From: Actinomycetes bacterium
GTDB lineage: Bacteria > Actinomycetota > Acidimicrobiia > Acidimicrobiales > UBA8190
Assembly (NCBI GenBank): GCA_021798135.1
Contig: JAJZYI010000002.1
Location: 1-32,558 of the forward strand
Reading direction: 5' to 3'
Length of the DNA: 32,558 bases
Shown here: piece by piece, positions 1 through 32,558 of the stretch
Layout: each line of letters opens with the position of its first letter
How positions within the stretch are numbered: the first letter of the stretch is position 1
The notes under the pieces: model-generated
The model's input: the letters and a program-made list of their open reading frames with translations, nothing else
The model's database searches: none
What the model was told of the DNA's origin: nothing
Translations under genes and position numbers: made by a program

Positions 1-54
1 CGGAGGGACCGGCGCAGCTGGCGCCGCCGGAGGGACCGGCGCAGCTGGCGCCGC
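1..54. repeat. 27-bp perfect tandem repeat, two copies
   Basis: Two identical 27-bp units occupy 1-27 and 28-54, and further copies may lie beyond the window edge. In the reading frame that stays open to 286 each unit encodes GGTGAAGAA. The repeat is therefore an in-frame Gly/Ala linker expansion within a coding region and probably varies in length between strains. Confidence 0.9.
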
Positions 55-286
55 CTCGCCGGTCCGGCGGGCGCTGCGGCGCGGTCCCGAGGTCGTCGAG
101 GTCGTGACCGCCGGCGGTGCCCCGTCCATCCCGGCGGGGGCGTCCGCCCCCAGGGGCAGCGCACCACATCACCGATCCGGCACGGGCAAGGGATCCGCTC
201 GTGCCACCCACCGCGGGGCCCGCCCCGCACCGACATGGACGTCGGCCATCGAGCAGCTGCGGGAGCGCACCGTCCGCCGAGCGTGA
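2..286 (+). CDS. fliO: Probable flagellar biosynthesis protein FliO, C-terminal part
   Basis: Only the last 94 residues are in the window. The frame enters at the left edge and ends at the TGA at 284-286. It starts with two GGTGAAGAA repeats, continues through a low-complexity basic and Pro/Ala-rich stretch, and ends TWTSAIEQLRERTVRRA. A short amphipathic helix ending in an LRxxTxRR-like tail is, as I recall it, typical of actinobacterial FliO, and fliO usually lies directly upstream of fliP. FliO is a small membrane protein that helps assemble the FliP ring of the flagellar export gate. The conserved beta-rich core and the membrane segment would lie upstream, so the name rests on position and on the C-terminal tail. 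Another flagellar protein with a disordered tail is possible. Confidence 0.5.
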   Translation, partial: GGTGAAGAAGGTGAAGAASPVRRALRRGPEVVEVVTAGGAPSIPAGASAPRGSAPHHRSGTGKGSARATHRGARPAPTWTSAIEQLRERTVRRA

Positions 287-326
287 GCCGGCGGCGGCGG
301 TCCCGCCCGTCGCGAGAGGACAGTCC

Positions 327-443
327 ATGTCGACGTCGAGCGAGCGCGTCGAGACGCGCGCGGCCGCAGGCGGCCGCCTGCGCACGCTCCCGGGCAGCAC
401 GGCGCCCACGGCGCCCGTGCGCGGCGTGCCGGCGGTCTCCTGA
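327..443 (+). CDS. Small ORF overlapping the start of fliP (38 aa)
   Basis: ATG at 327 follows a purine-rich GAGAGGA site about 7 bases upstream. The ORF encodes 38 residues rich in Ala, Arg and Thr, beginning MSTSSERVETRAAAGG. Its TGA (441-443) overlaps the fliP ATG (443-445) as TGATG, so translation of the two could be coupled. I recognise no family. It may be a genuine leader. Alternatively it is the true N-terminus of FliP, separated from it by a one-base frame change: the fliP frame stays open upstream of 443 back to 287 and encodes a basic stretch, RARRAGGLL, just before the hydrophobic segment, but has no start codon there. Confidence 0.3.
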   Translation: MSTSSERVETRAAAGGRLRTLPGSTAPTAPVRGVPAVS

Positions 444-1126
444 TGGGCCTGCTCGTGGCGGCGGGGTCGTCGATCACGGTGAACCTCGGCCAGACCCTGG
501 CGAAGCCGTCGCAGAGCCTGATCGTCATCCTGGCGATCACCCTGCTGGCGGTGGCCCCGTCGCTCCTCGTCCTGCTCACGGGCTTCGTCCGGATCGTGGT
601 CGTCCTCAGCCTGACGCGCAACGCCCTGGGCCTGCAGACGACGCCGCCGAACCAGGTGCTCGCCGGCCTGGCGCTCTTCCTCAGCCTCTTCCTGATGATG
701 CCGGTGCTGAAGCAGGTCAACCAGGTGGCGGTGCAGCCCTACCTCCACGGCAAGGAGAGCGCGGTGGCCGCCTACCGCGAAGCCGAGGTCCCCCTGCGGT
801 CGTGGATGCTGAAGCAGACGGGCCCCAGCGAGATGGCCCTCACCGAGAGCGTCGACCACGAGCACCCGGCCAAGCCGCAGGACATCTCCATGGCGGCGCT
901 CGTCCCGGCCTTCCTGCTCTCGCAGCTCAAGAGCGCCTTCATCATCGGCTTCGTGGTGTTCGTGCCGTTCCTGATCATCGACCTGGTGGTGGCGTCGGCG
1001 CTCATGTCGATCGGGGTCGTCATGTTGCCACCGACCCTGGTGTCGCTGCCGTTCAAGCTGCTGCTGTTCGTGATGGTGAACGGCTGGGTCCTGATCACGC
1101 ACTCCCTGGTGGTGAGCTTCCGATGA
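443..1126 (+). CDS. fliP: Flagellar type III export gate protein FliP
   Basis: The 227-residue product is an integral membrane component of the flagellar export gate, where FliP forms the pore with FliQ and FliR in the basal body. Family features are clear: KPSQSLIVILAITLLAVAPS near the N-terminus, then SLTRNALGLQTTPPNQVLAGL, the central LSQLKSAFIIGFVVFVPFLI and the C-terminal VMLPPTLVSLPFKLLLFVMV. There are about four hydrophobic segments separated by a periplasmic loop at roughly residues 95-145. FliP is normally made with a cleavable signal peptide. Here the called N-terminus (MGLLVAAGSSITVN) is short and carries no basic residue, so the start is uncertain. The stop overlaps the fliQ start by four bases (ATGA), which indicates coupled translation. 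Confidence 0.95.
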   Translation: MGLLVAAGSSITVNLGQTLAKPSQSLIVILAITLLAVAPSLLVLLTGFVRIVVVLSLTRNALGLQTTPPNQVLAGLALFLSLFLMMPVLKQVNQVAVQPYLHGKESAVAAYREAEVPLRSWMLKQTGPSEMALTESVDHEHPAKPQDISMAALVPAFLLSQLKSAFIIGFVVFVPFLIIDLVVASALMSIGVVMLPPTLVSLPFKLLLFVMVNGWVLITHSLVVSFR

Positions 1127-1395
1127 CCGACGTGGAGGTGACCCACCTGGCCACGCAGGCGCTCCTCATGGGCGCCAAGCTGGGCGCACCGATCCTGCTG
1201 GCGAGCCTGGTCGTCGGCCTGGTGGTCTCCCTGTTCCAGTCGGTGACCCAGCTGCAGGAGGTGACCCTCACCTTCGTGCCGAAGCTGGCGGCGATCGCCC
1301 TGGTGCTGCTGTTCTCCGGTCACTGGATGCTCTCCCAGTTCGTCGGCTACGTCCAGCAGCTCTTCGGCCACGTCACCACCCTGGTCGGGGGCTGA
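1123..1395 (+). CDS. fliQ: Flagellar export gate protein FliQ
   Basis: This 90-residue protein has the usual FliQ length, with two hydrophobic helices at about residues 15-38 and 50-80. Recognisable family sequence includes GAPILLASLVVGLVVSLFQS, TQLQEVTLTFVPKL and a hydrophobic C-terminal helix ending near the GHWM motif. FliQ packs around the FliP/FliR complex in the flagellar export gate. The ATG overlaps the fliP stop codon by four bases, so this gene is very likely translated by ribosomes finishing fliP. fliR follows after 12 bases. Confidence 0.95.
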   Translation: MTDVEVTHLATQALLMGAKLGAPILLASLVVGLVVSLFQSVTQLQEVTLTFVPKLAAIALVLLFSGHWMLSQFVGYVQQLFGHVTTLVGG

Positions 1396-1407
1396 CGCCG
1401 TCCGGCG

Positions 1408-2175
1408 ATGCAGATCTCGCTCGACCCGACGTGGCTGATCGGCTTCCTCCTGGCCTTCGTGCGCTCGGCCGCATGGCTGGCGGTGGTGCCGCCGTTCTCC
1501 AACGTCCAGAGCCTGCCCCGGACGGTCCTCGTCGGCGTGGCGGGCGGCTTCGCCATCCTGTCCGCCCCCCTCGTCGCCGCCGCCGGCGTGCCCACCACCA
1601 CGCCGGCGCTCGTCGGGGCCATCGTGATGCAGGTCCTCGCCGGGGTGGCGCTCGGCTTCTCGGTCCGGATCCTGGTGGCCACCATCGGGTCCGCCGGTGC
1701 CATGGTCGACCTCCTCGGGGGTATCAGCGTGCCACCGTCGATGGACCCCCTGTCGGAGAGCCAGATGCCGCTGATCGGCCAGCTCTACGACCAGGTGGCG
1801 ATCGTCGCGCTGTTCGCCAGCAACGGGGAGCTGCTGCTCGTGCGCGGGTTCGAGTCGTCGTTCGCCACCAGCGGGGTCGTCGCCGGCAACGGGAGCCACC
1901 TGGCGAACGTGCTGGTGGCCGACCTCGCCACCTTCTTCACGGCATCGCTCGAGATCGCCGCCCCGATCCTGGCCGTGCTGTTCTGCACCCAGATCAGCCT
2001 GGCCCTGCTGGCGAAGGCCGCGCCACAGCTCAACGCCTGGTGGCTCGGCATGCCGCTGCAGATCCTGCTGTCGCTGCTCATGACCGCCTTCGCCATCCGC
2101 GTGGTGCCCGGCTACCTCACGCAGCTGGTCGACCGGGCGCTGCAGGACGCGCACCTGATCCTCGGGCTGGCGTGA
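1408..2175 (+). CDS. fliR: Flagellar export gate protein FliR
   Basis: The product has 255 residues, normal for FliR, and about six hydrophobic segments. Family landmarks are the N-terminal RSAAWLAVVPPFSN, the GSAGAMVDLLGGISVPPSMDP loop region, and the LALLAKAAPQLNAWWLGMPL segment, which corresponds to the conserved ARxxPQxNxFxxGxPxQ motif of the family. FliR caps the FliP pore and contacts FlhB to complete the export gate. There is no strong Shine-Dalgarno site in front of the ATG, and coupling to fliQ 12 bases upstream is likely. flhB follows after 7 bases. Confidence 0.95.
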   Translation: MQISLDPTWLIGFLLAFVRSAAWLAVVPPFSNVQSLPRTVLVGVAGGFAILSAPLVAAAGVPTTTPALVGAIVMQVLAGVALGFSVRILVATIGSAGAMVDLLGGISVPPSMDPLSESQMPLIGQLYDQVAIVALFASNGELLLVRGFESSFATSGVVAGNGSHLANVLVADLATFFTASLEIAAPILAVLFCTQISLALLAKAAPQLNAWWLGMPLQILLSLLMTAFAIRVVPGYLTQLVDRALQDAHLILGLA

Positions 2176-2182
2176 GGCGACC

Positions 2183-3286
2183 GTGGCGGGGAACCGTGAC
2201 GACCGCACCGAGAAGCCCACCGCCAAGCGCAAGCGCGACGCGCGCCGCGAGGGGCAGATCGCCAAGACGCCCGAGCTGGCGGGGTGGCTGTCGCTGCTGG
2301 CGGTGACGGAGGCGGCCCCCAGCCTGCTGCGCAGCGCCACCACCCGGATCGAGGGGGTGTTCGCCCAGGCGTCGCACGTGATGGCGAACCCGACGGCGCC
2401 CGGCGCGCTCGCCGTGTTCGAGTCCGGCCTCGGCCAGGCGGTCTTCGTCACGCTCCCGATCCTCGGCATGGTCGGCGCGCTGGCGCTGTTCGCCACGGTG
2501 AGCCAGGTCGGGTTCGTGGTGGCCACCAAGGCGGCGGCGCCCAAGCTGTCACGCCTGAACCCGATCGAGGGCCTGCGCAACCTGCTGTCGCCGGCGACGC
2601 TGTGGGCGCTGGCCAAGGAGATCCTCAAGCTGGCCGTCGTCGGCCTGCTCTCCTACCAGGTCATCAGCGGCATGGTGCGCGAGCTGGTGGACGCCCAGCC
2701 GACCGGCCTGGGCCCGGTCGTGACGTACGCGGCGGGCCGGATCCTCGCCATGGTGCGCGAGGTCGCCGGGGCGGGCCTGCTCATCGCCGTCGGCGACTAC
2801 GCGTACCAGCGGCACCGCATCGGCAAGAACATGAAGATGACCAAGCAGGAGGTGAAGGAGGAGGCCCGCAACCAGGAGGGCGACCCGCACCTGAAGGGGG
2901 CGATCAAGCGCAAGCAGCGCCAGCTGAGCCGCATGCGGATGATGGCGGCCGTCGCCGGCGCCGACGTGGTCGTCACCAACCCGACGCACTACGCCGTCGC
3001 CCTGCGCTACGACCCGGACGCGGGGCAGGCGCCGCGGGTGGTGGCGAAGGGCGCCGACGAGGTGGCGCGCCGGATCCGCGAGGAGGCGCACGAGCACGCG
3101 GTCCCCGTCGTCGAGGACCCGCCGCTGGCACGGGCCCTGTACGCGGCGTGCGACGTCGACGCGCTCGTGCCCCACGAGCTGTACGTGGCCGTGGCCCGGT
3201 TGCTGGCCTTCGTCTTCATGCTCCCGGCGGTCGTGCGCGCCTCGGGCAGCGTGCACCGCCGGCCCACTTCGGCGATGATCGCCTGA
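2183..3286 (+). CDS. flhB: Flagellar export specificity switch protein FlhB
   Basis: This 367-residue protein starts at a GTG. The N-terminus reads DRTEKPTAKRKRDARREGQIAKTPEL, the signature FlhB opening. Four membrane segments lie between about residues 30 and 210, followed by a charged linker with KQEVKEEARNQEGDP. The cytoplasmic domain carries the autocleavage motif NPTH at residues 266-269 (VVTNPTHYAVALRY); family members cleave themselves between N and P to switch export from hook to filament substrates. The tail continues to VVEDPPLARALY and DALVPHELYVAVARLLAFVF, and then adds about 20 residues without family resemblance. It is the last flagellar gene here, and a hairpin follows the stop. 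Confidence 0.96.
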   Translation: MAGNRDDRTEKPTAKRKRDARREGQIAKTPELAGWLSLLAVTEAAPSLLRSATTRIEGVFAQASHVMANPTAPGALAVFESGLGQAVFVTLPILGMVGALALFATVSQVGFVVATKAAAPKLSRLNPIEGLRNLLSPATLWALAKEILKLAVVGLLSYQVISGMVRELVDAQPTGLGPVVTYAAGRILAMVREVAGAGLLIAVGDYAYQRHRIGKNMKMTKQEVKEEARNQEGDPHLKGAIKRKQRQLSRMRMMAAVAGADVVVTNPTHYAVALRYDPDAGQAPRVVAKGADEVARRIREEAHEHAVPVVEDPPLARALYAACDVDALVPHELYVAVARLLAFVFMLPAVVRASGSVHRRPTSAMIA

Positions 3287-3290
3287 CCGG

Positions 3291-3312
3291 GCGGGCCGAG
3301 CGCCCGGCCCGC
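3291..3312 (+). terminator. Hairpin after flhB
   Basis: The arms GCGGGCCG (3291-3298) and CGGCCCGC (3305-3312) pair perfectly over 8 bp around a 6-base loop, four bases after the flhB stop. No strong T tract follows, which is common in high-GC actinobacteria. It probably ends the flagellar operon before the promoter near 3342. Confidence 0.55.
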
Positions 3313-3341
3313 GGTTCCCCGCCGGCGCACCGGGAGCCCTG

Positions 3342-3347
3342 TAGCGT
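3342..3347 (+). promoter_or_regulatory. Predicted -10 box (TAGCGT) for the PilZ gene
   Basis: TAGCGT matches the actinobacterial TANNNT -10 pattern and sits between the flhB hairpin and the PilZ gene. It would leave a leader of about 60 bases containing the Shine-Dalgarno site GAGGAG near 3398. I see no convincing -35 box. Confidence 0.4.
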
Positions 3348-3410
3348 CGGGCCGAGACCGGGTCGTACCGCCGCGATCGGCGGGATCCCGCGCGAGCGAG
3401 GAGATCCCTC

Positions 3411-4067
3411 TTGGAAGGGCACGAGTTGGGAGCGCTGGTCGGCCGGTGGGCCCGTCTCCGGCCGACCGACGGGGCGGGCATCGTGAGGGACGGGGCGAGC
3501 CGCCGCCCGGCCGGCGACTGGGTCGAGGTCGCCGTGGTGTCGAACCTCGACACCGTGCTCCGCTGCGAGACGCGCGACCAGCGGGCGCTGGGGCTCGCCG
3601 GCCGGCCGGTGCTCGTGGAGCTCGGCGCGCCGGAGGCCATGGTCCGCCTGCCGGCGACGGTGCGCGTGCTGGTCGGCTCGCCGCCGCCGGTGGTGCTGGC
3701 GGTCGCCGTCGCGGGCGAGCTCGAGCACCTGCAGCGGCGGGAGTGGGTCCGTGCCCGGGTCACCGTGCCGGTCGAGATCACGGTGGACGCCACGCACGGG
3801 GGCGGGTCGTTCCGCAGCACCACGGTCGACCTCTCCGGCGGCGGGGTGCGCATCCGCCTGGCCGGGCCGCTCGAGGAGGGCGAGCCGGTCGGCCTGACCC
3901 TCTGGCTCCCCACGGGCCCGATCGAGGTCGACTGCACCGTGCTGGAGGTCACCGAGGACGGCATGGCCCGCCTGGCCTTCGACCGTGCGCCCGAGGCGGT
4001 GTCCAAGCGGCTCGTCCGGTTCGTCTTCGACGTGCAGGTCCGCAACCACCGTCTCGCCGAGCCCTGA
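3411..4067 (+). CDS. YcgR-like PilZ domain c-di-GMP receptor
   Basis: The TTG start at 3411 is supported by a GAGGAG site about 8 bases upstream. The product has 218 residues. The first 105 or so form a beta-rich domain resembling the N-terminal YcgR domain. The C-terminal half is a PilZ domain with both c-di-GMP binding motifs: RxxxR at R110-R114 (within RREWVRAR) and DxSxxG at D140-G145 (DLSGGG). Proteins of this type bind c-di-GMP and act on the flagellar motor or export apparatus as a brake. Location directly after flhB and before a diguanylate cyclase supports a role in controlling motility. No partner protein can be inferred from sequence alone. Confidence 0.88.
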   Translation: MEGHELGALVGRWARLRPTDGAGIVRDGASRRPAGDWVEVAVVSNLDTVLRCETRDQRALGLAGRPVLVELGAPEAMVRLPATVRVLVGSPPPVVLAVAVAGELEHLQRREWVRARVTVPVEITVDATHGGGSFRSTTVDLSGGGVRIRLAGPLEEGEPVGLTLWLPTGPIEVDCTVLEVTEDGMARLAFDRAPEAVSKRLVRFVFDVQVRNHRLAEP

Positions 4068-4149
4068 ACGGCCGGCCGGAGGGCTCCGGGTCGCGGAACG
4101 ACGATCCGCCGTCCTCAAGCCGGGCCCCGGCCGCGCCGACACCTGCCAC

Positions 4150-6354
4150 ATGGGTGAGCTTCGACCGGCCGCGCCCTCCTGGGAGCCGCTCGTGGAGCGT
4201 GCCAGGACGCCGAGCGGCCGCGGTCCCGCGGCAGAGGTCCCGCCGGGGCCGGCCGGCCGGGCCGGCAGCGGCTCGATCCTGGCCCGCAACGCCGTCGCCG
4301 TCGTGCTGGCCCAGGTGGAAGCCGAGCGCGGCCTGGAGGGCGTCGACGCCGTGCTGGGGGCCGTGAGCGCCCGGCGGCAGCGGGTGGAGGACCTGGCGGC
4401 GCGGTCGTGGACGCCGGTGCAGGAGGTCGTGGCGGTGTTCCAGGCGGCAGCGGTCACCGTCGGCGACCCGGCCGTGAGCAGGCGCGCGGGCGCCAGCGTG
4501 TTCGCCCAGCCGCACATGGCGCCGGTGGTGGCGCTCCTGCGGACCCTCGACCGCCCGTCCGATGCCCTGGAGCTCATCGCCGACACGGCGGCGACCGAGT
4601 CGGCCGTCCTGGACCTGACGCTCGACGGGGTCCGGGGCGACGTCGCCTCCGTGTCGATGGCGATCCGCCCACCGCTGGCGCCCGACCACCTGCTCTGCGG
4701 GTACGCCGCCGGGCTGCTCTCGTCGGTCCCCGGCCTCTTCGGCCTGGCGCCGACCTCGGTCACCGAGACCGAGTGCCAGGCCGACGGCGCGCCCCGGTGC
4801 CGCTTCGTCGTCGCGTGGGGCGCCGACGCCGACGCCGGCGCCGCCGGCACCGGGCGGCGCCAGGAGGAGGGCGGCACCGTCGCGGAGCGAGTCGCCGCGA
4901 GCCTCGCCGCCCCGGGTGACCTCGACCGGACGCTCGCCGACGTGGTCGCCGGGGCGACGGGGGCGGCCGCCGGGCGCCGGGGCCTGCTGGCGGTGCGCGT
5001 GCCCGCCGGGGCCGGCGCGCCGGGACCGCTCGGCGACGGCGAGCCGCAGGTGTTCGCCTACGGGCTGACCGACAGCGAGGCCCGGGGTGCCGCCCGTGCC
5101 CTGGACCGCGTCCCGGTCCGGCCCGGCATCGCCGTCCGGGGTGCCGGCGGCTGGTGGCTGGCGCCGATCGACGACGGGTCGGGGCCGGCGGGCTACCTCG
5201 CCGTCGACGGGCCGGCGTGCGACGACCCCGGGCGCCGCGTGGCGTCGTGGTCGGCGATGGCGTCGATCGCCGTGCGGACGGCGACGCTGGGCGCTGCCGT
5301 CCGCGGCCGCGCGCAGGCGGCGTCGGCGCTGGCGGACGCGGCCGGTGATCTCGCCCGGGCCGGCAGCAAGGCCGACGTCGCCCGGGTCCTGGCCCGGGCC
5401 GCGCCGCTCGTCGTCGGCGGGCACCGGGCCGTGGTGGCGGAGTGGCTGCCGGCGTCGGGGAGCCTGGTGACGCTGGCGCGCACCGCCCCCCGGGCGCTGC
5501 AGCGCACCGACCCCCCGCCGGTGGTCGCCTGCGGGCCGTTCGTGGAGCGGTTGGTCCGCGGCGGCCACGCCATCGCCCTGCAGGCGAGGGACACCGAGCC
5601 GGTCGTGGAGGACCTCTGCCGGGTCGCGGGGTTCGACACCGGCCTGGTGGTGCCCCTGGTCGCCCGGTCGAGGTGCTACGGCGTGCTCGTGGTCGACGCG
5701 GACCCGGAGGGGGCAGGTGCCGGCGGGCCCGCCGGCGGGCACCGCCTGCCCCGGCTGGCGCGCGGCGAGGCCGCGGCAGGGCTGGCGAGCATGGCCGCCC
5801 TGGCCTTCGACCGGGTGGCCCTGGCCGACCAGGCCGAGCGGGGCGAGCACCACGACGCCCTCACCGGTTTGCCGGACCGGCGGCTCCTGGAGCTGCACGC
5901 CCGGCGGGCGCTGGCTGCCGCCCAGCGCGAGGGCCGCTGCACGGCGATGCTGTACGTCGACGTCGACGGCCTGGCCGCGCTGAACGACCGGTTCGGGCGC
6001 GCCGTCGCGGACCAGGTCCTGGCGGCGGTGGGCCGGCGGCTGCAGGCCGCGGTGCGGGTGGCGGACGTGGTGGCCCGTTCCGGCGGGGACGAGTTCGCCG
6101 TCCTCCTCCCGTCGACGTCGCTGCCCCAGGAGGCCACCGTCGTCGCCGAGCGGGTGGCGGGAGCCTTCGCCGTCCCGGTCGTCGTCGGCGGGGTGGAAGC
6201 GGCCGTCACGGTGAGCGTCGGTGCCGCGCTCAGCGAGCCGGGGGACGAACCCCGCGAGCTCCTGGCCCGGGCCGTCGGGGCGATGCGCGCCGCCAAGGCC
6301 GCCGGACGCGGGCGGATCCGCCTGGGATCCCCACCGGGGTCCACCGGGACCTGA
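4150..6354 (+). CDS. GGDEF diguanylate cyclase with N-terminal sensory domains
   Basis: The protein has 734 residues when started at ATG 4150; an upstream start would overlap the PilZ gene. Residues of about 35-230 form an alpha/beta region ending YAAGLLSSVPGLFGLAPTSV, then TECQADGAPRCRFVVAW, which resembles V4R/heme-NO-like ligand domains (tentative). Residues of about 360-560 look like a GAF domain. The C-terminal GGDEF domain starts at LTGLPDRRLLELHARR and has an intact active site, SGGDEF (G645-F649). The preceding RVAD (R636-D639) is a canonical RxxD inhibitory site, so the enzyme should make c-di-GMP from GTP and be feedback inhibited. The PilZ gene immediately upstream is a plausible receptor. 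No transmembrane segment is evident, so it is probably cytosolic. Confidence 0.9.
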   Translation: MGELRPAAPSWEPLVERARTPSGRGPAAEVPPGPAGRAGSGSILARNAVAVVLAQVEAERGLEGVDAVLGAVSARRQRVEDLAARSWTPVQEVVAVFQAAAVTVGDPAVSRRAGASVFAQPHMAPVVALLRTLDRPSDALELIADTAATESAVLDLTLDGVRGDVASVSMAIRPPLAPDHLLCGYAAGLLSSVPGLFGLAPTSVTETECQADGAPRCRFVVAWGADADAGAAGTGRRQEEGGTVAERVAASLAAPGDLDRTLADVVAGATGAAAGRRGLLAVRVPAGAGAPGPLGDGEPQVFAYGLTDSEARGAARALDRVPVRPGIAVRGAGGWWLAPIDDGSGPAGYLAVDGPACDDPGRRVASWSAMASIAVRTATLGAAVRGRAQAASALADAAGDLARAGSKADVARVLARAAPLVVGGHRAVVAEWLPASGSLVTLARTAPRALQRTDPPPVVACGPFVERLVRGGHAIALQARDTEPVVEDLCRVAGFDTGLVVPLVARSRCYGVLVVDADPEGAGAGGPAGGHRLPRLARGEAAAGLASMAALAFDRVALADQAERGEHHDALTGLPDRRLLELHARRALAAAQREGRCTAMLYVDVDGLAALNDRFGRAVADQVLAAVGRRLQAAVRVADVVARSGGDEFAVLLPSTSLPQEATVVAERVAGAFAVPVVVGGVEAAVTVSVGAALSEPGDEPRELLARAVGAMRAAKAAGRGRIRLGSPPGSTGT

Positions 6355-6395
6355 CCCGGGCAGCCGGGCACGGAAGGCGACGCCGGCGACGGCAC

Positions 6396-6401
6396 TAGGC
6401 T
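6396..6401 (+). promoter_or_regulatory. Predicted -10 box (TAGGCT) for argG
   Basis: TAGGCT fits the TANNNT pattern and lies in the gap after the GGDEF gene. Transcription from here would give a leader of about 80 bases before the argG GTG. No -35 box is convincing. Confidence 0.35.
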
Positions 6402-6487
6402 GGCCGGGTCGTCCGGGCGCGCTGTCGCCGCCGTCGTCGACGTCGTCGACGACGCCTGCCGCGCCGCCCCTGTCACCGAGAGGGACC

Positions 6488-7744
6488 GTGAACGTTTCGG
6501 ATCTACGGGGAGAGACCGTCGCCTTCTGTGCATCGGGCGGCCTCGACAGCTGCACGATCACCCACTGGCTGAGCGAGCAGGGCGTCCGGGTGGTCTGCTA
6601 CACCGCCGACCTGGGGCAGACGGACGAGGCCGACCTCGGGCAGGTGGCGGAGCGGATGCGCGCCTGCGGGGCGGCCGAGGCCCACGTCGTCCCGCTGCGA
6701 CCGGAGATGGGGGAGGCCGGCCTCCGCGCCATCCAGGCGCAGGCCCGCTACGAGGGCGGCTACTGGAACACGACGCCGCTCGCCCGCTACGTGACGGTGC
6801 GCGGCGTGCTGCCGCCGGCCATGGCCGCGGGGGTGAGCGTGCTCAGCCACGGCAGCACCGGCCGGGGGAACGACCAGGTCCGCTTCCAGCTGGCCACGAA
6901 CATGCTCGCCCCGTCGATGGAGGTCTACGCGCCCTGGCGGGACCAGGCGTTCCTGGACGCTTTCGGCGGGCGCGAGGAGATGATCCGGTACTGCACCGAG
7001 CACGGCCTCCCCATCAAGCCGCCGAGCCGGTCCCTGTACTCGACCGACGCCAACCTGCTCGGCCTGACCCACGAGGCCGGCGAGCTCGAGTCCCTCACCA
7101 CGCCGGCGACCTTCGTGGAGCCGGAGATGGGCGTGCGCCCGACGGCAGCCCCCGACACCCCCGAGCGGGTCACCGTCCGCTTCGAGGCCGGCCGGCCGGT
7201 CGACGTGGGCGGGACCAGCGTGGACGGCGCGGCGAGCGCCTTCGAGGTGGCGAACCGCCTCGGCGGGCGCCACGGCGTCGGCATCAACCTGCACCTGGTG
7301 GAGAACCGGTTCGTGGGGGTCAAGTCGCGCGGCGTGTACGAGGCACCGGGCCTGGAGCTGCTCGGCACCGCCTACGACTTCCTGCTGCAGCTGGTGCTGG
7401 ACCGCCGCGCCCGCCGCCTGTTCGACGCCAACGCCACCTTCCTCGCCGAGCAGCTCTACCAGGGGTACGGGGAGGACCTGGCGTCCCGCCTGGCGCAGGA
7501 CCTGGCCACGTCGGTGGCCGAGCTCGTCACCGGCACGGTGACCGTCGAGCTGTACAAGGGGGCCGTGAGCTTCGTGTCGGCCACCGACGTGCCCCACTCG
7601 CTCTACGTCGAGGAGGCCGCCTCGATGAGCCGGTCCGACGCGTTCGACCACAAGGACTCGGAGGGCTTCGTGCGGGTGCTGGGCGTGAGCGCCCGGGCGG
7701 CGTCCGAGCGGGGGCTCGTCGCAGGCGTCCTCGAGCGGAGCTGA
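6488..7744 (+). CDS. argG: Argininosuccinate synthase
   Basis: This 418-residue enzyme joins citrulline and aspartate using ATP, the penultimate step of arginine synthesis. GTG 6488 has GAGAGGG just upstream. The nucleotide-binding loop reads FCASGGLDSCTITHW, corresponding to the SGGLDTS loop of the family. Further landmarks are YWNTTPLARYV, SHGSTGRGNDQVRFQL, SLYSTDANLLGLTHEAGELE and GVKSRGVYEAPG. The YWNTTPLAR and YSTDANLLG segments and the C-terminal LYQG...TGTVTVEL part resemble the E. coli-type ArgG subfamily more than the form I associate with most actinobacteria. No other arg genes are nearby, so it is transcribed alone. A GC-rich hairpin follows the stop. Confidence 0.93.
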   Translation: MNVSDLRGETVAFCASGGLDSCTITHWLSEQGVRVVCYTADLGQTDEADLGQVAERMRACGAAEAHVVPLRPEMGEAGLRAIQAQARYEGGYWNTTPLARYVTVRGVLPPAMAAGVSVLSHGSTGRGNDQVRFQLATNMLAPSMEVYAPWRDQAFLDAFGGREEMIRYCTEHGLPIKPPSRSLYSTDANLLGLTHEAGELESLTTPATFVEPEMGVRPTAAPDTPERVTVRFEAGRPVDVGGTSVDGAASAFEVANRLGGRHGVGINLHLVENRFVGVKSRGVYEAPGLELLGTAYDFLLQLVLDRRARRLFDANATFLAEQLYQGYGEDLASRLAQDLATSVAELVTGTVTVELYKGAVSFVSATDVPHSLYVEEAASMSRSDAFDHKDSEGFVRVLGVSARAASERGLVAGVLERS

Positions 7745-7754
7745 CCGCTCCGGA

Positions 7755-7774
7755 GGCGCCGGGGCGACGGCGCC
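7755..7774 (+). terminator. Hairpin after argG
   Basis: The arms GGCGCCG (7755-7761) and CGGCGCC (7768-7774) pair over 7 bp with a 6-base loop, 10 bases after the argG stop. It lies directly upstream of the SDR gene's -10 box, so it probably isolates the two transcription units. Confidence 0.5.
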
Positions 7775-7778
7775 GGGG

Positions 7779-7784
7779 TAACGT
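7779..7784 (+). promoter_or_regulatory. Leaderless promoter -10 box TAACGT
   Basis: TAACGT is followed by 7 bases and then the SDR ATG at 7792. That spacing places the transcription start at or next to the A of the start codon, and no Shine-Dalgarno site is present. The same arrangement recurs at 13491 and 15448. Confidence 0.6.
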
Positions 7785-7791
7785 CGCCGGG

Positions 7792-8559
7792 ATGAGCGAC
7801 CTCTTCGACGTCTCGGGGAAGACCGTCGTGGTGACCGGCGGCTCGCGGGGCATCGGCCGGATGATCGCCGAGGGCTTCGTCGACGCCGGCGCCACCGTGT
7901 ACATCGCGGCCCGCAAGGCGGACGCCTGCCGGCAGACGGCCGAGGAGCTGTCGGCGCGGGGATCGTGCACGGCCATCCCGGCCGACCTGTCGACCGAGGC
8001 CGGGTGCCGTGCGCTGGCGGACCAGATCGCGGGCAGCGAGGAGCAGGTGCACGTGCTCGTGAACAACGCCGGCGCCACGTGGGGGGCGCCGCTGCAGGAG
8101 CACGACGACGCCTCGTGGGACCGCGTCCTGGGCGTGAACGTGAAGGGCGTGTTCCACCTCACCAAGTTCCTGCGGCCGCTGCTGCAGCGGGCGTCGTCCA
8201 CCGACGACCCGGCGCGCGTGATCAACATCGGGTCGATCGACGGCATCCACGTGCCGCTGCTCGAGACGTACTCCTACTCGTCGTCGAAGGCCGCCGTGCA
8301 CCAGCTCACCCGGCACCTGGCCCGGTTCCTCGCCCCCGGGATCACGGTCAACGCCATCGCCCCGGGCCCGTTCGAGTCCAAGATGATGGCGGCCACGCTC
8401 CGGGCCGTCGGCGACCAGATCGCCGCGTCGGCGCCGCTCAAGCGCATCGGCCGCCCCTCCGACATGGCCGGCACCGCGATCTTCCTGGCCTCGCGCGCCG
8501 GGGCGTACCTCACGGGGGCGGTCATCCCGGTCGACGGCGGGATCGCCACCGTCGGCTGA
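7792..8559 (+). CDS. Short-chain dehydrogenase/reductase (RhlG-like)
   Basis: This classical SDR has 255 residues. It carries the cofactor loop TGGSRGIG (T15-G22), NNAG after the fourth strand, the catalytic Ser148 (NIGSIDG) and the Y162-x3-K166 pair (YSSSK). It ends LTGAVIPVDGGIATVG, as in 3-oxoacyl-ACP reductase-like enzymes. The basic ARKADA segment after strand 2 suggests NADPH. The sequence around TVNAIAPGPFESKMMAATL resembles the RhlG subgroup, but the substrate cannot be read from sequence. The mRNA appears leaderless. The next gene is convergent, and a hairpin lies between the two stops. Confidence 0.88.
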   Translation: MSDLFDVSGKTVVVTGGSRGIGRMIAEGFVDAGATVYIAARKADACRQTAEELSARGSCTAIPADLSTEAGCRALADQIAGSEEQVHVLVNNAGATWGAPLQEHDDASWDRVLGVNVKGVFHLTKFLRPLLQRASSTDDPARVINIGSIDGIHVPLLETYSYSSSKAAVHQLTRHLARFLAPGITVNAIAPGPFESKMMAATLRAVGDQIAASAPLKRIGRPSDMAGTAIFLASRAGAYLTGAVIPVDGGIATVG

Positions 8560-8582
8560 CAGCGCCACTGTCGGCTGACGGT

Positions 8583-8600
8583 GCCGGTCACGGGACCGGC
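8583..8600. terminator. Bidirectional hairpin between convergent genes
   Basis: The arms GCCGGTC (8583-8589) and GACCGGC (8594-8600) pair perfectly around a 4-base loop. The element overlaps the last codons of the minus-strand acyltransferase and lies about 25 bases after the SDR stop, so it could terminate both transcripts. Confidence 0.45.
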
Positions 8601-10021
8601 GGGCGGGCGACGACGATCCCGAGCAGCGTGCAGGCCACGGCCGTCGCCCCCACGGGCACCACCAGGCGGCGCGCCGCGGCCCGCGGCGCCAGCCGCCGGG
8701 CGGGGAGCTCGACCAGGTAGCGGCTCGCCAGCGCGGCGCCCACCGTCGCCGCGGCCTGGACGGCGCCGAGCCCGGCGCCCGACAGCCCGGTGGTCCGCGG
8801 CGTCAGCAGGACGATCAGCGGCCAGTGCCACAGGTACACCGCGTAGGAGATCCGGCCCAGGGCGACCGCGGGTGCAGACGCGAGCAGGCGGGTGGCGGGT
8901 GCGGCCGGGGAGCCGACGGCCGACCAGATCAGCGCCGCGGCGGCGAAGCTCACGGCGACGAGACCGCCGCGCAGCACCCAGGGAGCGCCGATGCCGGGAG
9001 CCGTCGCGGCGAAGGCCAGGATCCCCGCCAGCCCGACGACGCCGGCGGCGCCCCGGACCGGAGCGACGAGCGCCGTTCGGGGACGCGCCGCGAGGGGCCG
9101 GGCCGCCCGGTCGGAGCGGTCGCTCCTGCCGGACGCGGCAGCCCGGCCGGACCGGCCGGCGATCGGCGCGGCGAGCGCCAGCCCGGCTCCCACCAGGAGC
9201 TCGAAGGCCCGGCTGCCGGTGTCGTAGTAGGTCGGCAGCGGGGCCACCCCGGCCACCGACATGGCGGCCATGGCGGCGGCGGACGCGACCGTGCCGACGA
9301 CGACGACACCCCACAGGCGTGACCTGCCGGCATCCCCGGCGCGCCCCGGACGGGCGACGGCGAGGACGACGAGCGGCCAGACCAGGTAGAACTGCTCCTC
9401 GACGGCCAGCGACCACGTGTGCAGCAGGGGCGACGGCGTGAAGATCTGGGCCACCTGCTGGGCGTGCGACTGGAGCGCCAGGTTCCAGTTCTGGACGTAG
9501 AAGAGCGTGGCGAGGCCGTCGGTGCGCAGCGCCGCCGGCGAGACCAGACGGGGATCCGTGGCAGCCAGCGCGGCCAGCACGAGCAGCAGCAGGCACAGCG
9601 CCGGGAGCAGGCGCCGGGCGCGGCGGGCCCAGAACCGCGCCACCCGCACCGTGCCGCAGCGGCCGGCCTCGTCGAGCAGCAGGCCCGTGATCAGGTAGCC
9701 GGACAGGACGAAGAACACGTCCACGCCGACGAAGCCGCCCGGGAGCCAGGTGGCACCGAGGTGGAACAGGACGACGAGGGCGATGGCGACACCGCGCATG
9801 CCGTCGAGCGCGCCGACGTGGGGGAGGGTGACGCCCTCGTCGGCGGCGGTTGCGGCGGCGGCGGGGGAGGCGGTGGCGGTCGCGGAGGCGGGGCGGCGGC
9901 CGCCGAGGACCTCGGCCAGCGCCGAGGCCACCATGTCGGGCGTGAACACGGCGGCCAGCGAGGAGGCGACGAGACCGCCGTCGGCCCGGCCGCCACCGAC
10001 CCGCTGCACGTCGTCGCCCAC
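8588..10021 (-). CDS. Acyltransferase family 3 (OafA/YrhL-like) membrane protein
   Basis: The 477-residue product belongs to the acyltransferase-3 family of integral membrane enzymes that O-acylate cell-surface sugars. The first 65 residues are cytoplasmic and low in complexity. The membrane domain opens with LDGMRGVAIALVVLFHLG, with the conserved His, followed by GVDVFFVLSGYLITGLLLDE, FWARRARRLLPAL and HTWSLAVEEQFYLVWPLVV, the canonical signature. About ten hydrophobic helices follow, ending with SRYLVELPARRLAPR. The C-terminal SGNH domain found in OafA is absent, so it is the short form. The GTG start at 10021 is the only option, because an in-frame stop lies about 80 bases upstream. The target glycan is unknown. 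Confidence 0.9.
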   Translation of the reverse strand: MGDDVQRVGGGRADGGLVASSLAAVFTPDMVASALAEVLGGRRPASATATASPAAAATAADEGVTLPHVGALDGMRGVAIALVVLFHLGATWLPGGFVGVDVFFVLSGYLITGLLLDEAGRCGTVRVARFWARRARRLLPALCLLLLVLAALAATDPRLVSPAALRTDGLATLFYVQNWNLALQSHAQQVAQIFTPSPLLHTWSLAVEEQFYLVWPLVVLAVARPGRAGDAGRSRLWGVVVVGTVASAAAMAAMSVAGVAPLPTYYDTGSRAFELLVGAGLALAAPIAGRSGRAAASGRSDRSDRAARPLAARPRTALVAPVRGAAGVVGLAGILAFAATAPGIGAPWVLRGGLVAVSFAAAALIWSAVGSPAAPATRLLASAPAVALGRISYAVYLWHWPLIVLLTPRTTGLSGAGLGAVQAAATVGAALASRYLVELPARRLAPRAAARRLVVPVGATAVACTLLGIVVARPPVP

Positions 10022-10172
10022 AGGCAGCCTGCTCGGCGTCGGTAGCGTCTTCGCCCCCTGCTCGTCGCGCTCGAGCCGCAGCTCGTGGCGGCAGCCCGGT
10101 CATCGGCGGGCCGGCCCGGTGGGGGAGCCGCCGCCGGCTCAGCCTAGTTCCCGGTGCCGGAACGGCGCACCG

Positions 10173-10751
10173 TCAGACGACGTGGACCACGTGGACCCGC
10201 ATCGGCTCCAGGCGGGCCCGGCCTCCCAGGGCCGGGAGCTCCAGGATCGCCGCGAGGCCGGCGACCGACCCGCCGGCCCGGCTCACCAGGCGGTGCGCGG
10301 CCGCCGCCGTGCCCCCGGTGGCGACCACGTCGTCGACGAGGAGGACGCGCTCTCCCGGACCGACGGCGTCACGGTGCATCTCGAGCGTCGCCGAGTCGTA
10401 CTCGAGCTCGTAGGCCTCGTGCAGGGTCGGCCCTGGCAGCTTGCCTGCCTTGCGCAGCGGGACGAAGCCGGCCCCGAGGGCCAGCGCGACCGGCGCGCCG
10501 AGGATGAAGCCCCGGGCCTCGATGCCGGCGACGAGGTCGACCGTCCCGCGGAACGGCTCGGCGAGCGCGGCCACCACCGAGCCGAACAGCTCGTGGTCGG
10601 CGAGGACGGGTGTGATGTCCTTGAACACCACGCCCGGGCTCGGGTAGTCGTGCACGTCGCGCACGGCGGCGGCGACGCGCTCGGCGGTGAGCACCGCGCC
10701 CGCGGTCGTGGCTGGGTCGGTGTGTCCCTGCGCTTCAGTGTGGCTGACCAC
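10173..10751 (-). CDS. apt: Adenine phosphoribosyltransferase
   Basis: This 192-residue enzyme converts adenine and PRPP to AMP in purine salvage. It shows VHDYPSPGVVFKDITPVLAD near the N-terminus, GIEARGFILGAPVALALGAGFVPLRKAGKLP in the centre, YELEYDSATLEMHRDAV and the PRPP-binding loop VLLVDDVVATGGTAAAA. The N-terminal 18 residues before LTAERV are probably disordered. The GTG at 10751 has AGGAG about 11 bases upstream. In many actinobacteria apt lies near secDF and relA; here it stands alone downstream of an htrA-like gene and is separated from it by a strong terminator. Confidence 0.95.
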   Translation of the reverse strand: MVSHTEAQGHTDPATTAGAVLTAERVAAAVRDVHDYPSPGVVFKDITPVLADHELFGSVVAALAEPFRGTVDLVAGIEARGFILGAPVALALGAGFVPLRKAGKLPGPTLHEAYELEYDSATLEMHRDAVGPGERVLLVDDVVATGGTAAAAHRLVSRAGGSVAGLAAILELPALGGRARLEPMRVHVVHVV

Positions 10752-10871
10752 GATGCGAGCTGCTCCTCTCCGTACCGGCCGTCATGTGCGACGGGCCGCT
10801 CCCGGGGACCCGATCATGCCAGGGCAGGCCCCCGATCGTGGCGGTCCCGTCGCGCGCCGCACGACCGCGGT

Positions 10872-10911
10872 GGCGTGGGCGGCGTGGAGGGGAGGGCACG
10901 CCGCCCACGCC
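10872..10911 (-). terminator. Strong terminator downstream of the HtrA gene
   Basis: A perfect 15-bp inverted repeat (10872-10886 and 10897-10911) encloses a 10-base purine-rich loop (pyrimidine-rich on the minus strand). It starts six bases past the HtrA stop on the minus strand. No T tract is present, but stem length and GC content support termination and separation from apt. Confidence 0.75.
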
Positions 10912-10916
10912 GGCCG

Positions 10917-12596
10917 TCACTGCGGCGGTCCCTGGGCCAGCGCGACCGTCGCGGTGTGCTGGTTGCCGGACGGTCCGTCCCAGGTGATCCTGACGCGGTC
11001 ACCCGGGTGGTAGGCGATGAGGGCGTCGGTGAGGTCGGTGGCGGAGGTGATGGTCTTGCCGTTCACGCCGGTGATCACGTCCCCCTGGGCCAAGCCGGCC
11101 TGGGCTGCCGGCGAACCGGGGACCGTGCCGTCGACGACGGCACCGGCCGTGCTGCTGCCGCCGCCGATGCCGCCGAACCCGCCGATGCCGAGGCCGCCGC
11201 CGTTCGACGCCGTCGACACCTCGACGCCCAGGAACGCCGTGGCGCCGATGTGCACGGTGGACGAGGCCTTGCCCTGCTCGATCTGGCGGGCGACGCTGAG
11301 CACCTCGTTGGAGGGGATGGAGTAGCCCTGGTTGCCCCCGCCCTGGAACTGGAACCCGGCCGATGCCGCCGTGTCCATGCCGATCACCTTGCCGGCCGTC
11401 GTGACGAGCGGACCGCCGGAGTCACCGGGCTGGATGTCGGCGTTGGTCTCGATCAGCCCCGACAGCTGCTCGCTCGTCCCGTCGGCGGCGTCGCTGGCCG
11501 TGATCGACTGGTTCAAGGCGGTGATGGTGCCGCCAGCGAAGCTCGGGGTGCCGCCGACGCCCCCGGCGTTGCCGATGGCGACCACCGACGTGCCGACGAC
11601 CGCCTTGGAGGAGTCGCCGAAGGTCACCGTCTTGAGGTTGGAGGCGCCCTGCATCTGCAGCACGGCGATGTCGCGCGAGTGGTCGTAGCCGACCACGGTG
11701 GCGCTGTAGGTGCGGCCGTTGCCGACGTCGTAGACCTTGATGCTGGTGGCCTGGTTGATCACGTGGTTGTTGGTGATCACCTCACCGGTGGACGTGACCA
11801 CCATGCCGGTGCCGGCCGCGGCCGCCTGCTGGTAGCCGAGCGTGGTGTTGATGTCGACCAGGGCTGGGGTGACCTTGGCGGCGATGCTCGCGGGATCGCT
11901 CGGTCCCGTGGGCTGGGCGAACCCGCCCGACGGCAGGGGCGAGGTGACCGACGAGTTGTCCGACACGGGAGCCGTGGAGAAGGCGCTGCGGCCGATGGCG
12001 ATGCCGGCTCCGGCCGCCACCAGGACGGCCAGCGTGGTCCCCACGACGGCGCGGGTGCGCCGGGCCCGCGGCGACAGGGCCTTCGGCGGTGGTGCCCAGT
12101 GGGGACCGGGGTGCGACCACCAGGGGTTCCACGGGTTCGCGGGGCCGCCGGGGCCACCGGGGCCGCCCGGGCCACCGGGGCCACCGGGGCCGCCGTAGGC
12201 GTAGGGCCCAGGGCCGCCGTAGCCGAAGGGGTAGGCGCCGGGACCGGGGAGGCCGTAGCCTCCAGCACCGTGCTGAGGGGGCGAGGCCGCGTGGGCCCCC
12301 CACGTCCCCGGCGGCGCGGCGCCGGCCGGCGTGTCGGTCCACCGAGGCTCACCGGCGGTGCCGTCGTCCGCGGCCGGGTCGTCGTGGCCTGCGGCGGGCG
12401 CCCAGCCCGCCCACGGCGTCGCCGTGCCGGGCCCCACCGGGTACTGGGCGGTGGCGGGCTGCTCGGTCGTCGGCGAGGGGTCGGCGTCGGTGCCCGGCGC
12501 AGAAGGCCCGTCGCCGGCCTGCGGTCCGGGTGCGCTCAGGTCCCGGGCGTCCCGGTCCTGGTCCTGGTCCTGGCTCCGGTCCTGGTCGTCCGTCAT
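10917..12596 (-). CDS. Membrane-anchored HtrA-like serine protease with PDZ domain
   Basis: The 559-residue protein has a long disordered cytoplasmic N-terminus (about residues 1-180). It starts with Asp/Gln-rich repeats and then becomes Pro/Gly/Ala-rich, with a GGP repeat near residues 138-152. One transmembrane helix follows at about 184-203 (AVVGTTLAVLVAAGAGIAIG). The extracytoplasmic trypsin-like domain has the full triad: His278 (NNHVI), Asp309 (SRDIAVLQ) and Ser393 (GDSGGPL). A PDZ domain ends the protein (GLAQGDVITGVNGKTI). The layout matches mycobacterial PepD/HtrA-type envelope quality-control proteases. The start is well set by AGGAGG five bases before the ATG. The preceding gap is shared with the divergent yqgE-like gene. 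Confidence 0.93.
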   Translation of the reverse strand: MTDDQDRSQDQDQDRDARDLSAPGPQAGDGPSAPGTDADPSPTTEQPATAQYPVGPGTATPWAGWAPAAGHDDPAADDGTAGEPRWTDTPAGAAPPGTWGAHAASPPQHGAGGYGLPGPGAYPFGYGGPGPYAYGGPGGPGGPGGPGGPGGPANPWNPWWSHPGPHWAPPPKALSPRARRTRAVVGTTLAVLVAAGAGIAIGRSAFSTAPVSDNSSVTSPLPSGGFAQPTGPSDPASIAAKVTPALVDINTTLGYQQAAAAGTGMVVTSTGEVITNNHVINQATSIKVYDVGNGRTYSATVVGYDHSRDIAVLQMQGASNLKTVTFGDSSKAVVGTSVVAIGNAGGVGGTPSFAGGTITALNQSITASDAADGTSEQLSGLIETNADIQPGDSGGPLVTTAGKVIGMDTAASAGFQFQGGGNQGYSIPSNEVLSVARQIEQGKASSTVHIGATAFLGVEVSTASNGGGLGIGGFGGIGGGSSTAGAVVDGTVPGSPAAQAGLAQGDVITGVNGKTITSATDLTDALIAYHPGDRVRITWDGPSGNQHTATVALAQGPPQ

Positions 12597-12794
12597 CGTT
12601 CCTCCTCGACCACGTCGGCTCGGTCAAGTCCTGGTGGGCCAACGGTCCGCTGCCTGGTGTCGGCACCAACGACAACCAGTAGATCGGGTGAACCTGTGAA
12701 TCTCCTTTATCGGCTCTGTGGGTCTCGTGAGGCCGGGACGGGCGGCCGAGACGGATCCGCCACGCGGGGCTCGCCGGCAGGCCATCATCTTGAG
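12597..12794. other. Divergent intergenic region between HtrA and YqgE genes
   Basis: These 198 bases separate two divergent genes. The minus strand holds AGGAGG for the protease. A relatively AT-rich stretch near 12675-12725 is where promoters would be expected, but I cannot fix -35/-10 pairs with confidence on either strand. No coding potential is evident. Confidence 0.4.
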
Positions 12795-13406
12795 GTGCCT
12801 GCTCACCCTCCGCTCGAACCCGCCACCCCGGGGGCGTCGCCGCCGGTGGCGAGGGGTCGGCTCCTCGTCGCCTCCCCGCAGCTGAGCGACCCGAACTTCG
12901 ATCGCAGCGTCGTCCTCGTCCTCGAGCACGGCGACGACGGCACGCTCGGGCTCGTCCTGAACCGGCCGACGGCCACACCGGTGGCCGACGTCCTCGCGCC
13001 GTGGGCGGGTGCCGCCGACCAGGCCCCTCCGGCGGTCATCTTCGAGGGCGGGCCGGTGTCTCCCGACGTGGCCGTCGGCCTGGCAGGCGCCAGCGCCGGC
13101 GGGACCGCTGGCGACGGTGACGCCTGGCACCCGGTGGTGGGCGACGTGGGCCTGGTGGACCTGTCGGCCGGCCCGGCCGGTCGTGCCGGAGCCCCTTTGG
13201 CCGTGCGCGTCTTCGCCGGGTACGCCGGCTGGGGACCGGGCCAGCTCGACGGCGAGCTGGCGGAGGGGGCGTGGTTCGTGGTCGACGCCCAGGCGTCGGA
13301 CCTCGTCGCCGGCGAGCCGGCCGACCTGTGGCGCGCCGTGCTGCGCAGGCAGCCGGGCGCGCTCCGGATCCTGGCGTCGTACCCGGCCGACCCGGCCGCC
13401 AACTGA
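12795..13406 (+). CDS. YqgE/AlgH family protein (DUF179)
   Basis: The 203-residue product shows the YqgE/AlgH fold signature: GRLLVASPQLSDPNFDRSVV, LVLEHGDDGTLGLVLNRPT, FEGGPV, RVFAGYAGWGPGQLDGEL and AWFVVDA. These proteins are widespread and cytosolic. AlgH was named for an effect on alginate in Pseudomonas, but the biochemical function is unresolved. I chose the GTG at 12795 because it leaves about 18 residues before the conserved start; another GTG about 48 bases downstream is possible. The internal SAGGTAGDGDAWHP insert is a little longer than in many homologues. It is divergent from the HtrA gene. Confidence 0.9.
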   Translation: MPAHPPLEPATPGASPPVARGRLLVASPQLSDPNFDRSVVLVLEHGDDGTLGLVLNRPTATPVADVLAPWAGAADQAPPAVIFEGGPVSPDVAVGLAGASAGGTAGDGDAWHPVVGDVGLVDLSAGPAGRAGAPLAVRVFAGYAGWGPGQLDGELAEGAWFVVDAQASDLVAGEPADLWRAVLRRQPGALRILASYPADPAAN

Positions 13407-13490
13407 ACGCCGGGCGCCCGGTGCCGGCCGGGCCGATCGTCCTGGTGCGCCGCCGGGTCACGTGGCTGCGCCTGGCGGCACGCCCGGCCG

Positions 13491-13496
13491 TAACAT
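13491..13496 (+). promoter_or_regulatory. Leaderless promoter -10 box TAACAT
   Basis: TAACAT is followed by 7 bases and then GTG 13504, the start of a 17-codon leader ORF. The spacing is the same as upstream of the SDR gene at 7792. It implies that the mRNA begins at the leader ORF's start codon. Confidence 0.55.
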
Positions 13497-13503
13497 CGCG
13501 GCT

Positions 13504-13557
13504 GTGCCGGCAGCGAAGACGGTGCGGCAGGTTGCTCGCGTGCCGAGGTGGTCGTGA
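13504..13557 (+). CDS. Leader peptide coupled to the GNAT gene (17 aa)
   Basis: The peptide is MPAAKTVRQVARVPRWS. Its GTG lies seven bases after a TAACAT -10 box, so the transcript would start at the ORF. Its TGA overlaps a GTG start of the acetyltransferase gene as GTGA (13554-13557). A short leaderless ORF that feeds ribosomes into a following gene by termination-reinitiation is consistent with this layout. The peptide is basic and contains no run of one amino acid that would suggest attenuation. I recognise no homologue. It would be too short for standard gene callers. Confidence 0.45.
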   Translation: MPAAKTVRQVARVPRWS

Positions 13558-14201
13558 CCTGCGCGGGCCGATGGGAGGCCGAGGACGGCGGGCCGGCCGT
13601 CCGGCTCGCCGGGAGCGCTGACGTCCGCCGGCTCGTGGCCGTGCTGGTCCGGGCGTTCGAGGACGACCCCGTCGCCGGCTACCTGTTCCCTGGGGCCCGC
13701 TCTCGGGCACGCGGCCTCCGCCGGTTCTTCGGCACGCAGGTCCAGACGATGATCGCCGGGGCCGGCGAGGTCTGGACCACCCCGGAGGTCGCCGGGGGGG
13801 CGCTGTGGGCACGGCCGGGCACGCCGCGGCAGGCGACCCTGCGTGATGCGATGCGGCTCGCTCCGGTGCTCTGGGAGGTCGTGCTCGGCGGCCGGGCGTC
13901 GGCGGGGTTCCGCCTGCTCGCCGACGTCGAACGGGCGCGACCGACCCAGCCGCACTGGTACCTCGCCACGCTGGGGACGGATCCGTCCCGGCAGGGCCGT
14001 GGCATCGGGTCGGCCCTGCTCAGGCGCGTGCTGCGGACCGCCGACGAGGACCAGGTGCCGGCGTACCTGGAGTCGTCGAAGCAGCGCAACGTCCCCTTCT
14101 ACGCGCGCCACGGGTTCGAGGTGACCGGCGAGATCCGGTCGGAGGAGGGTGCGGTGACCCTGTGGCCGATGTGGCGGGCGCCCCGACCGCCGGGTCCTTG
14201 A
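13554..14201 (+). CDS. GNAT family N-acetyltransferase
   Basis: The product has 215 residues with start GTG 13554, which overlaps the leader peptide stop; GTG 13548 in the same frame is an alternative. The acetyl-CoA binding motif A is LGTDPSRQGRGIGSALLRRV, the Q/RxxGxG/A signature, preceded by HWYLATL. After it come AYLESSKQRNVPFYARHGFEV and the closing strand. The N-terminal part (VLVRAFEDDPVAGYLFP) and the Trp-rich middle (VWTTPEVAGGALWARPG) resemble a GNAT subgroup common in actinobacteria and fungi whose substrates are mostly unknown. The next gene, a LysR regulator, is convergent 18 bases away. Confidence 0.88.
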   Translation: MTCAGRWEAEDGGPAVRLAGSADVRRLVAVLVRAFEDDPVAGYLFPGARSRARGLRRFFGTQVQTMIAGAGEVWTTPEVAGGALWARPGTPRQATLRDAMRLAPVLWEVVLGGRASAGFRLLADVERARPTQPHWYLATLGTDPSRQGRGIGSALLRRVLRTADEDQVPAYLESSKQRNVPFYARHGFEVTGEIRSEEGAVTLWPMWRAPRPPGP

Positions 14202-14219
14202 CAGCCGGCCTTGCCCTCG

Positions 14220-15191
14220 TCAGCCGTTCGGAACGCCCAGCACGCGTAGCGAACCCTCGGCCTTGGCGACCGCCTCGGGCTCGATGGGGCGGAGGCCGGA
14301 GGGAAGCGGGTCGGCGACGCGGGCCAGCCGCCGGATCGTGTCGATCACGGCCCGGGTGGGCGCGGCTGGGAGCCCGCGGCTCCGTTCGGCGAGACCCACG
14401 GTGCGCGGCGGCATGCCGTCGATCGGCAGCGACCGGAAGCTCGGACGCAGGTGCGCCGGGACGGCACTGGCCGGCAGGATGGCCGGGCCGTAGCCCTCGA
14501 AGACCAGGGAGGCGATCAGGCGCACGCCGTCGAGCTCCGCTCGTGGCCGGAGCGTCACGTCGGCACGGCGCAGCGCAGCGTCGATCTCGGAGCGGAACGG
14601 CGTGCCAACCGCCGGCAGGAGCAGGTCGAGCGCCCCGAGCTGGTCGATCGGCACCTCGGTGAGCCCCGGGTAGGGATCCTGGTCAGCGGGGACGACGAGC
14701 ACGACGTCCTCCTCGAGCAGGGGCTCGAAGCTCAGCTCGCGCGACGGCACGGGCGCGCTGAGCAGGGCGAGGTCGAGCCGTCCGCCGCTGAGCGCCGGTT
14801 CGAGCACGGTGGTGGCACCTTCCGAGACGACCAGGCGCAGCTTGGGATGGCGCTCCGACAGGTCCGACAGGAGCATCGGCACGATCCACCGGGCGACCGT
14901 CCCGATCATCCCGCAGCGCACCGTGCCTGCGACCTCCTGGCGCAGCGCGCCGATGTCGGCCGTGAGGGCCTCGACCTCGCCGAGCACCCGGTAGGCGCGG
15001 CTGACCACGATGTCGCCTTCGGTCGTCAAGCGGCCGCCTGGTCGCTCGATGAGCGTGGCGCCCAGCTCCCGCTCCAGGCGGGCGACGTGGGCCGAGACGT
15101 TGGACTGCACCGTGCCGATGGCGTCGGCGGCAGCCGAGAACGACCGGTGCTCGGCCACGGCGACGAGGGCTTGGAGGTGTCGGAGCTCCAT
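14220..15191 (-). CDS. LysR-type transcriptional regulator
   Basis: The 323-residue protein starts at the ATG at 15191 (MELRHLQALVAVAEHRSFSAA), exactly where LysR proteins begin; the frame stays open further upstream, but that stretch lies in the intergenic region and shows no homology. Residues 1-60 form the winged helix-turn-helix with AAADAIGTVQSNVSAHVARLERELG. Residues of about 88-300 form the inducer-binding domain (GTVRCGMIGTVARWIVPMLL, LALLSAPV, LVFEGYGPAILPASAVP). The C-terminal 20 residues are variable. LysR regulators often control a divergent gene; here the divergent unit is a small RNA followed by the HAD/PlsC gene. Repeats just upstream of the start could be its operator. The inducer is unknown. 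Confidence 0.92.
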   Translation of the reverse strand: MELRHLQALVAVAEHRSFSAAADAIGTVQSNVSAHVARLERELGATLIERPGGRLTTEGDIVVSRAYRVLGEVEALTADIGALRQEVAGTVRCGMIGTVARWIVPMLLSDLSERHPKLRLVVSEGATTVLEPALSGGRLDLALLSAPVPSRELSFEPLLEEDVVLVVPADQDPYPGLTEVPIDQLGALDLLLPAVGTPFRSEIDAALRRADVTLRPRAELDGVRLIASLVFEGYGPAILPASAVPAHLRPSFRSLPIDGMPPRTVGLAERSRGLPAAPTRAVIDTIRRLARVADPLPSGLRPIEPEAVAKAEGSLRVLGVPNG

Positions 15192-15200
15192 CGCTTTGAA

Positions 15201-15223
15201 CGATACCAGATATCGCTGATACC
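15201..15223. promoter_or_regulatory. Candidate LysR operator: inverted and direct repeats
   Basis: Ten bases upstream of the LysR start lies the inverted repeat CGATA-N5-TATCG (15201-15215). GATACC also occurs twice as a direct repeat at 15202-15207 and 15218-15223, about one and a half helical turns apart. The segment is markedly AT-richer than its surroundings and abuts the -35 box of the small RNA promoter on the other strand. Confidence 0.5.
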
Positions 15224-15226
15224 TGT

Positions 15227-15255
15227 TTGACTGATCACCGGCCGAGGAGCAGAAT
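15227..15255 (+). promoter_or_regulatory. Promoter TTGACT-N17-CAGAAT for the 6C-type RNA
   Basis: The -35 box TTGACT (15227-15232) and the -10 box CAGAAT (15250-15255) are separated by exactly 17 bases. This is the best match to the housekeeping sigma consensus that I found in the window. It points into the hairpin-containing region and away from the LysR gene. Transcription would start near 15262. Confidence 0.65.
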
Positions 15256-15261
15256 GTCCTC

Positions 15262-15345
15262 AGACCACAGGGAGCTGGATCCCCCCCCTCCACTACCTGG
15301 CGAGTCATGCGAAGGGACCGGACACCCCCCCCTCCGGTCCCTTCG
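15262..15345 (+). ncRNA. Probable 6C-type small RNA
   Basis: About 84 bases run from a strong promoter to a hairpin. There are two stem-loops, each with a run of at least eight cytosines in the loop. The first has TGGA (15276-15279) pairing with TCCA (15289-15292) around TCCCCCCCC, with CAGG/CCTG pairing below an internal loop. The second has 13-bp perfect arms (15310-15322 and 15333-15345) around a 10-base C-rich loop and probably terminates the RNA. Two hairpins with six or more C residues in their loops is the defining trait of the actinobacterial 6C RNA family. From memory, the M. tuberculosis member (B11) also lies next to a HAD-IB hydrolase gene (Rv3661), as here. The 3' end is inferred. 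Confidence 0.75.
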
Positions 15346-15370
15346 CCGCGTCCGGGGGACGGTCCGCCCG

Positions 15371-15406
15371 CGGCCAGCTCGGCCAGCTCGGCCAGCTCGG
15401 CCAGCG
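15371..15406 (+). repeat. Four tandem 9-bp repeats
   Basis: The unit CGGCCAGCT occurs three times (15371-15397), followed by CGGCCAGCG (15398-15406). The array lies between the small RNA hairpin and the HAD/PlsC promoter. It is too short for a CRISPR array and has no spacers. It could be slippage DNA or a set of protein-binding sites. Confidence 0.85.
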
Positions 15407-15447
15407 GGCGGCCGCCCACCGGGTCCACGGCCCGGCGGACTCGGCGG

Positions 15448-15453
15448 TAACGT
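15448..15453 (+). promoter_or_regulatory. Leaderless promoter -10 box TAACGT
   Basis: TAACGT is followed by 8 bases and then the ATG at 15462, with no Shine-Dalgarno site. The hexamer is identical to the one before the SDR gene at 7792. Confidence 0.6.
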
Positions 15454-15461
15454 CACGTGGC

Positions 15462-16916
15462 ATGGCGACGGCGAGCTCCGGGGCGGCACGCGGCACGGCT
15501 GGCGGGCGGCGGCGCGCCCGACCGGTGGGAGCGGTCTTCGTCGACCTGGACCGCACGCTCCTGTCCGGGGCGAGCGGGCTCGTCCTGAGTGCCGCCCTTC
15601 GGGCCGAGGGGCTGCTCGACGGGCGGCCCCGCCTCCCCGGCGAGCGGCTGCTGTACGGCGTCTACGACGCCGTGGGCGAGAGCGTGCCGTTCATGGCGAT
15701 GGTCCGCGCCGCCGTGCGCTTCGTCCGAGGCTGGCCGGTCGAGTCGGTCCGGCGGGCCGGCGAGCTCGCCGCACCCGAGCTGCTGGACCTGCTCCAGCCG
15801 TACGCACCGGGTGTGCTGGCCGAGCATCGCGCCGCTGGCCGCCGCATCGTGCTGGCGACGACGTCGCCGGTCGACCTGGTGGAGCCGTTCGCCCGGCTGA
15901 TCGGGTTGGACGACGTCATCGCCACCCGCTACGAGCAGTCGGGCGGCCGGTACACCGGGCGGATCGAAGGCAGCTTCGTCTGGGGGGTGGGCAAGCTGGC
16001 CGCGGTGCGCGAGCGGGCTGCCACGCAGGGGTACGACCTGGCGGAGAGCCACGCGTACTCCGACAGTGTCTTCGACGTGCCGCTCCTCGGCAGCGTCGGC
16101 CACGCCCACGCCGTGCAGCCCGACCTCCGCCTCCGGCTGGTGGCCACGATGGCGCGCTGGCCGATCGAGCACTGGGACCGGCCGGCGGGCGTGCCCGGGC
16201 TGGCCGGGCTCGAGACCTACCACCTCCTCCGACCTTTCGTGCGTCCCGAGGCGTTCCCGTACGCGCGCTTCGACGTCCAAGGCGTCGAGAACGTGCCTGC
16301 TCGCGGGCCGGTGCTGCTGGCGTCGAACCACCGCAGCTACTTCGACGTGGTCGCCCTGGCGATCGTGGCGGCGCGGATCGGCCGGCCCGTCCGCTTCCTC
16401 GGCAAGCGCGAGCTGTTCGACGCCCCGGGGCTGGGCTGGCTGGCACGAGCGCTGGGCGGCATCCCCGTGGACCGCGACGACGACCCGGCCCGCGCCCTGG
16501 CCGCCGCACGCCAGGCGCTGCAGGCCGGCGAGCCGGTGATGATCATGCCGCAGGGCACCATCCCGCGTGGCAGGGCGTTCTTCGAGCCCGCGCTGCGCGG
16601 CAAGACGGGCTGCGCGCGGCTGGCAGCCATGACCGGCGCACCCGTGGTCCCGATCGGGCTCTGGGGCACCGAGGCGGTGTGGCCCCGAGCGGCGAAGCTG
16701 CCCACCGTCACGACGGTCGGAACCGGCCCGACGGTCCGGGTCCGGGTCGGCGACCCGCTCGACCTCGCTGCCGAGGCGGCGACGGACCCGGCGGCCGCGA
16801 CCGAGCGCCTGATGGCAGCGATCGTCGCGCTGCTCCCGCCCGAGGCGCTGGTGGAGCGGGAGCCGACCGCGGCGGAGATCGCACGGGCCACGCCGTCGAG
16901 CCGCCGCAGCCGATGA
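15462..16916 (+). CDS. HAD-IB phosphatase fused to PlsC acyltransferase
   Basis: The 484-residue protein joins two enzymes. Residues of about 22-240 form a HAD-IB phosphatase with intact motif I DLDRT (D28, D30), LATTSPVDLVEP and the ESHAYSDSVFDVPLL motif. Residues of about 265-460 form a PlsC-type acyltransferase with H-x4-D in NHRSYFD (H290, D295) and FLGKRELFDAPGLGWLARALGGIPVDR. The third acyltransferase motif reads PQGT (Q364) where EGT is usual. The same domain order is known in mycobacterial bifunctional PlsC proteins, predicted to act in phosphatidic acid or related lipid synthesis at the membrane. Substrate order is unknown. The mRNA appears leaderless. The MurT-GatD gene follows after 28 bases, probably in the same operon. 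Confidence 0.9.
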   Translation: MATASSGAARGTAGGRRRARPVGAVFVDLDRTLLSGASGLVLSAALRAEGLLDGRPRLPGERLLYGVYDAVGESVPFMAMVRAAVRFVRGWPVESVRRAGELAAPELLDLLQPYAPGVLAEHRAAGRRIVLATTSPVDLVEPFARLIGLDDVIATRYEQSGGRYTGRIEGSFVWGVGKLAAVRERAATQGYDLAESHAYSDSVFDVPLLGSVGHAHAVQPDLRLRLVATMARWPIEHWDRPAGVPGLAGLETYHLLRPFVRPEAFPYARFDVQGVENVPARGPVLLASNHRSYFDVVALAIVAARIGRPVRFLGKRELFDAPGLGWLARALGGIPVDRDDDPARALAAARQALQAGEPVMIMPQGTIPRGRAFFEPALRGKTGCARLAAMTGAPVVPIGLWGTEAVWPRAAKLPTVTTVGTGPTVRVRVGDPLDLAAEAATDPAAATERLMAAIVALLPPEALVEREPTAAEIARATPSSRRSR

Positions 16917-16944
16917 CCCGGCGCGGGCCCGCCTCGTCGCGCCG

Positions 16945-19086
16945 GTGAGCGCCGTTCGCGTCCGCCTGGCGGTGGCGGCAACCGTGGCCGTGGGGCGAGC
17001 GTCGCGGTGGCTGGGGCGGGGCAGCGGCTCGGTCGTCGGGGGAAGGGCGGGCCTGGCCATCGCTCCCGACCTCGTCCGCTCGCTCGCCGCCGACCGGATG
17101 GTCGCGCTGGTGAGCGCCACGAACGGCAAGACGACCACGACCCGGCTCCTCGTCACTGCCCTCGGTGGCACTGACCGGGTGGCGACGTCGGCGGCGGGCG
17201 CCAACCTGCCCGCCGGCATCGCCGCAGCGCTGGCGGGCGCCGATCCCGGCAGCCCCGCCGTCCTGGAGGTCGACGAGGGCTACCTGGCATCGGTGGCGGA
17301 CGCGGTGCGGCCGACGGTCGTCGCGCTGCTGAACCTGTCGCGTGACCAGCTCGACCGCGTCAGCGAGGTCCGCGCCATCGCGACGAGGTGGCGGGCTGCG
17401 CTCAGCCGCCTGCAAGGCACCACCGTCGTGGCCAACGCCGACGACCCCCTGGTCGCGTGGGCGGCGTCGTCGGCGCCGTCCGTGCGGTGGGTCGCCGCCG
17501 GACAGCTGTGGCGTGCCGATGCCACCGGCTGCCCGTCGTGCGGCGGCCGCATCCAGTTCGGCGGTGACGAGGGCGACGTGGGGTGGGCCTGCCCCGCGTG
17601 CGGGCTGCGCCGGCCGGAGCCGATGGCAGTGCTGCGGGGCACCACGCTGGGGCTCGCCGACGGGCGGCGGCTGCCCGTCGCGACCAGGCTCCCGGGCCGG
17701 TGCAACGTGGCGAACGCCGCCATGGCCGCAGTGGCGGCCGAGGTGATGGGCGTCGACGCGGCGGAGGCGCTCGCGTCGATGGCGGCCGTGGCCGAGGTAG
17801 AGGGCCGGTTCGCCGTGGCCCGCCATCGCTGCGGGGCGGACGGGCACGAGGTGGCGGCGCGGCTGCTGCTGGCGAAGAACCCAGCAGGGTGGGTGGAGCT
17901 GCTCGACCTCCTCGACGGCGGTCGCAGCGAGCCGCGGCCGGTGGTCGTCGGCATCAACGCGCGGATCGCCGACGGGCGCGACCCGTCGTGGCTGTGGGAC
18001 GTGGCGTTCGAGCGGCTGGAGGGTCGGCTCGTGGTCGCCACAGGCGAGCGGGCGTGGGATCTGGCCGTCCGCCTGCGCAGCGCCGGGGTCGACCATCGCG
18101 TCGAGCCCGACCAGGTGGCGGCGCTGCACGTGCCGGGGGTGGCCGAGGTCGACTACGCCGGCAACTACACGGCGTTCCAGGAGCTGCGGCGGCGGCTCGA
18201 CCGTGGGCGGGGAAGGCGGGATCGCTCCGGCGAGCAGCCGCGAGTGGTCGCCGGCGCCCCGGCCGCGGGATCGGGCGGGCGGGCACGTCCGTCGGGCAGC
18301 GAGCTGCGGGTCGTCGTGGTCCACCCGGAGCTGCTGGGGACGTACGGCGACGGCGGCAACGCGACGGTGCTCGCGGCACGGGCGGCCTGGCGGGGGCACG
18401 ACGTGGACGTGGTCCTGGCCGGCGCCGACGACCCGCTGCCCGCCTCGGGGGACGTGTACCTGCTCGGCGGGGGCGAGGACGGGCCGCAGGTGCAGGCCGC
18501 GGCCGTGCTGGCGCAGACCTCGCTGCGCCGGGCGGTCGACGGTGGCGCCGTCCTGCTCGCCGTCTGCGCCGGCTTCCAGGTCGTGGGGACCTCGTTCCCG
18601 GGGCCCGACGGCCTGCTGCGAGACGGCCTGGGCCTGCTCGACGTCGCGACGGTCAAGCGCAACGGACCGAGAGCCGTCGGCGAGCTGCTGGCGGAGCCGG
18701 TCGCAGCGGAGGAGGGCGCCGGCGAGCCGGTGGCCCGGGGCCTGGTGGCGTCGGGCGGTCTGCTCACTGGCTTCGAGAACCACAGCGGCGCCACCACGCT
18801 GGGACCGGCGGTGCGGCCGCTCGGCCACGTGACGCGCGGTGTCGGCAACGACGGCGGCGGCGGCGAGGGCGCGTGGTCCGGCCGGGTCGTCGGGACCTAC
18901 CTGCACGGTCCCGTCCTGGCGCGCAACCCGGCGCTCGCCGACGCGCTGCTGGCGATGGCCCTCGGAGCGGCGCCGGAGCCGATCGACGACGCGGAGGAAG
19001 CCGAGCTCCGTCGGGAGCGGATCGGTGCCGCGACCGCGGCCGACCGGGGGCGGCTCGGTCGGTTCCGGGTCCATCGACGCCACTGA
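16945..19086 (+). CDS. MurT-GatD fusion, lipid II isoglutaminyl synthase
   Basis: The 713-residue protein combines both subunits of the enzyme that amidates the D-glutamate of lipid II using glutamine and ATP. Residues 1 to about 415 are MurT-like: P-loop SATNGKTTTTR (N60, K62), a four-Cys zinc ribbon (C196, C199, C216, C219), KNPAGWVELLDLL (N312-W316) and NARIADGRDPSWLWD, ending YAGNYTAFQELRRRL. After a linker rich in Arg, Gly and Ala (about 416-450), residues of about 451-690 are GatD-like: class I glutamine amidotransferase with nucleophile Cys541 (AVCAGFQVVG) and His654 (GTYLHGPVLARNP). In Staphylococcus, Streptococcus and mycobacteria these are two adjacent genes. The reading frame is continuous across the junction, with no stop or start cluster suggesting two proteins. 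Confidence 0.93.
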   Translation: MSAVRVRLAVAATVAVGRASRWLGRGSGSVVGGRAGLAIAPDLVRSLAADRMVALVSATNGKTTTTRLLVTALGGTDRVATSAAGANLPAGIAAALAGADPGSPAVLEVDEGYLASVADAVRPTVVALLNLSRDQLDRVSEVRAIATRWRAALSRLQGTTVVANADDPLVAWAASSAPSVRWVAAGQLWRADATGCPSCGGRIQFGGDEGDVGWACPACGLRRPEPMAVLRGTTLGLADGRRLPVATRLPGRCNVANAAMAAVAAEVMGVDAAEALASMAAVAEVEGRFAVARHRCGADGHEVAARLLLAKNPAGWVELLDLLDGGRSEPRPVVVGINARIADGRDPSWLWDVAFERLEGRLVVATGERAWDLAVRLRSAGVDHRVEPDQVAALHVPGVAEVDYAGNYTAFQELRRRLDRGRGRRDRSGEQPRVVAGAPAAGSGGRARPSGSELRVVVVHPELLGTYGDGGNATVLAARAAWRGHDVDVVLAGADDPLPASGDVYLLGGGEDGPQVQAAAVLAQTSLRRAVDGGAVLLAVCAGFQVVGTSFPGPDGLLRDGLGLLDVATVKRNGPRAVGELLAEPVAAEEGAGEPVARGLVASGGLLTGFENHSGATTLGPAVRPLGHVTRGVGNDGGGGEGAWSGRVVGTYLHGPVLARNPALADALLAMALGAAPEPIDDAEEAELRRERIGAATAADRGRLGRFRVHRRH

Positions 19087-19111
19087 GCCACTGCGAGGCA
19101 GGTGCGGCGGC

Positions 19112-20464
19112 CTACGGCGGTGGCCGGCGGATCCTCGATGGTCGTGGCTGGCGGTTGCCGGCCGCCCGGCGGAGGATGCGGCGGGCGCGCTCGGCATGAT
19201 CGCCACCGGTCTCGTCACCGGGGTCGGTGCGCGGCAGGTCGAGTGGCGGCGGGAGCCAGTGCCAGTCGCCCGGTCCGCCAGCGAGGGTGAACCCCTCGAA
19301 GGTCTTCTGCCGGTGGTGGAACGAGCAGAGCCGGGCGAGGTTGCGGAGCTCGGTCCGTCCGCCCAGCGCGAGCGGGACGACGTGGTCGATCTCGAGGTAG
19401 CGACGGTTGCCGCAGCCGGGGACGACGCACACAGGGTCACGCGCCACCAGCGCCGTGCGCAGCCGGGCATTGATGGTGCGCCCGAGGTGGGAGACCGCCG
19501 TCACGTCGGAGCCGTCGGCGACGGCGGCCGACAGGGACGCCTGGGCGGCCAGCTGCCGGACCACGTCCACCGGGACGGGACCTGCACCGTCCACCTCGCA
19601 CCGTTCCCCGGGGCGCACGCTGCCGCGCTGGTACGCGGCGGCGTCGACGCGCACGATGATCGAGGCGCGCGGCGCGGAGACGGCATCGCCGAGGACGAGG
19701 CGAGTGAGCGCGTCCGCAGCACAGGCGCGGTCCGGCGGGTGCGTCCCGGCGCGACGGGCGTCGGACCGCACCGCTCGCGCCTCGTCCTCGATCCTGGCCC
19801 AGATGCGGGCGCCTACGTCGGGGGTGAGGCGCCCGTCGAGGCGGAACGTGCCGTCGGGATCGGTCCAGCGTCGCAGGCACCGCGACCGGTGGATGCGCGC
19901 GTATGCCGCCCGCTGGTCGGTCGCCGCCGCCCGGACCCTGCGACACTGCTCGCGCAATGCCTGCAGGCTGGAGCCGCCGACGCCCTGCAGCAGCGCCTGC
20001 TCGGAGCCGGGATCGGCGGCGACGGCGCCCGTGACCTCCCGCACCTGGGGGAGGGACAGGTCGCCGCGGCGCAGGGCCCGGTCCGTCGCCGATCCGGCGA
20101 CGAGGTCCTGCGCCGCCCGGAGCAGGCCGGCGGCGCTGCCGACCGAGTCACCGGTCTCCGCAGCGAGCCAGTGCGCGGCCGAGCGGTGGGCGCCGCCCGC
20201 CCAGCTCTGCGTGGCGTCGACCCGCCGCGCGGCCAGGAGCCGCCCGGCCTGGGCGAGGCGCTCGAGCGTGGAGAACTGCGCGACGACCCGCTTGGCGTCG
20301 TCGCCCGAGAGCCGGTCGGGCGCCAGCTCCTCCACCACCCGTCGGAGCCGTTCCGTGAGGTCGCTCAACAGCGCCGGCTGGGTCGCCTCGGTCGGCCCGG
20401 TCGGAACCGCGAGCCCGTCGGGCCGGGCCGGCTCGGTCGGACGCTCGGGGTCGCGCGGTGCCAC
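19112..20464 (-). CDS. DUF222 / HNH endonuclease family protein
   Basis: The 450-residue product has the DUF222 (13E12 repeat-like) N-terminal region, from about LLSDLTERLRRVVEELAPDRLSG to ARIEDEARAVRSDARR, and a C-terminal HNH nuclease domain. The nuclease has a Cys pair (CVVPGCGN), the catalytic EIDHVVPLALGGRTELRNLARLCSFHH segment with the H-N-H residues, and ends GDWHWLPPP followed by a basic tail. Such genes are numerous in actinobacterial genomes, often spread as families, and their role is unresolved. They are not proven to be mobile. It starts at GTG 20464 and is convergent with the MurT-GatD gene, 25 bases apart. Confidence 0.88.
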   Translation of the reverse strand: MAPRDPERPTEPARPDGLAVPTGPTEATQPALLSDLTERLRRVVEELAPDRLSGDDAKRVVAQFSTLERLAQAGRLLAARRVDATQSWAGGAHRSAAHWLAAETGDSVGSAAGLLRAAQDLVAGSATDRALRRGDLSLPQVREVTGAVAADPGSEQALLQGVGGSSLQALREQCRRVRAAATDQRAAYARIHRSRCLRRWTDPDGTFRLDGRLTPDVGARIWARIEDEARAVRSDARRAGTHPPDRACAADALTRLVLGDAVSAPRASIIVRVDAAAYQRGSVRPGERCEVDGAGPVPVDVVRQLAAQASLSAAVADGSDVTAVSHLGRTINARLRTALVARDPVCVVPGCGNRRYLEIDHVVPLALGGRTELRNLARLCSFHHRQKTFEGFTLAGGPGDWHWLPPPLDLPRTDPGDETGGDHAERARRILRRAAGNRQPRPSRIRRPPP

Positions 20465-20596
20465 CGTGACAGCATGACGCGAGGGTGTGCCGGGAGAGAG
20501 GGTGTGCCGGGCGCGAGGGCACGGACCGCCGCAGCTGCGCGAGCCTCCCTCGGGGGCGAGGCCCCGTCGGCCGGAAGGCCCCGTCGACCGGGAAGC
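20465..20596. other. Repeat-rich gap between HNH and acyltransferase genes
   Basis: The 132 bases contain a 14-bp direct repeat (GAGGGTGTGCCGGG at 20481-20494 and 20498-20511) and small GC hairpins near 20553-20576, including GGGGC-GAG-GCCCC. These hairpins could end the minus-strand lipid operon. No gene is evident. Confidence 0.5.
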
Positions 20597-21649
20597 TCAG
20601 TCCCGGCGCACCGCCCAGCGGCGGGGGTCGCCGTCGCCGTGCGCCGACGAGCTGTCGTGCTCGCCGGTCCAGGCGGCGGGCGTCCCGCCGAGGGCCCAGG
20701 CCCGACGCCATGGAGAGGCGTCGGGGCCCCGGGCGTCCTGGACGGTCGTGCCGGCGGCGGCCTGGCGCCGGGCGGTCCACCAGTCGGTGCGGGACTCGGC
20801 CGCCAGGGTCGCCAGCGCCGTCTCGAGCCGCGCCGACAGGTGCCGGGCGTCCTCGCCGTCCTCGGGGTACAGCGGTGCGCCGACGACGACCGTGGTGCGG
20901 GCGCGCCGGACGCGCGTGCCGCCCTTGGGGAGGATCCGGTGGGTGCCGGCCAGGTGGACGGGGATGACCGGGCGACCGGTGCGCGCCGCCGGGAGGCTGG
21001 CGGCCCGGTGCAGCTCCTGCTGCCAGCCGTCGGGCGAACGGCCCCCTTCTGGGAAGATGAGGAGGCTCCAGCCGTCCTCGACGAGTGCCGTGGCTTCGTC
21101 GACCGACCGCCGGCTCACCCGGTTGCGCTCCAGCGGGATGGCCCCGAGGAGCCCGGCCCACAGATGGGCCTTCCACCGCCGGTCGAAGAAGTGGTCGGCG
21201 GCCGCCGCCACCACGGTGCGGTGGCGGATGCGGTCGGGCAGGACTGACAGCAGCAGCGGCGTGTCGAGGTGGCTGGTGTGGTTGGCGACGATCACGACGG
21301 GCGCTTCGGCCATGTCGAGCAGCTCGGCGCCGCGGACGAGCGGGGACGCCAGGAGGTGGACCGCCGGGCGGGTGAGGTTGTCGGTGACCATCGCGCGGGC
21401 GAGGCGGACGGGGTACCGGCGGGCCCAGGCCGTGTCGTACTCGTCGCCCAGCCCGGAGGACGGCACCGGCCTGGCGACGGTCCCGGGCCACGTCGGCGCG
21501 CCCCACGGGAACGGTGCCGGCCTGGTCGCCCTGCGCAGGCGGGCGCGCGCGAGGCGGCCGACCCCGGTGACGGCCGAGGCCGACCATGCGCGCCGTCCCG
21601 TCGGCTGCCGGCCGGCTCCGAGGTCTGGGTCGCGGCGTGCTGCGGTCAT
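20597..21649 (-). CDS. PlsC-like 1-acyl-glycerol-phosphate acyltransferase
   Basis: The 350-residue protein has a PlsC domain at about residues 115-290, with NHTSHLD (H-x4-D catalytic motif), PLERNR, FPEGGRSPDG (the EGGR form of motif III) and PVIPVHLAGTHRILPKG. The first 100 residues and the last 50 are low-complexity extensions. Unlike the HAD/PlsC protein at 15462, its third motif keeps the Glu, so it is likely an active acyl-CoA or acyl-ACP dependent acyltransferase acting at the membrane. It starts 10 bases after the stop of the LarA-like gene and is the last member of the TetR-linked operon. The acceptor could be a glycerol-phosphate or an alcohol made by upstream enzymes. Confidence 0.88.
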   Translation of the reverse strand: MTAARRDPDLGAGRQPTGRRAWSASAVTGVGRLARARLRRATRPAPFPWGAPTWPGTVARPVPSSGLGDEYDTAWARRYPVRLARAMVTDNLTRPAVHLLASPLVRGAELLDMAEAPVVIVANHTSHLDTPLLLSVLPDRIRHRTVVAAAADHFFDRRWKAHLWAGLLGAIPLERNRVSRRSVDEATALVEDGWSLLIFPEGGRSPDGWQQELHRAASLPAARTGRPVIPVHLAGTHRILPKGGTRVRRARTTVVVGAPLYPEDGEDARHLSARLETALATLAAESRTDWWTARRQAAAGTTVQDARGPDASPWRRAWALGGTPAAWTGEHDSSSAHGDGDPRRWAVRRD

Positions 21650-21659
21650 GCTCCTGCCC

Positions 21660-23246
21660 TCACCGGACGTCGGCGATCATGAGCGGCGGGGCGTGGAGGT
21701 GGGTGACCGACGGGCTCGGCCCGACCACGTCGGCAGCGATCTCGAGCGCGTCGGCCAGGGTGGACGCCGGGCGGAAGCCGAGCCGCCGGACCGTCGAGGG
21801 CTCCCCCCCGACGACCACGACGGCGCCGAGGTGGTCGAGGGCGTGGGCGCACCAGTACCACATGTAGAAGGGGTGGACGCCGTGGTAGGCGTGGCCGGTG
21901 CGGTAGAGGTGGACGTACCAGGGGTCGGTGGCGAACGCCTCTTCCCACTTGTGGATCTCGGCCGGATCGGTGGTCTCGGCCAGGATCTCCTCGTAGAAGT
22001 CGATGTAGCTGGGATGGTGGCCGGGGTGGAAGGCCTTGCGCGTGGGATGGCTCATGATGAGCACGCCGCCCTCGCGCACGAGCGGCCTGCCCCGGTACAG
22101 GTTGAAGAAGTACCCGAGGCCCAGGCAGGCGACGAGGATCGGGTTCATGATGGAGTTGACGTTGTACGGGCTGATGTACGGGAGCCCCATGGTGAGCACG
22201 TCGCTCTGGCCGTCGACCTCCACCAGCTGCTGGGCGTGGACGTGCCCGGTCGTGACGGCGTGGACGGCCTCGACCTCACCGGCCTGCACCGATGTCATGC
22301 GGTGGGGACCGGCGATGCCGTGCAGCACGCTCCGGGCCAGGCGGGCCGGCGTCCGCGCCAGGGCGGCGCTCGACGCCACGAAGGCGGCCCGGTCGCGGGC
22401 GCTCCACTCCCACTCCCTGCGCTGGAGGAACCGGAACTGCTCCGGGAAGGCGTCGTTGTTCAGGGTGGTCTCGATCTGGAAGACCCGGACGCCGCTGGCG
22501 GCGATGAGGCGTCCCATGCGCCAGTTGCTGCTGTGCAGCTCGGACCGGTGCTGGTCCATGAACGAGCGGCTGTGACGCATGGTGTGGGCATTGTGGTGGT
22601 GGCGCAGGCTGCGGTACGAGGCCAGGCCGGTGGCCACCGACTTGTGGCCGCCGTCCATGGCGACCAGGTTGATGTTGACGTAGACGAGCAGGTCGGACTC
22701 CGCCGCCCGGCGCGAGAGCTCCACGTCCTCGCCCTGGTCGGTCGTGCCGAGGTGGACCAGCTCGGACGGGTCCTCGGCATCGTGCTGGCGCAGCAGGCCG
22801 TGCGGGGCGAAGGCGTCGTAGATCCGGTCGCCGAGCGCGTGGCGCAGCTCCGCCTCGGTCATGCGGCGGTGCAGCGCCAGCGCGGCGATCAGCACCACGT
22901 CGTCGACGCCCGCCTCGGCCGCCAGGTCGAGCACCTGCTCGATGACGAGCTGCCGGTTGTCGGGCCGGCGCATGGGGGGCAGGGGCAGGGACACGTCGTC
23001 GAAGGCGATGGTGAGCCTCATGCCGGGCCGCAGCAGGCTGCGCAGCGGCTGGCTGTCGCCGAGGGGGTGGTCCAGGGCGTGGCGGACGGCGGCCACCGGG
23101 TCGGCGAGCGGCTCGATCGGCTCGGGCGCGTAGACCACCCGGCTGCCCTGCGGCAGGCGCTCCAGGCGGTAGCCCTCGCCGTGCCAGAACAGCGTCGGCG
23201 GGGTGGACCGGTCCACCTCCAGCACATAGCCGGGTCTGGGGCTCAT
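21660..23246 (-). CDS. LarA-like (DUF2088) protein, possible nickel-pincer enzyme
   Basis: The product has 528 residues and shows clear relation to lactate racemase LarA. Compared from memory with L. plantarum LarA: ALHRRMTEAEL holds His126 (LarA H108), GGHKSVATGLASYRSL holds Lys202 (the cofactor-bearing K184), and HHHN holds His218 (nickel ligand H200). Two catalytic positions differ: DDVSLP has Leu87 where LarA has Arg75, and NINLVAMDGG lacks the His174 equivalent. It is also about 100 residues longer than LarA. It probably binds the nickel-pincer cofactor but acts on another substrate. No larB, larC or larE is in the window. The ATG overlaps the dehydrogenase stop as ATGA. AAAGGA lies about 10 bases upstream. 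Confidence 0.8.
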   Translation of the reverse strand: MSPRPGYVLEVDRSTPPTLFWHGEGYRLERLPQGSRVVYAPEPIEPLADPVAAVRHALDHPLGDSQPLRSLLRPGMRLTIAFDDVSLPLPPMRRPDNRQLVIEQVLDLAAEAGVDDVVLIAALALHRRMTEAELRHALGDRIYDAFAPHGLLRQHDAEDPSELVHLGTTDQGEDVELSRRAAESDLLVYVNINLVAMDGGHKSVATGLASYRSLRHHHNAHTMRHSRSFMDQHRSELHSSNWRMGRLIAASGVRVFQIETTLNNDAFPEQFRFLQRREWEWSARDRAAFVASSAALARTPARLARSVLHGIAGPHRMTSVQAGEVEAVHAVTTGHVHAQQLVEVDGQSDVLTMGLPYISPYNVNSIMNPILVACLGLGYFFNLYRGRPLVREGGVLIMSHPTRKAFHPGHHPSYIDFYEEILAETTDPAEIHKWEEAFATDPWYVHLYRTGHAYHGVHPFYMWYWCAHALDHLGAVVVVGGEPSTVRRLGFRPASTLADALEIAADVVGPSPSVTHLHAPPLMIADVR

Positions 23247-24562
23247 GGGGTGCGTCCTTTCCGGGTTCCGGACCTGCGCGTGCCGCCGGCACCCGAGCGG
23301 CCGCCAGCGGGCCGGGGCGCGCCGCTGGCGACGGTCCGGGGAGCCCGCTCGTCCGGCGGCACCTGGCGTGGCGGCCGCTGACCGGGCTCGAACACGATCT
23401 TCACGGCTCCGCGTCGACCGGCGGCACCGGCGTGGGCGAGCGCCTCGGCGTAGCGCTCCAGGGGGTAGCGGGCGGACACCAGTCGGCCGAGCCCGGCGGC
23501 GGCGACGACGTCGAAGGCGAGGTCGAACGTGCGGCGGCCGCCGGCCTCCAGTCCGTAGGCGTAGGTCCCGGCCAGGGTGACCTGGCGGTGCCACAGGGGA
23601 GCCAGGTCGACGTGCAGCCGACCGGGCATGCCGACGAGCACCACCCGGCCGCGGGGCCTGACCATGGCGAGGCTGGCGGCGAGCGACGCACTGCTGCCGA
23701 CGCAGTCGACGACGACGTCGGCACCGGCGGTGACCTGGCCGGCCAGCCGCAGCGAGCGTGTGGCGCGGCGCACCGACCGGTCGAGCTGGTCCGGCTCGAC
23801 CGCCCGGTCGGCACCGAGCTCGAGGGCGAGGGACCGCTGGTGCGGGTAGCGCGCGCCGACGAGCAGCTGGCCCGGGTCGGACAGCCGGCGGAGGGCGGCG
23901 ACGGTGGCGAGCCCGAGCGTGCCGGCGCCGAGCACCGCGACGCATGCCCCATCGGCCACCTCGGCGGCCAGCGCGCCGTGCACCGCGCACGCGGTGGGCT
24001 CGACCATCACCGCGTCCTCGTCGCTCAGGCCGTCGGGCACGGCGTGGAGCTGGCTGGCGTGGGCGACCAGGCCGGCCGCCGACCAGCCGCCCCCCGTGTC
24101 GGCGCAGTAGCCGATCTGCAGGCCCGGCGAGAGGTGGCCGACGGCAAGGTGCTGGCAGGCGCCGGTGTCGCCCGCGGCACAGGCGGGGCACGGCGGCTCC
24201 ACGCCTCGCGGCACGCAGCCGATCACGGGCTCGATCACGACGCGGCTGCCGGCGGCCAGCGGCGATCCGTCGGGCGGCTGCTCGAGCGTGCCGACCACCT
24301 CGTGGCCGGGCACGAAGGGGAAGCTGACCATCTCCTCGAAGTACCGCGAGCTGGCCCCGTCCACGGTGGCCAGGTCCGAGCCGCAGATCCCGGCCAGCAG
24401 GGGGCGGACACGACCCCACGCCGGTCCCGGCAGGTCCGGCTGGTCGGCGTCGACCATGCGCAGCGGCCCGGCCGCGGCGCCGTGCCCGCTGCCCCGGAGC
24501 GTGGCGGCGACGCGGGCGGCGGCGAAGCGGGCCACGGCCCGCTCGAACACCAGTGCCTTCAT
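23243..24562 (-). CDS. Zinc-dependent medium-chain alcohol dehydrogenase
   Basis: The product has 439 residues from the ATG at 24562. Catalytic zinc ligands are expected in GICGSDLATV and PGHEVVG. The structural zinc loop is Cys-rich (CVPRGVEPPCPACAAGDTGACQHL). The Rossmann fold reads VAVLGAGTLGLATVAAL, followed by VVDCVGSSASLAASLAMVRPRGRVVLVGMPG. About 45 extra residues rich in Pro, Arg and Gly form the C-terminus, and the 25 residues before PLRMVDAD are unusual too. Both ends are coupled by ATGA overlaps to the reductase-HAD gene upstream and the LarA-like gene downstream, so the three proteins are probably made in parallel. It could oxidise or reduce an alcohol or 2-hydroxy intermediate made by its neighbours. 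Confidence 0.9.
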   Translation of the reverse strand: MKALVFERAVARFAAARVAATLRGSGHGAAAGPLRMVDADQPDLPGPAWGRVRPLLAGICGSDLATVDGASSRYFEEMVSFPFVPGHEVVGTLEQPPDGSPLAAGSRVVIEPVIGCVPRGVEPPCPACAAGDTGACQHLAVGHLSPGLQIGYCADTGGGWSAAGLVAHASQLHAVPDGLSDEDAVMVEPTACAVHGALAAEVADGACVAVLGAGTLGLATVAALRRLSDPGQLLVGARYPHQRSLALELGADRAVEPDQLDRSVRRATRSLRLAGQVTAGADVVVDCVGSSASLAASLAMVRPRGRVVLVGMPGRLHVDLAPLWHRQVTLAGTYAYGLEAGGRRTFDLAFDVVAAAGLGRLVSARYPLERYAEALAHAGAAGRRGAVKIVFEPGQRPPRQVPPDERAPRTVASGAPRPAGGRSGAGGTRRSGTRKGRTP

Positions 24563-27063
24563 CGGCTCTCCCGCAGGGCGTGGTCGATGCGGGCCCACCA
24601 TCGCGACGCGGCCCCGTCGAGCGGGCCCATCGGCAGCGGCGGGCGGGTGGCGGCCCGGTCCCAGTGCTCCACGTGCCAGCCGCGGCGCCGGGCGATGGCC
24701 GCCAGCTTGGTCTCGGGGTTGACGGCCACGGGGAAGCCCACGCACTCGAGCAGGGGCAGGTCGGACGCCGAGTCGGCGTAGGCGACACCCTCGCCGAGGT
24801 CGAGGCCCTCGGCCTCGGCGTACTCGGCCAGCACCAGCGCCCGCGCCTCGCCGGTGGGCGGCAGGCGCACGAGCCGCCCGTCCACGCGGCCCTCGGCGTC
24901 GACACCGAGCTCGGCGCAGACCACCTCGTCGAACAGCGGGCGCAGCCCCTCGACGACGAAGTCGAGCGCGCCGGTGATGAGGACGGTCCGGTGCCCGAGG
25001 GCCCGGTGGCGCCGTACCCGGGCGATGCCGGCCGGGAACGACTTGGCCAGCAGCAGGTTGTGGAACAGCTCCAGGCCGTCGCGGCGGAGCACGTCGGCCG
25101 GGGCGCCGTCGTAGCGGCGGTAGAAGCCGCGGAGGAAGTCGCCGCGGTCGCGCCGGTCGACGGCGGCCAGCCCGGGCGCGGCGGCCAGGATCCGTGCCGC
25201 GAAGGCGGCGCGCTCGCCGGCGGGGAGGTGGCGCGTGGCGAGCCACGTGTACGACTCCACGACGTTGGACGCCACCAGCGTGTTCTCGAGGTCGAAGGCG
25301 GCGAGGTGGCGATCGGGCGCCAGGATGGCGCGCCGGGCCCGGTCCCCGCGGTTGGCCATCACCGACTTCCCCGGCGTGGTCCGGACCCGGGCGTGCTGCA
25401 CCACCGACGGCAGGTGGATGTCGTGGACGTAGGCGTCCCAGTCGACGACGCCGGGATCGAAGCAGAACGCCCGCTGGTCCTCGGGCGACAGGCGCTCCCA
25501 GAGCGCGAGCAGCCGGTCGACCCGGAAGAGGGCTTCGGTCTCGGTGTACGCGCCGTACAGCTCCACGTAGGAGCGGGCCCGTTCCGCCTGCATCCGGCGC
25601 TCCTCCACGCGGCCGGCGAGCTCGGCCCGCTCCCCGCGCAGCGGCAGGCTGGTGAGGAGCCGCTCGGCCAGCTTCAGCACGTCGGTGGCCCGCTGCAGCT
25701 GCCGCTGGACGCGTCCGTGCCCGGGGAACGACCACTCGGGCACCACGATCGGCTGGCCGTCGCCGTCGTAGAGCGGATGGTCGGTGAACCAGCGCTGGAC
25801 CAGGTCGACGAGCTGGCCGTAGCGCAGCGGGTTGCGCACCCCCGACGCGACCTGGACCACGGACGGTCCCGCAGGGTCGGGCCCGTCCGCGGCCACGGCC
25901 ACGATGGCGGCGACCACCAGGTCGACCGGGATGACGTCGATCACGCCCTCGGGGAGGCCGGGGAACTCGCGCAGCAGGCCGCGGGCGTACGACACGATGA
26001 TGGGCTCGGCCATCCGGAAGCCCCGGATCCAGCCGGGCTGCGGCTCGGCCAGCGCCGACTCGATGATCGACGGGCGGACGACCGTGATGGGGAGGTCGCC
26101 GTGCTCGCCGACCAGCAGCCGCTCGCCGAGCGCCTTGGTGAAGGCGTAGGCGTCCGGCCAGCCCAGCGCCTGGGCCCTGGCCCGGCCGGCCTCGACGAGC
26201 TCGGCGCGGACCCAGTCGTCGCGCAGGCGCTCGGCGCGCTCGGCCAGCAGGTGGACGCCCGCGGCGCCGAGCTCTCGCCGTGCCGCGGCGGTGAAGCCGC
26301 CGAGCCGTTCGGGTCGCCGGGACGCCGCCTCGAGGTCGTCGCGCAGCCGCCGGACGGCAGTGACCTCGGCGGCGATGTCCACCTCGGTGGTGACCGTGGT
26401 GTGGGTGCGGGCCCGGGCTCCGGAGGCCATGGCCGCGGTGGCCAGCGTCTCGGTGGCGTGCCCCTGGTGGGTGCCGGCCACGTAGGCGGTCGACACCGAG
26501 ACCAGGTGGGTGGGCGGCGCTCCGGGGCGCAGCTCGGCCCGCAGGTCAGCGGCGGCGGCGATCGCCGCGCCGACGCGGGCCGGGCCGAGCAGGTTCACCT
26601 CGACGGCGGCGTCGAAGGCGGCGTCGAAGGCGACGGTGGCGGCCGAGTGCACCACGATGTCGGCCGCGGCGAGGGCGCCGCGCCCGGCGTCGTCGAGCCC
26701 GAGGCCGTCGCGGCCCACGTCCCCGGCCACCGCGGCGAACCGGCCGGCCACCTCGCCGTCGAACCGGTCGCCCAGCTCGTGGCGGAGGCGGGCGAAGCAG
26801 TCGTTGCCCAGGATCTCGCGCCGGGCGCGGGCCGCGGCGTCGAGGCGCCGGGTGGGGCGCACCAGGACGGTCACGTGGCAGCCGGGGACGCAGCGGAGCA
26901 GGCGCTCCACCAGGGCGGTCCCGAGGAACCCGGTGGCGCCGGTGACGAAGAGCCGCTGGCCGGCGAGCTGCCCCGCGATCCCGGGCCCGGTGGTGGCGCC
27001 GGCCGTCGACCTGGTGCGAGACTTCGTCGGCCCGGGGCGGCTCGGCGGGGTGGCCTGTGGCAC
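24559..27063 (-). CDS. Fatty acyl reductase (NAD-binding 4) fused to HAD-IB domain
   Basis: The 834-residue protein starts at GTG 27063. Residues of about 36-400 form an extended-SDR reductase of the male-sterility/fatty acyl-CoA reductase type, with TGATGFLG (41-48), VHSAATVAFD, VSTAYVAG and the catalytic Y306-x3-K310 (YAFTK), then RPSIIESALAEPQPGW. A helical Sterile-like region runs to about 560. Residues of about 587-800 are a HAD-IB domain: motif I FDLENTL (D591), LITGAL, and ADSASDLPLLE (D764, D768). In motif I the second Asp of DxD is Glu593, so phosphatase activity may be altered. Reductases of this type make fatty aldehydes or alcohols from acyl-CoA. It is the first gene of the operon, divergent from TetR. 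Confidence 0.9.
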   Translation of the reverse strand: MPQATPPSRPGPTKSRTRSTAGATTGPGIAGQLAGQRLFVTGATGFLGTALVERLLRCVPGCHVTVLVRPTRRLDAAARARREILGNDCFARLRHELGDRFDGEVAGRFAAVAGDVGRDGLGLDDAGRGALAAADIVVHSAATVAFDAAFDAAVEVNLLGPARVGAAIAAAADLRAELRPGAPPTHLVSVSTAYVAGTHQGHATETLATAAMASGARARTHTTVTTEVDIAAEVTAVRRLRDDLEAASRRPERLGGFTAAARRELGAAGVHLLAERAERLRDDWVRAELVEAGRARAQALGWPDAYAFTKALGERLLVGEHGDLPITVVRPSIIESALAEPQPGWIRGFRMAEPIIVSYARGLLREFPGLPEGVIDVIPVDLVVAAIVAVAADGPDPAGPSVVQVASGVRNPLRYGQLVDLVQRWFTDHPLYDGDGQPIVVPEWSFPGHGRVQRQLQRATDVLKLAERLLTSLPLRGERAELAGRVEERRMQAERARSYVELYGAYTETEALFRVDRLLALWERLSPEDQRAFCFDPGVVDWDAYVHDIHLPSVVQHARVRTTPGKSVMANRGDRARRAILAPDRHLAAFDLENTLVASNVVESYTWLATRHLPAGERAAFAARILAAAPGLAAVDRRDRGDFLRGFYRRYDGAPADVLRRDGLELFHNLLLAKSFPAGIARVRRHRALGHRTVLITGALDFVVEGLRPLFDEVVCAELGVDAEGRVDGRLVRLPPTGEARALVLAEYAEAEGLDLGEGVAYADSASDLPLLECVGFPVAVNPETKLAAIARRRGWHVEHWDRAATRPPLPMGPLDGAASRWWARIDHALRESR

Positions 27064-27072
27064 CCGCCTTGT

Positions 27073-27086
27073 CTACCATGTGGTAG
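27073..27086. promoter_or_regulatory. Palindromic operator CTACCA-N2-TGGTAG
   Basis: Perfect 6-bp arms lie in the 23-base gap between the two divergent GTG starts (27063 minus, 27087 plus). TACCAT inside the palindrome could be the -10 box for the TetR gene. A bound TetR dimer would block both promoters, a typical autoregulated arrangement. The half-site assignment is from sequence symmetry only. Confidence 0.7.
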
Positions 27087-27809
27087 GTGGCCGGGTCGAA
27101 CACGAAGGCGGGCACGGGCAACGGCCACGGCCCCGGCGACCATGGCCGTGGCAGCGGCGGCCCCGGCGACGCCGGCCCTGGCGGCGGCAAGGGCGGCAAC
27201 GGCGGCGGGCCGAAGCAGCGCACGCCCGACCGCATCCTCGCTGCCGCCCTGGCGTCGTTCGCCGAGCGCGGGTACGAGGGGACGTCGCTCGACGCCCTGG
27301 CCGAGGGCCTGGGGCTGCGCAAGCAGTCGATCCTGTACTGGTTCCCCTCCAAGGAGGCCCTGCTCCTGGCCGTGATCGACGGGGCGGCCGCCGACCTGGC
27401 GGACGCGCTCCAGGCGGCCCTCGGCCGCGCCGGCGACGGGTGGTCCCGGGTGGAGGCCGTGGTCCGCTCGGTGTTCCGCCTGGGAGCGGCCCGCCCGGAG
27501 CTGCTTGGCCTGGTGCGCGAGGCGGCCCGCCTGGGCCCGCCCGCATCCACCCGGCTGGTCGGCGCTCTCGGGCCCCTGGTGGACCGGGCCTCGGCGTTCC
27601 TGGAGGCCGAGATGGGGGCCGGCCACATGCGCCGGCACGAGCCGCGCCTGCTGCTGCTGGCGATCTACTCCACCGTGGTGGGCATGATCACCGAGGTGGA
27701 CGTGCTCCGGGCCCTCGGCGAGGAGCCAGATGCCCGCTCCCTGGTGCGCCGCCGCCAGGAGATCCTGCGGCTGCTGCGCAGCGCCCTGGTGCCCGAGCCG
27801 GCCGCCTAG
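27087..27809 (+). CDS. TetR/AcrR family transcriptional regulator
   Basis: The 240-residue protein begins with about 40 residues of Gly-rich low-complexity sequence. The TetR helix-turn-helix follows at about 44-90: RTPDRILAAALASFAERGYEG, TSLDALAEGLGLRKQSILYWFPSKEALLLAV. The C-terminal ligand domain is helical (VEAVVRSVFRLGAARPELL, REAARLGPPAS, LLLLAIYSTVVGMITEVDVLRALG). GTG 27087 is the usable start because the ATG at 27078 runs into a stop after one codon. It is divergent from the reductase-HAD operon and shares a palindrome with it, so it most likely represses that operon and itself. The ligand is probably an acyl-CoA or fatty acid (inference from target genes). Confidence 0.93.
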   Translation: MAGSNTKAGTGNGHGPGDHGRGSGGPGDAGPGGGKGGNGGGPKQRTPDRILAAALASFAERGYEGTSLDALAEGLGLRKQSILYWFPSKEALLLAVIDGAAADLADALQAALGRAGDGWSRVEAVVRSVFRLGAARPELLGLVREAARLGPPASTRLVGALGPLVDRASAFLEAEMGAGHMRRHEPRLLLLAIYSTVVGMITEVDVLRALGEEPDARSLVRRRQEILRLLRSALVPEPAA

Positions 27810-27831
27810 GCGCCGGGCGCGTGCCGCCCGC

Positions 27832-28875
27832 TCAGCGGTCGTCGGCCTTCGGCTTGGGCGGGGTGTAGCGCTTGTTCGGCGGCGGCCCGACCTGCGCTGG
27901 TGCCTTGCCGCGCCGGACCCTGCGCTGGCGGCCTTCGGGAGCGGCGGAACCCGATCGGGCGGCGGCGGCACGACGGTTGGCGCCCCCGCCGCGGGCGGCG
28001 GCACCCGAGCGCGTGCCGCCGCCGGCACGGGCCCGCTGCTGGCGGGGATGGTCGCCCCGGCTCACCAGGGCCTTCTGCATCTTGTTGGAGCGGAAGATGA
28101 ACCAGAGCCCGAGCCCGAGGAAGGGCAGGGCCGCGAACGAGCCGCCTGCGAGCGACGCGCCGAAGCCGAGGAACATGAGCGAGAAGGCGGCGAACGAGCG
28201 CTTGCGGAGCAGCCCGCCGACCAGCGCCAGGACCGCCAGCGCGATGGCGATGGCCCCGACGAGGAGGATGGAGCTGGGGCTCTGGTGGCCCTTCACCCCG
28301 ACCGCCGGGTTGCGCTGCAGCGTGACGATCATCCCCGTGATGCCGACGGCAGCGCCGAGCGGCGCGGCGATCAGGGTGTAGAGACGCTCGCGGTCGTCCA
28401 GGGTGCGGATCTGCGAGCGGAGCTCCTCCGAGGACTTGTCGGGGAACGGGTCGGCCTTGGTCGGCTGGCGCTTGGCGCCGCCGCCAGGCGCCGAAGTGCC
28501 CGGCGCCGGCTTGATCAGGCTGTCGCGCAGCCGGGCGCCGAGCGGCTTGGTCGCCGGGGCACCGCCGGCGTCGGCCTTGTCGCCACCGCCCGTGTCGCCG
28601 CGCGACGGGCCGCCGCCTGGCGGGCCGCCGCGAGACGAGCCGCCTCCGGGCGACGGCGCGGGGCGCCCCGCGGGCCGCTTGGCCGGGGCCTTCGCCGACG
28701 GGGTCGAGACCTCCGGGGCCTTGCCCGCAGGCTGCCTGGACGCGGTGCCCCCGGTCCCGGGCTGGAGCTTCGGCAGCTTGGTCAGCACGCGCTGCCCGAG
28801 GGTCAGCTTGGCCGCCGGCCGCCGGGTGGGGGTGGTCGTGGGGGTGCGTTCGGCGGGCCGGTCGGGCGGTGTCAC
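27832..28875 (-). CDS. Hypothetical membrane protein with disordered ends
   Basis: I do not recognise a named family for this 347-residue protein. Residues 1 to about 140 are Pro/Gly/Lys/Ala-rich and probably disordered. A short helical segment follows (SSEELRSQIRTLDDRERLYTL), and then four hydrophobic segments at about 163-183, 200-222, 228-246 and 250-265 (LIAAPLGAAVGITGMIVTL, ILLVGAIAIALAVLALVGGLL). The last 80 residues are very basic (Arg/Lys/Pro-rich, ending NKRYTPPKPKADDR). It starts at GTG 28875, nine bases after the stop of the VOC gene, so the two form an operon. The basic tail could bind nucleic acid or acidic lipids, but nothing shows this directly. Confidence 0.7.
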   Translation of the reverse strand: MTPPDRPAERTPTTTPTRRPAAKLTLGQRVLTKLPKLQPGTGGTASRQPAGKAPEVSTPSAKAPAKRPAGRPAPSPGGGSSRGGPPGGGPSRGDTGGGDKADAGGAPATKPLGARLRDSLIKPAPGTSAPGGGAKRQPTKADPFPDKSSEELRSQIRTLDDRERLYTLIAAPLGAAVGITGMIVTLQRNPAVGVKGHQSPSSILLVGAIAIALAVLALVGGLLRKRSFAAFSLMFLGFGASLAGGSFAALPFLGLGLWFIFRSNKMQKALVSRGDHPRQQRARAGGGTRSGAAARGGGANRRAAAARSGSAAPEGRQRRVRRGKAPAQVGPPPNKRYTPPKPKADDR

Positions 28876-28884
28876 GCTTCCAGG

Positions 28885-29892
28885 CTAGGGGTTCGTGCGG
28901 CAGAGCACGAGTCGGGTCCCGAGGTTGGCCTCCGGCGGCACCACCGCGACGGCGCAGTCGCCGTCGCGCAGCCCGAGCCGGTCGACCGGGTCGCAGGCGG
29001 GCACGCCGACGAGGGCCGTCCCGTCCCCGGCGGCGAGCGGGGCGCCGACCGGATGCAGCGCGACCGCCCCGGTGACCCGGTCGGGGGCGGCGCAGGCGAA
29101 GGCGACGTGGTGGAGGCGGCCCGACCTCCCGCCGAGCCACGAGCGCAGCGCTGCCTCGCTGCCGGGCGCCTCGCTGCCAGGCGCCTCGCTGCCAGGCGCC
29201 TCGCTGCCGGGCGGCTGGGTGTGGGGCGCCTCGGCGCGCGGGGCCGGGCCGACCAGCCGCAGGCCGAGCGGGCCCCGCCACGCGAGGTCGACGGCCAGCG
29301 TGCGGCCGTCGGCCGACGTGGAGCGTGCCGCCACGGCTCCCCCCAGCAGCCCGGCGAACAGGGCCTCGCCCGCGGCGAGGTCGGCCACCGAGTGGGTGGC
29401 GCGCACCAGGCTGGCCGCCGGTCGTGCCGGCTCCGGGAAGTCGTCCGGGGCGGGGAGCTGCCAGTCGCCCCGCTGCTGGGCGAGCTGCACCACGATGCCG
29501 AGGGCCCGGGCCGGGTGGATGAACGCCTCCTGCCAGCCGGGGTCGCTGCGGTCCACGTTCACGGGCTCGATGCCGCGGTCGCGGCACGCGTCGATGGCGG
29601 CGTCGAGGTCCGGGACCTTGAACGTGAGGTGGTGGGGTCCCGCGCCGCTCCGGTCGATGAACCGGCGGAGGAAGGGGTTCAGCTCGGGGCGGTGCGGGGC
29701 GAGGATCTCCAGCCTGGCGCCGTTGGCGAAGGCGAGCTGGCAGGGCGCGAAGCCCGGGCCGCGCTCGCCCGACGACCACGAGCCGCCCAGCTCGCCGACG
29801 TAGCGCGGCCACGCCTGGTGCCACGTCTCGGCGGCGACGGCCACGTGGTCGAGGACGGCGGGGATCGAAGGTGGTGTGCCCTGGTCGGCCAT
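28885..29892 (-). CDS. Two-domain VOC (glyoxalase-like) protein
   Basis: The 335-residue protein contains two VOC modules. The first (about 12-145) resembles methylmalonyl-CoA epimerase or glyoxalase: LDHVAVAAETW, RLEILAPHRPELNPFLRRF, GPHHLTFKVPDLDAAI and a final strand GIVVQLAQQ, where the usual metal-binding Glu appears as Gln. The second (about 168-335) is more degenerate: ATHSVADLAAGEALFAGLLGG and RLHHVAFACAAPDRV. Between strands of the second module lies a PGSEA repeat linker. The substrate is unknown; loss of one ligand in module 1 suggests a changed or non-catalytic metal site. It starts at ATG 29892, is followed after nine bases by the membrane protein gene, and is divergent from the amidase. 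Confidence 0.78.
   Translation of the reverse strand: MADQGTPPSIPAVLDHVAVAAETWHQAWPRYVGELGGSWSSGERGPGFAPCQLAFANGARLEILAPHRPELNPFLRRFIDRSGAGPHHLTFKVPDLDAAIDACRDRGIEPVNVDRSDPGWQEAFIHPARALGIVVQLAQQRGDWQLPAPDDFPEPARPAASLVRATHSVADLAAGEALFAGLLGGAVAARSTSADGRTLAVDLAWRGPLGLRLVGPAPRAEAPHTQPPGSEAPGSEAPGSEAPGSEAALRSWLGGRSGRLHHVAFACAAPDRVTGAVALHPVGAPLAAGDGTALVGVPACDPVDRLGLRDGDCAVAVVPPEANLGTRLVLCRTNP
29161..29205 (-). repeat. Three 15-bp in-frame tandem repeats
   Basis: Three units of GCC(G/A)GGCGCCTCGCT lie at 29161-29175, 29176-29190 and 29191-29205, with a partial copy after them. On the minus strand they encode the PGSEA linker repeats of the VOC protein. They probably arose by replication slippage. 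Confidence 0.9.
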
Positions 29893-29995
29893 CGGGACAG
29901 GTTGGCCCGGCGGCGCCAGCCTGTCGAGCCTGCCGCGGCGACCGGCGGGGAGGGCCGGGTGGGCGGCAGGCCGGCGAGCGTGCTACGAGAGAGGT

Positions 29996-31408
29996 GTGGA
30001 CCTGGACTTCCGCCTCCGGCGCGTGCAGGACCTCGCGGCCGACGTCCGCCGGGGCCGGCTGTCGGCTCGCGAGGTGGTGGGGCACGCCCTGGCCAGGATC
30101 GACGCGGTGGACCCGTCGGTCGGGGCGTTCGTGGCCGTCGACGGGGACCGGGCCATGGACGCCGCCTCGACGGTCGACGCGGCGGTGGCAGCAGGGCGCG
30201 ACCCCGGCCCCCTGGCCGGCATCCCCGTCGGGGTGAAGGACCTGGAGGACGCAGCCGGCTTCGTCACCGCCCGCGGCTCCCTCGCGCTCGACCCGGGCCC
30301 GCCGGCCGAGCGCAGCTCGGCCCTGGTGGCACGGCTGGTGGCGGCCGGCGCCGTGGTGGTGGGCAAGACGAACACGCCGGAGCTGGGCCACAAGGCGGAC
30401 TGCGACAACCCCCGGTTCGGCCCGACGTCCAACCCGTGGGCGCCCGAGCGCACCCCGGGCGGCTCGTCGGGAGGCTCCGCCGCGGCGATCGCCGCCGGCA
30501 TGGTGCCGCTCGCCACCGGGTCGGACGGCGGCGGATCCATCAGGATCCCGGCGGCGTGCTGCGGCCTGACGGGGATCAAGCCGTCACTCGGGCGGGTGCC
30601 GTCGGGCGGGCAGGCGCCCCCGGACTGGATGGACCTGTCGACCCGCGGCCCGATGGCGTACCGGGCATCGGACGTCGTCGCCGCGCTCGACGTGGTGGTC
30701 GGCCCGGACCCGAGCGACCTCCGCTCGCTGCCGCATCCCGACGTGCGGTGGGCCGACGCGCTGGTCGAGCCGGCCCTGCCGGCCCGCGTGGCGTGGTCGC
30801 CGACCCTCGGGTACGCGCCGGTGGACCCCGAGGTGCGACAGGCCTGCGAGCGGGCGCTCCACGCGCTGGAGGCGGCCGGCACCGAGATCATGGTGGTGGA
30901 CCGCCTGTTCGACGAGGACCCCCTGGAGACCTGGCTGGTGCTGAGCGCCACCTACAACCTGCGGAGCCTGGCGCACGTGCGGGGGACCCCGGCGTGGGAG
31001 CAGGTCGACCCGCTGCTGGCCGCCTCGGTGGAGTGGGCGGCCGGCCTGTCCACCCTCGACCTGGTGCGGGCCCAGGACGACTGCCACCGGCTCAACCTGC
31101 GGCTGGTGTCGCTCTTCCGGGACGTCCGGCTGCTGCTGACGCCGACCACCGCCGGCGTCGCGCCGCCGCGGTCGCTCGGGGGCGCCGGGGAGGTCGACGG
31201 GCAGGTCGACGTCAACTGGGTGCGGTTCACCTACCCCTTCAACCTGACCCGCTCGCCGGCGGCCAGCGTGTGCGTCGGCCTCGGGGCGTCCGGCGTGCCG
31301 ATCGGCATGCAGCTCGTCGGGCCGCAGCACGCCGACCTGGTGGTGGTGCGGGCGGCCGCAGCGCTGGAGGCCGCCGTGGGCTTCGACCGGACGGCGCCGG
31401 TCGGCTGA
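29996..31408 (+). CDS. Amidase signature family hydrolase
   Basis: The 470-residue product belongs to the amidase signature family. Catalytic residues are visible: Lys81 (GIPVGVKDLEDAAG), the cis-Ser in GGSSGGS (155-161, probably Ser157) and nucleophile Ser181 in GSDGGGSIRIPA. These are preceded by VGKTNTPELGHKADCDNPRFGPTSNPW. The C-terminal half contains LLLTPTTAGVAPPRSLG and GVPIGMQLVGPQHADLVVV. It hydrolyses an amide, but the substrate cannot be told; GatA is unlikely because gatB and gatC are absent and the central sequence departs from GatA. The start is GTG 29996, and GAGAGG lies immediately upstream, too close for an ideal ribosome site. It is divergent from the VOC gene across 103 bases. 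Confidence 0.92.
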   Translation: MDLDFRLRRVQDLAADVRRGRLSAREVVGHALARIDAVDPSVGAFVAVDGDRAMDAASTVDAAVAAGRDPGPLAGIPVGVKDLEDAAGFVTARGSLALDPGPPAERSSALVARLVAAGAVVVGKTNTPELGHKADCDNPRFGPTSNPWAPERTPGGSSGGSAAAIAAGMVPLATGSDGGGSIRIPAACCGLTGIKPSLGRVPSGGQAPPDWMDLSTRGPMAYRASDVVAALDVVVGPDPSDLRSLPHPDVRWADALVEPALPARVAWSPTLGYAPVDPEVRQACERALHALEAAGTEIMVVDRLFDEDPLETWLVLSATYNLRSLAHVRGTPAWEQVDPLLAASVEWAAGLSTLDLVRAQDDCHRLNLRLVSLFRDVRLLLTPTTAGVAPPRSLGGAGEVDGQVDVNWVRFTYPFNLTRSPAASVCVGLGASGVPIGMQLVGPQHADLVVVRAAAALEAAVGFDRTAPVG

Positions 31409-31512
31409 GCCGGCGGTCCCGCCGCTGCCCGGCCCCCGGAGGCCCGGTCACCCGGCAGGGGGTGCAAGGGGTCTCCGTCGCCCGGGTGTCAGCGAGGGCC
31501 CGCCGCGCCCGC

Positions 31513-31518
31513 TACCAT
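31513..31518 (+). promoter_or_regulatory. Predicted -10 box (TACCAT) for tRNA-Val
   Basis: TACCAT ends 10 bases before the mature 5' end of the tRNA, a distance normal for tRNA promoters with a very short leader. No clear -35 box stands at 17 bases. Confidence 0.5.
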
Positions 31519-31528
31519 TTGGCACCCC

Positions 31529-31602
31529 GGGCGCTTAGCTCAGTTGGTTAGAGCGCAGCCTTCACACGGCTGAGGTCGTGGGTTCGAGTCCCGCAGCGCC
31601 CA
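31529..31602 (+). tRNA. tRNA-Val(CAC)
   Basis: The cloverleaf is complete: acceptor GGGCGCT/AGCGCCC, D-arm GCTC...GAGC with AGTTGGTTA loop, anticodon stem CAGCC/GGCTG with loop TTCACAC (anticodon CAC, reading GUG), variable loop, and T-arm GTGGG/CCCGC around TTCGAGT. The discriminator is A and the 3' CCA is not encoded. It reads valine codon GTG, the dominant valine codon in this GC-rich DNA together with GTC. Confidence 0.97.
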
Positions 31603-31614
31603 CTCGGGAAAATC

Positions 31615-31629
31615 CAGGTCAGCGACCTG
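31615..31629 (+). terminator. Short hairpin after tRNA-Val
   Basis: CAGGTC (31615-31620) pairs with GACCTG (31624-31629) around a 3-base loop, 12 bases after the tRNA. It is a weak candidate terminator. Confidence 0.3.
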
Positions 31630-31701
31630 AGCAACGCCCGATGAAGGATGGGGTGATTGGGCTGATCGCGCGTGCATCGCGCGGCGGCGTGGAGGGGCGT
31701 C

Positions 31702-32558
31702 GTGGGGCCGTATGTGCCACGGAGCAAACGCGGGACCCTGGCGGCCGAGGAGTACGTGAGGCCCGTGGAGGGAGTGCCGGCGTACCTGCGTTCGGCGCTC
31801 CTCAGGTGGACTCGAGCGCGGTTCACCGTCACAGGCGCTCCCCTCGGGATTCGCCAGGACGCGATCAGTGGCCGATACCTCGAGCGAATCGAGGGGGCGC
31901 TGCGTATCGACTTGGGCCCATTCTCCGCTCAGGAACGGCTGGACGGGCTCCTTGATCGGGTGTCTGATGACGGGGAACTCTGGCTGGACCTCATCGATTT
32001 CGTGTTGCGGAAGCCGGTGAAGGCGAACACACCGTTCCGCGAGACGCCGAGGTTCGAGGCGGCGGCGGACCTCGCTGGCATCCTGGAGGACGCCAACTCA
32101 GCATGGACCGTTGCACATCGCGAGGCCGGCGGGTACTTCCTGGCGCGGCGCGTGCCGGCAGGAGCGGACCAGGCGCTTGCTGAGGCATTGGAGCCTGCCG
32201 ACGCGGCAGCACACCACCTCTCGGCCGCATGGGAACTCGCCTACCAGAGAGGACCCAGCCCGGGGGAGGCGTACCGAGAGGCCGTCAAGGCCGTGGAGTC
32301 CCTGGCCTGCTCACTCGTCGAACCGAACAACCGGAAGTCCACGCTCGGGACCGTCTTGGGTGTCCTGAAGACGACCGTCGGTTCAGGCCGCTGGAGCGCA
32401 ACCCCGCCGGTCACCGAGCAACTCGTGGTCGAGATGATGAGCGCCCTCTGGCAGCACCAGCTTGGGCGCCACGGAGCAGCCGGGACGGTGCCTCCGCCAG
32501 CGAACACAGCGGAGGAAGCCCAGGCTGCCGTGCATCTTTCGATCACGCTCGTCCAGTG
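31702..32558 (+). CDS. Uncharacterised actinobacterial protein, abortive-infection-like C-terminus (partial)
   Basis: A GTG at 31702 follows GGAGGGG at 31691, and the frame stays open for 285 codons to the window end. The start is MGPYVPRSKRGTLAAEEYV. The second half has AAHHLSAAWELAYQRGPSPG, AYREAVKAVESLACSLVEPN, NRKSTLGTVLGVLKTTVGSG and, near the edge, EEAQAAVHLSITLVQ. I recall this pattern (helical, with EAVKAVE, PNNxKxTLG and AAVHL-TLVQ) from a common actinobacterial family of unknown function that resembles the C-terminal domain of abortive infection proteins. The stop is outside the window. Base use is less GC-rich than the neighbours, with ATT, CTT, GAT and AAC-ACA codons. A CGCGCG-N5-CGCGCG hairpin (31667-31683) lies just before the ribosome site. 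Confidence 0.7.
   Translation, partial: MGPYVPRSKRGTLAAEEYVRPVEGVPAYLRSALLRWTRARFTVTGAPLGIRQDAISGRYLERIEGALRIDLGPFSAQERLDGLLDRVSDDGELWLDLIDFVLRKPVKANTPFRETPRFEAAADLAGILEDANSAWTVAHREAGGYFLARRVPAGADQALAEALEPADAAAHHLSAAWELAYQRGPSPGEAYREAVKAVESLACSLVEPNNRKSTLGTVLGVLKTTVGSGRWSATPPVTEQLVVEMMSALWQHQLGRHGAAGTVPPPANTAEEAQAAVHLSITLVQ

Follow-up and report, generated by a model that had tools for sequence, protein, structure and literature searches.

We report that positions 15262-15346 of the window, the whole stretch of 32,558 nucleotides of Acidimicrobiales DNA that was analysed, are the probable gene for a 6C-type small RNA that would act in trans, under the control of a LysR-type regulator, and would cover G-rich ribosome-binding sites with its C-rich loops. 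The structure and conservation of this RNA, its fixed linkage to the LysR gene, the conserved promoter and dyads beside it, and its resemblance to 6C RNA are all seen by computation. The divergent LysR gene is a conserved neighbour of the RNA and was overlooked in the original prediction, which had placed a 6C-type RNA here. The features of the locus are as follows.

14220-15191, minus strand: gene for a LysR-type regulator, divergent from the RNA (Pfam HTH_1 and LysR_substrate)
15202-15214, no strand assigned: dyad GATA-CCAGA-TATC (GAT-N7-ATC), putative binding site of LysR, at a distance of 10 bases from the start codon of its gene
15223-15235, plus strand: dyad-like CTGTTTGACTGAT (consensus CTGTTTGACAGAT), candidate activation site, overlapping the -35 box and conserved across loci
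15227-15232, plus strand: -35 box TTGACT, from sequence reading and the promoter scan
15250-15255, plus strand: -10 box CAGAAT after a 17-base spacer; relatives show CACAAT or CATACT here
15262-15346, plus strand: predicted 6C-like small RNA of about 85 nt, from the fold, covariation, its own model and a canonical-6C model
about 15263-15306, plus strand: hairpin 1, interrupted stem, loop of C8 then UCC (15281-15291; C8 at 15281-15288)
15309-15346, plus strand: hairpin 2, perfect 14-bp stem, loop CACCCCCCCC (C8 at 15325-15332), probable 3′ end
15462-16916, plus strand: HAD-IB hydrolase fused to a PlsC-like acyltransferase, the usual but not constant gene downstream of the RNA
16945-19086, plus strand: MurT-GatD-like fusion, from domain matches

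The original prediction read a TTGACT-N17-CAGAAT promoter leading into two stem-loops with at least eight cytosines in each loop, and both readings are borne out, with the boxes and spacer listed above and C8 in both loops. That promoter is the sole sigma-70-like site found by the promoter scan in 15100-15470, where shuffled sequences gave a mean of 0.0. The 5′ end of the predicted RNA was placed from the -10 box and its 3′ end from hairpin 2. Positions 15258-15350 fold with an energy of -41.3 kcal/mol (z = -4.2), and none of 200 shuffles folded equally well. The arms of hairpin 2 pair perfectly, as had been claimed, although over 14 bp and not 13. On the further proposal that hairpin 2 could terminate the RNA, the terminator scan found neither a U-tract 3′ of hairpin 2 nor a terminator-like site in the window. 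A run of three or more T residues does follow the last hairpin in many more distant relatives within the order, and thus the termination reading is weaker here than in those relatives.

Relatives were gathered with the protein encoded by 15462-16916 (HAD-IB plus acyltransferase) as the query, and most of these Acidimicrobiales carry the two-hairpin element 5′ of the orthologous fusion gene, at a distance of about 55-400 nt. The C-rich loops of both hairpins are kept, and a conserved TTGAC-type promoter precedes the element in most of them. In an alignment of 24 sequences, 96.6% of cells are paired and 15 of the 24 pairs show changes on both sides; none of 500 shuffles was as good, and sliding one strand abolishes the signal, giving a far lower value. 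For hairpin 2, both sides have changed among relatives in 12 of 14 pairs. We rejected a small-peptide or other coding reading because gap lengths in the alignment do not keep to multiples of three. The covariance model that we made from the Acidimicrobiales sequences scores the window element at 102 bits and detects a single copy in the window's genome, which is from an uncultured organism and is 82.9% complete. Weaker class-wide matches to this model, at 34-41 bits and with no LysR gene (L111-L113, L116, L118, L120, L122, L123, L126), were not counted; they resemble single G+C-rich hairpins with a GCGTC-like tail.

The number of hairpins and of copies varies within the order. Many relatives have three successive C-rich hairpins and not two (L133-L135, L140, L142, L144, L146, L149, L150, L155), and at least three C5 runs occur in 22 order loci. 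Two RNA copies lie in tandem beside one LysR gene (L099 and L124; G516:C36, 1-97 and 430-527, minus strand); a separate dyad and promoter precede each copy, and a third copy-like match lies elsewhere in the same genome, at G516:C60.

Almost all sampled genomes of the order have just one orthologue of the LysR protein, and its E-values stand well apart from those in other orders. Among 67 order loci, paired runs of at least five C residues with the right spacing lie beside the LysR orthologue in 54, compared with a mean of 7.9 and a maximum of 15 in shuffles, and a control for G runs on the opposite strand gave 0. If C-loop hairpins of at least 8 bp are counted instead, 58 of the 67 loci have one or more beside LysR. 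The dyads recur as well. Of the 67 loci, 52 have GAT-N6-8-ATC no more than 45 nt from the LysR start (shuffles: mean 4.3, maximum 10), and its commonest position is a fixed one, 10 bases from the start codon; for the dyad over the -35 box, TT[GT]GACAGA[TA] is present in 18 of the 23 loci in other orders. Linkage between LysR and the RNA persists while the downstream gene varies, being MurT-like or another gene. This linkage and the variable distance to the HAD-IB fusion gene together indicate that the RNA is a unit of its own. A few genomes of the order have the LysR orthologue without a C-loop RNA (L185, L186, L188-L190 and L193, in families f13 and f15).

A LysR-type activator and a divergent target would be expected to lie as the LysR gene and the RNA do, with a predicted small RNA as the target. 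OxyR and OxyS of enterobacteria likewise pair a LysR-type gene with a divergent small RNA gene, but the window LysR falls far below the OxyR model cut-offs and the RNAs are unrelated. The VtlR-AbcR pairs of Alphaproteobacteria (PMC7486931) also tie a LysR-type protein to the control of a small RNA gene; they differ in phylum and RNA family, and the link in the window is drawn from linkage and conserved dyads alone.

The relation of the window RNA to 6C RNA (RF01066; B11 of mycobacteria, scr3558 of Streptomyces coelicolor) is close in form. In both, two hairpins have C6-C8 loops that lie about 40-45 nt from each other, the length is similar (6C transcripts being about 90-100 nt), and the second hairpin is probably the 3′ end. 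An Rfam 6C search, which was half of the refutation test set out in the original prediction, does not call the window, either at the gathering score of 47 bits or at E<=10, and among 198 class genomes no match exceeds the cut-off. On order relatives, 6C is the commonest weak Rfam match, in the correct place and on the correct strand, and it reaches 36.8 bits in the best LysR-adjacent relative. The canonical-6C covariance model that we also built drew on nine 6C RNAs from other actinobacteria, a consistent subset used because a MAFFT alignment of all 6C RNAs set stem 2 out of register. With filters off, this model recognizes the window element at 25.2 bits (E 0.0014, top rank in 57 kb), a score to which the C-rich loops contribute and in which window stem 1 is aligned out of register. 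It scores order relatives at 25-38.7 bits, and the range for some accepted 6C RNAs that had been withheld from it is 24.9-37.6 bits. In the reverse search, the Acidimicrobiales model gives 20-25 bits at many 6C loci in other actinobacteria.

The claim of 6C membership thus holds for anatomy, covariation and the canonical-6C model and fails at the Rfam threshold: the window RNA is 6C-like but under that threshold, and formally it is not a member. It resembles 6C RNA in anatomy and probably in mechanism. It differs in its interrupted stem 1, in having no U-tail, and in its fixed LysR partner, since the 6C RNAs tested in other actinobacteria have no LysR gene within 1.5 kb; LysR control would therefore be specific to this lineage. 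A near-threshold Rfam 6C match, at 46.2 of 47 bits, does occur in one member of the order (L031; G185:C32:2381-2466, minus strand), in a genome whose LysR orthologue has no adjoining RNA, and this RNA may have been relocated away from LysR.

Common descent with 6C RNA is likely from these sequence comparisons, but it is unproven because C-rich loops feed the scores and window stem 1 is out of register. An independent Acidimicrobiales C-loop RNA that works like 6C without sharing its ancestry is a real possibility, though we would not favor it. It would account for the unmet Rfam threshold, for the misplaced stem 1, and for a HAD-IB neighbor that is non-orthologous and oppositely oriented (below), and C-rich loops by themselves do raise scores. 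The alphaproteobacterial ar14 family (RF02344), which also has C/U-rich loops, matches some order relatives weakly, but it belongs to another lineage and its scores are far below the ar14 threshold. What speaks against convergence is that the window family and 6C match each other at full length in both directions, in the right place and on the right strand, and that the Rfam 6C model itself scores as high as it does in an order relative.

The original prediction also suggested that a HAD-IB gene beside the RNA is a neighbor conserved over a long distance. The 6C RNAs of mycobacteria-like and Streptomyces-like genomes do adjoin a HAD-IB gene, and SCO3558 is located between 6C RNA and a 6S-like RNA (PMC8539372), but the synteny does not carry over to the window. 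The HAD-IB gene is divergent from the RNA at canonical 6C loci and co-directional with it in the window. In the protein tree, the 6C-linked HAD-IB groups with the stand-alone HAD-IB of the window's bacterial family, at a mean identity of 51%, whereas its identity to the window HAD-IB-acyltransferase fusion is 35%, and the split has an SH support of 1.0. The window neighbor is thus a paralogue. Beside the true, stand-alone HAD-IB orthologue in the window's family, neither our own model nor the canonical-6C model gave a match above 17.3 bits. On the strength of the tree, the identities and the opposite orientation, we rejected HAD-IB as a long-distance conserved neighbor. Because the window HAD-IB is non-orthologous and there is no 6C-like element at the true orthologue, the shared adjacency is, as judged from sequence, a coincidence of protein family and not conserved synteny. 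A second, very diverged HAD-IB-like domain lies at 24634-25131 on the minus strand of the window, within a long open frame of 837 aa.

In genomes without the HAD-IB fusion, a gene for a MurT-like ligase domain lies directly 3′ of the RNA. The MurT-like ligase and GatD-like glutaminase of 16945-19086 are joined in a single frame of 713 aa; known systems use two subunits.

If the RNA were instead a cis-acting leader or attenuator of the operon for the HAD-IB-acyltransferase and MurT proteins, hairpin 2 would stop most transcripts and a signal would permit read-through. The RNA is indeed co-directional with this operon and directly 5′ of it, Rfam classes 6C as cis-regulatory, and, in the class's other orders, LysR and a whiB gene have a single C-loop hairpin between them. 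However, the distance from the RNA to the gene varies severalfold within the range given above, LysR and the RNA persist while the downstream gene changes, the two or three separate C-loop hairpins have no visible alternative pairing, and the RNA has undergone a tandem duplication in one case. We therefore regard a purely cis-acting role as unlikely. That the hairpins arose by chance in G+C-rich intergenic DNA, or are a mere transcription terminator, is extremely improbable: the G+C content is high and hairpin 2 by itself looks like a terminator, but covariation and the conserved spacing and promoter contradict this, and since the LysR gene and the RNA gene diverge from adjacent starts, there is no upstream plus-strand gene that would need a terminator there.

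Returning to a trans-acting RNA under LysR control, we infer its transcription, the binding of LysR and the direction of its effect, and the mRNA targets. The small RNA would be transcribed from its own sigma-70-like promoter and end at the 14-bp hairpin. The product of the divergent LysR gene would bind both GATA-N5-TATC, next to the start codon of that gene, and the dyad that overlaps the -35 box of the RNA; binding would switch the RNA on in response to a signal, and LysR would probably control its own gene as well. The two exposed loops, of which loop 1 is C8 then UCC, would pair with G-rich ribosome-binding sites, so that the translation of several mRNAs would be blocked. Loop 1 reads CCCCCCCCUCC; strong ribosome-binding sites have its complement, GGAGGGGGG, at their core. 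For the 6C RNA B11 of M. abscessus, each of the two C-rich loops can repress an mRNA whose 5′ UTR carries a six-G tract, and the genes whose levels rise in the B11 mutant show an enrichment of complementary ribosome-binding sites (PMC10470900). The 6C RNA of M. marinum pairs through the C-rich loop of its terminator (PMC12395582). By analogy, repression of several mRNAs through the C-rich loops is likely for the window RNA. The search for G-rich target sites proposed with the original prediction came out negative within the window, where an enrichment count showed no excess of GGAGGGGG.

Outside the window's order, the class has loci at which a LysR homologue and a whiB gene diverge (L195, L198, L199, L203, L205-L207, L210, L212), and at these a single C-loop hairpin of 12-17 bp lies between a -35 dyad of the same type (TTGGACAGAT) and the whiB start. 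Of 23 loci in other orders, 20 have the WhiB motif, with Pfam WhiB confirmed for L212, and 10 have a C-loop hairpin of at least 9 bp; beside the LysR orthologue, whiB occurs in none of the 67 order loci. We offer only tentatively, and as a rather doubtful reading, that across the class LysR and the C-loop RNA belong to a single dedicated regulatory module of ancient origin, in which the LysR-driven hairpins turned into a free 6C-like small RNA with two or three loops in the window's order and remained a single hairpin in the whiB leader, behind a promoter of the same type, elsewhere. If this were true, a 6C-like small RNA and an mRNA leader could be two states of one element, and the first protein dedicated to the control of a 6C-type RNA would have been named.

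6C RNAs are conserved, yet the processes that they regulate differ between species, and their upstream control and core function are open (PMC12395582). The back-to-back LysR gene across the order likely gives the 6C-like RNA a dedicated control protein. If our reading of the locus is true, a whole order carries a 6C-like RNA that the Rfam model misses and that is locked to one LysR-type protein, and the control of such an RNA would become directly testable through the LysR ligand and the inducing signal.

Follow-up and report, generated by a model that had tools for sequence, protein, structure and literature searches.

A stretch of 32,558 nucleotides from an actinobacterial metagenome bin (contig JAJZYI010000002.1; hereafter the window) raises the question of whether MurT and GatD, the two subunits of the lipid II isoglutaminyl synthase, which most bacteria produce separately, can be made as a single polypeptide, and how widespread such an arrangement might be. 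Several pathogens cannot do without MurT/GatD, which is a drug target. In the characterised systems the two subunits are separate proteins encoded in one operon (PMC3266927, PMC6085368, PMC6113224, PMC10484409), as the original prediction for this locus rightly held in proposing that here both share one frame of 713 residues; yet merged murT-gatD ORFs from Actinobacteria were published by Figueiredo et al. in 2012 (PMC3267633), who describe them as "rare cases" and give three in the legend to their Figure S1, the main text going no further. We found no later follow-up of these merged ORFs in the literature searched. Thus, the fused architecture is not new; it is known but, as far as we found in the literature searched, unstudied. 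What appears to be new is that the fusion is common, recurrent and conserved.

The gene occupies positions 16945 to 19086 of the forward strand, stop codon included; it is initiated by GTG and runs through 713 codons with zero internal stops, giving a protein with a computed mass of 72.95 kDa. The MurT half (residues 1-425; 16945..18219) combines a Mur-ligase middle domain at residues 59-173 (Pfam Mur_ligase_M, 1.3e-11; 45.3 bits against a cut-off of 24), a Cys4 zinc ribbon (C196/C199/C216/C219), which is a feature of only a subset of MurT proteins, and a MurT_C domain at residues 309-385 (1.1e-17; 64.5 bits against a cut-off of 25), and can be aligned to 6fqb_A and 7q8e_A. The P-loop, TNGKTTTT, lies at residues 59-66 with its lysine at K62, while the NPAGW motif is found at residues 312-316 and is followed by D346. 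A linker of 24 residues (426-449; 18220..18291), rich in Ala, Pro, Gly and Arg, predicted to be disordered and without homology, leads to the GatD half (residues 450-713; 18292..19083), a class-I glutaminase with Cys541 and His654 that is recognised as GATase_3 at residues 455-661 (4.1e-25; 89 bits against a cut-off of 27) and matches 6h5e_A with a Z score of 29.1 over residues 451-704. Hence every motif named in the original prediction, from the P-loop to His654, is present in the translation. In phmmer searches residues 13-387 resemble the MurT chains, and residues 453-713 the GatD chains, of the solved Staphylococcus aureus, Streptococcus pneumoniae and Streptococcus pyogenes complexes. Since almost the entire length of each half can be aligned to MurT or GatD chains whose structures have been solved, the domain match is not due to chance.

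In comparison with the reference heterodimers, namely S. aureus SA1708/SA1707 (6gs2, 6h5e, 7q8e), S. pneumoniae 6fqb and S. pyogenes 9sq9, the protein has the same domains, catalytic residues, Cys4 ribbon, fold of each half and murT-gatD order. It differs from them in being a single polypeptide with a 24-residue linker, at about 30% identity. Both halves are thus encoded together, in one ORF; there are not two separately encoded subunits, the frame being single and the window offering no internal start supported by a Shine-Dalgarno (SD) motif. The window comes from a 3.27-Mb bin (a MAG of 396 contigs, 83% complete), of which it is contig 66; the fused gene is single-copy in this bin, and no separate gatD or murT was found at that completeness.

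A draft bin of 396 contigs could in principle harbor a sequencing or assembly error that removed a stop codon or shifted the frame. To this, however, we assign a practically negligible probability: 50 distinct sequences, drawn from assemblies made independently, share the architecture and none has a stop between the domains; among them are long contigs and G437, a single-contig genome of 100% estimated completeness. Further, among the 17 genomes of the window's own family the fusion is found in 13 of the 13 that have both halves on one contig, the gene being broken by a contig end in the remaining 4. This family-wide conservation rules out an assembly error or a hidden stop, and the fusion of MurT and GatD in one ORF, as originally predicted from the open frame and its domains, is confirmed as real; it is also old.

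The linkers of the 50 fused proteins are enriched in Ala, Pro, Gly, Ser and Arg and measure between 19 and 122 residues, with a median of 39; the frame is kept in all of them. Several have lengthened through tandemly repeated units of whole codons, for example RPVPVAPEA in L035 and DRPAPDGVAARVA in L053. A linker that varies in length and always stays in frame is what a translated linker would predict. As these 50 proteins were selected for their one-frame architecture, the family census and the comparison of start sites are the stronger points. If GatD were started separately, its ribosome-binding site should persist. An in-frame start with an SD-like motif, sought from 25 codons ahead of GatD up to the first few codons of GatD itself, accompanies 78 of 148 split genes, in contrast to 3 of 49 fused ones, and in-frame start codons of any kind near the boundary are likewise rarer in the fused genes (29/49 versus 144/148). 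These counts bear on the possibility that one frame yields two proteins, with a start inside the linker producing free GatD alongside the fusion or MurT alone. That start codons do occur near the boundary in 29 fused genes speaks for it, as does a GTG lying about 16 codons ahead of GatD, the sole in-frame start that the window's linker contains; moreover, leaderless or SD-independent initiation is possible in high-GC Actinobacteria, so that scarcity of SD motifs is no proof. Nevertheless, the GTG of the window has no SD-like motif, such motifs are rare throughout the fused set, and we give an internal start little chance of being correct. Similarly, the chain might be translated whole and then cut in its linker to restore a classical heterodimer. 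The predicted disorder of the linker would suit this, and there is a precedent in MoaX, the fused molybdopterin synthase of Mycobacterium tuberculosis, whose activity requires cleavage to judge from the title of a paper cited in PMC10484409. On the other hand, the linkers are of low complexity and very variable length and show no obvious conserved motif, and cleavage is a very unlikely outcome.

A survey of architecture across Actinobacteria, as the original prediction had suggested, showed the fusion to be widespread. Within Acidimicrobiales it is seen in families f1, f32, f40, f44 and f60 and in one genus of f16, whereas murT and gatD are separate in most other gene-bearing families of the order. 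Across the phylum, 396 surveyed genomes yielded a further fused group in families f85, f78 and f98. In f85, 52 of 60 genomes have a match, most of them reading through in one frame and a few being split, and the one-frame cases include a single-contig genome of 100% estimated completeness. Two full-length fused MurT-GatD copies, sharing about 60% and 53% identity with the query, are present in each of two genomes of this family, G813 and G852. The fused loci with public contig names come from metagenome bins labelled Acidimicrobiaceae or unclassified actinobacteria, with one labelled Dormiibacterota, and the loci retrieved from cultured organisms (Streptomyces, Nocardia, Corynebacterium and Actinoplanes) are all split. 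Three candidates were rejected as fused on account of a stop between the genes: L068, G249 (L138), in which the frame lengths are equal, and the Priestia plasmid pFDU301A, which gives a one-piece tblastn match. Although the murT-gatD operon has been called universally present in Actinobacteria (PMC6085368), in about half of the genomes sampled from the order it was not detected: of 298 Acidimicrobiales genomes surveyed, 150 have a match and 148 have none at E<=1e-20, many nearly complete genomes being among the latter.

We used phylogenetic trees, obtained from short searches and including some rows that are long-branched or of unusual composition, to ask how often the fusion arose. In a tree of 107 concatenated MurT+GatD sequences, 31 of 33 fused Acidimicrobiales rows fall in one clade (SH-aLRT 94, which is not strong), while L043, from genus g172 of f16, is placed with strong support inside the split relatives of its own family. 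A single clade for all the fused Acidimicrobiales rows is rejected (AU p = 5.6e-6); the same clade without L043 is not (AU p = 0.80). Families f85, f78 and f98 form a separate, strongly supported clade in a second, smaller tree to which this distant group was added, and uniting them with the fused Acidimicrobiales rows other than L043 is again rejected (AU p = 0.00175). These rejections, together with the placement of L043 and of f85/f78/f98, give a minimum of three independent fusions: that of the Acidimicrobiales clade to which the window belongs, that of a single f16 genus and that of f85/f78/f98. In the smaller tree two or three fused rows that are divergent (L036, L117 and L133) do not join the main fused clade, a placement that is weakly supported, and the exact number beyond this minimum is therefore not settled.

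The split relatives closest to the main fused clade suggest a route. In most of them murT and gatD overlap by 4 bases (GTGA or ATGA) in different frames, so that joining the two requires an indel. The genes of f86, f87 and f94 lie in register with just one stop codon between them, the loss of which would suffice. Hence, the ancestor of several Acidimicrobiales families would have had a murT-gatD operon, probably with the 4-base overlap, and the stop/start junction would have been lost, presumably through an indel. The gene immediately upstream in the window (15462..16916, forward strand), which lies outside the enzyme and combines HAD-phosphatase and PlsC-acyltransferase domains according to Pfam, is separated from the fused gene by 28 bases and is probably part of the same transcription unit. 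The same gene also precedes the fused L035 and the split L081, which is consistent with fusion having taken place in situ.

The active sites are intact: K62, E108, K311, D346, C541 and H654 are essentially invariant across the 50 fused and about 148 split pairs, and Cys541 and His654 do not vary in any of the 49 fused rows covering them. In L006, L008 and L009, fused proteins of genus g7 in the window's family, the third ribbon cysteine (C216) is replaced by Ser, and the zinc ribbon may be decaying in these. D346 is aligned to S. aureus MurT-D349, for which a role as third residue of the GatD triad was proposed in the S. aureus structure paper (PMC6113224); the S. pneumoniae study assigns this role to GatD-Asp32 instead (PMC6085368), and the third triad residue is thus disputed. 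Were the MurT-D349 proposal true, the fusion would put a split catalytic triad into one chain. An AlphaFold2 model computed from a 60-sequence alignment (pLDDT 88.4, pTM 0.88) drops under a pLDDT of 50 nowhere but in the linker (425-450) and the C-terminal tail, and the best fold matches of its two halves are the MurT and GatD chains of solved complexes. Such one-chain models are also compatible with proteolytic cleavage or domain-swapped dimers.

Taken together, we consider it highly likely that the gene product is a lipid II isoglutaminyl synthase made as one chain, that the gene was fused from an operon and that the two halves dock in cis. Its function is most likely the amidation of D-Glu in lipid II within one chain, as judged by homology at about 30% identity. 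We infer the substrate, chemistry and docking as follows. The GatD half would hydrolyse glutamine using Cys541 as the nucleophile together with His654, with Asp346 of the MurT half possibly supplying the third triad residue by analogy to S. aureus MurT-D349. The ammonia would then be transferred to the MurT half, where ATP would be spent on activating the D-Glu alpha-carboxyl of lipid II, so that D-isoglutamine is formed. The flexible linker would allow the halves to dock in a manner similar to that of the separate subunits in the heterodimers of S. aureus and S. pneumoniae. The two halves score below the NCBIfam equivalog cut-offs (114.5 versus 800 bits for NF045635 in MurT and 91.5 versus 400 bits for NF045636 in GatD, these being naming thresholds and not a defining biological feature), with the fused relatives L043 and L188 likewise under that of NF045635; consequently the functional assignment rests on conservation of domains and residues at this level of identity. 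The low scores could also mean that the fused enzyme amidates the product of a different Mur ligase, or that it is a paralog whose substrate has changed, and the 148 order genomes in which no match was detected imply that amidation is dispensable there. Yet the bin has just one copy, its active-site residues are identical to those of split MurT/GatD, the HAD-PlsC gene lies upstream as in a split relative, and the fused proteins nest among split MurT/GatD in trees, all of which render a change of substrate highly improbable. Beyond the single-chain synthase itself, the fusion could be recurrent, selectively kept and rarely undone in Actinobacteria and the chain could at the same time work differently from the heterodimer, for example through obligate cis-channelling of ammonia or membrane-targeting of both halves as one unit; we regard this combination as rather unlikely.

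The window also contains other genes of note. One ORF (24559-27063, reverse strand) joins a fatty acyl-CoA reductase-like part (NAD_binding_4, Sterile) to a HAD phosphatase domain and, along with a PlsC acyltransferase gene (20597-21649, reverse strand) and the HAD/PlsC gene described above, suggests lipid or wax-ester metabolism. Another (21660-24905, reverse strand), probably called too long at its start, resembles nickel-pincer-dependent hydroxyacid isomerases (LarAH14/15/16) in its C-terminal 520 residues, above the NCBIfam cut-off. Near the beginning of the window are fliP-fliR-flhB-like flagellar export genes (443-3286, forward strand), on account of which the organism is probably flagellated, followed by a gene (3985-6354, forward strand) for a GGDEF diguanylate cyclase of 789 residues, whose V4R match, at 28 bits, stays under the cut-off of 31.

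The architecture and phylum are those of the merged ORFs in the 2012 report (PMC3267633). Set against the cases that it calls rare, the fusion described here is conserved in several Acidimicrobiales families and in a second group of large size, and it has arisen three times or more. It is also reminiscent of the MurE-MurF fusion (PDB 8f5d), in which consecutive or cooperating cell-wall enzymes are likewise found in one chain; unlike that protein, which joins two ligases, it links a ligase to its glutaminase partner. A natural single-chain version would provide a ready one-construct enzyme for structural work, kinetics and inhibitor screens. In the organism itself murC is present elsewhere in the bin, so peptidoglycan synthesis is to be expected, and with the active sites intact it is reasonable to infer that peptidoglycan in this lineage is amidated. 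Being a single chain, the enzyme would have a fixed MurT:GatD stoichiometry, and repeated fusion is independent evidence that MurT and GatD function as an obligate pair of fixed ratio.
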